From Sinomonas humi (GTDB lineage Bacteria; Actinomycetota; Actinomycetes; Actinomycetales; Micrococcaceae), in NCBI RefSeq assembly GCF_000802235.1, contig NZ_JTDL01000104.1:1-64000 (forward strand): a stretch of DNA of 64,000 bases, read 5' to 3'. Made by a program: the position numbers and the translations under genes. The notes under the pieces were generated by a model, which saw only the letters and a list, made by a program, of their open reading frames with translations, did not search any database and had not been told where the DNA came from. Numbering within the stretch: the stretch's first letter is position 1; each line of letters starts with the position of its first letter. Positions 1-64,000 of this stretch are shown here, one piece after another.

Positions 1-159
1 CGCTCGGAGCGGCTGAAAGGGAGCGTCGGTACATCCTGCCGAGGCCGTTGGGAGATTCTGCGGCAAGGCCGGGAACTGTCATAGGGGCACCTTTTCACAC
101 CGGTCCGACATTAGAGATCCGCACTGAAGATCCACCGTCAAACAAGCCACCAAACACAA

Positions 160-186
160 GGACCCCCGGACAGCGTCCAGGGGTCC
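160..186 (-). terminator. Terminator of the minus-strand tRNA-Val gene
   Basis: Two 12-base arms (160-171 and 175-186) pair with one mismatch around a 3-base loop. Read on the minus strand the hairpin lies just after the 3' end of tRNA-Val and is followed by a T-rich stretch. Bases 1-159 hold no gene that I can support. Confidence 0.65.
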
Positions 187-191
187 ATACG

Positions 192-263
192 TGGGCGATA
201 CTGGGTTCGAACCAGTGACCTCTTCGGTGTGAACGAAGCGCGCTACCACTGCGCCAATCGCCC
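192..263 (-). tRNA. tRNA-Val (anticodon CAC)
   Basis: A 72-base cloverleaf on the minus strand. The acceptor stem GGGCGAT pairs with ATCGCCC, the anticodon loop is TTCACAC (anticodon CAC) and the T-loop is GGTTCGAACC. The discriminator is A and the 3' CCA is not encoded. It reads GUG codons. It diverges from the plus-strand tRNA cluster and differs in the anticodon arm from the two Val-GAC genes downstream. Confidence 0.95.
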
Positions 264-423
264 GTTTCGCCCGTCGCCGAGCGCTCTACGACTTTAGCCC
301 ACCGCAAGGGCCGATCTCAAATCCTCCTTCGTGCACGCTCAGCCCTCGATCCCATCCCTCGAAAAGCAAATTGCATGCATGTTGTTCAAGTGCGGTTGAC
401 GGCGCGGGCGGGCAGGCCACGAT

Positions 424-452
424 TTGTGCATCGACCCCGGTTCCTATAGAGT
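424..452 (+). promoter_or_regulatory. Probable promoter of the tRNA Gly-Cys-Val-Gly-Val cluster
   Basis: TTGTGC (424-429), a 17-base spacer and TAGAGT (447-452) form a good sigma-70-type promoter about 100 bases before the first plus-strand tRNA. The rest of 264-550 holds no ORF I can support and presumably also contains the divergent promoter of tRNA-Val(CAC). Confidence 0.6.
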
Positions 453-550
453 CTTTACTCGTTGAAGCGCGGCCTGAGGCCCAACCAGCGACCCGACAGT
501 TTGGATGAACGGATCGGGTACTGAGGGCAGTGCGGCCAAGCGAAAACCCT

Positions 551-623
<73 letters not shown>

Positions 624-663
624 CGCAGGACACTGTCGGAAGCATCCTCATGGATGCCAACAC

Positions 664-734
664 GGTGGGGTGGCCGAGAGGCGAGGCAGCGGCCTGCAAA
701 GCCGTATACGCGGGTTCGAATCCCGTCCCCACCT
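664..734 (+). tRNA. tRNA-Cys (anticodon GCA)
   Basis: A 71-base cloverleaf with acceptor GGTGGGG/CCCCACC and anticodon loop CTGCAAA (GCA). The discriminator is T (U73), the known identity base for tRNA-Cys. No CCA is encoded. It lies between the Gly and Val genes of the cluster and is the only member present once. Confidence 0.96.
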
Positions 735-767
735 CGGTGCATTCCTGATTCCCGGCCACCGGGATTC

Positions 768-839
768 GGGCGATTGGCGCAGCGGTAGCGCGCTTCCCTG
801 ACACGGAAGAGGTCACTGGTTCGATCCCAGTATCGCCCA
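768..839 (+). tRNA. tRNA-Val (anticodon GAC), copy 1
   Basis: A 72-base cloverleaf with acceptor GGGCGAT/ATCGCCC and anticodon loop CTGACAC (GAC), reading GUC/GUU. The discriminator is A and no CCA is encoded. It is identical to the copy at 993-1064. Confidence 0.96.
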
Positions 840-863
840 CGGAGAAGCCTTACGGCTTCCCCT

Positions 864-936
<73 letters not shown>

Positions 937-992
937 CTCTTCTTCTTAACGAAGGGCTCCTGCGGGAGTCCGGTTCGCGGGAAGAGGGACTT

Positions 993-1064
993 GGGCGATT
1001 GGCGCAGCGGTAGCGCGCTTCCCTGACACGGAAGAGGTCACTGGTTCGATCCCAGTATCGCCCA
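993..1064 (+). tRNA. tRNA-Val (anticodon GAC), copy 2
   Basis: Identical over all 72 bases to the tRNA-Val at 768-839. It is the last gene of the cluster, and a terminator hairpin begins 5 bases after its end. Confidence 0.96.
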
Positions 1065-1069
1065 CACAC

Positions 1070-1092
1070 GGCGCCCTTGAGGCGCCTTTTTT
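1070..1092 (+). terminator. Intrinsic terminator of the tRNA cluster
   Basis: GGCGCC, a 5-base loop and GGCGCC, followed directly by six T residues. This is a classical Rho-independent terminator just after the last tRNA. Confidence 0.85.
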
Positions 1093-1161
1093 CTTGCCTT
1101 TTTTCCTGTCTCTTTCCTGCCTCGCGTCACGAACCCGACGGGGCCCGCTCTCAGTCAACAC

Positions 1162-1245
1162 GTAGCCACGTGTCCGCCGTGCCCGGCACCTCCTCGGAAA
1201 CCCCGACGCCGAAGGGGTGTTGGATTGGGCGCGACACGTGGCTAC
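1162..1245. repeat. Perfect 13-bp inverted repeat around CACGTG cores
   Basis: GTAGCCACGTGTC at 1162-1174 and its exact reverse complement GACACGTGGCTAC at 1233-1245 are separated by 58 bases. Each arm contains the palindrome CACGTG. The downstream arm overlaps a putative -10 box, so the pair looks like two operator half-regions of an unknown regulator. Confidence 0.6.
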
Positions 1246-1248
1246 CAT
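1220..1248 (+). promoter_or_regulatory. Putative promoter of the short ORF at 1295
   Basis: TTGGAT (1220-1225), a 17-base spacer and TACCAT (1243-1248). It points at the short ORF with the strong ribosome-binding site, and its -10 overlaps the downstream arm of the 13-bp inverted repeat. Confidence 0.5.
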
Positions 1249-1294
1249 CGTTCGTGGTGGAGCACAGTAGCTCCCTGAGTGAAAGGAGGTGGCC

Positions 1295-1393
1295 GTGTCT
1301 TCAAGCGACGCCATCATGGACAGGGCCGGTATCAGCGTCAGGAAGCTCGATCGGATCGAGGTTCTCTCCCGAATGCTCGGGGGCCAGTCCTAG
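1295..1393 (+). CDS. Short ORF, 32 residues, unrecognised
   Basis: A GTG start five bases after a very strong ribosome-binding site (AAAGGAGG, 1282-1289) opens a 32-codon frame ending at TAG (1391-1393). The peptide begins MSSSDAIMDR and ends with the segment LSRMLGGQS. It mixes acidic and basic residues with spaced hydrophobics, which would suit a short amphipathic helix. It has its own putative promoter with an inverted repeat over the -10, and hairpins at 1416-1430 and 1455-1486 follow. I recognise no family. It could be a small protein, a leader peptide or chance; the ribosome-binding site and flanking signals argue for translation. Confidence 0.5.
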   Translation: MSSSDAIMDRAGISVRKLDRIEVLSRMLGGQS

Positions 1394-1415
1394 AGACACC
1401 GTCCTAGGGACTTAG

Positions 1416-1430
1416 CCGGCGCAACGCCGG
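1416..1430 (+). terminator. Small hairpin after the short ORF
   Basis: CCGGCG, loop CAA, CGCCGG. There is no T-tract, so on its own it is weak as a terminator, but it sits in the 3' region of the short ORF. Confidence 0.35.
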
Positions 1431-1454
1431 ACCGACCCACGATACGTCACAGGG

Positions 1455-1486
1455 ATGCCGGTACCGCTGAGAGGCGGGACCGGCAT
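1455..1486 (+). terminator. Terminator hairpin between the short ORF and zapE
   Basis: ATGCCGGT (1455-1462) pairs with ACCGGCAT (1479-1486) and an inner CCGC/GCGG stem extends it. A short T run follows on the plus strand. It can serve the plus-strand short ORF and lies just beyond the 3' end of the convergent zapE gene. Confidence 0.6.
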
Positions 1487-1514
1487 TTCCGCGTCCGGGA
1501 GCCTCAGCCGCGGC

Positions 1515-2564
1515 TCACGAGAGCTCGCTAGCCTGGGCTTCTCGGGCGAGGGCGGTGAGGCGGGACACGGCGCGGAAGTACTTCTTCAGGTATCCGCCCG
1601 ACATCATCTCCTCGGTGAAGAGCTGGTCGAAGGGGACGCCTGAGGCGAGGATCGGCACGTCCTTGTCGTAGAGGCGATCCGCAAGGACGACGAACCGCAG
1701 CGCGACGGCCTGCTCCTCGATGGTGTGCACGTCCTTCCAGACAACGCCGTCGATCCCGTCGATCAGCTGGCGGTAGCGGCTCGGATGAACGCCCGCGAGG
1801 TGCTTCATGAGCGCGCCGAAATCGTCAACGGCGACGAGGCCGCCGTCGAACTCGGCGTTGATCCGGGAGTCGAGGTCTTCCGTGCGAAGGGGCGCGGGGG
1901 CTGCCGGAAGCCCACGGTGTCGGTAGTCCTCGCCGTCGATCCGGACGACGTCGAATTGGTCCGAAAGGACCTGGATCTCGCGCTGGAAGTCGACGGCGGC
2001 AAAGCGGCCTTCGCCGAGAGCTCCCGGAAGCGTGTTCGAGGTTGCTGCAAGCTTTACGCCGGCGTCCGCGAGTTCCCGCATGAGGCGGGACATGAGCACG
2101 GTATCGCCCGGGTCGTCGAGCTCGAATTCGTCAATGCACACGAGGCGGTAGGAGCTCAAGGCCTCGACGGTCTTGCGGAACGACAGTGCCCCGACCAGAT
2201 TCGTGTATTCGACGAACGTTCCAAACGCTTTGGGGCCGGGCGACGCGTGCCACAGCGATGCGAGGAGGTGCGTCTTTCCGACGCCGAAGCCACCATCGAG
2301 GTAGACGCCGGCGCGCGTCTTCGCCTTGTTCCCGTTTCCCCCGAAGATCCGGGAGAAGAGCCCTCCGCTGTTGCGGACGCCGTCGATCGATGCGCCGAAG
2401 TCCTGGAGGGACCTGACAGCCGCGGCCTGCGAGGGCTGAGCCGGGTCCGGTCGGTAGCTGTCGAAGGAGACTTCACCGAAGCGCGGTGAGGGGTGAAAGC
2501 CGGCCAGGAGCTCGTCCACGGACACTTTGGGCGTGCGGGTGGTCAGGTGTGTGACAGTCGCCAA
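1515..2564 (-). CDS. zapE: Cell division protein ZapE / AFG1-family ATPase
   Basis: 349 residues, P-loop ATPase of the AFG1/ZapE family, which in bacteria is linked to FtsZ-ring function and in mitochondria to membrane protein quality control. Visible are the Walker A motif GGFGVGKTHL at residues 91-100 and Walker B LVCIDEFEL at 141-149. The arginine-rich middle and C-terminal helical part fit the family, and the length is typical. Translation probably starts at TTG (2562-2564), since no ATG or GTG lies nearby in frame upstream of the conserved region. It is divergent from sseA, with about 210 bases between them for both promoters. Confidence 0.9.
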   Translation of the reverse strand: MATVTHLTTRTPKVSVDELLAGFHPSPRFGEVSFDSYRPDPAQPSQAAAVRSLQDFGASIDGVRNSGGLFSRIFGGNGNKAKTRAGVYLDGGFGVGKTHLLASLWHASPGPKAFGTFVEYTNLVGALSFRKTVEALSSYRLVCIDEFELDDPGDTVLMSRLMRELADAGVKLAATSNTLPGALGEGRFAAVDFQREIQVLSDQFDVVRIDGEDYRHRGLPAAPAPLRTEDLDSRINAEFDGGLVAVDDFGALMKHLAGVHPSRYRQLIDGIDGVVWKDVHTIEEQAVALRFVVLADRLYDKDVPILASGVPFDQLFTEEMMSGGYLKKYFRAVSRLTALAREAQASELS

Positions 2565-2776
2565 GGAATCCGTCCGTCTCGGGCCCGAAAGGGCATTACA
2601 TCGGTCTGAGGGCCAGTGGCAAGGATATCGCGCGCCCGGACGTCATGTTGCGCCTCATGACAGCCGGCGACGACGACCCTCACTCTTGCGGCGCGGGCTG
2701 ACTACGCTGGAAGGGACATTTCAGGGGCGGCGTCGATGGCGCGCGTCCCTGGCTCAGCCGAGCGAAAGGCCATGCC

Positions 2777-3691
2777 ATGAGCTATCCTCTCGACACGAAC
2801 GAGAAGTTCGCTGCCTACGCCCATCCCGAGCGCCTCGTCTCGACGGAGTGGCTCGCTGCCCAGCTCGCCGACGGCGCGCTCGAAGGCGGCAAGCTCGCGG
2901 TCGTCGAGTCCGACGAGGACGTTCTGCTCTACGAGACCGGCCACATTCCGGGCGCCGTCAAGATCGACTGGCACACGGACCTTAACGATGAGGTGGCGCG
3001 TGACTACGTCGACGGTCCCGCGTTCGCGAAGCTCCTCGCGTCGAAGGGCATCTCGCGCGACACCACGGTCGTGATCTACGGTGACAAGTCGAACTGGTGG
3101 GCTGCCTATGCCCTCTGGGTCTTCACACTGTTCGGCCACGAGGACGTCCGCCTCCTCGACGGCGGCCGCGACAAGTGGATCGCCGAGGGGCGCGAGCTCA
3201 CGACCGACGTACCTACCCCCATCGAGGGCGACTACCCCGTCGTCGAGCGCAACGACGCTCCGATCCGCGCCTTCAAGGACGACGTCCTTGCCCACCTCGG
3301 CAAGCCGCTCATCGACGTCCGCTCCGCCGACGAGTACACCGGCAAGCGCACCCACATGCCTGCCTACCCCGAAGAGGGCGCTCTGCGCGGCGGCCACATC
3401 CCGACCGCTGCGTCGATCCCGTGGGCTCGTGCGGCTGCCGAGGACGGTACGTACAAGTCGCGCGAGGAGCTCGAAAACCTGTACCTGGGTGAGGCCGGGC
3501 TCAATGCCGGAGACGAGGTAGTTGCGTACTGCCGGATCGGCGAGCGCTCGAGCCACACGTGGTTCGCCCTCAAGTACCTCCTCGGCTTCGACAACGTCCG
3601 CAACTACGACGGCTCTTGGACCGAGTGGGGAAATGCGGTACGCGTTCCGATTGTTAAGGGTGAAGAACGAGGGACTTGGCCGCTCTCCTGA
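2777..3691 (+). CDS. sseA: Thiosulfate/3-mercaptopyruvate sulfurtransferase (two-domain rhodanese)
   Basis: 304 residues with two rhodanese domains. The C-terminal domain carries the active-site loop CRIGERS starting at Cys252, where the persulfide forms. The N-terminal domain has Asp103 at the equivalent place ([11 protein letters not shown]) and is the usual inactive copy. The enzyme transfers sulfane sulfur from thiosulfate or 3-mercaptopyruvate to acceptors. The next gene encodes a SufE-like sulfur acceptor, a pairing that suggests sulfur relay. ATG start with AAAGG upstream. Confidence 0.93.
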
Positions 3692-3720
3692 GGCGCGGCA
3701 CACCCAAGTGCTCGCATCAA

Positions 3721-3751
3721 GCGCGGCGGTCTCTCCATGGGGCCGCCGCGC
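3721..3751 (+). terminator. Hairpin between sseA and sufE
   Basis: GCGCGGCGG (3721-3729) pairs with CCGCCGCGC (3743-3751). No T-tract follows, so it may be a weak terminator or an mRNA-stabilising hairpin. The following gene has its own -10-like box. Confidence 0.45.
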
Positions 3752-3821
3752 TGCTGTATCGCGGCAAGGACCGAACATGTGGCGGCGAGGGCCAAACGGC
3801 CCGGCGTAGGCTGGAAGGAAT

Positions 3822-4292
3822 ATGACGACGAATACCACGATCCCTGCTCCTCTTGGGGAGATCATCGACGAGTTCCAAGCGCTCGAGGAACGTGAGCGCC
3901 TTCAGCTGCTGCTCGAGTTCGCCCAGTCGCTCCCCGAACTGCCCGAGCGGTACCAGGACCACCCAGAGCGGCTCGAGCAGGTAGTGGAGTGCCAGTCGCC
4001 GGTCTTCATCACGATCGAGACCGAGCCCGCGGCCGACGCCGCGTCCCAAGTTGTGAGGCTCTTCCTGACGGCGCCCAAGGAGGCCCCGACGACTCGCGGC
4101 TTCGCGAGCATCCTCTTCGAGGGCCTCGACGGCTTGAGCGCGCGCGAGATCCTCGCAGTCCCGGACGACATTGCCCACGAGCTAGGTCTCGATCGCGCCG
4201 TCTCCCCGCTGCGCCTCCGGGGCATGACCGCAATGCTCGTGCGCATCAAGCGCAAGGTGGCCGGCGAGTGCCACCTCGGCCAGACGGCCTGA
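3822..4292 (+). CDS. sufE: SufE-like cysteine desulfuration / sulfur acceptor protein
   Basis: 156 residues, SufE family. SufE proteins accept persulfide sulfur on a conserved cysteine and pass it to Fe-S assembly. Here the cysteine is Cys57 in VECQSP, and the C-terminal RLRGM...IKRKV region also fits. No cysteine desulfurase is nearby. The upstream neighbour is a rhodanese, so it may take sulfur from that enzyme. TAGGCT lies 9 bases before the ATG with AAGGA between, so both a promoter and a ribosome-binding site can be read. ybaK follows 7 bases after the stop. Confidence 0.9.
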   Translation: MTTNTTIPAPLGEIIDEFQALEERERLQLLLEFAQSLPELPERYQDHPERLEQVVECQSPVFITIETEPAADAASQVVRLFLTAPKEAPTTRGFASILFEGLDGLSAREILAVPDDIAHELGLDRAVSPLRLRGMTAMLVRIKRKVAGECHLGQTA

Positions 4293-4299
4293 GCAGGGC

Positions 4300-4815
4300 G
4301 TGGCCAAGGGGCGCCGTTCGGCCAAGTCCTCCTCAGCAGGTGGCCCGGGAACGCCGGCGACCGCGGCGTTGGACGCTGCCGGAGTGCCCTACAGCGCGCA
4401 TCCCTACGAGCATGATCCCTCCGCCCCGAGCTACGGTCTTGAGGCCGCGGAGGTGCTCGGCATTTCTCCCGCACGCGTCTTCAAGACCCTCATGGTGGAC
4501 GTCTCGGGGAAGCTGTGCGTCGCCGTCGTGCCCGTGAGCGGGAGCCTCGACCTCAAGGCGACTGCCGCGGCCTTCGGTGCCAAGAAGGCGGCGATGGCGG
4601 ATCCGGCGGCCGCCGAGCGCCGCACGGGCTATGTGCTCGGCGGTGTCTCGCCGCTCGGCCAGCGGCAGGCCTCGCCGACCGCGGTCGACGATTCTGCGCT
4701 CGAACACGCGACGATCTTCGTCTCCGGCGGTCGCCGGGGCTTCGATATCGAACTCGCCCCGGCCGATCTGGTCCGCCTCACGGGCGCGTCAGTTGCGAGA
4801 CTCCGAGCCCGCTGA
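4300..4815 (+). CDS. ybaK: Cys-tRNA(Pro)/Cys-tRNA(Cys) deacylase (YbaK/EbsC family)
   Basis: 171 residues, YbaK-type trans-editing domain that hydrolyses Cys-tRNA(Pro) made by misacylation. Family features include the Lys in RVFKTLMVD, the central GAKKAAMADPAAAERRTGYVLGGVSPLG block and the end FDIELAPADLVRLTGA. GTG start 7 bases after sufE, so probably cotranscribed. Its last 27 bases overlap the 3' end of the convergent hydrolase gene. Confidence 0.92.
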   Translation: MAKGRRSAKSSSAGGPGTPATAALDAAGVPYSAHPYEHDPSAPSYGLEAAEVLGISPARVFKTLMVDVSGKLCVAVVPVSGSLDLKATAAAFGAKKAAMADPAAAERRTGYVLGGVSPLGQRQASPTAVDDSALEHATIFVSGGRRGFDIELAPADLVRLTGASVARLRAR

Positions 4816-6072
4816 GCGACGAGGAGTCCCGCTTCCTGGGCTCGGCCGGGGTGCGAGGATCTCGGCGAGCCAGGAGACGACCGCCCTCTCCCACCGTTCC
4901 GGGTCGACATTCCATTCCTTGGTGTGGCGCGCCTTCCGGAACGTCTCGAGCGTCACCATCTCGGGATTGCGTCCAGCGAGGAGCGCTGAAGGGCCGAACG
5001 GGACGAATTCGTCGTCGACGCTGTGCAGGATCAGCGTGGGAGTGCGGAGTTCGACGGCGCGTGCGACCCAGTCCATGGCGCGGAAGTCCACGGGCGCCGC
5101 GAGTCCCGTGATCCGCCGCCCCCACGGATGCGCGAGGAGCAACTGCCCAAGACGGCCGACGCCGCGGGGGATCCGATTCTTCTGCGCTTGGTGGGCTAGG
5201 ACGTCGACCCAGTCGACGACGGGGGCGTCGAGCACGAGCGCCCTGATGTATTGGCGGAGCGATGAGAGATCGGCAGCGGCGAGGCTGATAGCTCCGCCCA
5301 TGGACCAGCCGAAGAGGACGACGTCGGTCGCGCCGTTCTCGAGCGCGTAGCCGATTGCCGACTCGACGTCGCGCCACTCTGTCATTCCGAGCCCGTACCG
5401 TCTGTCCGCCGTGGCCGGCGCGTCCCCGTCGTTCCGGTAGGAGACGACAAGGCTTGTGAGCCCGAGCTGACGGGCTGGAATCAGGCCGCGGAGGGACTCC
5501 TGCCGGGTAGCCCCGCGCCCGTGGACCATGACGGCCCACGTCTTCGAGGTGTCGTGCGAAGCGGGCACGAGCCAAGCCGGTGCGGGACCGAGCTCGGTCT
5601 CGACGAGAACGTCCTCGAAGTCGTAGCCGAGGTCTTGGGGCGAGCTGTAGACGACGCCACTCCAGCGCCCCCTCACGGCTCGCTCGAGGTCGCCGCTGTA
5701 CTCCGCCACGACCGGCCGGGTCACTGTCCCTTCGCCGGGCACGTAATCCTCAATCGGCCCGAGGCGAGCATGACCAGCACCTGCGTCGAAGAAGAAGCTG
5801 TATTCGCCGTCGACCACTGTCTCGGGGGTTGCCTTGAGGATGATTCGCCTCCCGGCCCCCGTTCCCTGGACGGCGAAAACCTCCTGGTCCTCGACGCGCA
5901 CGCGTTCAGGGGTCACGATGCGCCGGGCGAAGTAGGCGGCGAGGGCCGAACTCGAGGCGGCCACCGCGGAGGCCGTCCCGAGGCCGACGCCGGCGCCGAG
6001 GAGGGCCCAGAAGCTGCGGGGCAGGGCGCCGTCGGACTCATGCTGCTGGGGCGCGCTCCGTGCTCGGGACAT
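4789..6072 (-). CDS. Membrane-anchored alpha/beta hydrolase
   Basis: 427 residues from the chosen ATG. A hydrophobic N-terminal segment (about residues 21-47) probably anchors it in the membrane. The alpha/beta-hydrolase core has the oxyanion-type VHGRG at 184-188, nucleophile elbow GWSMG (Ser257), an acid in SVDDEFVP (about 353-355) and His383 in KARHTK. The substrate is unknown; relatives are annotated as peptidases or esterases. The frame runs open to 6318, but that N-terminal extension reads like non-coding antisense. ATG at 6072 has AAGAAT six bases upstream, consistent with a leaderless start. Confidence 0.82.
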   Translation of the reverse strand: MSRARSAPQQHESDGALPRSFWALLGAGVGLGTASAVAASSSALAAYFARRIVTPERVRVEDQEVFAVQGTGAGRRIILKATPETVVDGEYSFFFDAGAGHARLGPIEDYVPGEGTVTRPVVAEYSGDLERAVRGRWSGVVYSSPQDLGYDFEDVLVETELGPAPAWLVPASHDTSKTWAVMVHGRGATRQESLRGLIPARQLGLTSLVVSYRNDGDAPATADRRYGLGMTEWRDVESAIGYALENGATDVVLFGWSMGGAISLAAADLSSLRQYIRALVLDAPVVDWVDVLAHQAQKNRIPRGVGRLGQLLLAHPWGRRITGLAAPVDFRAMDWVARAVELRTPTLILHSVDDEFVPFGPSALLAGRNPEMVTLETFRKARHTKEWNVDPERWERAVVSWLAEILAPRPSPGSGTPRRSAGSESRN

Positions 6073-6153
6073 ACGGCCATTCTTACAGCCGGGGCGGGTA
6101 CCGACGGCAGCGACCCCCCGGTCGTGCCTGTGGGGAATTCCGGGGCTGGCCGC

Positions 6154-6159
6154 TAGTCT
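6154..6159 (+). promoter_or_regulatory. -10 box TAGTCT of a leaderless promoter
   Basis: TAGTCT ends exactly 6 bases before the ATG at 6166, and there is no Shine-Dalgarno sequence, as expected for a leaderless actinobacterial transcript. Confidence 0.55.
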
Positions 6160-6165
6160 GAACCC

Positions 6166-6654
6166 ATGACGGCGCCGATCCTCATCCTGACCGAAGTCGC
6201 CTTGGGCCCAGCCGAGCGGACCGCGGTGTCCGAACTCGTCGAGGGTACCGACGCCCCACTCGAGGTGCTCGTCCCTTCCGGGCGCAAGCGACGCCTCGTC
6301 GTGGACTTCCTCGACCATCTCTCAATGCTGGAATTCGGGAAGGCCTTCGAGGAGATCACGAGCAAGACGGACCCGATGACCGAACGCGCCGTCGCCGAGA
6401 CTGCGCTCAACGGTTCGCTCGCGGCCCTTGAAGGCCTCGGAGCCGGGACTACGGGAACGCTCGTCGAGGGAGATCCTGTGGCCGCCCTCGCTGACCGTGC
6501 CAGCGCGTCGGGCGCTACCCAGGCAGTGGTAGTCACTCTCCCCCACGCCGTTGAGGACACCTTCCATACGGACTGGGCCAATCAGGCCCAGCGCAAGCTG
6601 GGCATCCCCGTCCTGCATCTGTACGCGGGGACGGGATTCATCGGCGACTCCTGA
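6166..6654 (+). CDS. Conserved hypothetical protein, possibly UspA-like fold
   Basis: 162 residues. The alternating beta/alpha pattern ([11 protein letters not shown] at the start, [11 protein letters not shown] and GIPVLHLY near the end) looks like a small Rossmann-like or universal-stress-protein-like domain. The nucleotide-binding glycine motif of UspA is not clear, so this is only a structural guess. It starts with a leaderless-type promoter and is followed 14 bases later by msrB, with which it may be cotranscribed. Function unknown. Confidence 0.75.
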
Positions 6655-6668
6655 GCGTTGTGCTCAGT

Positions 6669-7136
6669 ATGGAAGCTTCATTCGAGCCAACCCCGTCAGC
6701 TACCCGTCAAGCGGATCAGAACGCCGACCCGGCTCCCGGAACCAGAAGCGACGCGGAATGGCGCGCGCGGCTCACGCCCGAGGAGTACCACGTGCTGCGT
6801 GAGGCGGGCACCGAGCGTGCGTTCACCGGGGAGTACTGGGACACCCACACGAAGGGCAGCTACCGGTGCCGCGCCTGCGGGGCGGAACTGTTCACGAGCC
6901 GCGAGAAGTTCGATTCCCACTGCGGATGGCCGTCCTTCTGGGCGCCCCTCGCCAATGACGCGGTCGTGTACCTTCACGACCGGGCATACGGGATGGACCG
7001 CGTCGAAGTTAGGTGTGCAGCGTGCAATTCGCACCTTGGCCACGTCTTCGAAGGCGAGGGCTACGACACCCCCACGGATCAGCGCTACTGCATAAATTCG
7101 ATTTCGCTCACTCTCGTGCCGGACGAGAAGCAATAG
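6669..7136 (+). CDS. msrB: Peptide-methionine (R)-S-oxide reductase MsrB
   Basis: 155 residues. It reduces methionine-R-sulfoxide in proteins. Zinc-site cysteine pairs are CRAC (67/70) and CAAC (116/119), the substrate region is HCGWPSFW (84-91) and the catalytic Cys141 lies in RYCINSISL. An upstream in-frame GTG at 6660 is possible; I chose the ATG because neither has a clear ribosome-binding site. A strong terminator follows. Confidence 0.93.
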
Positions 7137-7186
7137 CCGGCGAAGCGACCCCTCGCCCGGCGCTGTCGCCTCGCTGAACGAAGAAG

Positions 7187-7223
7187 GCCCCGAGCAATAG
7201 ACTTTCTGTTGCTCGGGGCTTTT
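7187..7223 (+). terminator. Strong intrinsic terminator after msrB
   Basis: An 11-bp perfect stem (7187-7197 with 7209-7219, GCCCCGAGCAA) around an 11-base loop, followed by TTTT. It ends the 6166-7136 unit before the DUF6421 gene. Confidence 0.9.
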
Positions 7224-7304
7224 CAGCTTTAGCGATCCTTCTCCATGGCTACTCTCGGATTAGCAACACATACCTGCTTCCCAGCGAGAGAAAGCGAGTC
7301 CGCC

Positions 7305-8717
7305 GTGACGACTACAGCGCCCGATACCCACACCAATGCCGCCCCGGCCGAAGGCAGCCAGGAGTGGCTCCCCGCGGCGGATCCGGCATGGCTCTCCCTC
7401 AAGTCAGCAGCAGTCCGCCTCCAGCCCCTCCAAGCCCACGACGGCTCGGTCCCCGAGCAGTCGGACCACGCTCTCGCCGCGGAGCTCGTCGAGCAGCTTG
7501 TCGCCGGCATCGAGGCCCTCACCCCCCGCTTCCCGCACGACGCGGAGTACCTGCGCCTCGCCGTCGGCGACTTCCGTCGGTGGGCCGCGACGGGCTTCGG
7601 GGTGCCCGATTTCCTCGACTCCCTCGTCGCGTTCCAGCCCCAGCTGAACCGTGTGGACGGTCTTCAGCACCTCGTTGTCTTCCCGATGTACACCCAGAAT
7701 GGGAGCCGCGACCGCCTCGTCGAGGCCGTCCTGGTCGAGGTCGTGTGGCCGGACTTCGTCGCAGAGCTCGAAGCAGGCGCCTACAGCAACAAGCTCTTCG
7801 TGCCGATCCGCTTCCTGGACTTCACTCCGGGCTACGCGACGAATTCGGCCGTACTGTTCCCCGAAACCGTGGCGATGCGCGAAGTGCCGACCTTCACGTG
7901 GGGCGCGATCTTCGCGGACCGCGAGGCGGCGCGCTTCCGGCGCGTCCTCGACGCCGCCGTGAAGGTCACGAACCTTGAGCTGCCCGCGGACGCTGCCGAA
8001 CTCGTGGTGGACCAGGGGCTCGCACAGGAGACGTTCGTCATGTGGGACCTCATCCACGATCGGACCCACATGCGCGGCGACCTCCCGTTCGACCCGTTCA
8101 TGATCAAGCAGCGGATGCCCTTCTTCCTGTACTCCCTCGAGGAGCTGCGCTGCGATCTCACCGCCTTCCGCGAATCCGTGAAGATCGAGCATGACGACGC
8201 CGCGACGCCCGAGGCGCGTCGGCACGCCAAGCTCGTCCAGTACGCGGTGATCTTCGACCGCATCTTCCGCTTTGCGATCACGGGAACCCGGGTCCGCAAC
8301 TACGACGGACTGGGCGGCCAACTGCTGTTCGCTTGGATGCACCAGCACAGGGTGCTGCACTGGACGGATACGAAGCTCACGATCGACTGGGCCGAGGTTC
8401 CCGCCGTCGTGAGCGCGCTGGGCGACGCGATCGACGAGCTGTACTGGCGTTCCATCGATCGCCCGAAGGTGGCACACTGGCTCGCAGCCTACGAGCTCGT
8501 CTCGGGAACGGTCACCCCCAACCCGGCCTCGGTGTGGGCGAAGGGCCCCGACGCTCTCCCCCTCGCCGGGACGCCCCGCGAGATCACTGACCAGGTGCTC
8601 GACGACGAGTTCCCCCTTTCGATGTTCTACGAGGCCCTGGAGAAGAAGATGCGCGCTGTCATCGAATCCACCGCCGGAATCACGGGTGAGACGCCCCTTC
8701 CCGGGTCCACGGCGTGA
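7305..8717 (+). CDS. DUF6421 family protein
   Basis: About 470 residues from GTG at 7305 (MTTTAPDTH...); an ATG at 7245 is in frame but would add 20 residues that do not look conserved and would leave little leader after the terminator. I recognise it from memory as the DUF6421 family found mainly in Micrococcales; function unknown. There is no signal peptide or membrane segment. A polar C-terminal half includes DRTHMRGDLPFDPFM and NYDGLGGQLLFAWMHQH, whose conserved-looking His and Asp residues could suit a metal-binding enzyme; that is speculation. Its stop overlaps the next start (GTGA), so the SDR gene is translationally coupled. Confidence 0.8.
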   Translation: MTTTAPDTHTNAAPAEGSQEWLPAADPAWLSLKSAAVRLQPLQAHDGSVPEQSDHALAAELVEQLVAGIEALTPRFPHDAEYLRLAVGDFRRWAATGFGVPDFLDSLVAFQPQLNRVDGLQHLVVFPMYTQNGSRDRLVEAVLVEVVWPDFVAELEAGAYSNKLFVPIRFLDFTPGYATNSAVLFPETVAMREVPTFTWGAIFADREAARFRRVLDAAVKVTNLELPADAAELVVDQGLAQETFVMWDLIHDRTHMRGDLPFDPFMIKQRMPFFLYSLEELRCDLTAFRESVKIEHDDAATPEARRHAKLVQYAVIFDRIFRFAITGTRVRNYDGLGGQLLFAWMHQHRVLHWTDTKLTIDWAEVPAVVSALGDAIDELYWRSIDRPKVAHWLAAYELVSGTVTPNPASVWAKGPDALPLAGTPREITDQVLDDEFPLSMFYEALEKKMRAVIESTAGITGETPLPGSTA

Positions 8718-9472
8718 ACCCGGGCGTCCAGGGCGCGCAGGGCGCAATCGTCGTCGTCGCGGGGGCCGGTTCGGCCTCGGGGATCGCTGCCGTGCGCGCG
8801 CTTCAGGGCGCTGGGGCGACAGCCATCGCCGTAGGCAGCAGTGCAGAGCGCCTCGAGGCAGCTTTCGGCCCCCGAGGGGACGCGCACGACGGCGCCGTCC
8901 CCCAGCGCGAGTGCGACCTCACCGACTTCGCCGCTGTGCAGGCGCTGGCTTCCGAGCTGACCGGGACGTTCGGCGCGGTCGACGGCGTAGCCCACCTCGT
9001 GGGCGGTTGGCGCGGCGGCCATTCGCTCTTGGACCAGTCAGACGAGGACTGGGACTTCCTCGCGCGCAGCGCCATCACGACCGTCCGCAACACGAGCAGG
9101 GCCTTCTACGAAGCTCTGCTCACGTCGCCTCGGGGTCGCTTCGCCATGGTGTCCTCAACGCTCATCGAGAAGCCGAGAGCGGGCTACGCCAACTATGCGG
9201 CGGCCAAAGCCGCCGCCGAGGCCTGGACCCGCGCCATGGCGCGCGGCTTCGCCTCCGACCAGTCCGAGCGCGAAGGCGACCCCGCTCCCCTGACGAGTGC
9301 CGCCGTCGTCCTCGCCGTCAAAGCGCTCCTCGACAACGGCATGCTCGCCGCGCAGCCTGAACGAAGGTTCCCGGGATACACGCACGTGGATACCCTCGCG
9401 GCCCGCTTCGTCGCCCTGTTCTCCGAGAACGCCGCCGCGCTCAATGGCGCGCGGCTCGACCTCAGCACCTGA
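8714..9472 (+). CDS. SDR family NAD(P)-dependent oxidoreductase
   Basis: 252 residues. A Rossmann fold with the glycine-rich GAGSASGIAAVRAL near residues 17-30 and the catalytic pattern Ser in MVSST followed by YANYAAAK (Tyr-x3-Lys). The cofactor site deviates from the common TGxxxGxG. The substrate is unknown. GTG start overlaps the stop of the DUF6421 gene by 4 bases (GTGA), and the threonine aldolase follows 25 bases later, so these three are probably one operon. Confidence 0.85.
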   Translation: MNPGVQGAQGAIVVVAGAGSASGIAAVRALQGAGATAIAVGSSAERLEAAFGPRGDAHDGAVPQRECDLTDFAAVQALASELTGTFGAVDGVAHLVGGWRGGHSLLDQSDEDWDFLARSAITTVRNTSRAFYEALLTSPRGRFAMVSSTLIEKPRAGYANYAAAKAAAEAWTRAMARGFASDQSEREGDPAPLTSAAVVLAVKALLDNGMLAAQPERRFPGYTHVDTLAARFVALFSENAAALNGARLDLST

Positions 9473-9497
9473 GACGATCCAACGATTAGGCAATACT

Positions 9498-10622
9498 GTG
9501 TCAGTGACTTCGATCCATCCTGCCCATTCCACCGCCTCTGCCAGCACCGTGACCGACGGCCCGGCTGGCTGGCCGCTCCACGACACCACAGTGCGCGGCT
9601 TTGCCTCTGACAACTATTCGGGCGCCCACCCAGAGGTGCTCGCAGCCCTCGTTGCTGCGAACGGCGGGCACCAGACCTCGTACGGCAGCGACGACTACAC
9701 CCTCCGCCTCAAGGAGGAGATGCGCAGGCTGTTCGGCGACGGCGTCGAGTCCTACCCCGTCTTCAACGGGACAGGTGCCAACGTCCTGTCCCTCCAGTCG
9801 CTCATTCCCCGCTGGGGGGCGGTCATCTGTGCCGCCAGTGCGCACATCAACGTGGACGAGAACGGGGCCCCGGAGCGGGTCGGCGGAATGAAGCTCCTCG
9901 CTGTTCCGACCGAGGACGGCAAGCTCACGCCCGAACTCATCGACCGCGAGGCCTGGGGCTGGGGCGACGAGCACCGTGCGCAGCCGCTTGCAGTCTCGAT
10001 CACCCAGACCACTGAACTCGGCACGCTCTACTCGATCGAGGAGACTCGCGCCATTACCGAGCACGCGCATTCCCTCGGGATGAGGGTCCACATGGACGGG
10101 GCACGCCTTGCGAACGCGGCGGCGGCGCTCGGTGTCCCGGCAACGGCCTTCACGCGCGATGCCGGAATCGACATCCTCTCCTTCGGAGGGACCAAGAACG
10201 GCATGCTCTTCGGAGAGTGCGTGGTCGCCCTGGCGCCCGAGGCCGCCCACGGTCTCGACTACCTCCGCAAGATGGACATGCAGCTCGCGTCGAAGATGCG
10301 CTTCGTCTCGGCCCAGTTCCTCGCGCTGCTCGAGGGCGATCTCTGGCTCCGTTCCGCCGCGCACTCCAACGCCATGGCAGCCCGCCTCCGGGCCGCAGTC
10401 GAGGGCCTCGAGGGTGTGGAGCTCACGCAGGAGACGCAATCGAACGGCGTGTTCGCGATCCTGCCGGCAGGAGTGGCCGACCGCCTCCGTGAGCGTTTCC
10501 GGTTCTATGACTGGGACGCCTCGCGCCGCGAGGTGCGGTGGATGTGCTCGTTCGATACGACCGAGGCCGATGTAGATGCTTTCGCGGCGGCCCTGCGGGA
10601 GGAACTCGCCCGCGTGCCATAA
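9498..10622 (+). CDS. ltaE: Low-specificity L-threonine aldolase
   Basis: 374 residues. A fold-type I PLP enzyme cleaving threonine/allo-threonine to glycine and acetaldehyde. The PLP lysine is Lys233 in SFGGTKNGM, and Asp200 in HMDGARLANA contacts the pyridine nitrogen. The conserved start FASDNYSGAHPEVL (35-48) is present. GTG at 9498 is the start nearest the conserved region, although the frame is open upstream within the SDR gene; GTG at 9504 is an alternative. Confidence 0.92.
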   Translation: MSVTSIHPAHSTASASTVTDGPAGWPLHDTTVRGFASDNYSGAHPEVLAALVAANGGHQTSYGSDDYTLRLKEEMRRLFGDGVESYPVFNGTGANVLSLQSLIPRWGAVICAASAHINVDENGAPERVGGMKLLAVPTEDGKLTPELIDREAWGWGDEHRAQPLAVSITQTTELGTLYSIEETRAITEHAHSLGMRVHMDGARLANAAAALGVPATAFTRDAGIDILSFGGTKNGMLFGECVVALAPEAAHGLDYLRKMDMQLASKMRFVSAQFLALLEGDLWLRSAAHSNAMAARLRAAVEGLEGVELTQETQSNGVFAILPAGVADRLRERFRFYDWDASRREVRWMCSFDTTEADVDAFAAALREELARVP

Positions 10623-10646
10623 GGCTCTTGCCGGGGCCCCTCGACG

Positions 10647-10652
10647 TACGCT
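10647..10652 (+). promoter_or_regulatory. -10 box TACGCT of a leaderless promoter
   Basis: TACGCT ends exactly 6 bases before GTG at 10659. This supports the downstream GTG, not the one at 10653, as the start of the DUF3000 gene. Confidence 0.55.
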
Positions 10653-10658
10653 GTGAGG

Positions 10659-11270
10659 GTGACCGCATTAGCTCAGTTGCCTGCGGATTTCCTGAGTGCC
10701 CTGCGCTCCTTGCGCGCCGCCGTCGGCCGCCCCGAGCTCCGGCTCCAGGAAATCCCGGCGCCGGCCCGGCTGGCACCCTATGCCGTGGCGCTCGAGGCAG
10801 AGGTTCTCGACCCCGCAAGCCAGAGCGCGAGCCCGGACGGAGGCATCGAGTCGGCCGCCTCGCCGGAGCTCGCGACCGGTCGCTTCATCTTGCTGCACGA
10901 CCCAGAGTCGCCGACAGTCTGGCAGGGCACGTTCCGCGTTGTGACGTACATTCGCGCCCGGCTCGAGCCCGAGATGGCGGAGGACTCGCTGCTCGGTTCC
11001 GTCGCGTGGACGTGGCTTGTCGAGGCACTCGAGAAGCACGGCGCCGACTATACGGCCGCGGGCGGGACGGCAACGCGGGTCCTGTCGGAGAGCTTTGGGA
11101 CCCTCGAGGGGCGCCGGGAGTCGATCGACATCGAGCTGCGCGCATCCTGGACCCCCCTCAGCTCCGCTGTGAAGAACCATCTCGAGGCCTGGGCGGACAT
11201 GGTGTGCACGTTCGCTGGGCTTCCGCCACTTCCCGACGGCGTCTCCCCCCTGCCTCGCCGCCGTCGTTGA
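10659..11270 (+). CDS. DUF3000 domain-containing protein
   Basis: About 203 residues of the actinobacterial DUF3000 family (core from GRFILLHDPE through WTWLVEALEKHGADYTAAGG to SAVKNHLEAWADMVCTFAGLPPLP). Function unknown. Its position just before the RNase D gene is conserved in actinobacteria (Rv2680-Rv2681 in M. tuberculosis, from memory). The start is chosen by the leaderless promoter; GTG at 10653 would add two residues. Confidence 0.88.
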   Translation: MTALAQLPADFLSALRSLRAAVGRPELRLQEIPAPARLAPYAVALEAEVLDPASQSASPDGGIESAASPELATGRFILLHDPESPTVWQGTFRVVTYIRARLEPEMAEDSLLGSVAWTWLVEALEKHGADYTAAGGTATRVLSESFGTLEGRRESIDIELRASWTPLSSAVKNHLEAWADMVCTFAGLPPLPDGVSPLPRRRR

Positions 11271-11295
11271 TACCCGGGCGTAGACTCGGGGAATC

Positions 11296-12663
11296 ATGAC
11301 CGCACAGTCCCAGGGCTCCACACAGGCCGGTTCGGAACCCGGCCGAACGGAAGCATCGCCCACGTCCAATGGATCGGAAAACGGGTCCGCCCACCTCCAC
11401 GTCGAAGGATTCGCGGACCCCGTCCCCGCCGTCATCGAGCTCGACGCGCCTCGCGAGGGCGTCCCCCTTGTCATCAATACGCGGGAAGGCCTTGAGCGGG
11501 CAGCACGGGCCATCGCCGCTGGGACAGGCCCTGCGGGGGTCGACGCGGAGCGGGCATCTGGCTTCCGATACGGGCAGCGGGCATTCCTCGTGCAGATTCG
11601 GCGCGAGGGCGCGGGCACATGGCTCATCGACCCTGAACCATTCGATGACCTCAGCATCCTCGGAGATGCCCTGCGCGGCGTGGAGTGGGTTCTGCACGCC
11701 TCGACTCAGGACCTCCCCTGCCTCGCCGAGGTGGGCATGTGGCCAGATCGGCTCTTCGACACGGAGCTTGCAGCGAGGCTCGCCGGACTTCCGCGTGTGG
11801 GCCTCGCCGCCGTCGTCGAACAGCTGCTCGGGTTCGGCCTCGCGAAGGAACACTCCGCGGCGGACTGGTCGACTCGCCCCCTTCCCGAACCCTGGCTGCG
11901 CTACGCGGCGCTCGACGTCGAAGTGCTCGTTGAACTGCGCGACGAGCTGGCCGAACTCCTAGCGGACCAGGGAAAGCTGGGCTTCGCAGAAGAGGAGTTT
12001 GAGGCAATCCTCAAGGCAGGCCTTCCCGATCCCAAGCCTGACCCATGGCGCCGGACCTCAGGCGTCCATCAAATCCGCGACCGGCGTCAGCTCGCCGCGG
12101 TGCGTGAGCTGTGGCTGGAACGGGACGCCCTTGCGCGCAAGCGGGACATCGCGCCCGGGAAGCTCATCCCGGACGCGGCGATTGTCGCCGTCGCCCGTGC
12201 CATGCCCACGACCGTCCCTCAGCTGCTCGCAACCAAGGGCTTCCACGGTCGTGCGGCCCAGAGAGAGGCACCGCGCTGGCTGCGCGCGGTCTCGGCCGCA
12301 CGGAGCCTGCCGCCCGAGAAGCTTCCGCCACTGCATCTCGCCACCAACGCCCCGCCGCCGCCACGCGTCTGGGAGGACCGGGATCCCGAGGCTGCTGCTC
12401 GCCTGCAGACCGTGCGCCCGCGCGTCGCCGCCGTCGCGGAAGCGCTGGGCATGCCTACCGAGAACCTCCTCACTCCTGACCATCTTCGCCGCATCGCCTG
12501 GCGACCGCCCGCGCCGCTGACCGCTGCATCGCTAGCCGACGCTCTGCACGAACTCGGCGCTCGCGACTGGCAGATCGAGCGGGTCCTTCCCACGATCCTC
12601 GAGTCGTTCGAGCATCCGGAGCCGCTCACTGCGAGGAAGAAGGCCCAACCGGCGGGCGAGTGA
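11296..12663 (+). CDS. rnd: Ribonuclease D-like 3'-5' exonuclease with HRDC domain
   Basis: 455 residues. A DEDD-type exonuclease domain (about residues 55-240): Exo I with GVDAERASG, Exo II around LHASTQDLPCL with the FDTELAARLAG helix, and Exo III YAALDVEVLVELRDEL. An HRDC domain follows (RDRRQLAAVRELWLERDALA...). RNase D trims tRNA and other RNA 3' ends. The helical C-terminus is longer than in E. coli, as usual for actinobacteria. TAGACT lies 9 bases before the ATG, so the leader is very short. Confidence 0.92.
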   Translation: MTAQSQGSTQAGSEPGRTEASPTSNGSENGSAHLHVEGFADPVPAVIELDAPREGVPLVINTREGLERAARAIAAGTGPAGVDAERASGFRYGQRAFLVQIRREGAGTWLIDPEPFDDLSILGDALRGVEWVLHASTQDLPCLAEVGMWPDRLFDTELAARLAGLPRVGLAAVVEQLLGFGLAKEHSAADWSTRPLPEPWLRYAALDVEVLVELRDELAELLADQGKLGFAEEEFEAILKAGLPDPKPDPWRRTSGVHQIRDRRQLAAVRELWLERDALARKRDIAPGKLIPDAAIVAVARAMPTTVPQLLATKGFHGRAAQREAPRWLRAVSAARSLPPEKLPPLHLATNAPPPPRVWEDRDPEAAARLQTVRPRVAAVAEALGMPTENLLTPDHLRRIAWRPPAPLTAASLADALHELGARDWQIERVLPTILESFEHPEPLTARKKAQPAGE

Positions 12664-12699
12664 ATGCTCGGGCGGAGCGCGGTGGGGATTGCCCCTCAA

Positions 12700-12715
12700 G
12701 TTACTCGCCAGTAAC
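12700..12715. promoter_or_regulatory. Palindromic operator-like site before the beta-oxidation operon
   Basis: GTTACT-CGCC-AGTAAC is a perfect 6-bp inverted repeat with a 4-base spacer (16 bp overall), 55 bases before the thiolase start. Size and symmetry fit a TetR-type repressor such as those controlling fatty-acid degradation in actinobacteria. No regulator gene is adjacent. Confidence 0.6.
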
Positions 12716-12770
12716 ATGGGCTTGGGCGCTCGACGTCCACCAGAAGCCACGCTAGCCGTAGGAGCCGCCC

Positions 12771-13988
12771 ATGTCATCGCCCAGGCAAATCCGCAACGTC
12801 GTCTTTGTCGACGGCGTCCGCACACCCTTCGGCAAGGCCGGAGAAAAGGGCATGTACCACGGCACGCGCGCGGACGACCTCGTCGTCAAGACGATCCGCG
12901 AACTCCTGCGCCGCAACCCGTCTCTGCCATCCGATCGCGTCGACGAGGTCTCCATAGCCGCGACGACGCAGACCGGCGATCAAGGCCTCACTATCGGGCG
13001 CAGCGCCGCGCTGCTCGCGGGCCTGCCGCGCACCGTCCCGGGATTCGCGATCGACCGCATGTGCGCTGGGGCTATGACCGCAGTCACGACGACGGCGAGC
13101 GGCATCGCTTTCGGTGCATACGACGTCGTGATCGCCGGGGGCGTCGAACACATGGGGAACCACCCTATGGGGCAGGGAACGGATCCGAATCCGCGCTTCA
13201 TGGCCGAACGCCTCGTGGACCCCACCGCCCTCACGATGGGCAGCACCGCAGAGAACCTCCACGACCGGTTCCCTGCAATCACCAAGGAGCGCGCCGACCG
13301 CTATGCGGTCGGTTCCCAGGCAAAGCTCGCGGCCGCCTACGCCGACGGAAAGATCCAACGAGACCTAGTACCGGTCGCGACCCACCGACCTGGGGAAGGC
13401 TTCGGCCTCGCCACGGCAGACGAACCCCCGCGACCCGGGACTACCCTCCAAGACCTCGCCACGCTCCGGACGCCGTTCCGGCCACACGGACGGGTCACGG
13501 CTGGCAATGCAGCCGGCCTCAACGACGGAGCCACAGCGTGCCTGCTCGCTTCGGCCGAGGCGGCGGAGGAGCTTGGGCTCGCGGCGAGGATGCGGCTCGT
13601 CTCGTTTGCCTTCTCCGGGGTGGCGCCCGAGGTCATGGGCATCGGGCCGGTCCCGGCGACGGAAAAAGCGCTCGCGAAGGCCGGGCTGGGGATCGATGAC
13701 ATCGGCCTCTTCGAGATCAATGAGGCGTTCGCGGTCCAAGTCCTCAGCTTCCTCGACCATTTCGGGATCGCAGACGATGACGATCGCGTCAACCGCTACG
13801 GCGGAGCGATCGCCGTCGGCCACCCCCTCGCATCCTCCGGCGTGCGCCTCATGACGCAGCTCGCACGCCAGTTCGCCGAGTCTCCCGACATCCGTTACGG
13901 AATGACGACCATGTGCATCGGGCTCGGTATGGGCGGGACGGTCATCTGGGAGAACCCCAATCACCCCGACTACCAGAAGGGCGAGTGA
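12771..13988 (+). CDS. fadA: Acetyl-CoA C-acyltransferase (3-ketoacyl-CoA thiolase)
   Basis: 405 residues, thiolase family. It catalyses the last step of fatty-acid beta-oxidation, CoA-dependent cleavage of 3-ketoacyl-CoA. The nucleophile is Cys98 in DRMCAGAM. The NEAFA block, GHPL motif (VGHPLASSG) and second catalytic Cys in TTMCIGLGMGG are all present. ATG start with AGGAG 7 bases upstream. The stop codon abuts the ATG of fadB with no gap, indicating a coupled two-gene operon for the trifunctional complex. Confidence 0.95.
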   Translation: MSSPRQIRNVVFVDGVRTPFGKAGEKGMYHGTRADDLVVKTIRELLRRNPSLPSDRVDEVSIAATTQTGDQGLTIGRSAALLAGLPRTVPGFAIDRMCAGAMTAVTTTASGIAFGAYDVVIAGGVEHMGNHPMGQGTDPNPRFMAERLVDPTALTMGSTAENLHDRFPAITKERADRYAVGSQAKLAAAYADGKIQRDLVPVATHRPGEGFGLATADEPPRPGTTLQDLATLRTPFRPHGRVTAGNAAGLNDGATACLLASAEAAEELGLAARMRLVSFAFSGVAPEVMGIGPVPATEKALAKAGLGIDDIGLFEINEAFAVQVLSFLDHFGIADDDDRVNRYGGAIAVGHPLASSGVRLMTQLARQFAESPDIRYGMTTMCIGLGMGGTVIWENPNHPDYQKGE

Positions 13989-16130
13989 ATGAACGCCTCA
14001 GTCTTCGACCAGTTCGACGCCCTCGCCTCGCAGGTTGCGAACGAGGCCATCACCCACTCGCTCGTCAAGGACGTCGTCCTCCCGGGTGCGGCGGCGCACA
14101 AGCTTGCGCTCATCACCCTCGACAACGGGCTCGACCACACCAAACCCACCACTCTCGGGCCGAACACGCTGATCGAACTCGGCCGAACGCTCGAGGGTCT
14201 CCGCGATCGTGCGGCGGCAGGGGAGATCAATGCGGTGGCTGTCACGGGAAAGCCGTACTTCCTCGTCGCCGGGGCGGACCTGACGACCGTCAAGCAGCTC
14301 CGGGACCCTCAGCAGGGCGCCCAGATGGCCCGGCTCGGGCACGCGGCGTACGGCCTGCTTGCCGATCTGGGAGTGCCGACGTTTGCGTTCATCAATGGGG
14401 TCGCACTCGGCGGAGGACTTGAGATCGCACTTGCCTGCACCTACCGCACCGTCTCCTCCGCTGCGAAGGGCATAGGCCTGCCCGAGGCCTTCATCGGTCT
14501 CGTGCCGGGATGGGGCGGGGTGTACCGCCTTCCGCGTCTGATCGGCCCAGAAGCCGCGCTCAAGGTCATGATCGAGAACCCTCTGAGCAACAACCGGACG
14601 ATCGGTGGCCGCGAAGCCTTCGAACTCGGAATCGCCGACGCGCTCTTCGAGCCCGCCGACTTCCTCGAGCGCTCACTCGAGTGGTCCGGGGAGATTCTCT
14701 CTGGCGCACTGGCCCCGGCCCGGCCGCATGCCGCGGACCCTGCGGTCGACGCGGACGTCGCCCAGCGCTGGGATGCCGCCGCGAAGACGGCGCGGGCGTT
14801 CGTTTCCGCTCGCACGGGGGACGCCGCCCCGGCTCCCGGCCGCGTCCTGGACGTGTTCGAGGCAGGCAAGCTCGCAAGCCAGAAGGAGGCCGCGGAACTC
14901 GAAGTCGAAGCCTTGACGGAGCTCACCCAGACGCCGCAGTTCCGGGATACCGTCTACGCCTTCCTCGACCTAGTGCAGCGCCGCGGGAAGCGTCCGGCGG
15001 GGGCACCCGACGCGAAGCTCGCGCGGCCGATCACCAAGGTGGGCGTCGTGGGCGCGGGCCTCATGGCCAGCCAGCTCGCCCTCCTGTTCGCGCGCCAGCT
15101 CAAGGTCCCCGTCGTGATGACCGACATCGACCAGCCGAAGGTCGACAAAGGCGTGGCGTACGTTCAGAGCGAGGTAGACAAGCTGCTCGCCAAGGGACGC
15201 ATCTCGCCTGACGCGGCAAACCGGACCAAAGCGCTCGTCACGGGATCTGTCTCGAAGGCCGCCTTCGGCGATGCCGACTTCGTGATCGAGGCCGTCTTCG
15301 AGGAGCTTTCCGTCAAGCAGAAGGTGTTCGCGGAGCTTGAGGCCGTCGTCACGCCCGAGTGCATTCTCGCGACCAACACCTCCTCGCTCTCCGTCACCGC
15401 TATGGCGGAAGGCCTCGCACACCCCGAGCGCGTTGTGGGCTTCCATTTCTTCAACCCAGTCGCCGTCATGCCGCTCGTGGAGGTCGTCCGTGCGCCCCGG
15501 ACCGACGACGCCGTCCTCGCCACTGCCTTCGTCCTCGCGAAGTCACTCAGGAAGACCGCGGTCCTCGTCAAGGACGCCGCCGCTTTCGTGGTGAACCGTG
15601 TTCTGCTCCGGCTCATGGGCGAGGTCACGGCTGCGTTCGACGAAGGCACTCCCGCAGAGGTCGCCGACTCCGCGCTCAAGCCGCTGGGCCTGCCGATGTC
15701 CCCGTTCACGCTCGCCGCGATGGTCGGGCTTCCCGTCGCGCAGCACGTCGCCGAGTCGCTGCACGCCGCGTTCGGCGACCGCTTCCACGTCTCAGCCAAC
15801 CAGCAGGCGCTGATCGACGCAGGAATCAAAGGCCTCTGGGCCCCGACGGAGGACGGCGGCCAGGAAATCCCCGCCTCCACGCGCGCCCTCCTTCGCGTCG
15901 GCAACAACCCTTCGACGGGGGAAGAGGTGCTGAGGCGGTGCCAGGATGCGTTGGCCGAGGAGATCGGGCTGCTCCTCGCCGAGAATGTTGTTGCGGGCCC
16001 TGAGGACGTGGATCTGTGCATGATCCTCGGTGCCGGCTGGCCGATGCATCTGGGCGGCATCACGCCGTACCTCGACAGGGTCGGTGCGTCCGAGCGGGTC
16101 AACGGCAGAAGGTTCCACGCGGAATCCTGA
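13989..16130 (+). CDS. fadB: Multifunctional 3-hydroxyacyl-CoA dehydrogenase / enoyl-CoA hydratase (FadB/FadJ-type)
   Basis: 713 residues. The N-terminal enoyl-CoA hydratase domain (about 1-300) shows AGADLTTVKQ and INGVALGGGLEIALAC. The NAD-binding domain begins at about 345 with VGVVGAGLMASQ. The dehydrogenase part has HFFNPVAVMPLVEVV with its catalytic His, and the C-terminal helical domain completes the alpha subunit of the beta-oxidation complex. The ATG follows the fadA stop directly. A hairpin terminator lies 36 bases after the stop. Confidence 0.95.
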   Translation: MNASVFDQFDALASQVANEAITHSLVKDVVLPGAAAHKLALITLDNGLDHTKPTTLGPNTLIELGRTLEGLRDRAAAGEINAVAVTGKPYFLVAGADLTTVKQLRDPQQGAQMARLGHAAYGLLADLGVPTFAFINGVALGGGLEIALACTYRTVSSAAKGIGLPEAFIGLVPGWGGVYRLPRLIGPEAALKVMIENPLSNNRTIGGREAFELGIADALFEPADFLERSLEWSGEILSGALAPARPHAADPAVDADVAQRWDAAAKTARAFVSARTGDAAPAPGRVLDVFEAGKLASQKEAAELEVEALTELTQTPQFRDTVYAFLDLVQRRGKRPAGAPDAKLARPITKVGVVGAGLMASQLALLFARQLKVPVVMTDIDQPKVDKGVAYVQSEVDKLLAKGRISPDAANRTKALVTGSVSKAAFGDADFVIEAVFEELSVKQKVFAELEAVVTPECILATNTSSLSVTAMAEGLAHPERVVGFHFFNPVAVMPLVEVVRAPRTDDAVLATAFVLAKSLRKTAVLVKDAAAFVVNRVLLRLMGEVTAAFDEGTPAEVADSALKPLGLPMSPFTLAAMVGLPVAQHVAESLHAAFGDRFHVSANQQALIDAGIKGLWAPTEDGGQEIPASTRALLRVGNNPSTGEEVLRRCQDALAEEIGLLLAENVVAGPEDVDLCMILGAGWPMHLGGITPYLDRVGASERVNGRRFHAES

Positions 16131-16165
16131 CACGCGCGAGAGGGGCCGCTCGTCGCAAAAGAAGT

Positions 16166-16206
16166 GGCCACTCGTCGGGGATTCTCCACCCACGAGTGGC
16201 CCTTTC
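16166..16206. terminator. Bidirectional terminator between fadB and the convergent ECF operon
   Basis: GGCCACTCGT (16166-16175) pairs with ACGAGTGGCC (16192-16201) and CTTTC follows. A-rich sequence on the other side gives T residues on the minus strand, so it can stop transcription from both converging operons. Confidence 0.75.
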
Positions 16207-16221
16207 TCGGCCCACGAGGGG

Positions 16222-16872
16222 TCAGCTCTTGCCGAAGCCGCCGCGGAGGAAGTCGCCCAGTGGCTGGTCGAGCCCCTCGAGGGCCGTCGCCTCGCGGCAT
16301 GCAAACGTGAGCGCGCCGCCGAACGCGCTGCGGACGAGCTCGCCGTCGTGCGCCCACCACGCGCCTGCCCGCACCCCGCCTGCAAGCACCTCCCATCGCT
16401 CGGCGCGGAGGCTGCGGCCTTCGGGAAGGTCGATCGTCTCAACGCCGCGCCGGTGCACCTCGGCTGGCGCGGCGGGTGCACTCGGATTGGCCTCGTCGAC
16501 CCGACGGAAGGTTCCCGTCTCCCGCCCGCTGCGCACAAGGCGCTCGACAAGGAGGTACTCGCCGCTCGAAGGCAACGTGTCGGCGCCGTGCCCACACTCC
16601 TCGCGCCAGGCGCCGCTGCGCAGGCCGCCTGGTTCCTGCCCGTATCGGAACCCGCTCCAGGTATCGCCGTTGGGGCTCAACCGCACAAGGGACTCGCACA
16701 TGAACGGTGACCCGACGCCGTCGTCAAAGGCTGTACGAGTGATGAGGAGCGCGCCATCGAAGCAGCGCAAGACGGCGCCCCGCTGCCTTCCGCCAACCCA
16801 GAAGCTCTCCCACCGCTCCCACGCCGACCGCACCCTGCCTCCTCCAGCCCTCCAGGCCACAGCCTCCGACAC
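16222..16872 (-). CDS. Hypothetical protein downstream of the ECF transporter
   Basis: About 216 residues from GTG at 16872; later in-frame GTGs, for example before RSAWERWESFW, are possible starts. The protein has no signal peptide or membrane segment and is rich in Trp, Gly and Arg with alternating beta-like segments (FDGALLITRTAF, GEYLLVERLV, RSLRAERWEVL). It ends GGFGKS just before the terminator. I recognise no family. It is the last gene of the minus-strand ECF/nucleoside hydrolase group and is separated from the ATPase by four 17-18 bp repeats. The plus-strand frame through this region is considered a shadow. Confidence 0.55.
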   Translation of the reverse strand: MSEAVAWRAGGGRVRSAWERWESFWVGGRQRGAVLRCFDGALLITRTAFDDGVGSPFMCESLVRLSPNGDTWSGFRYGQEPGGLRSGAWREECGHGADTLPSSGEYLLVERLVRSGRETGTFRRVDEANPSAPAAPAEVHRRGVETIDLPEGRSLRAERWEVLAGGVRAGAWWAHDGELVRSAFGGALTFACREATALEGLDQPLGDFLRGGFGKS

Positions 16873-16891
16873 TACCGGACGCGCCTATGCC

Positions 16892-16960
16892 GCTCATGCC
16901 TCTTCGACGCTTCGTGCCTCTTCGACGCTCATGCCTCTTCGAAGCTCATGCCTCTTCAAA
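16892..16960. repeat. Four tandem 17-18 bp repeats spanning the 3' end of the ECF ATPase gene
   Basis: Copies at 16892-16908, 16909-16926, 16927-16943 and 16944-16960 share the core GCTCATGCCTCTTCGA. The last copy contains the stop codon and final Glu-Glu-Ala codons of the ATPase gene. On the minus strand each perfect copy reads GAAGAGGCATGAGC, i.e. a purine-rich ribosome-binding-like run followed by overlapping ATG and TGA. Confidence 0.85.
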
Positions 16961-18496
16961 TCGGCCCTTGGCCAAGACGAGGCCGCGGTCAGCCTGCCGA
17001 CGCGCCCACGCAAGGGCGTGTGTCGAGAGGACGACGGCGGCTCCCCCTTCGGCAGCCCGGCGAACCGCCGCTTGGAGCCGGGCGAGCCCGAAGCGGTCGA
17101 GGCCCACGGTCGGTTCATCGAGGAGCAGGACGCGGGGCTGCCGCGCAAGCACCGTTGCGAGGGCGAGGAGCCGCTGCTCCGACATGGAGAGCTCGTAGGG
17201 GTGTGCGTCCGCGTGCCGAACGAGGCCGACGGCGTCGAGCGCTTCGAGCGCCCGGGTGTGCGCCTCGTCTCGCGACGCTCCGAGGAAGCCCCTTCGGTGC
17301 CCCGCGAGTCCGAATGCAACCTCGCGCAGGGCCGTGCGCTCGAACAGCTGGTCCCGCGGTTCTTGGAAAAGAGTGCCGACAGTTGCGGCGACGCGGCCTG
17401 CCGGCTCCGCGAGAATGTCGCGGCCTCCGATCCGGACGCTGCCCCCCTGTGGCCGCAGGAGGCCAGCGAGATGCCTCAGGGACGTCGACTTGCCAGCTCC
17501 GTTCGGGCCGGTGAGAGCCACCACCTCGCCCGGGAGGACAGCGAAGCTCGCCTCATCGAGCACGGGCATGCTGGGTCCGGAGACTTCGCGGTGCCGCCGG
17601 CGCTCGGCGTGATGTGCGTCCGGGTACACGAACGTGACGCGGTCGAGCTCGGCCAGCGGTGTAGGAGCGTCGGCGTCTCCCCCAACGAGCCGGGGCGCTC
17701 GGGGAGTCGCTGCACCCTCGCGCAGCACTCCGGAAGCGGTGAACGCGGCGCTCCCTTCCACCTCGTCCGGCGGCCCTTCCGCGGCCACGGCACCTCCTTC
17801 GAGGAGGAGCCAATGCCCGGCGGCTCGCGCAATCGGGTCATCCGCCGCCGAGAACACGACGACGGCCGCCCCTGCGGTCCGAAGGGTGTCAACGAGCTGT
17901 GACAGGGCAACGAGGCCCTGGGCGTCCAGCGACGCACTCGGCTCGTCGAGCAGGACGACGTCCGGGCGGCCAACGAGCGCGCACGCGATGGCGAGGCGCC
18001 GCTGCTCGCCTCCCGAAAGCCGGCGCGGGTCCCTCAGCAGGAACTCGCCGAGTCCGACGGCGCGCGCCGCCGAATCCACCTGCACGAGCATCTCCGCCCG
18101 GGGCGTGCCGCGCTGCTCGAGCGCGAAGGCCAGTTCCTCCCCCACCGTCGCGGCCGCTCCCGTGAGAAGGTCTGCGGCGCGCTGCGGCACGTAGGCCACA
18201 TGCTGGCCCCACGCGCCAAGCCGCAACCGGGGATCATCGGGCAAGCCGCGGAAGTCGAGCCGTTCCGCGGTGCCGCTCCGACCCAGCTGAAGGGTGCCGT
18301 CGAGCCTGCCATGCCCGCCAGCGATGGCCCAACCGGCGAGAACCTTCGCGAGTGTCGACTTGCCGCTGCCCGAGGCACCAAGGACAGCTGTGAGCGAGCC
18401 GGGGACGAGCTCAAGGCGCACGTTCCGCAGGAGGGGCTCGCAGCCGTCGTCGTACGCGAAGCTGCGGACGTGAGCCCCCAATGCAAGAGAACTCAT
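16946..18496 (-). CDS. ECF transporter ATPase, two fused ABC cassettes (A1-A2)
   Basis: 516 residues with two ATP-binding cassettes in one chain, powering an energy-coupling-factor vitamin/nutrient importer. The first cassette has Walker A GASGSGKST (40-48), signature LSGGEQRRLAI and Walker B VVLLDEPSASLD. The second has GPNGAGKST, but its signature is LSMSEQRLLAL instead of LSGGQ, followed by normal VLLLDEPTVGLD. The ATG overlaps the ecfT stop (ATGA), so the two are coupled. A much longer open frame to 19201 is an artefact running through ecfT in another frame. Confidence 0.9.
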   Translation of the reverse strand: MSSLALGAHVRSFAYDDGCEPLLRNVRLELVPGSLTAVLGASGSGKSTLAKVLAGWAIAGGHGRLDGTLQLGRSGTAERLDFRGLPDDPRLRLGAWGQHVAYVPQRAADLLTGAAATVGEELAFALEQRGTPRAEMLVQVDSAARAVGLGEFLLRDPRRLSGGEQRRLAIACALVGRPDVVLLDEPSASLDAQGLVALSQLVDTLRTAGAAVVVFSAADDPIARAAGHWLLLEGGAVAAEGPPDEVEGSAAFTASGVLREGAATPRAPRLVGGDADAPTPLAELDRVTFVYPDAHHAERRRHREVSGPSMPVLDEASFAVLPGEVVALTGPNGAGKSTSLRHLAGLLRPQGGSVRIGGRDILAEPAGRVAATVGTLFQEPRDQLFERTALREVAFGLAGHRRGFLGASRDEAHTRALEALDAVGLVRHADAHPYELSMSEQRLLALATVLARQPRVLLLDEPTVGLDRFGLARLQAAVRRAAEGGAAVVLSTHALAWARRQADRGLVLAKGRFEEA

Positions 18497-19311
18497 CGCC
18501 TCGCTCCCGTCAGGACGCCGACGACGGCGGGAATGACGACGGACGCCACAACGCCGGCGCACACGACAGCCAGAGCCCAACGAACGACCCGCTGGGTGCG
18601 CGAGTCTGGCTCGTCCAGGTAGGAGGTGCGCCGGCCGGGAAGGGAGTATCCCCTGGCCTCGAGAGCGGCGCCGCGCTCCCCCGCCTCGTCGACGAGTTGG
18701 AGGACAAGGGGCACGACCTGCAGCCGCGCGGCAAGCACCCGCCCCGCGGGCCCGCTTCGCACAATGAGACCGCGTGCCTCCTGGGCTTCTCGGATGCGCT
18801 GAAGCCGCTCGGCCACCGTCGCCGCGAGTCCGAGCGCGGACGCCAGAACGTAGCCGAGCTGCGCTGGCGCGCCCCTGCGCACGAGGGCGGCACGCAGGGT
18901 GGGAACGCTGACCCACAGCGAGAAGGCCAGCATGACGACGACGAGCGACGCGGTACGGAGGACGAAGGCTCCCGCGTAGGCGAGCCCCTCCGACGTCACT
19001 CGTGCGGGACCGATCTCGAGGAGCACGGTTCGGCCTTCCGGGAAGAACAGCCCATGGATCACGAGCGCCCAGAGGGCGAACGGGACGACGACGACCGAGG
19101 CCGCCGCGACCACCCGCCGCAGGATTCCGGCCTTCGCCGCGGCCACGAGAGACGCAGCGAGTGCACCGGCCCAAACGACCCACGAGGCCCACGCAAGGCA
19201 CGCGACCACTGCGGAGCCGGCGAAGGCCAGGCCCGTGAGGGGGTTCAAACGGCCTGTTCCGCCGCTCTCGCCGAATGCGAGGCCTGCCGGGCCGGTTTCA
19301 GGGCGGCTCAA
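18493..19311 (-). CDS. ecfT: ECF transporter transmembrane component EcfT
   Basis: About 272 residues, five or so hydrophobic segments, CbiQ/EcfT family. The two short coupling motifs with Ala-Arg-Gly are visible (QEARGL and LEARGY); in known EcfT proteins these insert into the ATPases. The start is uncertain: TTG at 19311, 13 bases after the S-component stop, is chosen; TTG at 19248 or an upstream GTG inside the S gene are alternatives. It ends in a 4-base overlap with the ATPase gene. Confidence 0.85.
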   Translation of the reverse strand: MSRPETGPAGLAFGESGGTGRLNPLTGLAFAGSAVVACLAWASWVVWAGALAASLVAAAKAGILRRVVAAASVVVVPFALWALVIHGLFFPEGRTVLLEIGPARVTSEGLAYAGAFVLRTASLVVVMLAFSLWVSVPTLRAALVRRGAPAQLGYVLASALGLAATVAERLQRIREAQEARGLIVRSGPAGRVLAARLQVVPLVLQLVDEAGERGAALEARGYSLPGRRTSYLDEPDSRTQRVVRWALAVVCAGVVASVVIPAVVGVLTGARR

Positions 19312-19324
19312 GTCATGCGGCCGG

Positions 19325-20164
19325 TCATGCAGCCGTCGCAGCCTCACCGTCGGCGCGTTGGCCGGTGGCGTGCTTTGCTCCCGCCAGGACACGGTGACGC
19401 CGCACGAACTCGAAGCGCTGGGTGCTCCGGCGTGGCAGGGCATACGCCAGCGCGGCCGCCACGGAGAACGTGACGAGCTTGTCGGGGAGATCGGAAGTGA
19501 AGGCACCCGTTGTGACGGATTGGACGAGGTTCTGCCCTGCCGCACGGAAGAGTGCAATGACGGCACCCGTGGCGCCCGTGGCGGTGCCGCCGAAGACGAT
19601 GACGGCGATAGGGGCCGCGATGGCCGCTGCGACAAAGCCTGTGACGAGACCCGCTACCGGCACGAGGTAGAAGCGCCGAACGACGCCGAGCCGGGCCGCG
19701 AGGCCTGCCAGAGCACCGATCGCCGCCGCTCCCGCAGCAAACGGGAGCACGGTGGGGTTGAAGAATGACCAGACGAGCGTGCTCAGCAGGCCGGTCGCGG
19801 CGCCCGCGGCGGAGCCTGCGAGGAACCCGACGAGCACGGTGCCGATCGAGTCGAGGTAGATCGGGATGAGGGTGCTGCCGACGAACTGGCCGAGGACGAT
19901 GTTGAGCACGAGTGCGACGGGGATGAGCGCAAGCGTCGTCGTCGGAAGGGACGGGAGGATGCCGGCGAAGAGCAGCACCATGGCGATGCCGAAGCCGGTC
20001 AGCGCGACGAGGGCGCCAGCCGCCGTCGGGCCGTTGGCGACGTCGGCCGGCTGGGACACGACAAGGAAGGCGTAGGTCGCGGCGACGGCCACGGCGCCGA
20101 GGACGGTGAGCGTAGTCCTCAGGGGCGAGCGGCGCGGCGCCTCGACCGTCAGGGGATGCGACAT
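19325..20164 (-). CDS. ECF transporter substrate-binding (S) component, specificity unknown
   Basis: 279 residues with six or more hydrophobic helices, including stretches such as GIAMVLLFAGILPSLP and LVLNIVLGQFVGSTLIPIYLDSIG. The latter resembles the conserved Y-x-D-x-IGT region of S components. It is longer than small S proteins such as RibU or BioY because of N- and C-terminal extensions. It lies between a nucleoside hydrolase gene (82 bases upstream) and ecfT, so a nucleoside, nucleobase or ribose-derived ligand is the best guess from context only. Confidence 0.82.
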   Translation of the reverse strand: MSHPLTVEAPRRSPLRTTLTVLGAVAVAATYAFLVVSQPADVANGPTAAGALVALTGFGIAMVLLFAGILPSLPTTTLALIPVALVLNIVLGQFVGSTLIPIYLDSIGTVLVGFLAGSAAGAATGLLSTLVWSFFNPTVLPFAAGAAAIGALAGLAARLGVVRRFYLVPVAGLVTGFVAAAIAAPIAVIVFGGTATGATGAVIALFRAAGQNLVQSVTTGAFTSDLPDKLVTFSVAAALAYALPRRSTQRFEFVRRHRVLAGAKHATGQRADGEAATAA

Positions 20165-20227
20165 GGGGGCGCTGTCCTTCGGTTAGGAGTTGCTGGATGT
20201 TTGATTCGCCTATGTCACCTCGGCGAC

Positions 20228-20241
20228 CCCGTATGCACGGG
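20228..20241 (-). promoter_or_regulatory. Small hairpin in the 82-bp gap before the S component
   Basis: CCCGT, loop ATGC, ACGGG, without a T-tract, in the spacer between the nucleoside hydrolase and the transporter genes. It may modulate readthrough or mRNA stability. The spacer is too short for the large vitamin riboswitch classes. Confidence 0.3.
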
Positions 20242-20246
20242 AACCC

Positions 20247-21320
20247 TCAAAAGTCTAGCCCAGCCGCGAGCCCACCAACGGCCGCCACGAGTTCCTTGAA
20301 GGCCTCGTCCGGCTGATTGCTCCACACGATCCGCGCGTTCGGTGCCTCGCCCCACAGGCCCCGGTAGTCGGCGATAGTCGTGCCGAGGAGCCGAGGGGCA
20401 CTTGTTTCGACGTGCACCGTGGCGGTTCGCGTCGAGAAATTGGCCGTCCCGGCCGCGACGCTCGCTGCGAAGTAGTCATGGACGTGGGCCACGTAGCCCT
20501 GGTCGTAGTCGCGATGGAACTCGAAATAGAAGCGGAGCATGTCGCTCAGGTGCCGGACGAGCGGATTCGACGCTTGGCTTCGCAGCCCCGGCGCATGGTC
20601 CGGATCCACCAGCTCGGGTTTCGCACATCCGGCAGCGCGCGCAAGCGCCGCAACATGCTCTGGTCGCATCTCGATGCGTTCCGTCGTCTCAAGAGCACAC
20701 ACGATCGGCAGCCGCTCCTCCGGCTGCCCCGCGAACGCCCGGAACACCTCGGCGGCGGCTTCCGGGTCCACGTGCGTGTTCCACTCGGCCGTCGGCGTCG
20801 TGTTCCCTTGGTAGTAGTACGCCCCGCCCATGATCACGACGCCGCGCAGGAGCTCGGGGAGACGAGGCTCGGCCCGGAGGGCGAGGGCGAAGTTCGTCAG
20901 TGGCGCAGTCAGGAGCGCGGTGAGCTCCCCTGGGCGGGCGCGAGCCGCTTCGACCCAGAGCTCGACGGCGTCCCGTCGCTCGATGCCGCGTCTTGACACC
21001 GGGAGTTCCGCGTAGCCGATGCCTTGGGGACCGTGCGTTTCAGGGGTCGTCACGAGAGGGATGCCGAGAGGAGCCTGGGCGCCGACGGCGACTGGAACGT
21101 CGGATCGCCCGCAGAGGTCGAGAAGCGCGAGATTGTTCCGCGCCACCTGCTCGGCGTCGACGTTGCCCGGGGTGCTCGTGACAGCGACGAGTTCGACGTG
21201 TGGCTGGCTGCACAGATAGACGAGCGCGAGCGCGTCGTCGATGCCCGTGTCGCAGTCCATGAGAATGGACACGGGTTCCCGACGCGCCTCGTGCATTACG
21301 GGGCGGGCTGCGTCATGCAT
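20247..21320 (-). CDS. Nucleoside hydrolase (inosine-uridine preferring type)
   Basis: 357 residues. It hydrolyses the N-glycosidic bond of ribonucleosides to base and ribose. The diagnostic calcium-binding N-terminal cluster DCDTGIDD is at residues 22-29. VVIMGGAYYYQGNTTPTAEWNTHVDPEAA is the second family block, with the Asn/Asp ribose ligands. The start may be GTG within EPVSIL (residue 18) or ATG at residue 9 instead of the first ATG. It lies 24 bases after the aldo/keto reductase gene and upstream of the ECF genes, on the same strand. Confidence 0.9.
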   Translation of the reverse strand: MHDAARPVMHEARREPVSILMDCDTGIDDALALVYLCSQPHVELVAVTSTPGNVDAEQVARNNLALLDLCGRSDVPVAVGAQAPLGIPLVTTPETHGPQGIGYAELPVSRRGIERRDAVELWVEAARARPGELTALLTAPLTNFALALRAEPRLPELLRGVVIMGGAYYYQGNTTPTAEWNTHVDPEAAAEVFRAFAGQPEERLPIVCALETTERIEMRPEHVAALARAAGCAKPELVDPDHAPGLRSQASNPLVRHLSDMLRFYFEFHRDYDQGYVAHVHDYFAASVAAGTANFSTRTATVHVETSAPRLLGTTIADYRGLWGEAPNARIVWSNQPDEAFKELVAAVGGLAAGLDF

Positions 21321-21344
21321 TGCCGTGCTTGAGTGCGTGTGCGC

Positions 21345-22322
21345 TCAGAAGAGCGCGACCTTCGGCGTGCGCGGGAAGATCTCGTCGAGCTCGGCAAGGT
21401 CTTCTGGGCTAGGCTGCCACGACGCCGCCTCCGCGTTCTCGCGGATCTGTTCTGGCCTCGTCGCTCCCGCGATGACACTGGCCACGGACGGCTGCGCAGC
21501 GAGCCACGAGAACGCGACCTGGAGTTCGGTCAGGCCGCGCTCTTCCGCGAAGGCGGAGAACCTGTCGAGCTGGTCCCAGTCCGCGTCGTGAACGAGGTTG
21601 GTGCGGGTGTGGGAGAGCCGTGAGCCCTCGGGCGCGACGCCGCGCGAGTACTTGCCCGTGAGGAGCCCGTTGGCAAGCGGGAAGTACGGAAGCACTCCCA
21701 GGCCGTAGGCCTCAGCCGCCTGCGTCACCTCGAGTTCGGCTCGCCGGTCCAGAAGATTGTAGTGGTTCTGGCTCGAGATGAAGGGGGTGTAGCCACCGAT
21801 CCGCGCCGTGAACTCTGCCTCTGCCACCTGCCAGCCAGTCCGGTTGGAGTGCCCGATGTAGCGGACCTTCCCCTCACGGACGAGGTCGTCGAGCGCGGAA
21901 AGGGTCTCCTCGATGGGAGTCTCCGGGTCCGGCGTATGGAACTGGTACAGGTCGATCCAGTCGGTGTCGAGCCGGCGCAGGGACGCCTCGATCGCCTGCT
22001 TGATGTAGCGGCGCGAACCACGTGCCCCGAAGTCCTTGCCGTTCGCCCCGTGCATGTCCATGCCGAACTTCGTGGCAACCACGACGTCCTCGCGCTGGCC
22101 CTTGAGCGCCCGGCCGAGCATCTCCTCGCTCAGCCCTGGCGTCTTGCCGTACACATCGGCAACGTCGAACAGGGTGATCCCCGCGTCGATGGCTGCGTGG
22201 ACGACCGCGTCGGTGCCCTCCTGCGTCTCGGTGGGAGTGTTGGCACGGCCCAGATTGTTGCAACCCAAGCCGACGGTGGACACGGTGAGGCCCGAACGGC
22301 CCAAACGGCGGTAGTCAGTCAT
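21345..22322 (-). CDS. Aldo/keto reductase
   Basis: 325 residues, (beta/alpha)8 NADPH-dependent oxidoreductase of the AKR superfamily, similar to YghZ/IolS types. The catalytic tetrad is readable: Asp in FDVADVYG, Tyr in the same segment, Lys in VATKFG and His in YQFHTPD. The C-terminal cofactor loop SVIAGATRPEQIRENAEA is typical. The substrate is unknown. TAGGCT lies exactly 6 bases before the ATG (leaderless). Probably heads the nucleoside hydrolase/ECF operon. Confidence 0.92.
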   Translation of the reverse strand: MTDYRRLGRSGLTVSTVGLGCNNLGRANTPTETQEGTDAVVHAAIDAGITLFDVADVYGKTPGLSEEMLGRALKGQREDVVVATKFGMDMHGANGKDFGARGSRRYIKQAIEASLRRLDTDWIDLYQFHTPDPETPIEETLSALDDLVREGKVRYIGHSNRTGWQVAEAEFTARIGGYTPFISSQNHYNLLDRRAELEVTQAAEAYGLGVLPYFPLANGLLTGKYSRGVAPEGSRLSHTRTNLVHDADWDQLDRFSAFAEERGLTELQVAFSWLAAQPSVASVIAGATRPEQIRENAEAASWQPSPEDLAELDEIFPRTPKVALF

Positions 22323-22328
22323 AGCGCC

Positions 22329-22334
22329 AGCCTA
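22329..22334 (-). promoter_or_regulatory. -10 box TAGGCT of a leaderless promoter
   Basis: On the minus strand TAGGCT is followed by six bases and then the ATG of the aldo/keto reductase gene; there is no ribosome-binding site. Confidence 0.55.
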
Positions 22335-22382
22335 CTCGCGCCCCCTGACAGGACTGCCAGCCGGGCGAAGGGCCGTATGGAG

Positions 22383-22940
22383 CTAGAGCGAGAAGCTGCG
22401 GATTCCGGTAGGAGCGTGCCTGAGCTTGAAGTCCTCGGGCGCATCGGCTCTCGCAACAGCGATCGAGAGCTTGGTGAAGTCACTCGTGTTCTCGCGCAGG
22501 CACGTCTTGATGGCAGTCACGGCCTTGGCCGCGTCGACCGTCCGCATGAAGATCGTCAGGCGCCCTGCCCCGATGGAGCTCTCTTCGACCGTCCCGAGTC
22601 CCCGCCACGCGAGGTGCCCCGTGAGCGCGCGCACGGCCTGCTGCTCAAGGAAGCGGTCCCGCTCGGTTCCCGCTTGGCTCTTCAGGGCGAACTGGGCCGC
22701 GACCCGATCCTGATCCGCCTCCGGGACCTCCGCGAAGCCGTCTTCCTCGCATTGGGAGGCGAAGGCGTCGAGAAGACCCTCGGCGGCGGCAGCGTCGACG
22801 TCGTTCGTCTCCTTGGTTGTCGAGACATGACCCACGACGCCGTGGTTCACGACGAACTGGGCCGCCTCGTCGTCGTACCACGCCTCCCGGAATTCGAGCG
22901 TGGCGTCGTCCCGTCTGCGGTAGACACGCAGGAAACTCAT
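22383..22940 (-). CDS. Conserved hypothetical protein in the dxs operon
   Basis: 185 residues from [12 protein letters not shown]. Mixed alpha/beta, no membrane segment. Early sequence EFREAWYDDEAAQFVVNHGVVGH and late DFKLRHAPTGIRSFSL. I recognise no family. Its ATG overlaps the stop of the DUF402 gene (ATGA) and AAAGGA lies upstream, so it is the third gene of the dxs-DUF402 unit. An upstream in-frame ATG at 23033 gives an Arg-rich extension overlapping DUF402 and is not used. Confidence 0.75.
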   Translation of the reverse strand: MSFLRVYRRRDDATLEFREAWYDDEAAQFVVNHGVVGHVSTTKETNDVDAAAAEGLLDAFASQCEEDGFAEVPEADQDRVAAQFALKSQAGTERDRFLEQQAVRALTGHLAWRGLGTVEESSIGAGRLTIFMRTVDAAKAVTAIKTCLRENTSDFTKLSIAVARADAPEDFKLRHAPTGIRSFSL

Positions 22941-23533
22941 GTGAAGTCCTTTCTTCCCTGGGCGAGCCATGCGTCGGCGACGCCGCTGAACGGTCCCACA
23001 CGATCGCGCACGCGCTCGACGAGCCGTGCGCACTCGGCCCTCACTGCCCGCACGAGCTCGTCCGGATAGGCCATGCTCGCGCGGTGCTCCTCGAACTCGT
23101 CCTCGTCGTCGACGAAAACCCCCCGCCCCGCGGCGCGGATGACGTCGAGATCCATATCGATCATGTGGAATTCGACCGTGCCGTCAGGGTCCTGCCTGAT
23201 ACGCCGCCACGAGAGGTCCCACGCGAGATCGACATAGACGCGGAATTCGCCGGGGTTGGCCTCATCGTAGAACGTAGCGGCGTAGTCGCCGTCTCGGGGC
23301 ACGAGCAGCACAGCGTCGGTGAGCGTATAGAGCGCCATGCCGGGGCGCGAGATGAATTCTCCCCGCCCCTGATAGGTCCACCAACCGTGTTCGTCCTCGC
23401 CAAGGTGGACCCCCGGGACCACCCAATGCACCGAGCCGTCCCACTTGCGGTTGCGGGCGACGACGAGATCGCCCGGGCGCGGGAAGTCGGCAGGGCTGTG
23501 GTCCGCGAAGGGCACGCCGGAGCCGCGGATCAC
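22937..23533 (-). CDS. DUF402 domain-containing protein
   Basis: 198 residues. The DUF402 (FomD/Ntdp-like) fold is recognisable from the block with [17 protein letters not shown] and [11 protein letters not shown], with acidic metal-binding residues. Members of this fold include nucleoside tri/diphosphatases and a phosphonate hydrolase, so nucleotide hydrolysis is a possible role. Starts at GTG overlapping the dxs stop by 4 bases (GTGA) and ends overlapping the next start by 4 bases (ATGA). Confidence 0.85.
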
Positions 23534-25506
23534 AGCTTTGGAAGGCTACCGGTGCGCGGAGCCGACTGCCCGGGCAAGGGGCGGGCGAACGGAACCTTCA
23601 TGCCGAGAACCTGCGCAACGATATCGTGCGTGATCTGCTGCGCCGTCAGGCCGACCCGTGCAAGGACCTCGGACCGTGTTCCGTGGTCGAGGAACTCGAC
23701 CGGGAGGCCGACCTCATTGAGTGCCGTGTCGACGCCGACAGCCCTCATCTCCTGCCGGATACGTGAGCCGACGCCGCCGGCCCTTACCCCGTCCTCGAGG
23801 CACACCACAATCCGATGCTGGGCCGCGAGCCGGATGACGCTCTTCGGGACCGGCAGGACCCATCGCGGGTCAACGACCGTCGAGCTGATCCCCTGATGGT
23901 CGAGCCGCTCGGCGACGTCGAGCGCGAGATCGCTCATCGCGCCGACCGCGACGAGGAGCACATCTCCGTCCTTGCCACGCTCGGTTCCAGTGCGGCGCAG
24001 CACATCGACGCCGTCGGCGAGACGCTCGAGGGCCTCCGTCTCCGGCCCGACACTCCCCTTCGAGAACCGCACGACGGTCGGCGCATCCGAGATGGCGATC
24101 GCTTCCCGCAATTCCTCGCGGAGCCTCGTGGCATCCCGCGGCGCGGCAAGGTGAAGGCCGGGGACGTTCTGCACGAGGGCCATGTCCCACTGGCCGTGAT
24201 GGCTCGCACCGTCCGGCCCCGTGACCCCAGCGCGGTCCAGGACGATCGTCACCCCGGCCTTGTGGAGGGCCACATCCATGAGCAGCTGATCGTAGGCGCG
24301 GTTGAGGAAGGTCGAGTAGACGGCAACGACCGGATGGAGGCCGCCGAAGGCCATACCCGCCGCGCTCGTCATCGCATGCTGCTCGGCGATGCCGACATCG
24401 AAGACGCGGTCTGGGTGGCGCTCGGCGAACTTGTGCAGGCCCACCGGGATGAGCATGGCACCGGTGATGCCGACGACATCGGGACGCTCGTCCGCGATCG
24501 CGGCGATCTCTTCGGCGAAGACACTCGTCCAGGAGGCGGCGCCGCCCGACGTCAGGGGAACGCCGGTCAGCGGATCGATGACGCCGACCGCATGGAACTG
24601 GTCCGCCTCGTCGGCCCGTGCGGGCGCATACCCGCGCCCCTTCTCCGTCATGGCGTGGACGATCACCGGCCCGGCAAAGTGCTTGGCGGCTGTGAGCGCG
24701 TTCTCCAGGGCCCGCTCGTCGTGCCCGTCGACCGGGCCGAGATACTTGAGCCCAAGGTCCTCGAACATGCCCTGCGGTGCCCACCAGTCCTTGACGCCCT
24801 TCTTGGCGGCGTGCAGGCCCCTGTACGTGAACCGGCCCACCGGCCCGCCCTCTTGCAGGCGCTTCTTCCAGAACGCGAGGGTTCCCTCGTAGGCGGGAGC
24901 TGCCCGCACGGCGTCGATCGCGGGGCGCAGGGAGGCGAGGTAGTCCGCGAAGCCGCCCACCGTGGGAGCGTACGAGCGGCCATTGTCGTTGACGACGATC
25001 ACGATGCGCCGATCCTTGTCCGCCGCGATGTTGTTGAGCGCCTCCCATGCCATACCGCCAGTGAGGGCGCCGTCGCCCACCACGACGACGGTATGGCGGT
25101 CGCCCTGCCCTGTCAGCTTGTGGGCCTTGGAGATGCCGTCCGCCCAGGACAGGGACGAGGACGCGTGCGAGGACTCGACGATGTCGTGTTCGCTCTCAGC
25201 GCGGGAGGGGTACCCAGAAAGGCCCCCTTGCTGACGCAGCGACGAGAAGTCCTGCCGGCCGGTGATGAGCTTGTGGACGTAGGACTGGTGTCCGGTGTCG
25301 AAGATGATGCTGTCGCGCGGCGAATCGAAGACCCGGTGGAGCGCGAGGGTCAGCTCGACGACGCCGAGGTTCGGGCCCAGATGGCCCCCGGTCTGTGCAA
25401 CGTTGCGGATGAGGAAGCGACGGATCTCGTCGGCCAAATCCGTCAGCTCCTGGGAGGTGAGGCGGTCGAGGTCTTTCGGTCCGCGGATGCTCTCCAGAAT
25501 GCCCAA
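23530..25506 (-). CDS. dxs: 1-deoxy-D-xylulose-5-phosphate synthase
   Basis: 658 residues. The first enzyme of the MEP isoprenoid pathway, condensing pyruvate and glyceraldehyde-3-phosphate with thiamine diphosphate. The ThDP motif [16 protein letters not shown] is near residue 147. The conserved [30 protein letters not shown] and C-terminal transketolase domain are present. TTG start with AAGGAG at good distance. It leads a tight minus-strand unit with DUF402 and the 22383 gene, each overlapping by 4 bases. A large palindrome separates it from acnA. Confidence 0.96.
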
Positions 25507-25581
25507 GGGCCACTCCTTGCTCGAAAACTGCTCAACCCACTGTAGCCCCTTCCCCAGCAGGGGCCCGGTTCACGCGAACGG

Positions 25582-25613
25582 CTGAGGGCCCCCACAGCTG
25601 TGGGGGCCCTCAG
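25582..25613 (-). terminator. 32-bp perfect palindrome, terminator of acnA
   Basis: CTGAGGGCCCCCACAG at 25582-25597 is followed immediately by its exact reverse complement at 25598-25613. It lies 44 bases after the acnA stop and before dxs on the same strand. No T-tract follows, but the 16-bp stem is very stable. Confidence 0.75.
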
Positions 25614-25656
25614 GGCATGTGGCGGCAGGCGGCTCGTCAGAGCTCCGCCAGACGCC

Positions 25657-28506
<2,850 letters not shown>

Positions 28507-28562
28507 TGCACCACTCCTCTCGCAACATTGCCATCTTTGCCGCGCGCAAGGACCGTTGCTAG

Positions 28563-28581
28563 TTAGGCAAGCCTAAGCTAG
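28563..28581. promoter_or_regulatory. DtxR/IdeR-type iron-box-like site upstream of acnA
   Basis: The 19-base element TTAGGCAAGCCTAAGCTAG matches most positions of the known consensus TTAGGTTAGGCTAACCTAA, with a perfect inner dyad TTAGGC/GCCTAA. It lies in the acnA leader or promoter region. Aconitase needs a 4Fe-4S cluster, so iron control is biologically sensible. Confidence 0.55.
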
Positions 28582-28660
28582 CTTGCGTCCGACGCGGACG
28601 GGCTTTCGGCGCCAGTGCCATCCTAGTTCCGGGATCTGCGGCAAGCGATGGGAGCATTCA

Positions 28661-28812
28661 CTACGAGCCGGGCTTCAACAATGCGACCGTCCGCCCCTCC
28701 CCCGCCCTGATCCAAATCGGCTACGAGCCGGGCTTCAACAATGCGACCGTCCGTACCCTCCCCCGCCCTGATCCGAATCGGCTACGAGCCGGGCTTCAAC
28801 AATGCGACCGTC
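28661..28812. repeat. Tandem repeat of about 60 bp duplicating the 3' end of the methyltransferase gene
   Basis: Copies at 28661-28720 (60 bp), 28721-28781 (61 bp) and a partial 31-bp copy at 28782-28812. The partial copy is the real 3' end of the methyltransferase gene, including its stop codon and the codons for TVALLKPGS; the two full copies downstream repeat that end plus about 30 bp of intergenic sequence. The first 31 bases of the copies are identical. Confidence 0.9.
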
Positions 28813-30113
28813 TCTACGTGGTGCGTCTGCGGGTACAAATCCAACCCCCGCACCCACTCGAGGCTCCAGCCCGCCTCGAGGAGCCAGCCGAGGTCGCGCG
28901 CGAACGAGGCCGGGTCGCAGGCCACGTAGGCGACGGCCCGAGGCGCGGCTTCCACGAGTTGCCGCACGACTTCCCGCCCCGCGCCAGCGCGGGGCGGGTC
29001 CAGGACCACGGCGTCCAGCCGCTGCCCAGCGCGCTGCCGCAGCACCCGCTCAACGCGGCCCTGGACGACGTCGACCTGCCGCTGCCGCTTGAACGTGCGC
29101 CGCGCGTCGCGGCTCGTCCCCGGGGAACCCTCGACCGAAAGCACCGAGCCGGAAGTGCCGACGCGGGCAGCGAGCGGAGCCGTGAAGAGACCGGCACCAG
29201 CATAGAGATCGGCGGCAGCCGCGCCCTCGTCGAGTTCGGGCCCCACGGCGTCGAGCACCGCAGCCATGAGTGCCTCCGGGGCGCGACGGTGAATCTGCCA
29301 GAATCCCTCTCCCGTGACCGTGTAGCGGTACTCGCCGACCTGCTCGGAAACCGCGCTTCGACCATGAAGCGTGAGCGGCGCACCGCCTCGCGCCGACACC
29401 ACGCTCACAGAGGCCGCGTCACCAACGGCCTCGGCGAGGGCGCTCAGGCGCGCGGACCCGAGATCCGCGGCGAGGGTGAAGACAACGAGCGGGGTCTCCC
29501 CAGAAGCCGGGGCCGCGACCTCGACGCGTTCGACGCCGGACAGGTCCAAGTCCCACAGGCCCAGACGCTCGATCGCTTGGACGGCGAGCGGCATGTCTCG
29601 GATGGGGACGACCGCATCGGAGCGGTGGGCGTGCATCGCGAGCCGGCCCTCGTCGTCGACCGCAAAACTGCAGCGGGTGCGCCAGTGCAGCCCATCGTCG
29701 TCGTGCGCCGCGCCGTCGGACGTCGCCTCGAAGGGGACGGCCTCGACCTCGACGTCGAGCGTGACGTGCGCGAGCCGTGAGAGCTGTTCGCGCACGACCG
29801 CAGCCTTGAGCCGCCGCTGTTCGGCGAGGTTGATGTGCCCGAATTCGGCGCCCCCGACAGGGACGCTCCCCGCGGCATACGCGGCGAGGGAATCTGCCGG
29901 CGCCCACACGTGCTCACGGCGTTCGGGCGAGCCTTCGAGGACTTCGACGACATCCCCGCGCCAGAACCTCCGCTCAGGCTCCGTATCCGTGAGGCGGACG
30001 CGCACGAGCTCGCCCGGGAGCCCGTGACGCACGAAGACAACCCGCCCCTCGTGGCGTGCGACTGTGTGGCCGCCGTGCGCTATGGGGCCGAGCCGGAGTT
30101 CCAGGTCATTCAC
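28782..30113 (-). CDS. Class I SAM-dependent RNA uracil-5-methyltransferase (TrmA/RlmCD family)
   Basis: 443 residues. An N-terminal TRAM-like domain (GPIAHGGHTVARHEGRVVFVRHGLPGE) and a Rossmann SAM domain with ADLYAGAGLFTAPLA. The catalytic part has LDPPRAGAG and the nucleophilic cysteine in VACDPASFARDL. The target, tRNA or 23S rRNA, cannot be read from sequence; the family methylates U54 or U747/U1939. GTG start overlaps the permease stop by 4 bases (GTGA), so it is coupled to the potassium permease gene. The same order occurs in M. tuberculosis (Rv2689c-Rv2690c, from memory). Its 3' end is triplicated downstream. Confidence 0.9.
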   Translation of the reverse strand: MNDLELRLGPIAHGGHTVARHEGRVVFVRHGLPGELVRVRLTDTEPERRFWRGDVVEVLEGSPERREHVWAPADSLAAYAAGSVPVGGAEFGHINLAEQRRLKAAVVREQLSRLAHVTLDVEVEAVPFEATSDGAAHDDDGLHWRTRCSFAVDDEGRLAMHAHRSDAVVPIRDMPLAVQAIERLGLWDLDLSGVERVEVAAPASGETPLVVFTLAADLGSARLSALAEAVGDAASVSVVSARGGAPLTLHGRSAVSEQVGEYRYTVTGEGFWQIHRRAPEALMAAVLDAVGPELDEGAAAADLYAGAGLFTAPLAARVGTSGSVLSVEGSPGTSRDARRTFKRQRQVDVVQGRVERVLRQRAGQRLDAVVLDPPRAGAGREVVRQLVEAAPRAVAYVACDPASFARDLGWLLEAGWSLEWVRGLDLYPQTHHVETVALLKPGS

Positions 30114-32083
30114 AGTTCCTGCAGCCTCCGCGCCGCCTCCGAGGACTTGAGCTGCCACGGGACGCTGGCCACCATGACGCCCGGTTCGAAGTGGAGCCGC
30201 GCCTTGATGCGCAGCGCCGTCTGGTTGTGCACGAGCTGCTCCCACCATTTGCCGACGACGTATTCCGGGATGTAGACGACGATGAGATCCCGCGGCGACT
30301 CGCGCCGCATGCTGTCGATGTACTCGAGCAGCGGCGTGACCGTCTCGCGGTACGGACTCGCAAGCACTGTGAGCGGCACTGGGATGTCGAGCTTCTCCCA
30401 GTCCGCGACAGTCTGGGCCGTCTCCTCGGGGCTGATGTCCACCGTCACGGCATCGAGACGAGATGGGCGCGACGCACGAGCATAGGCGAGAGCGCGCAGC
30501 ACCGGCTTGCGGACGTGCGAGACGAGCAGGACGGCGTGGACGCGGCTCGGCAGGGCGCGCGCCGACGAGTCGTCGCCGACGGCGAGTTCCCGAGCCACCT
30601 TGTCGTAGTGGGCACGGATGCTCCACATGATGAGGAAAAGGACGATCATCGCGAGGATCGCGATCCACGCGCCATGCTCGAACTTCGTGATGAGCACGAT
30701 GACAAGAACCGTCGCCGTCATCCCGAAACCGATCGAGTTGACGACGCGTGAACGCCGCATGCGCAGCCGCACCGAGCGGTCCTTGACCCGCCCGAGCTCT
30801 CGCGTCCAGTGGCGGATCATTCCGAACTGGCTCGCCGTGAAGGACACGAAGACGCCCACGATGTACAGCTGGATGAGCCGTGTGACGTCGGCGTTGAACG
30901 AGACGATGAGGACGAGAGCACCCGCGGCGAGCAGGATGACGCCGTTGCTGAATGCGAGCCGGTCGCCGCGCGTACGGAGCTGGCGTGGCAGATAACCGTC
31001 CTGCGCGAGGATCGACGCGAGGATCGGGAAGCCGTTGAAGGCCGTGTTCGAGGCGAAGACAAGGATGACGCCCGTTGCCGCAACGACGATGTAGAACGCG
31101 ATGCTCCCACTTCCGAACACGGCATCGGCGATCTGGCTGATCACGGGCGACTGCACGTAGCTCGACGAAAGGAGCTCTCCGTTGAGGGTCAGCTCGCTCG
31201 AGGGATCCTGCGCCATGTGGACGTGGGTCGCACTCGCGAGGAACAGGATGCCCGCGAGCATGCTCGCAGCGACGATGCCGAGGAGCAGGAGGGTCCGGGC
31301 CGCGTTCGCGCTCTTCGGGGGCCTGAAGTTCGGGACGCCATTGCTGATCGCCTCGACCCCAGTCAGCGCCGCAGCACCCGAGGAGAATGCCCGGAGCAAG
31401 AGGAACCCACCCGCGAGCCCGACGAGGCCTTGGCTGAACTCGGCGCTCGGAACGATTTCGAACGCCGCACTGACGGACTGGCGCAGATTGCCCGTGAGGA
31501 ACTGGACGAGCCCCACGAGGGTCATGCCGATGATCGAGAGCATGAAGATGTATGTCGGGGCCGCGAAGACCGTGCCGGCCTCCTTGACGCCGCGCAGATT
31601 GACGAGCGCGAGGATGAGGACGCCGACGACGGCGATGAGCGCCTGCTGGCCTTGGAAGAACGGCACGGCGGTCGTGAGGTAGTTCGCCGCAGAGGAAATC
31701 GACACGGCGACAGTGAGGACGTAGTCGACCAGGAGCGCCGAAGCCACGGTGAGCCCGGCGAAGCGGCCGAGGTTCGTCGTCGCGATCTCGTAGTCGCCGC
31801 CGCCGGAAGGGTAGGCGTGCACGTTCTGGCGGTACGAAGCGACCACGGTGAGCAGCACGAGCATGACGGCGATTCCCACCCACGGGGAGAGCGCGACCGA
31901 TCCGACGCCCGCGAGGGCCAACGTGAGGAGGATCTCGTCCGGCGCGTAAGCGACGGAGGAGAGGGCGTCGGAGGCGAAGATCGGCAGAGCGATCCGTTTG
32001 GGCAGGAGCGTATGGCTCATCCTGTCGTTGCGGAACGGACGCCCGACGAGCACCCGTTTCACCCCGTTGAGTATCTGCAGCAC
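30110..32083 (-). CDS. APC-superfamily permease, KimA-like potassium transporter
   Basis: 657 residues with about 12 membrane helices (roughly 35-475) and a cytosolic C-terminal domain (about 490-657). The start FASDALSSVAYAPDEIL and the USP-like C-terminal part (HAVLLVSHVRKPVLRAL, DLIVVYIPEYVVGKWW) are those of the KUP/KimA-type APC family. In Firmicutes KimA is a high-affinity K+ uptake protein controlled by cyclic di-AMP. Location divergent from two TrkA-type K+ regulators supports potassium transport, but amino-acid transport cannot be excluded. GTG start with TACCGT exactly 6 bases before it. Confidence 0.85.
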   Translation of the reverse strand: MLQILNGVKRVLVGRPFRNDRMSHTLLPKRIALPIFASDALSSVAYAPDEILLTLALAGVGSVALSPWVGIAVMLVLLTVVASYRQNVHAYPSGGGDYEIATTNLGRFAGLTVASALLVDYVLTVAVSISSAANYLTTAVPFFQGQQALIAVVGVLILALVNLRGVKEAGTVFAAPTYIFMLSIIGMTLVGLVQFLTGNLRQSVSAAFEIVPSAEFSQGLVGLAGGFLLLRAFSSGAAALTGVEAISNGVPNFRPPKSANAARTLLLLGIVAASMLAGILFLASATHVHMAQDPSSELTLNGELLSSSYVQSPVISQIADAVFGSGSIAFYIVVAATGVILVFASNTAFNGFPILASILAQDGYLPRQLRTRGDRLAFSNGVILLAAGALVLIVSFNADVTRLIQLYIVGVFVSFTASQFGMIRHWTRELGRVKDRSVRLRMRRSRVVNSIGFGMTATVLVIVLITKFEHGAWIAILAMIVLFLIMWSIRAHYDKVARELAVGDDSSARALPSRVHAVLLVSHVRKPVLRALAYARASRPSRLDAVTVDISPEETAQTVADWEKLDIPVPLTVLASPYRETVTPLLEYIDSMRRESPRDLIVVYIPEYVVGKWWEQLVHNQTALRIKARLHFEPGVMVASVPWQLKSSEAARRLQEL

Positions 32084-32089
32084 GAGGAC

Positions 32090-32095
32090 ACGGTA
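32090..32095 (-). promoter_or_regulatory. -10 box TACCGT of a leaderless promoter
   Basis: On the minus strand TACCGT is followed by six bases and the GTG of the KimA-like gene. Within this 141-bp divergent region the ceoB gene on the other strand instead has a clear AAGGAG ribosome-binding site. Confidence 0.5.
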
Positions 32096-32224
32096 TGCGC
32101 TGGGCGCGGCAAGTCATAGTCCGCGGCCCCGCAGCGGGAGGCGGATTCGATACATTGGGACTCGAACCTCCCGTCGGCGGAGGCGGGTTGGCCTTCTTCT
32201 GGCCGGAGGGAGCAAGGAGCGCGG

Positions 32225-32899
32225 GTGGCGCATTACGTGATCATGGGGTGCGGGCGTGTGGGCGTCTCCCTCGCGCACACACTCGAGGACTCGGGCCACA
32301 CGGTGGCCATCATCGACCAGGACGACCGGGCTTTCCGCCGTCTTCGGCGTACTTTCGGGGGGCGCAAGGTCACGGGCATCGGCTTCGACCGTGACACGAT
32401 GCGCCAAGCCGGGATCGAGGATGCCTACGCTTTTGCGGCCGTCTCGAGCGGCGACAACTCCAACATCCTCGCAACGCGGGTCGCCCGCGAGACGTTCCAT
32501 GTGCCGCACGTCGTGGCGAGGATCTATGACCCCGGCCGCGCCGAGATCTACCAGCGACTGGGCATCCCGACGGTCGCGGCGGTGCGATGGAGCGCCGACC
32601 AGGTGCTGCGCCGCATCCTGCCAGAAGCCGGCATCGCGGGGGACTTCCGCGACGCGTCCGGCCGGCTCGTCCTGACCGAAGTGGATCTCGATCCCGCATG
32701 GCTCGGACAACCGCTCTCCGCCATCGAGAAGGCGGCCCCCGTGCGCGTTGCCTATGTGACGCGCTTCGGCGAAGGAATGCTCCCCAGCGCCAGCACGAGC
32801 TATCAGGAGGGGGACACGGTCCACGTCATGATGAGCCTCGACGACTCGGGCGACGTGTCCCGCATTCTCGCGGCGCCGCCCGCCAAGGAGGGATTGTGA
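32225..32899 (+). CDS. ceoB: TrkA-family potassium uptake regulator (CeoB)
   Basis: 224 residues. An RCK/TrkA-N domain with NAD-binding MGCGRVGVSLAHTLEDSGHTV at the N-terminus, and a TrkA-C domain in the second half (about 140-215). These proteins bind nucleotide and gate or regulate K+ transport. GTG start with AAGGAG upstream. It overlaps ceoC by 4 bases (GTGA). The pair is divergent from the KimA-like permease, suggesting a three-protein K+ uptake system. Confidence 0.9.
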   Translation: MAHYVIMGCGRVGVSLAHTLEDSGHTVAIIDQDDRAFRRLRRTFGGRKVTGIGFDRDTMRQAGIEDAYAFAAVSSGDNSNILATRVARETFHVPHVVARIYDPGRAEIYQRLGIPTVAAVRWSADQVLRRILPEAGIAGDFRDASGRLVLTEVDLDPAWLGQPLSAIEKAAPVRVAYVTRFGEGMLPSASTSYQEGDTVHVMMSLDDSGDVSRILAAPPAKEGL

Positions 32900-33615
32900 A
32901 GGTCATCATCGCGGGCGCCGGAAGCGTCGGCTCGTCCATCGCCCGGGAACTGCTCGCGCACCGCCACGACGTGCTGCTCATCGACCCCAAGCCCGAGGTC
33001 ATCGGCCGCAGCGGCCTCCGCGGCGCGAAGTGGCTCGTGGGCGACGCGTGCGAGATCTCGACCCTGAAGGAGGCGCGGGTCGACGACGCGGACGTTGTCG
33101 TTGCCGCGACCGGAGACGACAAGGTCAACCTCGTCGTCTCGCTGCTCGCCAAGACCGAGTTCGGTGTGGGCCGCACCGTGGGCCGGGTCAACAACCCCAA
33201 GAACGACTGGATGTTCGACGGCTCGTGGGGCGTCGACGTGGCAGTCAACACCCCTCGTCTCATGACAGCGCTCGTCGAAGAGGCAGTCGAGATCGGCGAT
33301 GTCGTGCGGCTCCTGACGCTCCAGACCGGGGTCGCGTCGCTGGTCGAATTCACCGTGCCGGCCAACTCTGACCTCATAGGACGTACCGTCGGCCAAGTCG
33401 AATGGCCCACCGACGCGGCCCTTGTAGCGATCCTCCGCGACCAGTCCCCCATCACGCCGAGCATCGACGACGTGATAGATCACCGGGACGAGCTGTTCTT
33501 CGTCACGACCATCGCTGCCGAGGATGCGCTGCGGGGCCTCCTCTCGCCGGGCAACGGCGAAGAAGCGGAGGAACTTCCGGCGGAGGAGAGCGAGGACGAC
33601 CTCTTCGACGGCTGA
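32896..33615 (+). CDS. ceoC: TrkA-family potassium uptake regulator (CeoC)
   Basis: 239 residues. RCK domain beginning IIAGAGSVGSSIARELLAHRHDVLLID, with TrkA-C after about residue 140 (EFTVPANSDLIGRTV). It ends in an acidic tail. Starts at GTG overlapping the ceoB stop, so the two subunits are probably made in equal amounts. Convergent with the DUF3159 gene, with an 18-base gap. Confidence 0.9.
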   Translation: MKVIIAGAGSVGSSIARELLAHRHDVLLIDPKPEVIGRSGLRGAKWLVGDACEISTLKEARVDDADVVVAATGDDKVNLVVSLLAKTEFGVGRTVGRVNNPKNDWMFDGSWGVDVAVNTPRLMTALVEEAVEIGDVVRLLTLQTGVASLVEFTVPANSDLIGRTVGQVEWPTDAALVAILRDQSPITPSIDDVIDHRDELFFVTTIAAEDALRGLLSPGNGEEAEELPAEESEDDLFDG

Positions 33616-33633
33616 ACCACCGCCGCGTGAGGG

Positions 33634-34338
33634 CTAGTCCCCTGCGGCTTCAGGCGAGGGAGCCGCGGGCCGGGTAACGAGCCACGCGAGCCAGATCCCG
33701 AGCGCGTAGAGGGGAACCCCGAGGAGCAGGCGCATGGCTCCAAGGGCGACGAGGCCCGCGTCGCCCATGAGGTACAGCGGTACCTCGACGACCAACCGCA
33801 GTCCTAGGACTGCCACCATGATCCAGGTTCCGAGCCGATATTGCCGAGCCCGCTGAGCATCGCCGCGCCAGTGGACGCCCTCATTGCGCAGGAAACCGAA
33901 GACCACTCCCATGAGCGGCCACTTCACGAAGACCGAGATGGCGAGCGCGAGAATGTAGGCCGCATTCGTCAGGAAGCCCGAGACGTAGAAGTTCTCCGCC
34001 TTGCCCGTGAAGAGGGCGAGGGCAGCGGAGACAGCGATGCCGACGATGCCTGCGAAAGCCTGGGTCAGAGAAGTCCGCGTGAAAAGCCGAACGACGACGA
34101 ACACAGCCGCCACGGCGAGCGAGAGCACAGCCGAGAGCACGAGATCCCGCACCGCGGTGAAGGCCACGAGGAACACGAGTCCGGGCAGGATGCTCTCGAG
34201 GACGCCGCGTACCCCGCCTGCGCTGCGGAGGACGTCGATCCGCCCGTCCGCGTGGCGATGGAGCCCTGCCCTGGCGGCATAGGCGGCGGCCAGCTCAGCG
34301 GCTCCCGGTTCCTTCGGCGGCTGTCCCTCGGGCTCCAT
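33634..34338 (-). CDS. DUF3159 membrane protein
   Basis: 234 residues with about six membrane helices (VFLVAFTAVRDLVLSAVLSLAV, the AYILALAISVFVKWPLMG segment, LLLGVPLYALGIWLAWLV). DUF3159 is an actinobacterial integral membrane family of unknown function. It follows the OB-fold gene with one base between stop and ATG, so it is the last gene of the DUF3710/OB/DUF3159 unit, as in M. tuberculosis Rv2693c-Rv2696c from memory. Confidence 0.88.
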   Translation of the reverse strand: MEPEGQPPKEPGAAELAAAYAARAGLHRHADGRIDVLRSAGGVRGVLESILPGLVFLVAFTAVRDLVLSAVLSLAVAAVFVVVRLFTRTSLTQAFAGIVGIAVSAALALFTGKAENFYVSGFLTNAAYILALAISVFVKWPLMGVVFGFLRNEGVHWRGDAQRARQYRLGTWIMVAVLGLRLVVEVPLYLMGDAGLVALGAMRLLLGVPLYALGIWLAWLVTRPAAPSPEAAGD

Positions 34339-34339
34339 C

Positions 34340-34657
34340 TCACTCTTCCTTCGCGAGGATCTCGTAGCGGGGGTTGTACACGGTGGGCTCTCCCCCGACG
34401 GTGGAAAGCATTCCAGAGAATCGGATAGGCGTGCCTGCCCCGATGCCGCGGATCTGGCGGCGCCCGAGCCATACGAGACGTATCGCCGGGCCCCGTCCGG
34501 GCCTTTCGGCCCCAGCGTCTTCGATCATTGCGGTGAAGCGGGGGGCCTCCGAGGGTGCGACGAACGTCACGGAACGGATCACTCCCTCGCCCGCGACTAC
34601 GCCACGCTCCGGAAGACGGGAGAACTCAAGCGGGGCTGGCGTGGAGCGCTCACCCAA
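34340..34657 (-). CDS. OB-fold nucleic-acid-binding-type protein
   Basis: About 105 residues from TTG at 34657. Alternating beta strands (GVIRSVTFVAPSEAPRFTAMIEDA, PAIRLVWLGRRQIRGI, GTPIRFSGMLS) fit a single OB fold of the type found at this place in actinobacteria. The ligand is unknown. The start is uncertain: TTG overlaps the DUF3710 stop region by 8 bases and has GGAG upstream; the frame is open further but reads as Arg/Ser-rich shadow sequence. It ends one base before the DUF3159 ATG. Confidence 0.78.
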   Translation of the reverse strand: MGERSTPAPLEFSRLPERGVVAGEGVIRSVTFVAPSEAPRFTAMIEDAGAERPGRGPAIRLVWLGRRQIRGIGAGTPIRFSGMLSTVGGEPTVYNPRYEILAKEE

Positions 34658-35360
34658 GATGCGTGATCTCCGGGCCGCGCTCGGGCGCAGCGAACCCGGG
34701 GGCGTCGGCCTGCTCCTGCTGGGGCTGGTCGACCGGGAGGCGCAGAGGGAGGAGCTCGCTCGGCGGCAGCGGCGCCTCACCACGGTCGACGACGACTGAA
34801 CGGAACAGTTCTTCGAGCTCCTCCGCTCCCGCCCGGTCCATGACAGCGCTGCCGGACATGACGCCGCGCAGGAACCAACGGGGCCCGTCGACTCCCATGA
34901 AGTGCGCTACGCGATAGCCTCGCCGCCCATCGGCTGTGGACGTAGGGAGCTTGGCGATGAGCTCGGGGCCGAAGCTTCCCTCGATTTCCTCCACCGTGCC
35001 GCCCTGACTGGCCACCGACTGGGCGATCTGCGCCCGGATCTCTCCCCAGAGGCCTGCCGACCTGGGGGCGGCAAACGCTTGAAGCTGCAGGCTCGAGCCG
35101 TTGAGGTCAAGGGTCACTGCGACGACACGTCGCGTTGCCTCCTCGACTTCGAGGCGGATCTGGAGCCCTTCAACGGGACGGATGAGGATCGCGCCGAGGT
35201 CGACGTAGCCGACGGCAGTGTCCTTCTCGCTTGCATCGAACGGCCCCTTGGAGGGGCGCCCGAAGCCGCTCTTGTCCGGCTCGGCCTCTCGCTGGGGCGT
35301 GCCGAGCACCGAGGGATCCTCAGCGGTCAGCTTGGCGTTCTTGCCACGTCCGAACAGCAC
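34650..35360 (-). CDS. DUF3710 domain-containing protein
   Basis: 236 residues. DUF3710 is an actinobacterial family of unknown function with a soluble alpha/beta core (GYVDLGAILIRPVEGLQIRLEVEEAT, AHFMGVDGPRWFLRGVMSG). It starts at GTG and lies 65 bases after dut on the same strand. It overlaps the OB-fold gene by 8 bases. The charged N-terminus (MLFGRGKNAK) is typical. Confidence 0.88.
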   Translation of the reverse strand: MLFGRGKNAKLTAEDPSVLGTPQREAEPDKSGFGRPSKGPFDASEKDTAVGYVDLGAILIRPVEGLQIRLEVEEATRRVVAVTLDLNGSSLQLQAFAAPRSAGLWGEIRAQIAQSVASQGGTVEEIEGSFGPELIAKLPTSTADGRRGYRVAHFMGVDGPRWFLRGVMSGSAVMDRAGAEELEELFRSVVVDRGEAPLPPSELLPLRLPVDQPQQEQADAPGFAAPERGPEITHLG

Positions 35361-35425
35361 GTCAACAACTCCTTCAGTCAGCCGTCCGCGAAGCCGCCCT
35401 CGCGCGCCTCCCGTCCGTGCAGGCG

Positions 35426-35932
35426 CTAGTGCGCCGAGAATCCTCCAGTGGAGCCGAAGCCACCGGTCCCCCGCGCCGACTCCGAAAGGGAGCCGACGGG
35501 GACGAAGCGCGCGTACTCGACGCGCTGGATCACCATCTGCGCAATTCTATCGCCGCGACGGAGGCTCAGGGCTTCACGAGCATCCGTGTTCAGGAGAGTC
35601 ACCGCTATCTCTCCCCGGTAGCCGGCGTCGACCGTGCCTGGAGCGTTGACGACTGTGAGGCCGTGCCGGGTCGCAAGGCCCGACCTCGGATGGATGAGCG
35701 CAACGTAGCCGAACGGAAGGGCGATGCTCACCCCGGTCGGAACAAGAAGCCGCTCACCGGGCTCGAGCGTGAAGTCGATCCTCGAGCACAGGTCGGCACC
35801 GGCGTCGCCCGGATGGGCGTACGACGGCGCCGGGAGGCCGTCGTCGAGCATGACCACCTCGATCTCGAGGGTGGGCTCCCATTCAAGGGCAGTGCGGGCG
35901 GTGGCGTCGTCAGTCGTCTCGGCTGCGGTCAC
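35426..35932 (-). CDS. dut: Deoxyuridine 5'-triphosphate nucleotidohydrolase (dUTPase)
   Basis: 168 residues. It hydrolyses dUTP to dUMP and keeps uracil out of DNA. The five trimeric dUTPase motifs are present: GDAGADLCS, PRSGLATRHGLTV, NAPGTVDAGYRGE, RIAQMVIQRV and the C-terminal arm RGTGGFGSTG. GTG start with TAGAGT exactly 6 bases upstream, so probably leaderless. It is divergent from the DUF3093 gene. Confidence 0.96.
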   Translation of the reverse strand: MTAAETTDDATARTALEWEPTLEIEVVMLDDGLPAPSYAHPGDAGADLCSRIDFTLEPGERLLVPTGVSIALPFGYVALIHPRSGLATRHGLTVVNAPGTVDAGYRGEIAVTLLNTDAREALSLRRGDRIAQMVIQRVEYARFVPVGSLSESARGTGGFGSTGGFSAH

Positions 35933-35938
35933 CAGACC

Positions 35939-35944
35939 ACTCTA
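35939..35944 (-). promoter_or_regulatory. -10 box TAGAGT of a leaderless promoter
   Basis: On the minus strand TAGAGT is followed by six bases and the GTG of dut, and no ribosome-binding site is visible. Confidence 0.55.
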
Positions 35945-36003
35945 TCGGGTTGCTCGCGCCTCCTGCTTTGGTGCTCGCCTATACGAGGTGGAAAGCTGGA
36001 CCC

Positions 36004-36489
36004 ATGCCTGATTCGCCCTCCTCTGGTCCCGCGCCCCGCGACAGCGCGGCGACCCTCTACAGTGAAAAGCTCTGGCCCTCATGGTGGGTCTGGGTCGTCG
36101 TCGTCGGCATCGCGGGTGCGTGCATCCTCGTGCTCGCCCCGATCAGCATTGCGGCGGGGTACACCGGCGCCATTCTGGTCTTCCTCGTCCTGTTCGGAAT
36201 CCTCATTGCGACGACTCCCGCCGTGGTCGTGACACGGGGCGAGTTGCGGGCAGGCCGCGCAGTCCTGCCACGCGAGTTCGTGGCGTCCGTCGAGGCATTC
36301 CTGGGCGACGAGGCCACAGCGGAGCGCGGCACGCGGCTCGACGGCCGCGCGTATCTCTGCATGCGCGGATGGATCTCCCCGGTTGTACGCGTGGAACTCG
36401 ACGACCCGGAGGATCCGACGCCGTACTGGCTCGTCTCGACCCGGCGCCCTGCAAAGCTCGTCGAAGCGCTCGCTGGACGCCAAGCCTGA
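36004..36489 (+). CDS. DUF3093 membrane protein
   Basis: 161 residues from ATG at 36004 (MPDSPSSGPAPRD). Two adjacent membrane helices (WWVWVVVVGIAGACILVLAPISIAA and the following GAILVFLVLFGILIATTP) precede a soluble domain. DUF3093 is an actinobacterial family of unknown function normally next to dut. AAAGCT lies 6 bases before the ATG as a possible leaderless -10. The frame is open to 35950 but the extra residues are unlikely to be coding. Confidence 0.86.
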   Translation: MPDSPSSGPAPRDSAATLYSEKLWPSWWVWVVVVGIAGACILVLAPISIAAGYTGAILVFLVLFGILIATTPAVVVTRGELRAGRAVLPREFVASVEAFLGDEATAERGTRLDGRAYLCMRGWISPVVRVELDDPEDPTPYWLVSTRRPAKLVEALAGRQA

Positions 36490-36500
36490 AGCCGGATACG

Positions 36501-36534
36501 CGAACGGGGCCGAGCATCTGCTCGGCCCCGTTCG
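36501..36534. terminator. Strong bidirectional terminator hairpin
   Basis: CGAACGGGGCCGAG and CTCGGCCCCGTTCG form a 14-bp perfect stem around a 6-base loop, between the convergent DUF3093 and DUF4193 genes. Confidence 0.85.
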
Positions 36535-36554
36535 CATTCCACCGTGCTGAAGGC

Positions 36555-36854
36555 TTAGCCCTCGCACTCCTTGCAGTAGTACAGCCCGTTCTTCTCACGG
36601 GCGATCTGGGACCGGTGGCGCACCAAGAAGCAGGACGCGCACGTGAATTCGTCCGCCTGGGCGGGCAGGACGCGCACGAGCAGCTCCTCGCCGGAGAGGT
36701 CAGCGCCCGGCAGCTCATAGCTGTCCGCGGCCTCGGCCTCATCCTCGTCCACCGAAGCGGACTGCTTGTCCGTGCGTCGCGTCTTCAGCTCTTCGATGGA
36801 ATCCTCGTTGAGCTCTTCCTCGTTCTTGCGCGGCGCATCGTAGTCGGTCGCCAT
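36555..36854 (-). CDS. DUF4193 zinc-ribbon-like protein
   Basis: 99 residues. An acidic N-terminal half and a C-terminal pair of CxxC motifs (CASC and CKEC) around RHRSQIAREKNGLYY, probably binding zinc. It is highly conserved across actinobacteria (Rv2699c-like); function unknown. ATG start. The 245 bases upstream to sepH contain the divergent promoters but no element I can define. Confidence 0.9.
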   Translation of the reverse strand: MATDYDAPRKNEEELNEDSIEELKTRRTDKQSASVDEDEAEAADSYELPGADLSGEELLVRVLPAQADEFTCASCFLVRHRSQIAREKNGLYYCKECEG

Positions 36855-37099
36855 AGTTATTCGTTCACGCTCCGGTTACTCGCATCAGTCACGTGGTCAC
36901 TCCACGTAGTCCACTCTCTAACGCACTCGGCCCCCATTTTGTGCCCAGTGACGGGGAGATTGTTCCCGATCGGCGCAAGTTTCGCCACTCGGCCCCGGAT
37001 TGTGGCCGGAGAAGTCGCGGCACACCGAGCGATGAGGCTGCAAACCAAGCCGGACAATGGCAGAGTTTCCGTCAAGACTAGGCAACGCTGGAGGCTTCA

Positions 37100-38542
37100 A
37101 TGCGGGAGCAACCGCAGGACAATCTGCAGGAACTTCGCCTCGTCGGCGTTCACGACGACGGGCAGCATCTTCTGCTGAGCGCTGCCTCGGGCGAGCTCTT
37201 CCGCCTCCGCGTCGACGAGGCGCTTCGCCGTGCGGTTGCGCGGCCAGCTCCGCAACGACCTGCGCCCTCCGGGGAGACGAACCTCTCGCCCCGCCAGATC
37301 CAGGCCGAAATCCGCGCTGGAGCGACCGCGGAGAGCATTTCCGAATCCTCGGGCATCCCGATCGACCGCATCCGCCGCTATGAGAGCCCGGTTCTGGCCG
37401 AGCGCGAACACATCTCGCTGCTCGCTCAGGCCACGGAGGTTGGGCCGCCGCCTCCCGCCCACTCTGCCTTCGCGGCCGAGTTCGGCAACGGGCCAGCGAG
37501 ACTGGGTGACGTCGTCGCACACCGTCTTGGCGTGCACGGCGTCAATCCGTCCTCAGTCGAGTGGGACTCGTGGCGGCGCCGCGATGGCCTGTGGACCGTC
37601 GTCGCCCGCTTTGCCCTGCCGGAGGGGGCGCCTGCGGCGATCGGCGAGGAGCCTCCCGCGATCTGGACCTTCAACCCCGTGCGCCGGAGCGTGGCGAACG
37701 CCAATCGTTGGGCTCAGCAGCTGAGCGAGCTCGAACCGCTCGAGGGCCCGACCTCACCGAGGCGGCTCTCCGTCGTCGACCGCCCCTTCGACGTGGAGGC
37801 CCCGGAGGCGCCCCGCCCGGAGAACCCGAACCCTGAGCAACGGGACCCCGAGTCGGACCTCCTCGACATGCTGCGTGCCCGGCGCGGGCAGCGCCTGGGC
37901 ATTGACGAGGACGCAGAGGACGCCCTCGCGCTCCTGCTCACGCAAGGGATCCCCGCAGCGCATCCACGGCCCGGCGAGACGAACGAACGGAGCGAGCCGG
38001 AGCTCGCGCCGGCCGATCGTGGTTCGGCCGATCGTGGTTCGGCCGATCGTGGTTCGGCCGATCGAGCGCAGCGGGACCGGCGCGGCCGCGGAGACGAGCG
38101 CGACAACGAGCAGCGGCCCCGCCGGCTCGAGCCGGTGCGGGACAGCGTGGCCCCGATCTTCCCGCGCCTACCTCGAGAGGATGAGCCGGACCGCCCGCAG
38201 GAGGACCCGCACTTGCGGCTGGCCCCGGGGCTGAGCACGACGACGCGGGAAGTCACGATCGTCCCGGTGCCCAGGACGGATGAGGCCCGGAAGGCCGACG
38301 GAGGGACCGAGGCGCCGGACTCCGATCATGCGGGCGAGCGCGGTTCGGCGATAGAGGAATCTGCTCCCTCTGGCAGCGAAGCGCCTCAGTCCGGAGCCAG
38401 CGATCAGGCCGCGGGGAAGTCGCAGGAGACGCCGTCCGCCGAGACGGAGACGATTCCGGAGCCGGCCCGCCGCGCCTCCCGCTCGAAGCGGTCGTCGATC
38501 CCGACGTGGGACGAGATCGTGTTCGGAACCAAGAGCGAATAG
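37100..38542 (+). CDS. sepH: Septation protein SepH
   Basis: 480 residues. SepH is an actinobacterial FtsZ-interacting protein that promotes Z-ring assembly. The conserved N-terminal DUF3071 part (about 1-200) contains LRLVGVHDDGQHLLLS and a helix-turn-helix-like segment (LSPRQIQAEIRAGATAESISESSGIPIDRIRRYE). A long, disordered, charged region follows, including three perfect ADRGS-coding repeats. The conserved C-terminal tip is SSIPTWDEIVFGTKSE. ATG with GGAGG 5-6 bases upstream. A hairpin follows the stop. Confidence 0.94.
   Translation: MREQPQDNLQELRLVGVHDDGQHLLLSAASGELFRLRVDEALRRAVARPAPQRPAPSGETNLSPRQIQAEIRAGATAESISESSGIPIDRIRRYESPVLAEREHISLLAQATEVGPPPPAHSAFAAEFGNGPARLGDVVAHRLGVHGVNPSSVEWDSWRRRDGLWTVVARFALPEGAPAAIGEEPPAIWTFNPVRRSVANANRWAQQLSELEPLEGPTSPRRLSVVDRPFDVEAPEAPRPENPNPEQRDPESDLLDMLRARRGQRLGIDEDAEDALALLLTQGIPAAHPRPGETNERSEPELAPADRGSADRGSADRGSADRAQRDRRGRGDERDNEQRPRRLEPVRDSVAPIFPRLPREDEPDRPQEDPHLRLAPGLSTTTREVTIVPVPRTDEARKADGGTEAPDSDHAGERGSAIEESAPSGSEAPQSGASDQAAGKSQETPSAETETIPEPARRASRSKRSSIPTWDEIVFGTKSE
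38012..38065 (+). repeat. 15-bp tandem repeats inside sepH
   Basis: Three perfect copies of GCCGATCGTGGTTCG (38012-38026, 38027-38041, 38042-38056) and a 9-bp partial copy. The repeat is in frame and encodes Ala-Asp-Arg-Gly-Ser units in the disordered linker, so copy number can change without a frameshift. Confidence 0.9.
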
Positions 38543-38576
38543 CAGCTGCCAGACCTCAAGTTCTGTCTGGCAGCTG
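38543..38576. terminator. Hairpin terminator between sepH and marR
   Basis: CAGCTGCCAGAC (38543-38554) pairs perfectly with GTCTGGCAGCTG (38565-38576) around a 10-base loop, starting immediately after the sepH stop codon, between convergent genes. Confidence 0.75.
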
Positions 38577-38604
38577 GGCCAGCCGGACCTCGAACTTTGA
38601 GGGC

Positions 38605-39105
38605 CTACAGAGCCGCTCGGGCTTCTGCCGCAGGCGACGAGCGGGAAAGTCCGTCGAGGTGCCGGTCGGCCAGGCCTGTCAGGACAGGCAGCGCGGCTAC
38701 CAGCGCCGCGCGTTCCGGCGCCGAAAGCGATGCGACCTCCTCAGCGAGCTGACTCGTGCCCTCACGGCGGACGTCGTTGATCGTCGCCGTCCCCTCCTCC
38801 GTCAGAGCCAGCACGAAGGCCCTCCTGTCGGCCGAGTCGGGCGTCCTCCGCACCCACCCGCCGCTCTCGAGCGCCTCCGTAAGCCGGGACATGCTGGCCG
38901 CGCTGATACCAAGGCTCGCAGCGAGATCGCCGGGCCGCTGAGGGCCTCCCCGGTCAAGCGCCGCGAGGGCTGCGAGCCGCGAAGGCGTCAAATCGCGCTT
39001 CCCAGCGTCCCGCCGGAGGTAGAACGCGAGCCGGTTGACGGCGGTGCGCAGCTCCGCGGCGAGGGCCGCGGTCTCGGCATCACGACGGCTCGAGCCGTTT
39101 GTCAT
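38605..39105 (-). CDS. MarR-family transcriptional regulator
   Basis: 166 residues. A winged helix-turn-helix with LTPSRLAALAALDRGGPQRPGDLAASLGISAASMSRLTEAL and the wing DSADRRAFVLALTEEG. MarR proteins are dimeric, usually ligand-released repressors. Its ATG overlaps the stop of the MFS exporter gene by 4 bases (ATGA), so the two form one unit, and a palindrome upstream of the MFS gene is the probable autoregulatory operator. Confidence 0.9.
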   Translation of the reverse strand: MTNGSSRRDAETAALAAELRTAVNRLAFYLRRDAGKRDLTPSRLAALAALDRGGPQRPGDLAASLGISAASMSRLTEALESGGWVRRTPDSADRRAFVLALTEEGTATINDVRREGTSQLAEEVASLSAPERAALVAALPVLTGLADRHLDGLSRSSPAAEARAAL

Positions 39106-41036
39106 CCGTGCCTCCCCTCCGGAGCGGAGGCACCGGCTTCCTCCGACTCCGCCTCCGTCTCCGGCTCCGCCTCCGACCCAGAGACAGAGCCTTCCGTTTC
39201 AACGGTTCCTGCCGTTCCTGCCCCGGTCGCTGCTTCTACCGGCTTCGCTGCTTCTACCGGCTTCGCTGTTCCTGCCGGCTTCGCTGTTCCTGCCATCCCG
39301 GAAGACCCGGCAGTCCCGGTCCCTGGATCCACATACCTCTCACCGCGGAGGGCAGAAGCGATGGCCGCGATGAGGCACGCGGCCACGGCGAAGGCGAACG
39401 CGACTGCTAACCCTGATGCGAACGGTCCGGAAATGAGCGACGGGAAGAAGGCCCGGCCCGTCAGGTACTGCACGTTGGCCGCGGGAAGATGCCCAAGCAC
39501 CTGCGGTCCCAGGAGCGTCTGCACCGGGTTGTAGCCGAGGAGCGAGGCGAACAGCACGCCGACCGGCGGTAGCGCGGCGATCCGATCAGCCGCGGCGGCC
39601 GGGACGCCCTGGGCCATGAGCCCCGAGCTCAGCGTGTGCGGGAGCGATCCCGCGAGTCCTGCGATCATGAGCGAGAAGAAGATGCCGATCGAGAGCACCA
39701 TCGATGAGTTCTGGAAGGTCGTGCTCATCCCCGCACCGACACCCCTCTGCCCCGGCGGAAGGCTGTTCATGATGCCCGCCCGGTTGGGCGCGGCAAAGAG
39801 GCCCATGCCGATGCCGTTCGCAAGGAGCGCCAAGGCAAAGACCCAGTAGTCGAAGTTCACCGGCAGCACGAGCAGCCAGAGGAAGCTCGCTGCCGCGACG
39901 ACCATCCCGCCGGTCGCCAGGAGCCGTGCCCCGAAGCGATCCGAGAGCCAGCCAGAGGTGGGGCCGGCCAAGAGGAAGCCGATCGTGAGCGGGAGCATGT
40001 AGATGCCCGCCCAGAGCGGTGTCGATTCGAAGCTGTAACCGTGCCGCGGTAGCCAAATTCCCTGTAGCCAGATGATGAGGATGAACATGAGGCCGCCGCG
40101 GCCAAGCCCTGAGAGGAGGCTGGCGAGGTTCCCGGCCGAGAACGCGCGGATACGGAACAGGTCCAGCCGGAACATCGGGTCAGGCGTCCGAACCTCGATG
40201 ACGCAGAACACGATGAGGACGGCGACGCCTCCGAGGATCGCGACGAGGACCGCCGGGTTGGTCCAGCCCATGGCGTTGCCCCCATACGGCTGGATACCGT
40301 ACGTGATGCCCACGAGCACCGCGATGAGGCCGACGGCGAACGTGAGGTTGCCCCACCAGTCCATATGGGAGCGAGGCCTCGTACCCGACTCGTGCAGCCG
40401 CAGCGAGGCCCAGACGGTGCCGAACAGGCCCACAGGAACCGAGACGAGGAAGACGAGGTGCCACTCGACAGGACCGAGCAGGCCGCCGATGATCAGGCCG
40501 AGGAATGAGCCCGCGATCCCGGCCACCTGGTTGAGGCCCAACCCTAGGCCGCGCTGATTGACCGGGAAGGCGTCGGTGATGATCGCACTCGAGTTCGCCA
40601 TGAGGAGCGCCCCGCCGATGCCTTGGAGGATGCGCATGGCGATGAGCCATACCGCTCCTGCCGTGCCGTGGAGCCACGTGACCGAGAGCAGGATTGAGAA
40701 GAAGGTGAAGATCGCGAAGCCCGCGTTGTACATCCGCACGCGCCCGTACATGTCGCCCAAACGCCCGAAGCTCACCACCAGTACGGCGGTAACGACGAGA
40801 TAGCCCATGATGAGCCAGAGCAGGAGGCCCGTGTTGCCTGGTTCGAGGGGGTTGATTCCGATTCCCCGGAAGATGTCGGGCAGGGCGATCAGCAGAATCG
40901 AGGAGTTGATCGTCGCCATGAGGACGCCGAGCGTCGTGTTGGACAGGACGATCCATTTGTAGTGGGGGCTCGCGAGGTCGCGCTCTGCGTGAGCCGCCCT
41001 CCGCGCGCGGTATGCGGTCAAGGCATTTGAGCTCAT
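39102..41036 (-). CDS. MFS transporter, DHA2-like drug/metabolite exporter
   Basis: 644 residues. About 14 membrane helices (roughly 25-570), with the MFS signature near FGRLGDMYGRVRMYN and motif C-like LMANSSAIITDAFP region. This is the DHA2 type often regulated by MarR. The C-terminal 65 residues are a low-complexity Ala/Glu/Pro/Thr tail encoded partly by 18-bp repeats, unusual for the family. ATG start. The substrate is unknown; context suggests efflux of the MarR ligand. Confidence 0.9.
   Translation of the reverse strand: MSSNALTAYRARRAAHAERDLASPHYKWIVLSNTTLGVLMATINSSILLIALPDIFRGIGINPLEPGNTGLLLWLIMGYLVVTAVLVVSFGRLGDMYGRVRMYNAGFAIFTFFSILLSVTWLHGTAGAVWLIAMRILQGIGGALLMANSSAIITDAFPVNQRGLGLGLNQVAGIAGSFLGLIIGGLLGPVEWHLVFLVSVPVGLFGTVWASLRLHESGTRPRSHMDWWGNLTFAVGLIAVLVGITYGIQPYGGNAMGWTNPAVLVAILGGVAVLIVFCVIEVRTPDPMFRLDLFRIRAFSAGNLASLLSGLGRGGLMFILIIWLQGIWLPRHGYSFESTPLWAGIYMLPLTIGFLLAGPTSGWLSDRFGARLLATGGMVVAAASFLWLLVLPVNFDYWVFALALLANGIGMGLFAAPNRAGIMNSLPPGQRGVGAGMSTTFQNSSMVLSIGIFFSLMIAGLAGSLPHTLSSGLMAQGVPAAAADRIAALPPVGVLFASLLGYNPVQTLLGPQVLGHLPAANVQYLTGRAFFPSLISGPFASGLAVAFAFAVAACLIAAIASALRGERYVDPGTGTAGSSGMAGTAKPAGTAKPVEAAKPVEAATGAGTAGTVETEGSVSGSEAEPETEAESEEAGASAPEGRHG
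39229..39300 (-). repeat. Four 18-bp repeats encoding the C-terminal tail of the MFS exporter
   Basis: 39229-39246 and 39247-39264 are identical; 39265-39282 and 39283-39300 are diverged copies. In the MFS frame they encode repeats of the type AKPVEA / AKPAGT. The in-frame unit length allows change in copy number. Confidence 0.85.
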
Positions 41037-41078
41037 GGAAGCCTCCAGTCGACGGGTAGCCGCTCTTGGATACGCCAG

Positions 41079-41100
41079 AGTTAGTTGACGTGTACTAACT
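41079..41100. promoter_or_regulatory. Palindromic operator-like site for the MarR regulator
   Basis: AGTTAGT (41079-41085) and ACTAACT (41094-41100) form a perfect 7-bp inverted repeat with an 8-base spacer, 43-64 bases upstream of the MFS ATG. Size and symmetry fit a MarR dimer. Confidence 0.6.
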
Positions 41101-41156
41101 ACCCTACGCCGGAGGCTGCCGAAGCGGGAGGCTTCTGAAACGACAGCCTGAGGTCC

Positions 41157-42374
41157 TCAGCCCCGGCGCCGCCGCTTGGACTGCGCGGGGCCGGACGCGC
41201 GGAACGCGACGAGCGGGACGAGTCGCTCTGCCTTGGTGAGCGAGCCGTGCTGCCCGACCATGGAGAAGGCGGCAGGACGAACCCGCCGTCCGTCATACAG
41301 GGCCAGCTCCCCATGGGGCGCCACGAGTATGTCCCCGATGCGCTCCTGAACTTCCGGACGGACGTCCCCGAAGAGCCCGTGCTCGATTGCCTGCCCCTTC
41401 GTCATGACCCACGCCTGCTTGCCGAAGCGCTCCTGCCACCTCTCGAGCACGCGCCGCAACGCGCCGTCGTCCGCCGGATCCTCGAGGTGGAGGTGCACCA
41501 TGCGTGGCTCGCCCGCGGTGAACCTGATCCCCTCGACCAACTCCGGCTCCGCGCCGAAATCGACCCGATGATCCTCGGCGACGTCGACCATGCCGTGGTC
41601 CCCCGTCACGAGGACGAGCGTGTTGGCCGAGAGCTGCGCATCGAGCCTGCGGATGGACGCGTCAACCTCCTCGAGTGCTTCCTCCCATGCTCGTGATCCG
41701 CAGCCTGCGACATGGCCCGCCTTGTCGAGCTCGTTGAGGTAGAAGTACAGGAGCATACGTGGGGAGGCTGCGAGCGCCGCGGCGGCGGCCGTCGTCCGTG
41801 CATGAAGCGTCTCCGCGCCGATGAAGCGGCCCCCGCGAAGCGCGGCGCGCGTCATCGGGGAGCCCTCGAACTGCGGAAGACTGACGGTCGCGACCGGGAT
41901 CCCGGGATCGAGGCGCTCGAACACCGTGGGGAACGGCTGCCACCTGTCGGGGTCCACGGCGGGGTCCCAGCCGTTGAGCTGGTTCACGACGCGTCCGAGG
42001 TGCGGGGCCAAGACGTCATATCCGACCATTCCGTGTTGGCCCGGGGGAAGCCCTGTGCCGAAACTCGCGAGGGATGCCGCGGTCGTACTCGGGAAGGCTG
42101 CGTCGAGTGTGGTCGGGATGTTCCCCTGCCCCGCCTGCAGCTTCCCACGGAGGAACGGCGTGTGGGCCGCGCGCTGGGTCAGCAGGGATCGCCCGAGCCC
42201 ATCGACCATGACGACGCAGACCCGCGGGGCGCCCGGGAGCCCGAGTCGGTTCTCGAAGCCGTCCGCGCCGAGGGCCGCGGCACAGCTCGGCAGGACGTCG
42301 GCGATGCTCCGGCGCCCGTAGTCAGGGGCGGCGGGCAGGGTTTCAAGGGCCGCCGGAACCGGTGCTCCCGTCAC
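41157..42374 (-). CDS. Alkaline phosphatase superfamily protein (nucleotide pyrophosphatase/phosphodiesterase-like)
   Basis: 405 residues. Metal-dependent hydrolase: first metal ligand Asp in VVMVDGLGRSLL, nucleophile Thr in FPSTTAASLASFGTG, and further ligands in YFYLNELDKAGH and VTGDHGMVD. No signal peptide is seen, so it seems cytosolic. The substrate is unknown. GTG start overlaps the DUF5998 stop (GTGA), so the two genes are coupled. Confidence 0.88.
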   Translation of the reverse strand: MTGAPVPAALETLPAAPDYGRRSIADVLPSCAAALGADGFENRLGLPGAPRVCVVMVDGLGRSLLTQRAAHTPFLRGKLQAGQGNIPTTLDAAFPSTTAASLASFGTGLPPGQHGMVGYDVLAPHLGRVVNQLNGWDPAVDPDRWQPFPTVFERLDPGIPVATVSLPQFEGSPMTRAALRGGRFIGAETLHARTTAAAAALAASPRMLLYFYLNELDKAGHVAGCGSRAWEEALEEVDASIRRLDAQLSANTLVLVTGDHGMVDVAEDHRVDFGAEPELVEGIRFTAGEPRMVHLHLEDPADDGALRRVLERWQERFGKQAWVMTKGQAIEHGLFGDVRPEVQERIGDILVAPHGELALYDGRRVRPAAFSMVGQHGSLTKAERLVPLVAFRASGPAQSKRRRRG

Positions 42375-43081
42375 TCGCGGCCCCCATGCCCCCGCGAGGG
42401 ACGGCCGCCGAGGCCGGCGAGCCGCGGGCGCGAGGCGGGTGGAGGGGGCGCTGACGGGCTCTGCACCACTCGGGTGGGACTTGCGGCGTTCGCGGTGCGA
42501 AGCAGCCGCGCGAAATGCTTGGCCGTGTTCACGGCCTCAGTTCCGTCAGCCTCCGAGCTGATCCGCAGGACGATGTCCTCTTGGGCGATGCTGCCCGTAT
42601 AGCCGTGATCGGCCTCGCAGTTCGGGTCCCCACAGGAAGCCGGCAGGAGATCCAGACGCTGACCGCCGGACCACGCGATGGAGAGCGTCACCTCGCGGAC
42701 CGGATCGCCCGGTTCGTAGGCTGCGGGTTCTGTGAAGACGTAGCTCAGGACGACGGTCCGAACCTGGGAGAGCGGGATGGACTCAGTCGACACCTGGGCC
42801 GTCGTGCGCTGCGGGTCCGCCTCGAGCGGTGCCTCGTCGACATGCGTGATGACGAGCAGTTCGTCGGTTAGCGCGAGGACGGTGATGTGGCGCCGGACTT
42901 CCGCTCGCTCGAAGTGCGTCTCGAGGTGGACGAGGTGGGCGAGCGGCGAAGCCCCGTCGAGGGCATCGTGGACGACGTCGGCTACGAGCCGGGGGTAGAA
43001 GCCCGTGCGCTCGAGGTCTGCGCTCAAGGATCGCGCGGCCGGCTCATGGCCCGGCACATGGGAGGACGGCGTGTGGCTCAT
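42371..43081 (-). CDS. DUF5998 family protein
   Basis: 236 residues from ATG at 43081 (MSHTPSSHVPG). A compact beta-rich core (HITVLALTDELLVITHVDE, VREVTLSIAWSGGQRLDLLPASCGDPNCEADHGYTG) with two Cys in a CGDPNCE motif. DUF5998 is actinobacterial and unknown in function. Proline-rich C-terminus. Overlaps the following phosphodiesterase gene by 4 bases. An open extension to 43240 reads as non-coding and is rejected. Confidence 0.83.
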   Translation of the reverse strand: MSHTPSSHVPGHEPAARSLSADLERTGFYPRLVADVVHDALDGASPLAHLVHLETHFERAEVRRHITVLALTDELLVITHVDEAPLEADPQRTTAQVSTESIPLSQVRTVVLSYVFTEPAAYEPGDPVREVTLSIAWSGGQRLDLLPASCGDPNCEADHGYTGSIAQEDIVLRISSEADGTEAVNTAKHFARLLRTANAASPTRVVQSPSAPPPPASRPRLAGLGGRPSRGHGGRE

Positions 43082-43151
43082 ACCCTTATTCTCCCAGACA
43101 GGGCGAGGGACCCTCCAAATGGGTCGTCCGTGTGATATCGGCACGTGCAGG

Positions 43152-45872
43152 CTACTGTTCGGACATTGCGCGGCGCGCGCTGTCGGTGCGGTGCGCCGCG
43201 TTCCCGAGCCACACCTCTGCATGCAGCACCGTGAGCCCACGCTCGCTCACCACCACGGGCTTGAGCTCGAGCACGGAGACCTCGGGATGCCGGTCCTTGA
43301 GCAGCGACACCCTCCCGACGAGGCTCTCGAGGGCAGCCACGTCGAGGGGCGCAAGGCCTTCGTACCCGAAGAGCTTCTCGGAGGCGCGCGGTGCCCGCAC
43401 GAGGTCGCAGACGTCCAGCTTCGTGAGTGGCGGAACCCGGTGGGCCCAGTCGTCGAGGAGGGCGACCGCATCCCCCGCGAGACCGAACGAGATGACAGGG
43501 CCGAGCAGGGGGTCCTCGATCGCCCGCACGACGCACGCCTGCCCGAGCGGAGCCATGCTCTGGACTTCGAGTCTCGGGGCCCCGCTCGGACCTGCAGCGA
43601 GTTCCCCGTAGCCAGACAGCGACTGCTCCATGAACCGGAACGCCGAACGGAGCGACGGTTCGTCGCGGATGTCCAGGCGAACGGTGCCCAGGTCCAGCCG
43701 ATGCCGGAGGCTCGAGGACGTCGACTTGAGCGCGACGGGCCATCCGAGGGCCTCGGCCGCCGCTACGGCCTCATCCGCCGATTCGACGGCTCGCGACGGC
43801 AGCACCCCGATCCCGTAGCACGAGAGGAGGTCGGCGGCCTGCCGAGGGCCGAGCCGTATGAGGTCCGGGCCCGTGACGCCTTCGAGTTCCCTCTCGATGA
43901 GGTTCTCGGCGCCGTCGTCGTCGTGGGTCGCCTCGAAAGGCTCGCTCGCCTCGTGCGAGAGCCACTCTGTGTAGCGGACGACGGCGGCGAGGGCCGCCAC
44001 AGCGTCGCCGGCGCTGGTGAACGCGGGAACGGTCGGCGAGCCGAGACCCTCGGCGCCGCGGTCGGGGATCATTCCTTCTGCGCGCTCGGGATGCCCGAGG
44101 ATTCCGGTGAACGCCGCGAGGATGGCCGTCGATCGCGCCTCGGCGCATTCGGCAAGGATTTCCGCGATGGCGTCAGGCTTCACACCCGCGGTCGGAACGA
44201 GGGCGACGACGATCGAGTCGGCAGAACCTGCGTCGATGAGGTCAAGGATGCGGGCCCTCAGGGCCGGAAGCGCTATGGAACGGCCCGAGAGGTCGAGATC
44301 GGTGACGGTGTCGGTCACCGTCAGGTCGTATCCCTCGGCTCCGTCCGCCACGACACGCGCGAGCGAGGGGGCGTTCGAGAGCACGGCGACTCGTTGACCG
44401 CGCGGGAGCGGGCCCGAGAGGATCTGCGCGACGTCGACGAGCTTCTCGAGCGTCGAGACGCGGATGACGCCGGCCTGCCGCAGCATCGCGTCGAGGGCCT
44501 CGGGCGGTGCTTGCGATGTGCGGACGGCGTGACCAGGCGGCAGACGGAGGCCGAGGATTTCGCTCTTGGCCACGATGACCGGCTTGCTGCGGGCGAGTCG
44601 GCGGGCGATGCGGGAGAACTTGCGGGGGTTGCCGAACGATTCGAGGTAGAGGCCAACAGCGCTCGTCGCGACGTCGTCCTCCCAGTACTGCATCACATCG
44701 TTCCCCGACACGTCCGCCCGGTTCCCTGCCGAGAAGAGCGAGGAGAAGCCGAGCTTCCGGCGGTCGGCGGCGGCGTAGAGGGCAATGCCGATCGCGGCGG
44801 ACTGGCTGAAGAGTCCGAGGCTGCCCTGCCGCGGCATCGCGGGAGCCATCGAGGCGTTGAGGCGAACATCTGGGTCCGTGTTCGCGATCCCGAGCGAACC
44901 CGGCCCGACGAGTCGCATGCCGTGGGAGCGCGCGTGGCGGACGAGCTCACGCTGGAGGGCCAGACCGCGCTCACCGTTCTCCGCGAACCCCGACGAGGCG
45001 ACTACGACGCCGCGCACACCCGCTGCCGCGCACTCGGCAACCACGGCCGCGACGTCGTCGTACGCCACCGCGACGAGGGCAAGGTCAACCCGCCCGGGGA
45101 CGTCCCCGATTCGCGCGTAGGTGAGCATGCCGCCGAGTTCGAGCGCCTCGGGATTGATCGCGCACACGCTTCCCGTGAAGCCTCCGTCTACGAGGTGGGC
45201 GAGCAGTTGCTGCCCGACCGATCCCCACCGGCGGCTCGCCCCGATCACGGCGACGGACCGTGGCGCGAGCAGCCCCTGGATCGAAAGTGCCTCGGCTCGG
45301 TGCTCGCGGGATTCCATCACAGCCCGCGACTTCTCCGTCGGATCGATCTCGAACTCGACGCTCACCACGCCGTCGTCGAACCGCCGGTCGAGGGCGTAGC
45401 CAGCCTCTGCGAAGACGGCCAGCATCTTGCGGTTCTCGGGAAGAACCTCGGCCGTGAAGCGGCGGATCCCGCATTCCCTCGCTGCGGCGGCAAGGTGCTC
45501 GAGCAGAATCGAGCCGATCCCGCGCCCTTGATGCCGATCGGAGATGTTGAACGCAACCTCGGCTTCGGTCGGGTCGGTAAGCCGGTCGTATCGGCCGACC
45601 CCGATGAGCTCGTCCCCGATGGTGATCACGAGCGCAACGCGATCCCGGTAGTCCACCTCCGTGAACCGTTTGAGCTCGGCCTCGGTGAGGCGGGCCTTGT
45701 AGCTGAAGAATCGAAGGTAGATGGAGCTTTCCGATTGGCCCATGTGGAATGCTTGGAGCGCTTCCGCGTCGCTTGGACGGATGGGCCGGAGGTGGGCTGT
45801 CCCTCCATCGCGGAGTACGACATCGGCTTCCCAGTGCTGGGGATATGCGCTGACCGTGCCCTCGTCCGCCAT
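43152..45872 (-). CDS. GNAT acetyltransferase fused to an ADP-forming acyl-CoA synthetase-like domain (Pat-like)
   Basis: 906 residues. The N-terminal GNAT domain (about 1-170) has acetyl-CoA motif A DRHQGRGIGSILL (112-124). Then follow a CoA-binding Rossmann domain (SVAVIGASRRWGSVGQQLL near 210), a ligase-CoA domain and an ATP-grasp domain. Such fusions acetylate lysines of enzymes such as acetyl-CoA synthetase. The loop expected to carry the phospho-His (SHTG in active synthetases) reads GHAVRTSQA here, so the synthetase part may be regulatory. ATG with TAGGCT 6 bases upstream. Divergent from parC. Confidence 0.88.
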   Translation of the reverse strand: MADEGTVSAYPQHWEADVVLRDGGTAHLRPIRPSDAEALQAFHMGQSESSIYLRFFSYKARLTEAELKRFTEVDYRDRVALVITIGDELIGVGRYDRLTDPTEAEVAFNISDRHQGRGIGSILLEHLAAAARECGIRRFTAEVLPENRKMLAVFAEAGYALDRRFDDGVVSVEFEIDPTEKSRAVMESREHRAEALSIQGLLAPRSVAVIGASRRWGSVGQQLLAHLVDGGFTGSVCAINPEALELGGMLTYARIGDVPGRVDLALVAVAYDDVAAVVAECAAAGVRGVVVASSGFAENGERGLALQRELVRHARSHGMRLVGPGSLGIANTDPDVRLNASMAPAMPRQGSLGLFSQSAAIGIALYAAADRRKLGFSSLFSAGNRADVSGNDVMQYWEDDVATSAVGLYLESFGNPRKFSRIARRLARSKPVIVAKSEILGLRLPPGHAVRTSQAPPEALDAMLRQAGVIRVSTLEKLVDVAQILSGPLPRGQRVAVLSNAPSLARVVADGAEGYDLTVTDTVTDLDLSGRSIALPALRARILDLIDAGSADSIVVALVPTAGVKPDAIAEILAECAEARSTAILAAFTGILGHPERAEGMIPDRGAEGLGSPTVPAFTSAGDAVAALAAVVRYTEWLSHEASEPFEATHDDDGAENLIERELEGVTGPDLIRLGPRQAADLLSCYGIGVLPSRAVESADEAVAAAEALGWPVALKSTSSSLRHRLDLGTVRLDIRDEPSLRSAFRFMEQSLSGYGELAAGPSGAPRLEVQSMAPLGQACVVRAIEDPLLGPVISFGLAGDAVALLDDWAHRVPPLTKLDVCDLVRAPRASEKLFGYEGLAPLDVAALESLVGRVSLLKDRHPEVSVLELKPVVVSERGLTVLHAEVWLGNAAHRTDSARRAMSEQ

Positions 45873-45878
45873 AGGCTT

Positions 45879-45884
45879 AGCCTA
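45879..45884 (-). promoter_or_regulatory. -10 box TAGGCT of a leaderless promoter
   Basis: On the minus strand TAGGCT is followed by six bases and the ATG of the GNAT/synthetase gene, with no ribosome-binding site. Confidence 0.5.
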
Positions 45885-45937
45885 GTTCAGGCCCTGTTTT
45901 CCCAGCCCTCTTCGCATACGTAAGGATTCAGCAAGCG

Positions 45938-48463
45938 TTGGCACGTCGATCCACCCCGTCCGGGAAGTCCTCCGATATGCTCCCACTCGGCGAAGTCCCG
46001 GCCGAGAACATCACGGACATCGACGTCGCGTCGGAGATGGAGACGTCCTTCCTCGAGTACGCGTATTCGGTCATCTACTCCCGCGCACTTCCGGACGCCC
46101 GGGACGGCCTCAAGCCCGTCCAGCGCCGGATTCTCTACATGATGAGCGACATGGGGTTGCGCCCCGATCGCGGCCACGTGAAGAGCGCCCGAGTCGTGGG
46201 CGAGGTGATGGGCAAACTCCATCCGCACGGCGACGCCGCGATCTACGACGCCATGGTGCGCATGGCACAGGACTTTGCCCTCCGTCTCCCGCTCATCGAT
46301 GGTCACGGCAACTTCGGCTCCCTCGACGACGGGCCCGCGGCGCCGCGCTATACGGAAGCGCGTATGGCTGCCGCGGCCCTCGCCCTCACGGACGACCTGG
46401 ACGAAGATGTTGTCGACTTCGTGCCGAACTACGACAACCAGATCATGCAGCCGGAGGTCCTCCCGGCAGCGTTCCCCAACCTGCTCGTCAACGGCGCCTC
46501 CGGCATTGCCGTCGGCATGGCGACGAACATGGCGCCCCACAACCTCGCGGAGGTCGTTTCGGCGGCGCAGCTCGTCATCTCGAACCCGGACACCACGCTC
46601 GAGGAGGTCATGGAGCTCGTCCCGGGCCCGGATCTGCCCTCAGGCGGCCGCATCGTCGGCCTCGACGGCATCCGGGACGCATACCGGACCGGCCGCGGCT
46701 CCTTCCGGACGCGCGCTACTGTCGCTGTCGAGCAGCTCACGGCCCGCCGCACCGGGCTTGTTGTGACTGAGCTTCCCTACATGGTCGGTCCCGAGAAGGT
46801 GATCGAGAAGATCAAGGACGCCGTCGGGTCGAAGAAGCTCCAGGGCATCAGCGACGTCATCGACCTCACCGACCGCAACCACGGCCTGCGCCTCGTGATC
46901 GAGCTCAAGAACGGGTTCAATCCGCACGCCGTCCTGGAGCAGCTCTACCGCTACACCCCGCTCGAGGATTCCTTCGGCATCAACAACGTCGCCCTTGTCG
47001 ACGGGCAGCCACAGACGCTCGGGCTCCTCCCGCTTCTTCGGGTCTACGCAGAGCACCGGATCTCGGTCGTTCGGCGCCGGACCGCCTTCCGGCTCGGCAA
47101 GCGCAAGGACAGGCTCCATCTGGTCGAGGGCCTCCTCGTGGCCATTATGGACATCGACGAGGTCATCCAGATCATCAGGACCTCCGACGAGGCCGCTGCG
47201 GCGCGCACACGGCTCATGGCGGTCTACGATCTCACGGAGATCCAGGCCAACTACATCCTCGAACTGCGCCTTCGGCAGCTCACGAAGTACTCCCTGATCG
47301 AACTTGAGAAGGAACAGGACGAGCTGCGCCGCGAGATCGCGGAGCTCGAAGCGATCCTCGGCTCCGACACGCTCCTTCGCCAACTCGTGTCCGGTGAGCT
47401 CGGCGAGATCGCCGCGAAGTACGGCACTCCGCGGCGCACGCTGCTTCTCGACGCAGAGGATCAGGCGCCCGCGGCCGCGCGCGCCCTCGCCGCCGCAAAC
47501 AATGCGAAGGACGGCGAGAAGAAGGCCTCTGGGAAGGCAACAGCACTGGCTCTGGAGATCGCGGACGAACCGTGCTGGGCGATCCTTACCGCGTCTGGCA
47601 ACATCGCCCGCACGGCGAATGCGGACGCTCTCGCCGAGGGCGGTCCACGCGTGCGGCACGACGTCTTCCGTTCAGTCGTGCGGACGACGGCGCGCGGCGA
47701 GCTGGGTGCCGTCACCTCGACGGGGCGCATGGTCCGCCTTCAGGCGGTCGACCTCCCGGTCCTCGCGCCGGCCGCGGGCCTTCCGAACCTCGCGGGAGGC
47801 GTCCCTGCGAAGGACTTCGTCTCCTTGGGGAAGGGCGAATCCCTCGTCGCGCTCGTACCGCTCGACACCGTCGTGGCACTGGGGACTGAGCAGGGAATCG
47901 TCAAGCGCCTGAGCCCCGAGTACCCCCTCAACAGGGAGGACTGGGAGGCCATCACGCTCAAGCCAGGCGATCGCATCATCGGCGCCGCACCGGCGAGCGA
48001 CGAGGACTCCCTCGTGTTCATCTCCGAGCAGGCACAGCTCCTCCACTACCCCGCCTCCAGCGTCCGGCCCCAAGGGCGCACCGCCGGCGGCATGGCAGGC
48101 ATGCGACTCGGGGACGGGGACAAGGCTCTGCACTTCGGCGTCGTCGCATCAGGTGACGAGAGCGCCGTCGTCGTCACCATCGCGGGGAGCCGAGATGCCC
48201 TCCCCGGCACCGCGCCCGGAACCGCGAAGATCACACCGTTCTCCGAATACCCCGCGAAAGGCCGCGCGACCGGAGGGGTGCGGGCTCACCGTTACCTCAA
48301 GGGCGAGGACGTGCTGCTCGTCGCCTGGGCAGGGCACGGTCCTGCCAAGGCCTCCTCGACCGCCGGCGTCGCGCGCTCCTTGCCGACCGAGCCCGGCCGA
48401 AGGGACGGCTCCGGAGTCCCGCTCTCACAGCCAGTAGAAGAGGTCGGCCCGAGCTTCGTGTGA
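45938..48463 (+). CDS. parC: DNA topoisomerase IV subunit A
   Basis: 841 residues, type IIA topoisomerase breakage-reunion subunit. The conserved [25 protein letters not shown] block is near 43-67 and the catalytic tyrosine is Tyr138 in APRYTEARM. The C-terminal beta-pinwheel lacks a recognisable GyrA box (QRRGGKG-type), which favours ParC over GyrA. Its partner parE is about 10 kb away on the other strand. TTG start with AAGGA at a rather long distance. Divergent from the Pat-like gene, 65 bases apart. Confidence 0.92.
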
Positions 48464-48515
48464 TCCCCGAAACCCGGACCGACCTCGCAGTCCGCGCGGC
48501 ATGAGCGGTACGAAC

Positions 48516-48543
48516 CCTAGCGGCGGTAGCCTCCGCCCCTAGG
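48516..48543. terminator. Hairpin between parC and the MHS transporter
   Basis: CCTAG-C-GGCGG (48516-48526) pairs with CCGCC-C-CTAGG (48533-48543), with one C:C mismatch. It includes the transporter stop codon and separates convergent genes. Confidence 0.5.
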
Positions 48544-50251
48544 CCGAGGTACCCGAGGCGACCGGGTCCTCGCCGGAGACCTGTGCCTCCAGCGCGGTCG
48601 CTTCGAGATCGATGCCTGCCTGTTCCGCGGCCGCAACCGCGGCCGGGTGGTCGAGCGGAAGCTGGACGGCCTCGCCGTCGGCAGCAACGACGACCGGCAC
48701 GTCGGCGAGCGGCATGTGCGTGAGGTCGATGAGCGGGTCCTCTTCCTGGTTCTCGACGACGTCTAGCGCCTCCGCGTCCGATTCGACGCTCGGCATCGAT
48801 CCCGGAAGAGGCCGCCCCGCAGACTCCTGGAGGAAGAAGATCGCGGCACCGCCCACGAGTGAGGTGGCCATGAGGTAGTACGCGGGCATCATGTCGTTGC
48901 CCGTCGCCTTGATGAGGGCGTCGACGATGAAAGGCGTCGTTCCCCCGAAGATCGCGACGGCGAAGTTGTAGGCGATGCCCATCGCGCCGTAGCGGCTTGC
49001 GGTCGGGAACTGTGCGGGCAGCGCCGAGGCGAGGTTCGCGACGTAGAACGTCACGGGGAACGCAACCAGGGCAAGTCCGGCGAGCGTGGCAGGGACGCTG
49101 CCGACGCCGATCAGGAGGAATGCCGGGATCGACAGGACGATCGTGCTCACGGCGCCGATCCACAGGACGGGGCGCCGGCCGATGCGGTCAGAGAGCTTGC
49201 CCGTGAGCGGAATGCACAGGCTCATGACGACGAGCACCGGGATCGTGAGAAGGGTGCCGTGAAGCTCGTCGTAGCCCTTCGACTCCGTGAGATACGTCGG
49301 CATGTAGGACGTCAAGGCATAGCCGACGGTGTTGGCCGCAGCTACGACGACCATCGCGACAAGGATCGGCCGCCAGTAGGAGCGGACGATGCCGATAGGG
49401 CCCTTGGTCGCAGCCTCGTCGTTGGCCGCCAGTTCGTGCACGGAGCGCTCCTGCGCCTCGAGTGCGGCTTGGAACGTCGGGCTCTCCTCGATGCGGAGGC
49501 GGAAGTAGATCGCAATCGCCCCGAGCGGGCCCGCGGCGAGGAACGGAATCCTCCAGCCGTACTCACCCATGGCGGCCGAGCCAAGCGTCATCTGCAGGAC
49601 GGACACAAGCGCGGCACCCACTGCGAAGCCGAGGTAGCTGCCCATGTCCAGGAAGCTCGCGAAGAAGCCGCGACGGCGGTCCGCGGCGTACTCGCTCACG
49701 AACGTCGTGGCCCCGGCGTACTCTCCACCCGTCGAGAAGCCTTGGACCAGCTTCACGATCACGAGCAGGACCGCCGCCCACACTCCGATCTGGTCGTAGC
49801 CGGGCAGCAGGCCGAGGGCGAACGTCGACGCTGCCATCATGATGAGCGTCGCGGCGAGCACTCGCTGGCGTCCGATCTTGTCGCCCAGCCAGCCGAAGAA
49901 GACTCCCCCGGCTGGGCGGGCCACGAAGGTTGCCGCGAACGTGCCGAGCAGGAAGAGCGTCTGGACGGAGGCGTCCGCCTCCGGGAGGAAGACCGGGCCC
50001 ATCGTCGTGATGAGATAGCCGAACACTCCGACGTCGTACCACTCCATGGTGTTGCCGACGATGGTCCCACCGATCGCGCGGTGAAGCATCGAGCGGTCGA
50101 CGACGTTGACGTCGTCGACCCTGAGCTTGCGCTTCCGGAATGAGATGCGGCGCCGCGGCGTCGCACGCCGCGCCCTCTCGTCTGAGGCCGACTTGTCGGT
50201 TCCCGGCTCGCTCACGCGACCGGAGGCGGTCTGGTCGAGGTCTCTCGGCAT
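48539..50251 (-). CDS. MFS transporter, metabolite:H+ symporter (MHS) family
   Basis: 570 residues from ATG at 50251 (MPRDLDQTASG, with GAGAAGAGAGA upstream). About 12 helices (roughly 60-485). The MHS signature is present: NTMEWYDVGVFGYL, FGWLGDKIGRQRVL and QGFSTGGEYAGATTF, as in ProP, KgtP and shikimate/citrate permeases. A hydrophilic N-terminal region (about 55 residues) and an acidic C-terminal tail are longer than usual. The substrate cannot be assigned. An in-frame ATG at 50458 gives 69 extra residues and is less likely. Confidence 0.9.
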   Translation of the reverse strand: MPRDLDQTASGRVSEPGTDKSASDERARRATPRRRISFRKRKLRVDDVNVVDRSMLHRAIGGTIVGNTMEWYDVGVFGYLITTMGPVFLPEADASVQTLFLLGTFAATFVARPAGGVFFGWLGDKIGRQRVLAATLIMMAASTFALGLLPGYDQIGVWAAVLLVIVKLVQGFSTGGEYAGATTFVSEYAADRRRGFFASFLDMGSYLGFAVGAALVSVLQMTLGSAAMGEYGWRIPFLAAGPLGAIAIYFRLRIEESPTFQAALEAQERSVHELAANDEAATKGPIGIVRSYWRPILVAMVVVAAANTVGYALTSYMPTYLTESKGYDELHGTLLTIPVLVVMSLCIPLTGKLSDRIGRRPVLWIGAVSTIVLSIPAFLLIGVGSVPATLAGLALVAFPVTFYVANLASALPAQFPTASRYGAMGIAYNFAVAIFGGTTPFIVDALIKATGNDMMPAYYLMATSLVGGAAIFFLQESAGRPLPGSMPSVESDAEALDVVENQEEDPLIDLTHMPLADVPVVVAADGEAVQLPLDHPAAVAAAEQAGIDLEATALEAQVSGEDPVASGTSA

Positions 50252-50630
50252 TCTCTCTTCTCTCGAGGCTTTATCGATGAGGCTGTCTTGCTGTGACTCT
50301 TTGCCGCCCACTGTCGGGCAGCCAACGAGTCTAGTAGCTGCAAGTGATTGAGCACCCTCGGATGAGCCGGAAGGAGAATGAGCGGAATCACACTCCGCGT
50401 CGATTCTGGCTCCGAAGAGACGGGACGGCGGCCTCGACGACTCCACGAGAATTCCCATAACGAAAGGGATCGGGGCCCGAGCAGCCTTCGTTTGGACAAG
50501 GCGTCGGGTCAGCGAAGGCAGAACGCACCCAACGTTATCTTTTCGTGATCAAAGGAGAGGACGCGGGGACGGTCTTCCACGGAATTGTGAGCACGGCCAC
50601 TCCCTTCCCCCGGACGGCTAAACTCCGGTC
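50252..50630. other. 379-bp divergent intergenic region
   Basis: Between the MHS transporter and the DinB gene. I see no ORF with a ribosome-binding site. It contains TAGACT on the minus strand about 80 bases before the transporter ATG (a possible -10 with a leader), and the leaderless -10 of the DinB gene at the other end. No repeat or recognisable riboswitch was found. Confidence 0.5.
50619..50624 (+). promoter_or_regulatory. -10 box TAAACT of a leaderless promoter
   Basis: TAAACT ends exactly 6 bases before the ATG at 50631, with no ribosome-binding site. Confidence 0.6.
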
Positions 50631-51149
50631 ATGGCGATCATTCCGGACACTAAAGACTGGACGTGGGTCTTGGACCGCGTCTGCCCCGAGTGCGGCTTCG
50701 ATGCCGACAGCCTCACGCCTCAGGACGTTGCACGAAGGCTCGACACGGCCCTGCCGAGATGGGATGCCGTGCTGGGCCGTGACGACGTACTGGAACGCCC
50801 GGATGCCGCTACCTGGTCACCTCTGGAGTACGCCTACCACGTGCGTGACGTCTTCGAGGTGTTCCGGGGGCGTCTCGCGCTTATCCTCGCCGAGGACGGA
50901 GCGCGGTTCGATGACTGGGACCAAGACGCCGCCGCTGTCGAGAAGGCGTACGCGGACGCCGACCCGGCGGTGGTGCGCGAGGAACTGGCAGCCCAGGGCG
51001 CGCGGACCAGAGATGCCTTCGCGAAGGTCCCCGAGGACGCCTACGAGCGCCGCGGGCTGCGGAGCAACGGCTCAGAATTCACGGTCTTGACCCTCGCGCG
51101 GTATTTCCTGCACGACGTCGAACATCACCTGCACGACGTCCGCGGCTAG
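50631..51149 (+). CDS. DinB-family metal-dependent protein
   Basis: 172 residues. The four-helix DinB/maleylpyruvate-isomerase fold with metal-binding His residues in YAYHVRDVF and HDVEHHLHDV. In actinobacteria many such proteins are mycothiol-dependent transferases or isomerases; the substrate here is unknown. Two Cys lie in CPECGF near the N-terminus, which is unusual and may bind metal. Leaderless start. Its TAG stop overlaps the stop of the convergent cydDC gene in a shared CTAG. Confidence 0.87.
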   Translation: MAIIPDTKDWTWVLDRVCPECGFDADSLTPQDVARRLDTALPRWDAVLGRDDVLERPDAATWSPLEYAYHVRDVFEVFRGRLALILAEDGARFDDWDQDAAAVEKAYADADPAVVREELAAQGARTRDAFAKVPEDAYERRGLRSNGSEFTVLTLARYFLHDVEHHLHDVRG

Positions 51150-54100
51150 CCAACAAGCGCGAGCCTCCGCACGCCGTCGTCCAGCGCATCCAGCCGCACG
51201 AGCAGATCCCCGTCCCTGAGCTCGGATGCGCGGTGGGTCACCATGACGACGCTGCGATCCACGAGCGCCGAGTGCAGGCCCGAGATGAGCTCTTGCGCCG
51301 CTTGCGGGTCGAGGTGCGCCGTCGGCTCGTCGAGGAGCACGACGGCGGCATCCGCCACGAGCGTGCGGGCGACAGCGAGCCGTTGCCGCTGGCCGCCGGA
51401 GAGCTCTGAGCCCCTGCTCCCGATGCGGGAATCGAGGCCGCCGGGGAGAGACCGGACATGATCGCCCAAGCCCACGCGGTCCAGCACCTCCCACAGCTCG
51501 GCATCGCTCGGCACCTCGGTACGGTCTCGGGAGATCGCAAGGTTTCCGCGAACGGTCGAATCGAAGAGGTGCGACTCCTGGGGGCACCAGGCGATTCTGC
51601 CGCTGGCCTCCACGCTCCCGGACCGAGGCGGAAGAAAGCCGAGGAGGACGGCGAGGAGCGTTGTCTTGCCGCTTCCCGACGGCCCTGCAACCACAAGCCA
51701 CTCCCCCGGCGCGGCCTTGGCCGAGAGGTTCGCCAAGACGTTCGGCTGGCCCGGCCAACCGGCCGAGAGCCGATCGATTGAGAGGCCGGCATTCGCGGGG
51801 CCGGGCGCGCCCCCGCCGCTGCGGGTGCGGCGCGGAGCGTCGTCGTCGGAGGTCGCCCCGACCCGAGCAAGAGCCGAGCCGAGCGCCGGGATCCGCTGGA
51901 CAGCGCTGCTCGCGGCGGCGAGGGGCTCGGCGAGCGCGAGTTGCACGAGCACGACTGCTGCGGCCGTGCTTGTGGCGACGCCTGCGGTGGCTGGTGTGGC
52001 GAGCGTCGCGGCAGCGGCGAGGCCGGTCGCGAGAATCACGAGCGCTCGGCCAAGCCCCTCCGCAGCGACGCCGCGCCGCTCGAGCGCCGTGAGCCGCTTG
52101 TCCTCAGCGCGCAGGCGAGCCAGGACGGGTCCCACGAGTCGATTGGCAGCAAGGTCAGGGGCCGCCGCAAGCGCTTGTCCGATGGACTCGAGAAGGCGCG
52201 CGCTGCCCTGCTGGGTGGCGCGCGCACCGCGGCGATCGGCCCAGGCAGTCGCAAGCGGCGCGACGACGACCGAGACCACGATGGCAAGCGCGAGAACGGG
52301 AAGCTGTGCCGGCAGGAGGATGCCGACGGCGACGAGGGCACCGATGGCGAGGAGCACGGCGGTCGCGATTGGCTGGAGAATCCGCGGAAGTTCGTCGCGG
52401 ACGGACTCGGCGTCCGCGACGAGGCTTTCGAGAGCGGCTCCGGGGACAAGCAGACGCCGGGCGCTCAGCCCCTTGCTCGTGAGGGCCTCCCAGAGCCGGT
52501 CTCGGAGGCGGGTGAGCGTCGAGAACACGGCCGAGTGGGTGGCAAGCCGCTCGGCGTAGCGGAGGGCGGCCCGCGTGATGCCGAAGAAGCGGACCCCGAC
52601 CATTGCCGCAAGCAGGTAGAGGATGGGCGGATGCTCCGCGGCGCGGACGATGAGCCAGCCGGAGAGGCCGGCGAGGGCTGCAGCCGCGGCAGCGGCTCCG
52701 GCGCCCGAGAGTGCTGCGAGGGCGTAGCGGCTGAGATCCGGGCGGATGAGCCGCCAAAGGCTTCCAAGCCATGGGCGGTCTTCGGAGTCGGGGACCTCGC
52801 CGCGCCGCGCCGGAGCGGCATCCACGTCGCGCTCCGAGACCGCGAACCTGCTGGAGGGCGCAGGCGACTCGTGGTCCTCGATCCCTTCGGTCGGAACCAA
52901 CTCGATGCGCGTCCGGGCGAGGGCAGCGGTCTGGGGATCGTGCGCTACGAGCACCACCGTGGCGCGGCCTCTCAGGCTCGCGATGGCCGTCTCGACCGCG
53001 CTCGCCGAGCGGGCGTCGAGGTGTGCGGTCGGCTCGTCGAAGAGGACGAGCGTGGCGCCGGCCTCGACTCGGAGGAGCCCGCGGGCGACGGCGATGCGCC
53101 GCTGCTGTCCGGGGCTCAGCTCGGCGGGACTCGCCTCGGCGAGATCGGCGCAGCGCACCGCCTCGAGGGCCCGGTACACGGCGGATCCCATGCTCTTGGG
53201 TGCGAGTCCATCTGCGGCGAGTTCGAGCTCCGCCGCGACCGTCGGCTCCGTGAATTGCGGGTGCTGTGGGACGTACGCGATGCGGCGCGCCTCGGCGCCC
53301 GACACCCGACCGCTGACCGTCGCCCCTGCGCCATCCCGTACGAGGCCTGCGAGGGCCAAGAGCACCGTTGTCTTGCCTGCACCGCTCGGGCCCGCGAGCA
53401 GCGTGGCCTCCCCCGCTGGCGCAGTGAATGACAAGCCCTGCACGGCCGCGCGTGCCCGGCCGTCGTAGCGGACGGTGAGCCGCTCGACGCAGAGCTCGGC
53501 CGGTCCGTTCGGCAACCCCTCGTCCTGACGCTCGTCCTGGCCCGCGTCCGCGCGTCCGGCCGCGTCAGCGGCTGAGAGACGCGTCCCGGCTGGAGCTGCG
53601 ATCGCATCCTCTGCACGCCGGAGTGCTTCAGCCCCGTCCTCGCTCGCGTGGTGGGCCGCCCCGAGGTCGCGGACCGGTTGGAAGCATTCGGGAGCGAGCA
53701 CGAGGGCGAGCAGTCCCGCCTCGAGCGGCATGTCGCCGCTCACGAGGCGGATTCCGATGAACACGGCGACGACCGCGACCGAGATGGTCGAGAGCAGTTC
53801 GAGGGCGAGGGAGGACATGAACGCGACCCTCAGGGTTCCCATCGTCCGGTTCGAGAAATCCTCGGAGAGCGCGCGCAGGGCCTTGCGCTGCTCGGCTGCG
53901 CGTCCGAGGCCAACGAGGACCGGGAGGCCCTGGGCAAGTTCCACGAGGTGGGATCCGAGGCGGGCCAAGGCTTGCTGCGCCACGGAGACGCGGTCCTCGG
54001 TGTGCTTGCCGATCAGGATCATGAAGATCGGGACCAGCGGGAGGGTGAGCGCGATGATGAGGGCGCTCACCCAGTCGGCGCCGAGGATCCGCAGACCCAC

Positions 54101-54550
54101 GAGCAGCGGGACGGCGGCGCACTGGACAAGGGCCGGAAGGTACGCGGTGTAGAAGGAATCGAGGCCGTCGAGTCCTCGCACGGCGAGGACCGCGGTCGCC
54201 GCGGCCGACGACGCAACGCGCCGGTCGGCGTCGTCCGCTCCCCCGCCGACGCTCCCGCCGCGCTCGAGTGCCGCGCCGACCAGCCGCGCCCGCAAGTCCT
54301 CCCGGACCCCCACAGCCGCCCATCGCCCGGCCTGCAGTGACCCCCATTCGGAGAGGCCCCGGAGAAGCACGCCTGCCGCTGCGGTGAGGGCTGCCCCGCG
54401 CCAGTCGGTGTGTCCGGCGAACGCCCCGGCGAGGCCAGAGGCGACGCCTTGGGCGATGAGGATGAGCGCGGCAGCCTTGACGACGGCGAGGACGCTCAGG
54501 AGCGCGAGCGCGGCCTTGGTCGCCCGGCCGTTGGGAATGTGGGGGCGCAT
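51146..54550 (-). CDS. cydDC: Fused CydD-CydC thiol reductant ABC exporter
   Basis: 1134 residues: two complete ABC half-exporters in one chain. Order: membrane domain (about 15-330), ABC cassette (Walker A AGPSGAGKTTVL, signature LSPGQQRRIAVA), second membrane domain (about 600-900), second cassette (AGPSGSGKTTLLAVL, signature LSGGQRQRLAVA). In E. coli separate CydD and CydC export glutathione/cysteine and are needed to assemble cytochrome bd. Fusion is common in actinobacteria. ATG lies 3 bases after the cydB stop, so it is cotranscribed with cydAB. Confidence 0.93.
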   Translation of the reverse strand: MRPHIPNGRATKAALALLSVLAVVKAAALILIAQGVASGLAGAFAGHTDWRGAALTAAAGVLLRGLSEWGSLQAGRWAAVGVREDLRARLVGAALERGGSVGGGADDADRRVASSAAATAVLAVRGLDGLDSFYTAYLPALVQCAAVPLLVGLRILGADWVSALIIALTLPLVPIFMILIGKHTEDRVSVAQQALARLGSHLVELAQGLPVLVGLGRAAEQRKALRALSEDFSNRTMGTLRVAFMSSLALELLSTISVAVVAVFIGIRLVSGDMPLEAGLLALVLAPECFQPVRDLGAAHHASEDGAEALRRAEDAIAAPAGTRLSAADAAGRADAGQDERQDEGLPNGPAELCVERLTVRYDGRARAAVQGLSFTAPAGEATLLAGPSGAGKTTVLLALAGLVRDGAGATVSGRVSGAEARRIAYVPQHPQFTEPTVAAELELAADGLAPKSMGSAVYRALEAVRCADLAEASPAELSPGQQRRIAVARGLLRVEAGATLVLFDEPTAHLDARSASAVETAIASLRGRATVVLVAHDPQTAALARTRIELVPTEGIEDHESPAPSSRFAVSERDVDAAPARRGEVPDSEDRPWLGSLWRLIRPDLSRYALAALSGAGAAAAAAALAGLSGWLIVRAAEHPPILYLLAAMVGVRFFGITRAALRYAERLATHSAVFSTLTRLRDRLWEALTSKGLSARRLLVPGAALESLVADAESVRDELPRILQPIATAVLLAIGALVAVGILLPAQLPVLALAIVVSVVVAPLATAWADRRGARATQQGSARLLESIGQALAAAPDLAANRLVGPVLARLRAEDKRLTALERRGVAAEGLGRALVILATGLAAAATLATPATAGVATSTAAAVVLVQLALAEPLAAASSAVQRIPALGSALARVGATSDDDAPRRTRSGGGAPGPANAGLSIDRLSAGWPGQPNVLANLSAKAAPGEWLVVAGPSGSGKTTLLAVLLGFLPPRSGSVEASGRIAWCPQESHLFDSTVRGNLAISRDRTEVPSDAELWEVLDRVGLGDHVRSLPGGLDSRIGSRGSELSGGQRQRLAVARTLVADAAVVLLDEPTAHLDPQAAQELISGLHSALVDRSVVMVTHRASELRDGDLLVRLDALDDGVRRLALVG

Positions 54551-54553
54551 GAG

Positions 54554-55624
54554 TCAGGCCCCCACTGGCGGTTCCGGCACCTCACGGCCCGTCACGAGGC
54601 GCGTGAGGAAAGCGGGGACGACGTTGTGGGCTGCCGGGATGCTCCCCAAGGTGATGCGCTTGCGGAACACCCAGTACGTCCAGCTCTGGTAGACCAGCAC
54701 GAGCGGAAGACCGATGAGGGCCACGATCGACATGAGGCCCAGGGTGTACGGCGAGGACGAGGCCGTTGCGACGGTCAGATTGTTGGCCGGATCCAAGGTG
54801 GAGGGAAGCACCACCGGGTAGACGGCGCTGAAGATCGCCGCCGCACCGGCGGCCAGGAACAGCGCCATGAGGAGGAACGCGCGCCCCTCGGAGCCGCGGC
54901 GCGCAAGCATCCACGAGGCCACGGCAGCCATGGCCGCCACAGCTGTGAGGGTCCAGCTCCACCACGCGCCGCTCCGGAGCTGGATCGCGATCACCCACGC
55001 GACGAGCGGGAGGACACCGAGAGGCATCCAGCGACGGAAGGCGAGGTGAGCGCGGAGCCGGATCTCGCCGTCGGTCTTGAGGGCGAGGAACGCGAGCGCA
55101 TGCACGAGCGCAAAGCCGACGACGGCGGCGCCTCCCAACGCTGCGTAGCCGCTGAACCACGCGAACGCTCCCCCGACGCGGTCGCCGTTGGCGTCGAGCG
55201 GCAGGCCCGTCGTCGTGAGGGCAAGCATGGCGCCGACGCAGAACGCGGCGAAGAAGGAACCCAAGACGATCGCCCAGTCCCACGCGGCCGTCCAGCGCGC
55301 CGAGGCGATCTTGCCCCGGTACTCGAAGGCGACGGCGCGGAAGATCAGCGCGACGAGCGCGAGCGTGAGGGGAAGGTACAGGCCCGAGAACAAGGATGCG
55401 TACCACCGAGGGAACGCCGCGAACGTGGCGCCTCCCGCGGTGATGAGCCACACCTCGTTGCCATCCCAGACCGGACCGACAGTGTTGAGCAGGACACGGC
55501 GCTCGTCATCGTCGCGGGCGAAGAGCTTCATGAGCATGCCGACGCCTAGGTCGAAGCCTTCGAGGAAGAGGTAGCCGATCCAGAGGACGGCGACCGCACA
55601 GAACCAGACCGTGGGGAGATTCAT
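54554..55624 (-). CDS. cydB: Cytochrome d ubiquinol oxidase subunit II
   Basis: 356 residues with about eight to nine membrane helices. CydB features include the N-terminal LWIGYLFLEGFDLGVGML, the VGPVWDGNEVWLITAGGATFAAFP block and YQSWTYWVFRKRI near the end. CydB pairs with CydA in the bd-type terminal oxidase, which has high oxygen affinity and works at low oxygen or under stress. ATG start 14 bases after the cydA stop. Confidence 0.95.
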   Translation of the reverse strand: MNLPTVWFCAVAVLWIGYLFLEGFDLGVGMLMKLFARDDDERRVLLNTVGPVWDGNEVWLITAGGATFAAFPRWYASLFSGLYLPLTLALVALIFRAVAFEYRGKIASARWTAAWDWAIVLGSFFAAFCVGAMLALTTTGLPLDANGDRVGGAFAWFSGYAALGGAAVVGFALVHALAFLALKTDGEIRLRAHLAFRRWMPLGVLPLVAWVIAIQLRSGAWWSWTLTAVAAMAAVASWMLARRGSEGRAFLLMALFLAAGAAAIFSAVYPVVLPSTLDPANNLTVATASSSPYTLGLMSIVALIGLPLVLVYQSWTYWVFRKRITLGSIPAAHNVVPAFLTRLVTGREVPEPPVGA

Positions 55625-55638
55625 GATCCACTCACTCC

Positions 55639-57213
55639 TTAGTAGGCGAAGGCCAGGACGTCGTCGGACTGCTTGTGCTCGCCGTCGTCGTCGTGCTTCT
55701 CGGCGAGCTCAGGCATGGCGGACGCTACGCCGCCGCGCGTGTAGCGCCAGAGCAGCCGTACCTCGACGACCATGAGCGCTGCGTAGACCACACAGAAGAC
55801 GATGAGCGAGGTCAGGAGTTCCCCCGCGCTCACGCCCGGCGAGACGGCGGCGGCGGTAAACATGAAGACCTGGTCGAAGCTGCCTGCCATCGATGGATTC
55901 GGGGCGACGACGAAGGGCTGGCGGCCCATCTCCGTGAAGATCCAGCCCGCGGCATTGGCGCCGAAAGGAGCGAGAATGCCGACGACGGCGAGCCGCATGA
56001 GCCACCGGGCTTGGGGAACCGTGCCCTTGCGCGTGAGGTAGAGCGCGACGGCGGCGGCGAGCGCGGCGAGCCCCCCGAAACCGATCATCATTCGGAAGCC
56101 CCAGTAGGTGACTTCCATGACGGGGACGTACTGGATCGCCTCGCCAGCGCGATCACCGTAGATCGGGTTGTTGGGCAGATTCTTCCCGTACTGGGCCTGA
56201 TACTGCGGGATCAGGCTGTTCACGCCCTTGACGTCGGTGTTGAAGTCGCCGTGGGCGAGGAACGAGAGCAGGCCCGGGATTTCGATGACGGCGGCGACAT
56301 TCGAGCAGTCCTTGGAGCCGACGTCGCCCACGGAGAGAACCGAGAAGCTCGTGCCGTCGTGGCACGCTGCCTCTGCCGCCGCCATCTTCATGGGCTGCTG
56401 GACGAACATGAGCTTGCCCTGGATGTCTCCGGTGACGGCTGTTCCCGCGAAGGAGATCATCGCTACAACGGCCCCGATGCGCAGGCTTCGCAGCCAGACT
56501 CGGTGATCGATGCGATCGCGTCCGGGAAGGTCCGGGTTTTCGCCGGGGATGACGCGGCCGTCTTCACCCACCGTATCGATCCCGTCCTTGCGGCGCTGCC
56601 AGAGGTGGTACCAGGAGATGCCGAGCAGGAACGCGCCGGCTACGCCGAGCGAACCCAGGAGCGTGTGCGGCACGGCCACGAGAGCGGTGTTGTTCGTGAA
56701 TACTGCCCACGCATCCGTCATGACCGGGTGGCCATTGACGACCTTGACGCCGACGGGATGCTGCATCCAGCTGTTGGCCACGATAATGAAGTAGGCCGAG
56801 ATGGCGGAGCCGGCGACTGCGCACCACAGCGCGGCGAGGTGGAGACCCGGGCGGAGGAGCTTCCAGCCGAAGATCCAGAGCCCGAGGAATGTCGACTCGA
56901 CGAAGAAGGCGAGCAACGCCTCCAGGGCAAGGGGGGCGCCGAACACGTCCCCGACGAAACGGCTGTACTCGCTCCAGGCCATGCCGAACTGGAACTCCTG
57001 CACGAGGCCCGTCGCCACGCCCATGATGAAGTTGATCAGGAAGAGCTTTCCCCAGAACTTCGTCATCCGGAGGTACTCGGGCTTGCGGGTGCGGAACCAG
57101 ACGGTCTGCATGACTGCGACGACGAGGCCGAGGCCGATCGTGAGCGGGACCATCATGAAGTGGTAGACGGTGGTGATGCCGAACTGCCAGCGGGCGATTT
57201 CCAAGGCGTCCAT
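55639..57213 (-). CDS. cydA: Cytochrome bd oxidase subunit I
   Basis: 524 residues. Haem-bearing subunit: axial His18 in TTVYHFMMVPLTIG, haem b558 ligands further on, and the conserved MGRQPFVV before the later helices. The quinol loop is short, as in Gram-positives. ATG at 57213 with AGGAG 6-7 bases upstream; the frame is open to 57321 but that would run through the operators. The region upstream carries three BlaI-type palindromes, two between the predicted start of transcription and the ATG or over the -10. First gene of cydA-cydB-cydDC. Confidence 0.95.
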   Translation of the reverse strand: MDALEIARWQFGITTVYHFMMVPLTIGLGLVVAVMQTVWFRTRKPEYLRMTKFWGKLFLINFIMGVATGLVQEFQFGMAWSEYSRFVGDVFGAPLALEALLAFFVESTFLGLWIFGWKLLRPGLHLAALWCAVAGSAISAYFIIVANSWMQHPVGVKVVNGHPVMTDAWAVFTNNTALVAVPHTLLGSLGVAGAFLLGISWYHLWQRRKDGIDTVGEDGRVIPGENPDLPGRDRIDHRVWLRSLRIGAVVAMISFAGTAVTGDIQGKLMFVQQPMKMAAAEAACHDGTSFSVLSVGDVGSKDCSNVAAVIEIPGLLSFLAHGDFNTDVKGVNSLIPQYQAQYGKNLPNNPIYGDRAGEAIQYVPVMEVTYWGFRMMIGFGGLAALAAAVALYLTRKGTVPQARWLMRLAVVGILAPFGANAAGWIFTEMGRQPFVVAPNPSMAGSFDQVFMFTAAAVSPGVSAGELLTSLIVFCVVYAALMVVEVRLLWRYTRGGVASAMPELAEKHDDDGEHKQSDDVLAFAY

Positions 57214-57240
57214 GTGCGCTCCTGTCGGGGGCGGAAAGCC

Positions 57241-57263
57241 GTCTTCTACAATTCGTAGAAGAC
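57241..57263. promoter_or_regulatory. BlaI-type operator 1 (cydA-proximal)
   Basis: Core TTCTAC-AATTC-GTAGAA at 57244-57260, extended by three more paired bases on each side, giving a 23-bp palindrome. It lies 28-50 bases upstream of the cydA ATG, in or near the transcribed leader, where binding would block cydA transcription. Confidence 0.8.
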
Positions 57264-57267
57264 TGAC

Positions 57268-57284
57268 TTCTACAAAGTGTAGAA
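57268..57284. promoter_or_regulatory. BlaI-type operator 2
   Basis: TTCTAC-AAAGT-GTAGAA. Its centre is 24 bases from that of operator 1. It overlaps a possible minus-strand -10 (TACACT at 57276-57281) for cydA, which has TTGCGT (57297-57302) at 15 bases as a weak -35. Confidence 0.8.
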
Positions 57285-57367
57285 CACTCGCAGGGCACGC
57301 AAGAACTCGTGGAGCTTCCACTTAGGCCGAGGAGGGGCACGACGCGCGTGCTCTTGAACACTTTTTC

Positions 57368-57384
57368 TTCTACCTCGCGTAGAA
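57368..57384. promoter_or_regulatory. BlaI-type operator 3 (blaI-proximal)
   Basis: TTCTAC-CTCGC-GTAGAA, exactly 100 bases from operator 2. It overlaps the likely plus-strand -10 box TAGAAT (57380-57385) of blaI, as expected for autorepression. Confidence 0.8.
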
Positions 57385-57464
57385 TGGATAGCGGGACTCA
57401 TGGGACATCACCTGCGATGTCATCCAACTGAGACCCGCATCGCCCGTCACGGAAGGACACAACG

Positions 57465-57827
57465 ATGGCAAGCCTGGGGGAGCTCGAGCGCTCGGTCATG
57501 GACCAGCTCTGGTCGACAGCGGACGCCGCAACGGCCAACGAGCTCCGAGATCGTCTCGCGCAGAGCGAAGTGCAGAGCAAGGACCTCGCCGTCACGACCG
57601 TCCTCACCGTTCTCTCGCGTCTCGAGAAGAAGGGCCTCGTGGAGCGCGAGCGCGGCACGCGCCCGCACCGGTACCGGGCCATCTCGACTCGTGAGGACCA
57701 CACGGCGCGCCTCATGCACGAGGCACTCGGCACGGCACCCGACCGCGAGGCAGTCCTCGCCCGTTTCATCGGGAGCGTGACCGAGGCCGAAGCGGCCACC
57801 CTCCGCAGACTCCTCACCCGGGGCTGA
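57465..57827 (+). CDS. blaI: BlaI/MecI/CopY-family transcriptional repressor
   Basis: 120 residues. A winged helix (LGELERSVMDQLWSTADAATANELRDRL, then TTVLTVLSRLEKKGLVERERGTRPHRY) and a C-terminal dimerisation helix pair, full length for the family. BlaI/MecI dimers bind dyad operators and are inactivated when an M56 membrane protease is triggered; the family also includes copper-sensing CopY, but the CopY Cys motif is absent. ATG with AAGGA 8 bases upstream. It is divergent from cydA and followed 30 bases later by the M56 protease gene. Confidence 0.93.
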   Translation: MASLGELERSVMDQLWSTADAATANELRDRLAQSEVQSKDLAVTTVLTVLSRLEKKGLVERERGTRPHRYRAISTREDHTARLMHEALGTAPDREAVLARFIGSVTEAEAATLRRLLTRG

Positions 57828-57857
57828 CGCACAAGCCGCTCGTCGCCGAGGACGTCC

Positions 57858-58835
57858 GTGCTCGCAGCCTCGTATCTCCTCGCACTGCTGGCAATCCTGC
57901 TCGCGTGGCCGGTGCCAGTGGCCCTCTCGCGCGCCCAGTGGACCTCGCGTTCGCCGTTCGCCGCCATGGTGCTGTGGCAGTCGATTGCGCTCGCCGGCGG
58001 GTTGTCGATGATCGGGGCGATGCTCGTGTACGGCCTCCAGCCGTTGGGCGACAACCTCCTACAGGCGATCGGGCGCGCTGCATCCCTTGTTCTCGAGAAC
58101 AAGGCCTCTGACGAGCTGCAGTTCTGGCATCTCTTCGCTCTCTGCGCCGCTGCGCTGCTCGGGACGCACCTTGTGTTCACCCTTGGGCTCACTTACGCCC
58201 GCATCACGAGCCAGCGTCGCAGGCACAGGGAACTCCTCGAGGTGCTCAGTCTGCCCTCCGGCGCGATCGAGCGGACCCTTGTCATCAATCATCCGGCGCC
58301 GGTCGCCTACTGCCTCCCCGGCGGTTCAAGATCCGTCACGGTCCTCTCCGACGGACTCGTCGAGGCGCTCTCGTCCGGCGAACTGGCCGCCGTCGTCGAA
58401 CACGAACGGGCCCACCTCACGCAGCGGCACCATCTCCTGCTCTGGGCCTTCGAGGCCTGGCGCCAGGCGCTTCCGTGGCTTCCGACCTCACGACTGTCCC
58501 GCGAAGCGGTCTCTTCTCTCGTCGAGATGCTTGCGGATGATGTCGCCCGCAGGACCGCCCCAGACGAGGTCCTCGTCCGGGCCATCGCCCTCGTTGCGGT
58601 GGGAAGCGCTGGGTCCGCACCGGATCCAGCCGAGGCGTCGCTGGGAAGCTCTCGCACACCGGGGACCGCCGGGCCTTCGGACGACGGCGAGGCCTCGGTG
58701 GCCGCACGCCTCAGCCGGCTCCTGACTCCGCAGCCTCAGCTCACCGCCGCACAGACGACGGCGGTGCTTGCCGTCTCGGGGCTCATGCTCGCCGTGCCGA
58801 CGGCGCTCCTGTTGGCTCCGGGGCTCGTCACCTGA
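57858..58835 (+). CDS. M56-family membrane metallopeptidase (BlaR1/MecR1-like, no sensor domain)
   Basis: 325 residues. Several membrane helices (about 1-20, 35-60, 90-115 and the C-terminal 295-320) and a zinc site HERAH at 182-186 in VVEHERAHLTQRHH, with a downstream Glu/Asp-containing MLADDVARR. This is the protease half of BlaR1/MecR1, but the extracellular penicillin-binding domain is missing, so it must sense something else or a partner protein. GTG start with GAGGA upstream. Forms the regulatory pair with blaI. Confidence 0.9.
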   Translation: MLAASYLLALLAILLAWPVPVALSRAQWTSRSPFAAMVLWQSIALAGGLSMIGAMLVYGLQPLGDNLLQAIGRAASLVLENKASDELQFWHLFALCAAALLGTHLVFTLGLTYARITSQRRRHRELLEVLSLPSGAIERTLVINHPAPVAYCLPGGSRSVTVLSDGLVEALSSGELAAVVEHERAHLTQRHHLLLWAFEAWRQALPWLPTSRLSREAVSSLVEMLADDVARRTAPDEVLVRAIALVAVGSAGSAPDPAEASLGSSRTPGTAGPSDDGEASVAARLSRLLTPQPQLTAAQTTAVLAVSGLMLAVPTALLLAPGLVT

Positions 58836-58862
58836 TCCCCAGCTGCCGTGGCCGCGGCCGCG

Positions 58863-60971
58863 TCAGGCGTCGATGCGCTCGCGATCGAGGTTCGCGCTCC
58901 CGGAGACGATGAAGTCCTTCCGTGGCGCGACTTCGGAGCCCATGAGGAGCTCGAACACCTCCTCGGCGCGCTGCGCGCTCTCGATCGTGACCCGCCGCAG
59001 GCTCCGGTGGCGCGGGTCCATGGTCGTCTCAGCCAGCTGATCCGCGTCCATCTCGCCGAGCCCCTTGTAGCGCTGGATCGGCTCCTTGTACCGGCGCCCC
59101 TCGCCCTCGAGCCGCTTCAGCAGAGCATGCAGCTCGCCTTCGGAGTAGGTGTAGATCATCTCGTTCGCCTTGCTCCCGGCGTTGACCACCTCCACCCGGT
59201 GCAGCGGGGGCACCGCAGCGTAGACGCGGCCTTCCTCGATCATGGGGCGCATGTACCGGAAGAAGAGCGTGAGGAGGAGCGTCCGGATGTGAGCGCCGTC
59301 GACGTCCGCGTCGGTCATGAGGATGACCCGGCCGTAGCGGGCCGCCTCGATGTCGAAGCTGCGTCCTGATCCGGCCCCCACAACCTGGATGAGCGCCGCG
59401 CACTCCGCGTTGGAAAGCATGTCCCCCACGGAGGCCTTCTGGACGTTGAGGATCTTGCCGCGGATCGGCAGGAGCGCCTGGAACTCGGAGGAGCGCGCAT
59501 GCCGTGCGGTCCCGAGCGCGGAATCGCCCTCGACGATGAAGAGCTCCGAACGGGTGACGTCGTCCGTGCGGCAGTCGATGAGCTTGGCAGGCAGGGTCGA
59601 AGACTCAAGTGCGGTCTTGCGACGCTGCGTCTCCTTGTGCAGGCGCGCGGTGACGCGCGACTTCATCTCGTTGACGACCTTCTCGAGCAGGACCGAGGTC
59701 TGGTTGCGGTCCCCACGGGCTGTGGAGGCCAGCTTGGCACCGAGTTCTTTCTCGATCACCTTGGAGACGATCTGCCGGACCGGGGCCGTCCCGAGGATCT
59801 CCTTCGTCTGGCCCTCGAACTGCGGCTCGGCCAGCCGGACGGTCAGGACCGCTGTGAGCCCGGCCATGACGTCGTCCTTCTCGATCTTGTCGTTGCCGGC
59901 CTTCAGCTTGCGGGCATTCGCTTCGACCGCCTTCCGGAAGACCTTGAGCAGCGCGGCTTCGAAGCCAGCCTGGTGCGTGCCGCCCTTGGGGGTCGCGATG
60001 ATGTTGACGAACGTACGCACCGTCGTGTCGTAGCCCACTCCCCAGCGCATCGCGACGTCGACGTCGCAATCGCGCTCCACTTCGGCGATCTGGCTGTGTC
60101 CGCGTTCATCGAGCACGGGCACGGTTTCCTTGAACGTCCCCGAGCCGTGGAGGCGCCAGGTCTCCGTGACCGGCGCGTCAATCGCGAGGAAGTCCACGAA
60201 CTCGGAGATGCCGCCGTCGTGGTGGAACACCTCCTCGTGAGGGCCCGACTCTCCCGGCGTCCCCGGCAGCCGCCGCTCGTCCCGGACGGTGATCCGGAGA
60301 CCCGGGACCAGGAACGAGGTCTGGCGCGCCCGCCCAACGAGCTCGTCGTAGGAGAACTTGGCATCCGGGGTGAAGATCTGGCGGTCCGCCCAGTACCGGA
60401 TGCGCGTTCCCGTCACCCCACGCTTCGCCTTGCCGACGACGTCGAGGACGGAGTCGTCGACGAAGGGGTCGAAGGGCGCGTCCGGGCTCAGCCGCGAGCC
60501 ATTGTCGGCGAAACGGCCGGGCTCACCCCGGCGGAAGGACATCTGGTACGTCTTCCCGCCCCGATCAACGTGGACGTCGAGACGCGCCGACAACGCGTTC
60601 ACGACCGAAGCCCCAACACCATGGAGGCCACCCGACGCGGTGTAGGAACCGCCCCCGAATTTGCCGCCCGCGTGCAGCTTGGTGAACACGACCTCGACGC
60701 CAGTCAGGCCCGTCTTGGGTTCGACGTCGACAGGGATGCCTCGCCCGTCGTCGTGCACCTCTACAGAACCGTCCGGGTGAAGGATGACCTTGATGTCGTG
60801 ACCGAATCCCGCAAGCGCCTCATCCACCGAGTTGTCGATGATCTCCCAGAGGCAGTGCATGAGACCGCGCGAGTCGGTCGAACCGATGTACATGCCAGGG
60901 CGCTTGCGCACCGCCTCTAGCCCTTCGAGGACAGACAGATGCCTAGCGGTGTATTCAGAGCTCGGGGTCAC
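58863..60971 (-). CDS. parE: DNA topoisomerase IV subunit B
   Basis: About 702 residues. GHKL ATPase: EIIDNSVDEALAG, DDGRGIPVD and GGLHGVGASVVNALS motifs; Toprim EGDSALGTARHARSSEFQALLP and DADVDGAHIRTLLL. With ParC it decatenates daughter chromosomes. The start is GTG at 60971 (MTPSSEYTARHLSVLEGL) with AAGGAG upstream; an in-frame ATG at 61097 adds a basic, poorly conserved 42-residue extension. Opposite strand to parC. It converges on the M56 gene with a 27-base gap. Confidence 0.93.
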   Translation of the reverse strand: MTPSSEYTARHLSVLEGLEAVRKRPGMYIGSTDSRGLMHCLWEIIDNSVDEALAGFGHDIKVILHPDGSVEVHDDGRGIPVDVEPKTGLTGVEVVFTKLHAGGKFGGGSYTASGGLHGVGASVVNALSARLDVHVDRGGKTYQMSFRRGEPGRFADNGSRLSPDAPFDPFVDDSVLDVVGKAKRGVTGTRIRYWADRQIFTPDAKFSYDELVGRARQTSFLVPGLRITVRDERRLPGTPGESGPHEEVFHHDGGISEFVDFLAIDAPVTETWRLHGSGTFKETVPVLDERGHSQIAEVERDCDVDVAMRWGVGYDTTVRTFVNIIATPKGGTHQAGFEAALLKVFRKAVEANARKLKAGNDKIEKDDVMAGLTAVLTVRLAEPQFEGQTKEILGTAPVRQIVSKVIEKELGAKLASTARGDRNQTSVLLEKVVNEMKSRVTARLHKETQRRKTALESSTLPAKLIDCRTDDVTRSELFIVEGDSALGTARHARSSEFQALLPIRGKILNVQKASVGDMLSNAECAALIQVVGAGSGRSFDIEAARYGRVILMTDADVDGAHIRTLLLTLFFRYMRPMIEEGRVYAAVPPLHRVEVVNAGSKANEMIYTYSEGELHALLKRLEGEGRRYKEPIQRYKGLGEMDADQLAETTMDPRHRSLRRVTIESAQRAEEVFELLMGSEVAPRKDFIVSGSANLDRERIDA

Positions 60972-61243
60972 GCTCGAGGGGCTCCTTCGCGGTGCAGAGG
61001 AAGGCGCGCTGGAGGCGCACGCACTACCGTTACAGGGTAGTCGCCTCCGCGTCAGTTCCCTCTCGCGCCACCCGGAAGGGCGTCGAATAGAGGCCAAACC
61101 CGCCTTAGGGCGTTGCTCCCGTTATTGAACATTGATACGCCGCGAGCGAAAAGCGTCCCCTTTATGGAAGGTCTGGCGAGGGACGGGGTGTTAGATGGGT
61201 AAGACCACCGTGGAACCGCCCGGTATCTGTGAAGGAGGCCAAG

Positions 61244-61465
61244 ATGACTTCAGCCCTTGCGGATCGCACCCTGACCGCCGTCGACCGCTGCGACCGCTGC
61301 GGCGCCCAGGCCTACGTCCGAGTGGTTCTCGAGACGTCCGGCGGGGAACTCCTGTTCTGCGCCCACCATGCGCGCGCGGTCGAGGGGCGGCTGCGCCCAC
61401 TCGCGTCGCACTGGCACGACGAAACGGACCGGCTGACCGAGCGGGCAGCCGTACCAGAGGACTAA
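61244..61465 (+). CDS. DUF7455 small zinc-binding-type protein
   Basis: 73 residues from ATG at 61244, which has GAAGGAGG upstream. Two CxxC/CxxH-type pairs (CDRCGAQAYV and FCAHHARAVE) suggest a zinc ribbon. Small proteins of this family lie next to sigA and parE in many actinobacteria; function unknown. The 271-bp region to parE holds divergent promoters but no clear element. Terminator follows. Confidence 0.88.
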   Translation: MTSALADRTLTAVDRCDRCGAQAYVRVVLETSGGELLFCAHHARAVEGRLRPLASHWHDETDRLTERAAVPED

Positions 61466-61494
61466 AGCCTGACTGCAGACGCTACAGCAGACGG

Positions 61495-61531
61495 AGAGGG
61501 CCCGGACACCGAATGGTGTCCGGGCCCTCTT
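61495..61531 (+). terminator. Strong terminator after the DUF7455 gene
   Basis: AGAGGGCCCGGACACC (61495-61510) and GGTGTCCGGGCCCTCT (61515-61530) form a 16-bp stem around a GAAT tetraloop, followed by T. Confidence 0.85.
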
Positions 61532-61575
61532 GTGCTGGCCTCGCTTGTGCTGGCCTCGCTTGTCCTGGCCTCGTC
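61531..61575. repeat. 15-bp tandem repeat between two terminators
   Basis: TGTGCTGGCCTCGCT occurs at 61531-61545 and 61546-61560, with a third diverged copy at 61561-61575. Non-coding, between the DUF7455 and sigA terminators. Confidence 0.8.
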
Positions 61576-61580
61576 AGGTG

Positions 61581-61604
61581 CTGGGCTCGCCGAAACGAGC
61601 CCAG
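61581..61604 (-). terminator. Terminator of sigA
   Basis: CTGGGCTCG (61581-61589) pairs with CGAGCCCAG (61596-61604) around a 6-base loop, 11 bases after the sigA stop on the minus strand. Confidence 0.7.
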
Positions 61605-61614
61605 CGGAGTCGGC

Positions 61615-62925
61615 TTAGTCGAGGTAGTCGCGCAGGACTTGCGAACGCGACGGGTGCCGCAGCTTGGACATGGTCTTCGACTCGATCTGGCGAATACGCT
61701 CGCGCGTCACGCCGTAGACCTTGCCGATCTCGTCCAGCGTCTTCGGCTGACCATCGGTAAGGCCGAAACGCATCGCGACCACACCGGCCTCACGCTCGGA
61801 GAGCGTGTCGAGGACCGAATGCAGCTGCTCCTGCAGGAGCGTGAAGCTCACTGCGTCGGCCGGAACAACGGCCTCCGAATCCTCGATGAGGTCGCCGAAC
61901 TCGGAATCGCCGTCTTCGCCGAGCGGCGTGTGCAGCGAGATAGGCTCGCGCCCGTACTTCTGCACCTCGACGACCTTCTCGGGCGTCATGTCGAGTTCCT
62001 TGGCCAGCTCCTCCGGAGTTGGCTCGCGCCCGAGGTCCTGCAGCATCTGCCGCTGCACGCGGGCGAGCTTGTTGATGACCTCGACCATGTGAACGGGAAT
62101 GCGGATCGTTCGAGCTTGGTCCGCCATGGCACGCGTAATGGCCTGTCGGATCCACCACGTGGCGTACGTGGAGAACTTGAAGCCCTTTGTGTAGTCGAAC
62201 TTCTCGACCGCGCGGATGAGGCCCAGATTTCCTTCCTGGATGAGATCCAAGAAGAGCATGCCGCGCCCGGTGTAGCGCTTGGCGAGGGAGACGACCAGTC
62301 GGAGGTTCGCCTCGAGCAGATGGTTCTTGGCCCGCTCGCCGTCGTGGACGATGCGCTCGAGGTCATGCCGGTACTGGACGTCGTAGCTTGCGCCCTCTTC
62401 CTCAAGCTTGTGCTTGGCGAAGAGTCCGGCCTCGATGCGGAGCGCGAGGTCGACCTCCTGCTCTGCATTCAGCAGAGCAACCTTGCCGATCTGCTTGAGG
62501 TAGTCCTTGACGGGGTCTGCCGTAGCACCGGCAGAGGTCACCTGCTGGACGGGTGCATCGTCTTCGTCGGCGTCAGAGATGACCATGGCGGCGGAAGTCC
62601 CGGGGGCTGCCTTCCCTTCGCCGTCTTCCTCGACGTCGGTCTCGGCCGCGATCTCCTCCTCACCGGGAGTCACCGCATCAAGATCCGTGGCTTCCGTTTC
62701 GAGGTCCTCGGTCCCGACGGCATCCTCAGGAGCATCTCCCTTTGGGGACGTCTTCGTGGCCGCTGCGTCGCTGCTGGCAGACTTCCGCGCAGTCGCCTTG
62801 GCCTTGGTTGCGGTCGTGCTCTTGGAGCGCGAGCCCGCCGAAGCGCGCCTGGTGGATGCAGCCTTGCGCGCCTCGGTATCCACCGTGGCCTTCTCAGCTG
62901 TTTCCTTCTCCGTGGGGGGCGTCAC
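61615..62925 (-). CDS. sigA: Primary RNA polymerase sigma factor (SigA/RpoD/HrdB)
   Basis: 436 residues from the chosen GTG. A lysine/alanine-rich, then acidic N-terminal region (about 1-135) is typical of actinobacterial primary sigma factors. Region 2 has [19 protein letters not shown] and [16 protein letters not shown]. Region 3 follows. Region 4.2 reads [20 protein letters not shown] with the HTH. GTG at 62925 has AGGAAGG 5 bases upstream; GTG at 62931 or ATG at 62973 are alternatives. Adjacent to parE and DUF7455 as in related genomes. Confidence 0.96.
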
Positions 62926-63176
62926 GATCACCTTCCTGCCGCTGTCCTGGCGCCGCCATGAGGGCAACACCACTATGACCCTGTCAAGTCCGTGCTTCGC
63001 GCAGAACGCGTTCCGGACCGAAGGGTCTTATCTATCAACCCCTCGGCTGCCAGATTCGTTCCCGCAGGTTCGAAATTAACGGGGAGATTCTGGCTTCCAG
63101 TGCTCGGACCCGACCGGGTCTGTCGTCTATTGTCGCATGACCACGCCCCCACGGCGGCATTCACGCGCCCAAAGAC

Positions 63177-64000
63177 CTAGGCGGCCTCGCCCATACGACG
63201 CCACGCCGTCTCCGGACTCCGTGCCCAGCCCGCGAGGTCTCCCCTGTCGATCACGCGTGCCAGCAGGTCCGCGAAGCGGTAGCCCGGGATCGCGGACAGC
63301 GACCTGCGGAGGAAGCCCGCCGCCTTCGAGCCCCTTCCCCGCGCCCAGCAGATCCACCCGAGGACCGCAAGCGCGGGCGCCCGAATCTCGGGTTCTTCCC
63401 TTTCGACGAGCAGCCGCATGATCCGCTCGAGCCGTTCGATCCGCTCCCACTGCGGACGCTCACGTGTCTGGCCGAGAATGACCGCCCCGAATTCGAGCGC
63501 AGCGTCGATCTCTGTCGATTCGGTCTCCTGCTGCTCCTCCCAGGTTCCGACTCGGGCACTCACTTCCTCGGAGCTGAGCCCCCCGGCCAGAGCCGGCGCA
63601 CCCACAGCTGCTCCGCGCGGACTGGAATCGAGCACGCCGATGGCCCGGCTTCCATGCCAAGCCGCAGACCCGCCGAGCGCTGCGCCTACAATCACAGCAT
63701 CCCGAAGAGCTGGCCGGACCAGCGATGCGGCGAGGAGCCGCAATCGCTCGTCTGTAGGAATTCGTCCCGTCGAAAGCGCCTCGTCCCAGACGGCGAGCGC
63801 CGCCGCAAACTGGCCTGGAGCCCACCAGTCCTCCTCGGACTCTCTGCGGGGACCAACTTGCGCCGGCGTTTGGGCCCGCTCAGCCGAGGCCCTGGGTCCA
63901 GCCTCAGGCTCCGCCCCGAAAGCGCTCCCCCGATACACGAGTTCAGCGTTCACCCGGCTCGCCCTGATCGTCTCGACGGACTGGCCGGGCCACGGACAGC
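63177..64000 (-). CDS. DUF4192 domain-containing protein (5' end outside the window)
   Basis: At least 274 residues. The frame stays open to the window edge with sensible coding sequence (PWPGQSVETIRASRVNAELVYRG), so the gene starts beyond 64000. DUF4192 is an actinobacterial family of unknown function, usually near sigA. The C-terminal half is helical, with repeated Arg/Glu/Trp motifs (WERIERLERIMRLLVEREEPEIRAPALAVLGWICWARG) similar to tetratricopeptide-like helices. The 250-bp gap to sigA has no other ORF I can support. Confidence 0.85.
   Translation of the reverse strand, partial: CPWPGQSVETIRASRVNAELVYRGSAFGAEPEAGPRASAERAQTPAQVGPRRESEEDWWAPGQFAAALAVWDEALSTGRIPTDERLRLLAASLVRPALRDAVIVGAALGGSAAWHGSRAIGVLDSSPRGAAVGAPALAGGLSSEEVSARVGTWEEQQETESTEIDAALEFGAVILGQTRERPQWERIERLERIMRLLVEREEPEIRAPALAVLGWICWARGRGSKAAGFLRRSLSAIPGYRFADLLARVIDRGDLAGWARSPETAWRRMGEAA

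Follow-up and report, generated by a model that had tools for sequence, protein, structure and literature searches.

For the Rv0909-Rv0910 pair of mycobacteria, toxin and antitoxin activity has been demonstrated, Rv0909 being the antitoxin (PMC2781298, PMC3968373). In one of these reports the pair is given as PF10604-PF14013 with the toxin first, and therefore Rv0909 is a PF14013 protein (PMC3968373). Furthermore, VcdRP of Vibrio cholerae, with the 29-residue VcdP, has been described as a dual-function RNA (PMC8672173), and ANTAR-target RNAs as having two stem-loops with hexaloops that carry A at position 1 and G at position 4 (PMC8164766).

The locus described here lies near the beginning of the window, i.e. 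the whole analysed stretch of 64,000 nucleotides of the Sinomonas humi contig NZ_JTDL01000104.1. The initial annotation had presented its 32-codon open reading frame (ORF) as an unrecognised, real and regulated small gene. In our analysis, the ORF is no microprotein gene of a new kind; it is an internally deleted orthologue of a longer gene of the known PF14013 (MT0933_antitox) family. No paper on this element was found among open-licence publications. The reading we favour, with moderate confidence and on the basis of sequence comparison, is that of a PF14013 orthologue which has lost most of its coding middle, the ends of which are strongly selected, and the transcript of which (about 240 nt) is most likely still made and needed.

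Layout of the locus and descent from a PF14013 gene

In Sinomonas humi, a tRNA-Val gene is followed by a promoter, an inverted repeat, a strong Shine-Dalgarno (SD) site, the 32-codon ORF, two hairpins and a convergent zapE gene. All elements named in the initial annotation (promoter, 13-bp repeat, SD, ORF, hairpins and the terminator of the tRNA unit) are present in the sequence. The upstream neighbour, tRNA-Val(GAC) (993-1065, forward strand; ARAGORN and the Rfam tRNA model), is the final gene of a Gly-Cys-Val-Gly-Val array at 551-1065, in which tRNA-Gly(GCC) and tRNA-Val(GAC) each occur twice. Such a five-tRNA array is also present at the loci of four of five relatives, with none in the available stretch of L004. 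The intrinsic terminator of the tRNA unit (1070-1086, forward strand) was the sole hit of the terminator scan, with 1.5 hits expected from shuffled sequence, and the long 3′ hairpin at 1455-1486 was not flagged by it.

The promoter, on the forward strand, consists of the -35 hexamer TTGGAT (1220-1225) and the -10 hexamer TACCAT (1243-1248), read from the sequence, the latter also from the alignment, and separated by a spacer of 17 nt; TTGG is retained in the Sinomonas rows except G011. A consensus promoter scan of 300-2800 gave no hits at the locus, with 0.2 expected. Further along the forward strand, the 5′ UTR hairpin GGAGC-ACAGTA-GCTCC (1259-1274) lies near the predicted 5′ end and is followed by the SD site AAAGGAGG (1282-1289), invariant in the six rows of the 32-codon group described below, by the ORF (1295-1393, with a GTG start at 1295 and TAG at 1391-1393), and by a 3′ UTR hairpin read by eye, CCGGC-N5-GCCGG (1416-1430). 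The long 3′ hairpin, which is not assigned to a strand, is likely a terminator common to this unit and zapE. The zapE-type ATPase gene (1515-2564, reverse strand; NCBIfam NF040713, 234 bits) encodes a protein whose best named matches are those of Sinomonas gamaensis (89% identity) and S. cellulolyticus (85%). With the Rfam 15 covariance models no match at E ≤ 1 was obtained in 1066-3655 of the window, and NCBIfam gave no hit for the short or the full-length proteins of the locus.

A search with the window peptide returned four of 38 genomes at E ≤ 0.001, namely its own, those of two close relatives and, less strongly (4.2e-5), that of a third, and two further genomes of the genus at E ≤ 1. When the unit was searched as DNA, its ends had matches more widely, in 72 of the 197 family genomes at E ≤ 0.1, and chance probably accounts for many of the weak ones. 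Beyond the closest relatives, the better-matching loci hold a longer gene (64-83 codons in Sinomonas, at most 121 elsewhere) whose 5′ region and 3′ hairpin resemble those of the window unit. Three of the proteins were scanned and matched PF14013: L015 (65.3 bits, E 5.7e-18) and L020 (63.2 bits, 2.6e-17), which are full-length Sinomonas versions in the same slot, and L016 (61.4 bits, 9.4e-17), from another genus and with another neighbour. The window ORF itself stays below the PF14013 gathering score of 27 bits and matched no family at E ≤ 1. Its position and flanks are nevertheless orthologous to those of the full-length members, with tRNA-Val, the gene and convergent zapE in common and with promoter, start and 3′ hairpin aligned.

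The same arrangement recurs among 80 zapE loci of named genomes, in 44 of which a PF14013-like ORF lies within 1600 nt behind zapE. Where tRNA-Val is also found within 1600 nt (23 loci), such an ORF is present in 21, and the remaining two, L037 and L078, have shortened ORFs. In an 18-row Sinomonas alignment (16 genomes, two in duplicate), the promoter and 5′ UTR stay in register, as do the start with the first codons and the 3′ hairpin, while the coding middle is absent in differing ways. The locus is thus the orthologue of a PF14013 gene minus most of its coding middle.

Shortened forms in Sinomonas and selection on the peptide

PF14013 was found in 177 of 245 sampled Micrococcaceae genomes at E ≤ 0.01 (168 over the cut-off) and in 27 of 32 genera. 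Within Sinomonas, it was found in four of 15 genomes, the other 11 being without a match anywhere at E ≤ 0.1; zapE and the 3′ hairpin, the latter in a single copy with up to three mismatches, are both present in 15 of 15. With S. cellulolyticus (L038) added to the 15 genomes searched (L037 and L039 duplicate genomes already counted), the full-length gene is kept in four of 16, and an ORF of 28-32 codons occurs in 12, in five forms: 32 codons in a group called short32 here, which includes S. gamaensis (G000, G009, G006, G007, G001 and G010), 31 codons in short31 (G005, G008 and G013), 29 codons in G011, 28 in G012, and again 32 in S. cellulolyticus.

In a tree of concatenated proteins (quick method, SH-aLRT supports only, with L038 and the outgroups filling 24-30% of the columns), the 32-codon group (support 99) and the 31-codon group (100) each form a clade, L038 stands next to the full-length G002 (96), and G012 and G011 are placed apart (87-88). 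Shortened lineages are interleaved with full-length ones, and the label "full" needs four changes, at least three of them forced by the starred branches. Read in this way, the tree gives five separate shortenings in Sinomonas, if the deleted domain cannot return. Shortened forms were also found beyond the genus, in Arthrobacter sp. Hiyo8 (27 codons), sp. MA-N2 (37), sp. Soil782 (39) and G165 (26), and by eye they keep the 5′ hairpin, the SD and the 3′ hairpin. G165 is absent from the PF14013 matches of the 245-genome sample and, when the tables are compared by eye, is the sole non-Sinomonas genome with a match to the 5′ element at E ≤ 1e-6 yet none to PF14013, the two samples (245 and 240 genomes) being not identical.

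The deletions differ among the short forms (L011, L012 and L013 with 31 codons, L014 with 29, L026 with 28, L038 with 32, and L001-L006 of short32), all of which have 28-32 codons; under a crude deletion model such clustering of lengths has p of about 0.0016, a post hoc figure. In short31 and S. cellulolyticus, TAG stands at a codon where the full-length rows read CAG.

In regard to the coding signal, a genuine small gene had been expected to keep its reading frame and start signals in close relatives. The start signals are kept and the ORF is open at equal length in all six short32 genomes, but selection on the peptide is not clear. Differences are spread evenly over the codon positions of the shortened ORFs (e.g. 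12/11/8), in short32 and likewise in short31; they are rich in third positions in the full-length rows (15/11/24 and 9/8/21) and strongly so in zapE (24/11/131). Under a codon model, omega was 0.72 both in short32 (2ΔlnL against 1 of 0.91) and in short31 (0.24), in neither case different from 1, with power limited by the 31 and 30 codons available and by few changes among G000, G009 and G006; the substitution ratio, proposed as a check of the small gene, therefore does not place the peptide clearly under selection. For three full-length rows omega was 0.13 (2ΔlnL 31.3), and for their first 31 codons 0.05.

The ORF is open in all 12 shortened genomes, and in the two multi-species groups it is free of gaps, in contrast to the linker behind it, where each group shows three gap runs. 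In a neutral simulation with hand-set branch lengths, all six short32 ORFs stayed open at a frequency of 0.127. Certain residues recur in the short ORFs, namely [LF]-[DE]-x-[IF]-E and an end of the form G-x-Q-x, and in short31 variable columns make up three of the first 45 bases versus 15 of the remaining 51. No other reading frame is open across all 12 short rows, one antisense frame being open in ten. No clear peptide constraint is seen in the shortened ORFs; translation may still count even if the residues do not.

Conservation and folding of the predicted transcript

In six related genomes, the mean pairwise difference, with gaps scored as differences, is 0-0.34 in the bins of 1219-1497, compared with 0.39-0.71 in the upstream and 0.50-0.66 in the downstream bins. 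Within short32, the bins from the -35 to the start differ by 0.05-0.14, those of the 3′ hairpin by 0.00-0.07, and those of the ORF and of the adjoining linker by 0.15-0.34, with 0.39-0.71 outside the unit; fourfold sites of zapE in the same genomes are 34-54% different. The conserved block reaches from the -35 to a point behind the 3′ hairpin, and because its boundaries coincide with the promoter and this hairpin, recombination is unlikely as its origin. Constraint at the nucleotide level thus acts on both transcript ends, and the contrast between the bins and their flanks supports the earlier claim of a real transcription unit.

The 5′ hairpin was examined across the family. A usable start was present in 98 of the 107 loci that had a coding match, which gave 82 distinct upstream regions; 11 Sinomonas rows were added (93), L083, L154 and L160 were dropped as unlike the others, and removal of duplicates again left 82 rows. 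In these, 97.3% of 410 cells are paired (87.4% when shuffled), 58 cells are changed on both sides (17.4 in shuffles) and the covariation score is 0.465 (0.262 shuffled), values reached by none of 500 shuffles, which retain relatedness and whose fractions are not probabilities. Pair counts and pair-type counts were weaker, being reached by 37 of 500 shuffles, and slid versions of the hairpin score lower. RNAalifold predicted four of its five pairs. Since the per-sequence statistics are weak (p ≤ 0.05 in 33 of 93 sequences, median 0.12), the case for the hairpin rests on the family-wide comparison with shuffles; in five of the six short32 rows another stem, which takes in the -10 box, scores highest. 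Compensatory change has taken place in the 5′ hairpin across the family. Of the 240 family genomes searched with a covariance model of the 5′ element, 164 had a match at E ≤ 0.01. All 15 Sinomonas match by construction, the model having been built from rows that include theirs, and give no independent support; one weak match (G174) lies before an unrelated gene.

The consensus fold of the six short32 transcripts, compared with column shuffles that preserve conservation, gave z of -5.1 overall, mostly from the 3′ hairpin (-4.8). The ORF alignment folded better than its shuffles (z -2.8, 0/200), and the 5′ UTR alone, in the six rows, no better (z -0.46, 64/200). Two candidate hairpins lie within the ORF on the forward strand, CTCGA-N5-TCGAG (1346-1360), with a nearly invariant stem, and CCCGA-N4-TCGGG (1368-1381), with an invariant one, the loops of both being variable in the six genomes. 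Their stems contain one variable column in 20, versus 47 in 79 elsewhere in the ORF, a Fisher count that is descriptive, as the stems were picked after alignment. The long 3′ hairpin may be kept for zapE, and it may also be more than a zapE terminator. An A/G mismatch within it recurs, by eye, in L016, L019 and L030, and a similar hairpin stands behind the gene in L042 and L053, even though their zapE is about 1.6 kb distant. Related to translation, the ribosome site AAAGGAGGTGATCC is found in 5′ UTRs of full-length genes, e.g. in L029, L032 and L033; it is the full complement of the 16S rRNA 3′ end, and these species may translate the full-length gene more strongly than most others.

The perfect 13-bp inverted repeat, found by repeat search and not assigned to a strand (left arm 1162-1174, right arm 1233-1245, 58 nt apart, with CACGTG in each), does not belong to the ancestral unit and is confined to close relatives. 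Its right arm overlaps the promoter spacer and the -10. The initial annotation had seen in it a sign of regulation, for which there is no support beyond the closest relatives: both arms are perfect in three of eight Sinomonas genomes (G000, G009 and G006); G001 and G007 have a single perfect arm, and G010, G004 and G005 have neither. Every perfect arm copy in the eight genomes searched is at this locus. A wider regulon was rejected, with 42 sites at up to one mismatch versus 42 in the reversed control. G007 was an exception, with 15 sites versus two, six of them at identical offsets near contig starts and so probably a repeat; there, GACACGTGGCTGC occupies 544-556 in three contigs and 878-890 in three, perhaps as part of an insertion sequence. 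The repeat may act as a local operator, or may stem from an inverted duplication at this locus.

Proposed role, rival readings and comparison with known systems

According to the favoured reading, transcription would run from about 1255 to about 1490. A hairpin near the 5′ end is a usual means for mRNA to resist decay, and the 5′ hairpin, close to the end of this transcript, would serve as such a stabiliser, while the 3′ hairpin would terminate it. Ribosomes would still load on the SD and read a short ORF whose residues are of little importance, and the function would lie with the RNA, through base pairing or ribosome loading, rather than with the peptide. In many Micrococcaceae the RNA would also encode the PF14013 protein, and most Sinomonas would have dispensed with the protein and retained the RNA frame. 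As the 5′ hairpin, promoter, SD/start and 3′ hairpin appear to be under strong selection, the transcript is most likely still needed, and its likely product is a small structured or ribosome-loading RNA. That the cell still needs the RNA rather than the peptide is suggested by the protein part having been repeatedly cut out, with the switches and folded ends almost unchanged. A more far-reaching version, which we put forward only tentatively, is that the PF14013 mRNA had a role at the RNA level throughout, and that Sinomonas lineages repeatedly dropped the protein and kept the RNA together with a sequence-indifferent ORF of about 30 codons, the translation of which matters and the product does not.

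Alternatively, the ORF could encode a functional 32-residue microprotein, derived from the N-terminus of the PF14013 protein plus a small stretch of its C-terminal part. The strong SD and start, the constant 32 codons of short32, the gap-free ORF beside its gapped linker, the recurring residues and the less variable first 45 bases of short31 would all fit this. Against it, two shortened groups each give an omega that does not differ from 1, third positions are not enriched in differences, and the short ORFs of the various lineages have only pieces of the old protein in common, namely the N-terminus and, in some, a segment ending in GVQ. We consider it unlikely. The same value of omega, together with repeated shortening inside one genus, could also be expected of a decaying pseudogene, the protein of which became superfluous in Sinomonas and the cis elements of which have not yet worn off; retention of the 3′ hairpin for zapE, as a common convergent terminator, would account for the 3′ part. 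However, the stretch from the -35 to the start differs so little, relative to the fourfold sites of zapE, that the 5′ part is not drifting freely, and such decay also seems improbable to us.

It could further be proposed that the unit is a leader-peptide attenuator or a regulatory leader of another gene, given a short ORF with a strong SD and hairpins behind it. As the next gene, zapE, is convergent, there is no directly downstream gene on the same strand to attenuate, and this proposal has hardly any probability.

If the favoured reading is true, the abandonment of the protein by several separate lineages that kept the RNA would be a natural experiment that splits the role of an mRNA from that of its protein, and would offer a clear path from a bacterial mRNA to a regulatory RNA. 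The poorly understood PF14013 family gains a conserved RNA element open to testing. Likewise, a strong SD, a short ORF and hairpins need not signal a functional microprotein.

Compared with the known systems, the window unit has most in common with the full-length PF14013 members of Sinomonas, with which it agrees in its slot, in the promoter and start regions and in both the 5′ and the 3′ hairpin; the 5′ hairpin and SD are also present in other Micrococcaceae PF14013 genes. Unlike these Rv0909-like small proteins, the window ORF is without the 49-position domain and has no match to the model. An Rv0910-type (PF10604) toxin gene was not found adjacent to the locus; the genome holds ten PF10604 matches at E ≤ 0.01, six over the cut-off, the nearest on this contig at 198,831. 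Since no PF10604 gene is nearby, the name "antitoxin" says little about function here. ANTAR-target RNAs, as far as they are described in the cited source, resemble the window element as actinobacterial 5′ UTR hairpins, often with a six-base loop, and the window loop ACAGTA happens to carry A at position 1 and G at position 4. An ANTAR-target RNA was rejected on structure, with one conserved hairpin here and with A1/G4 in three of the 47 six-base loops of the family alignment, the window's among them. VcdRP, in what its report describes, resembles the predicted RNA of this locus, as it is small and contains an ORF of about 30 codons. It is reported to have both an RNA and a protein function, whereas in the window the peptide is without clear constraint and the predicted role is that of the RNA.
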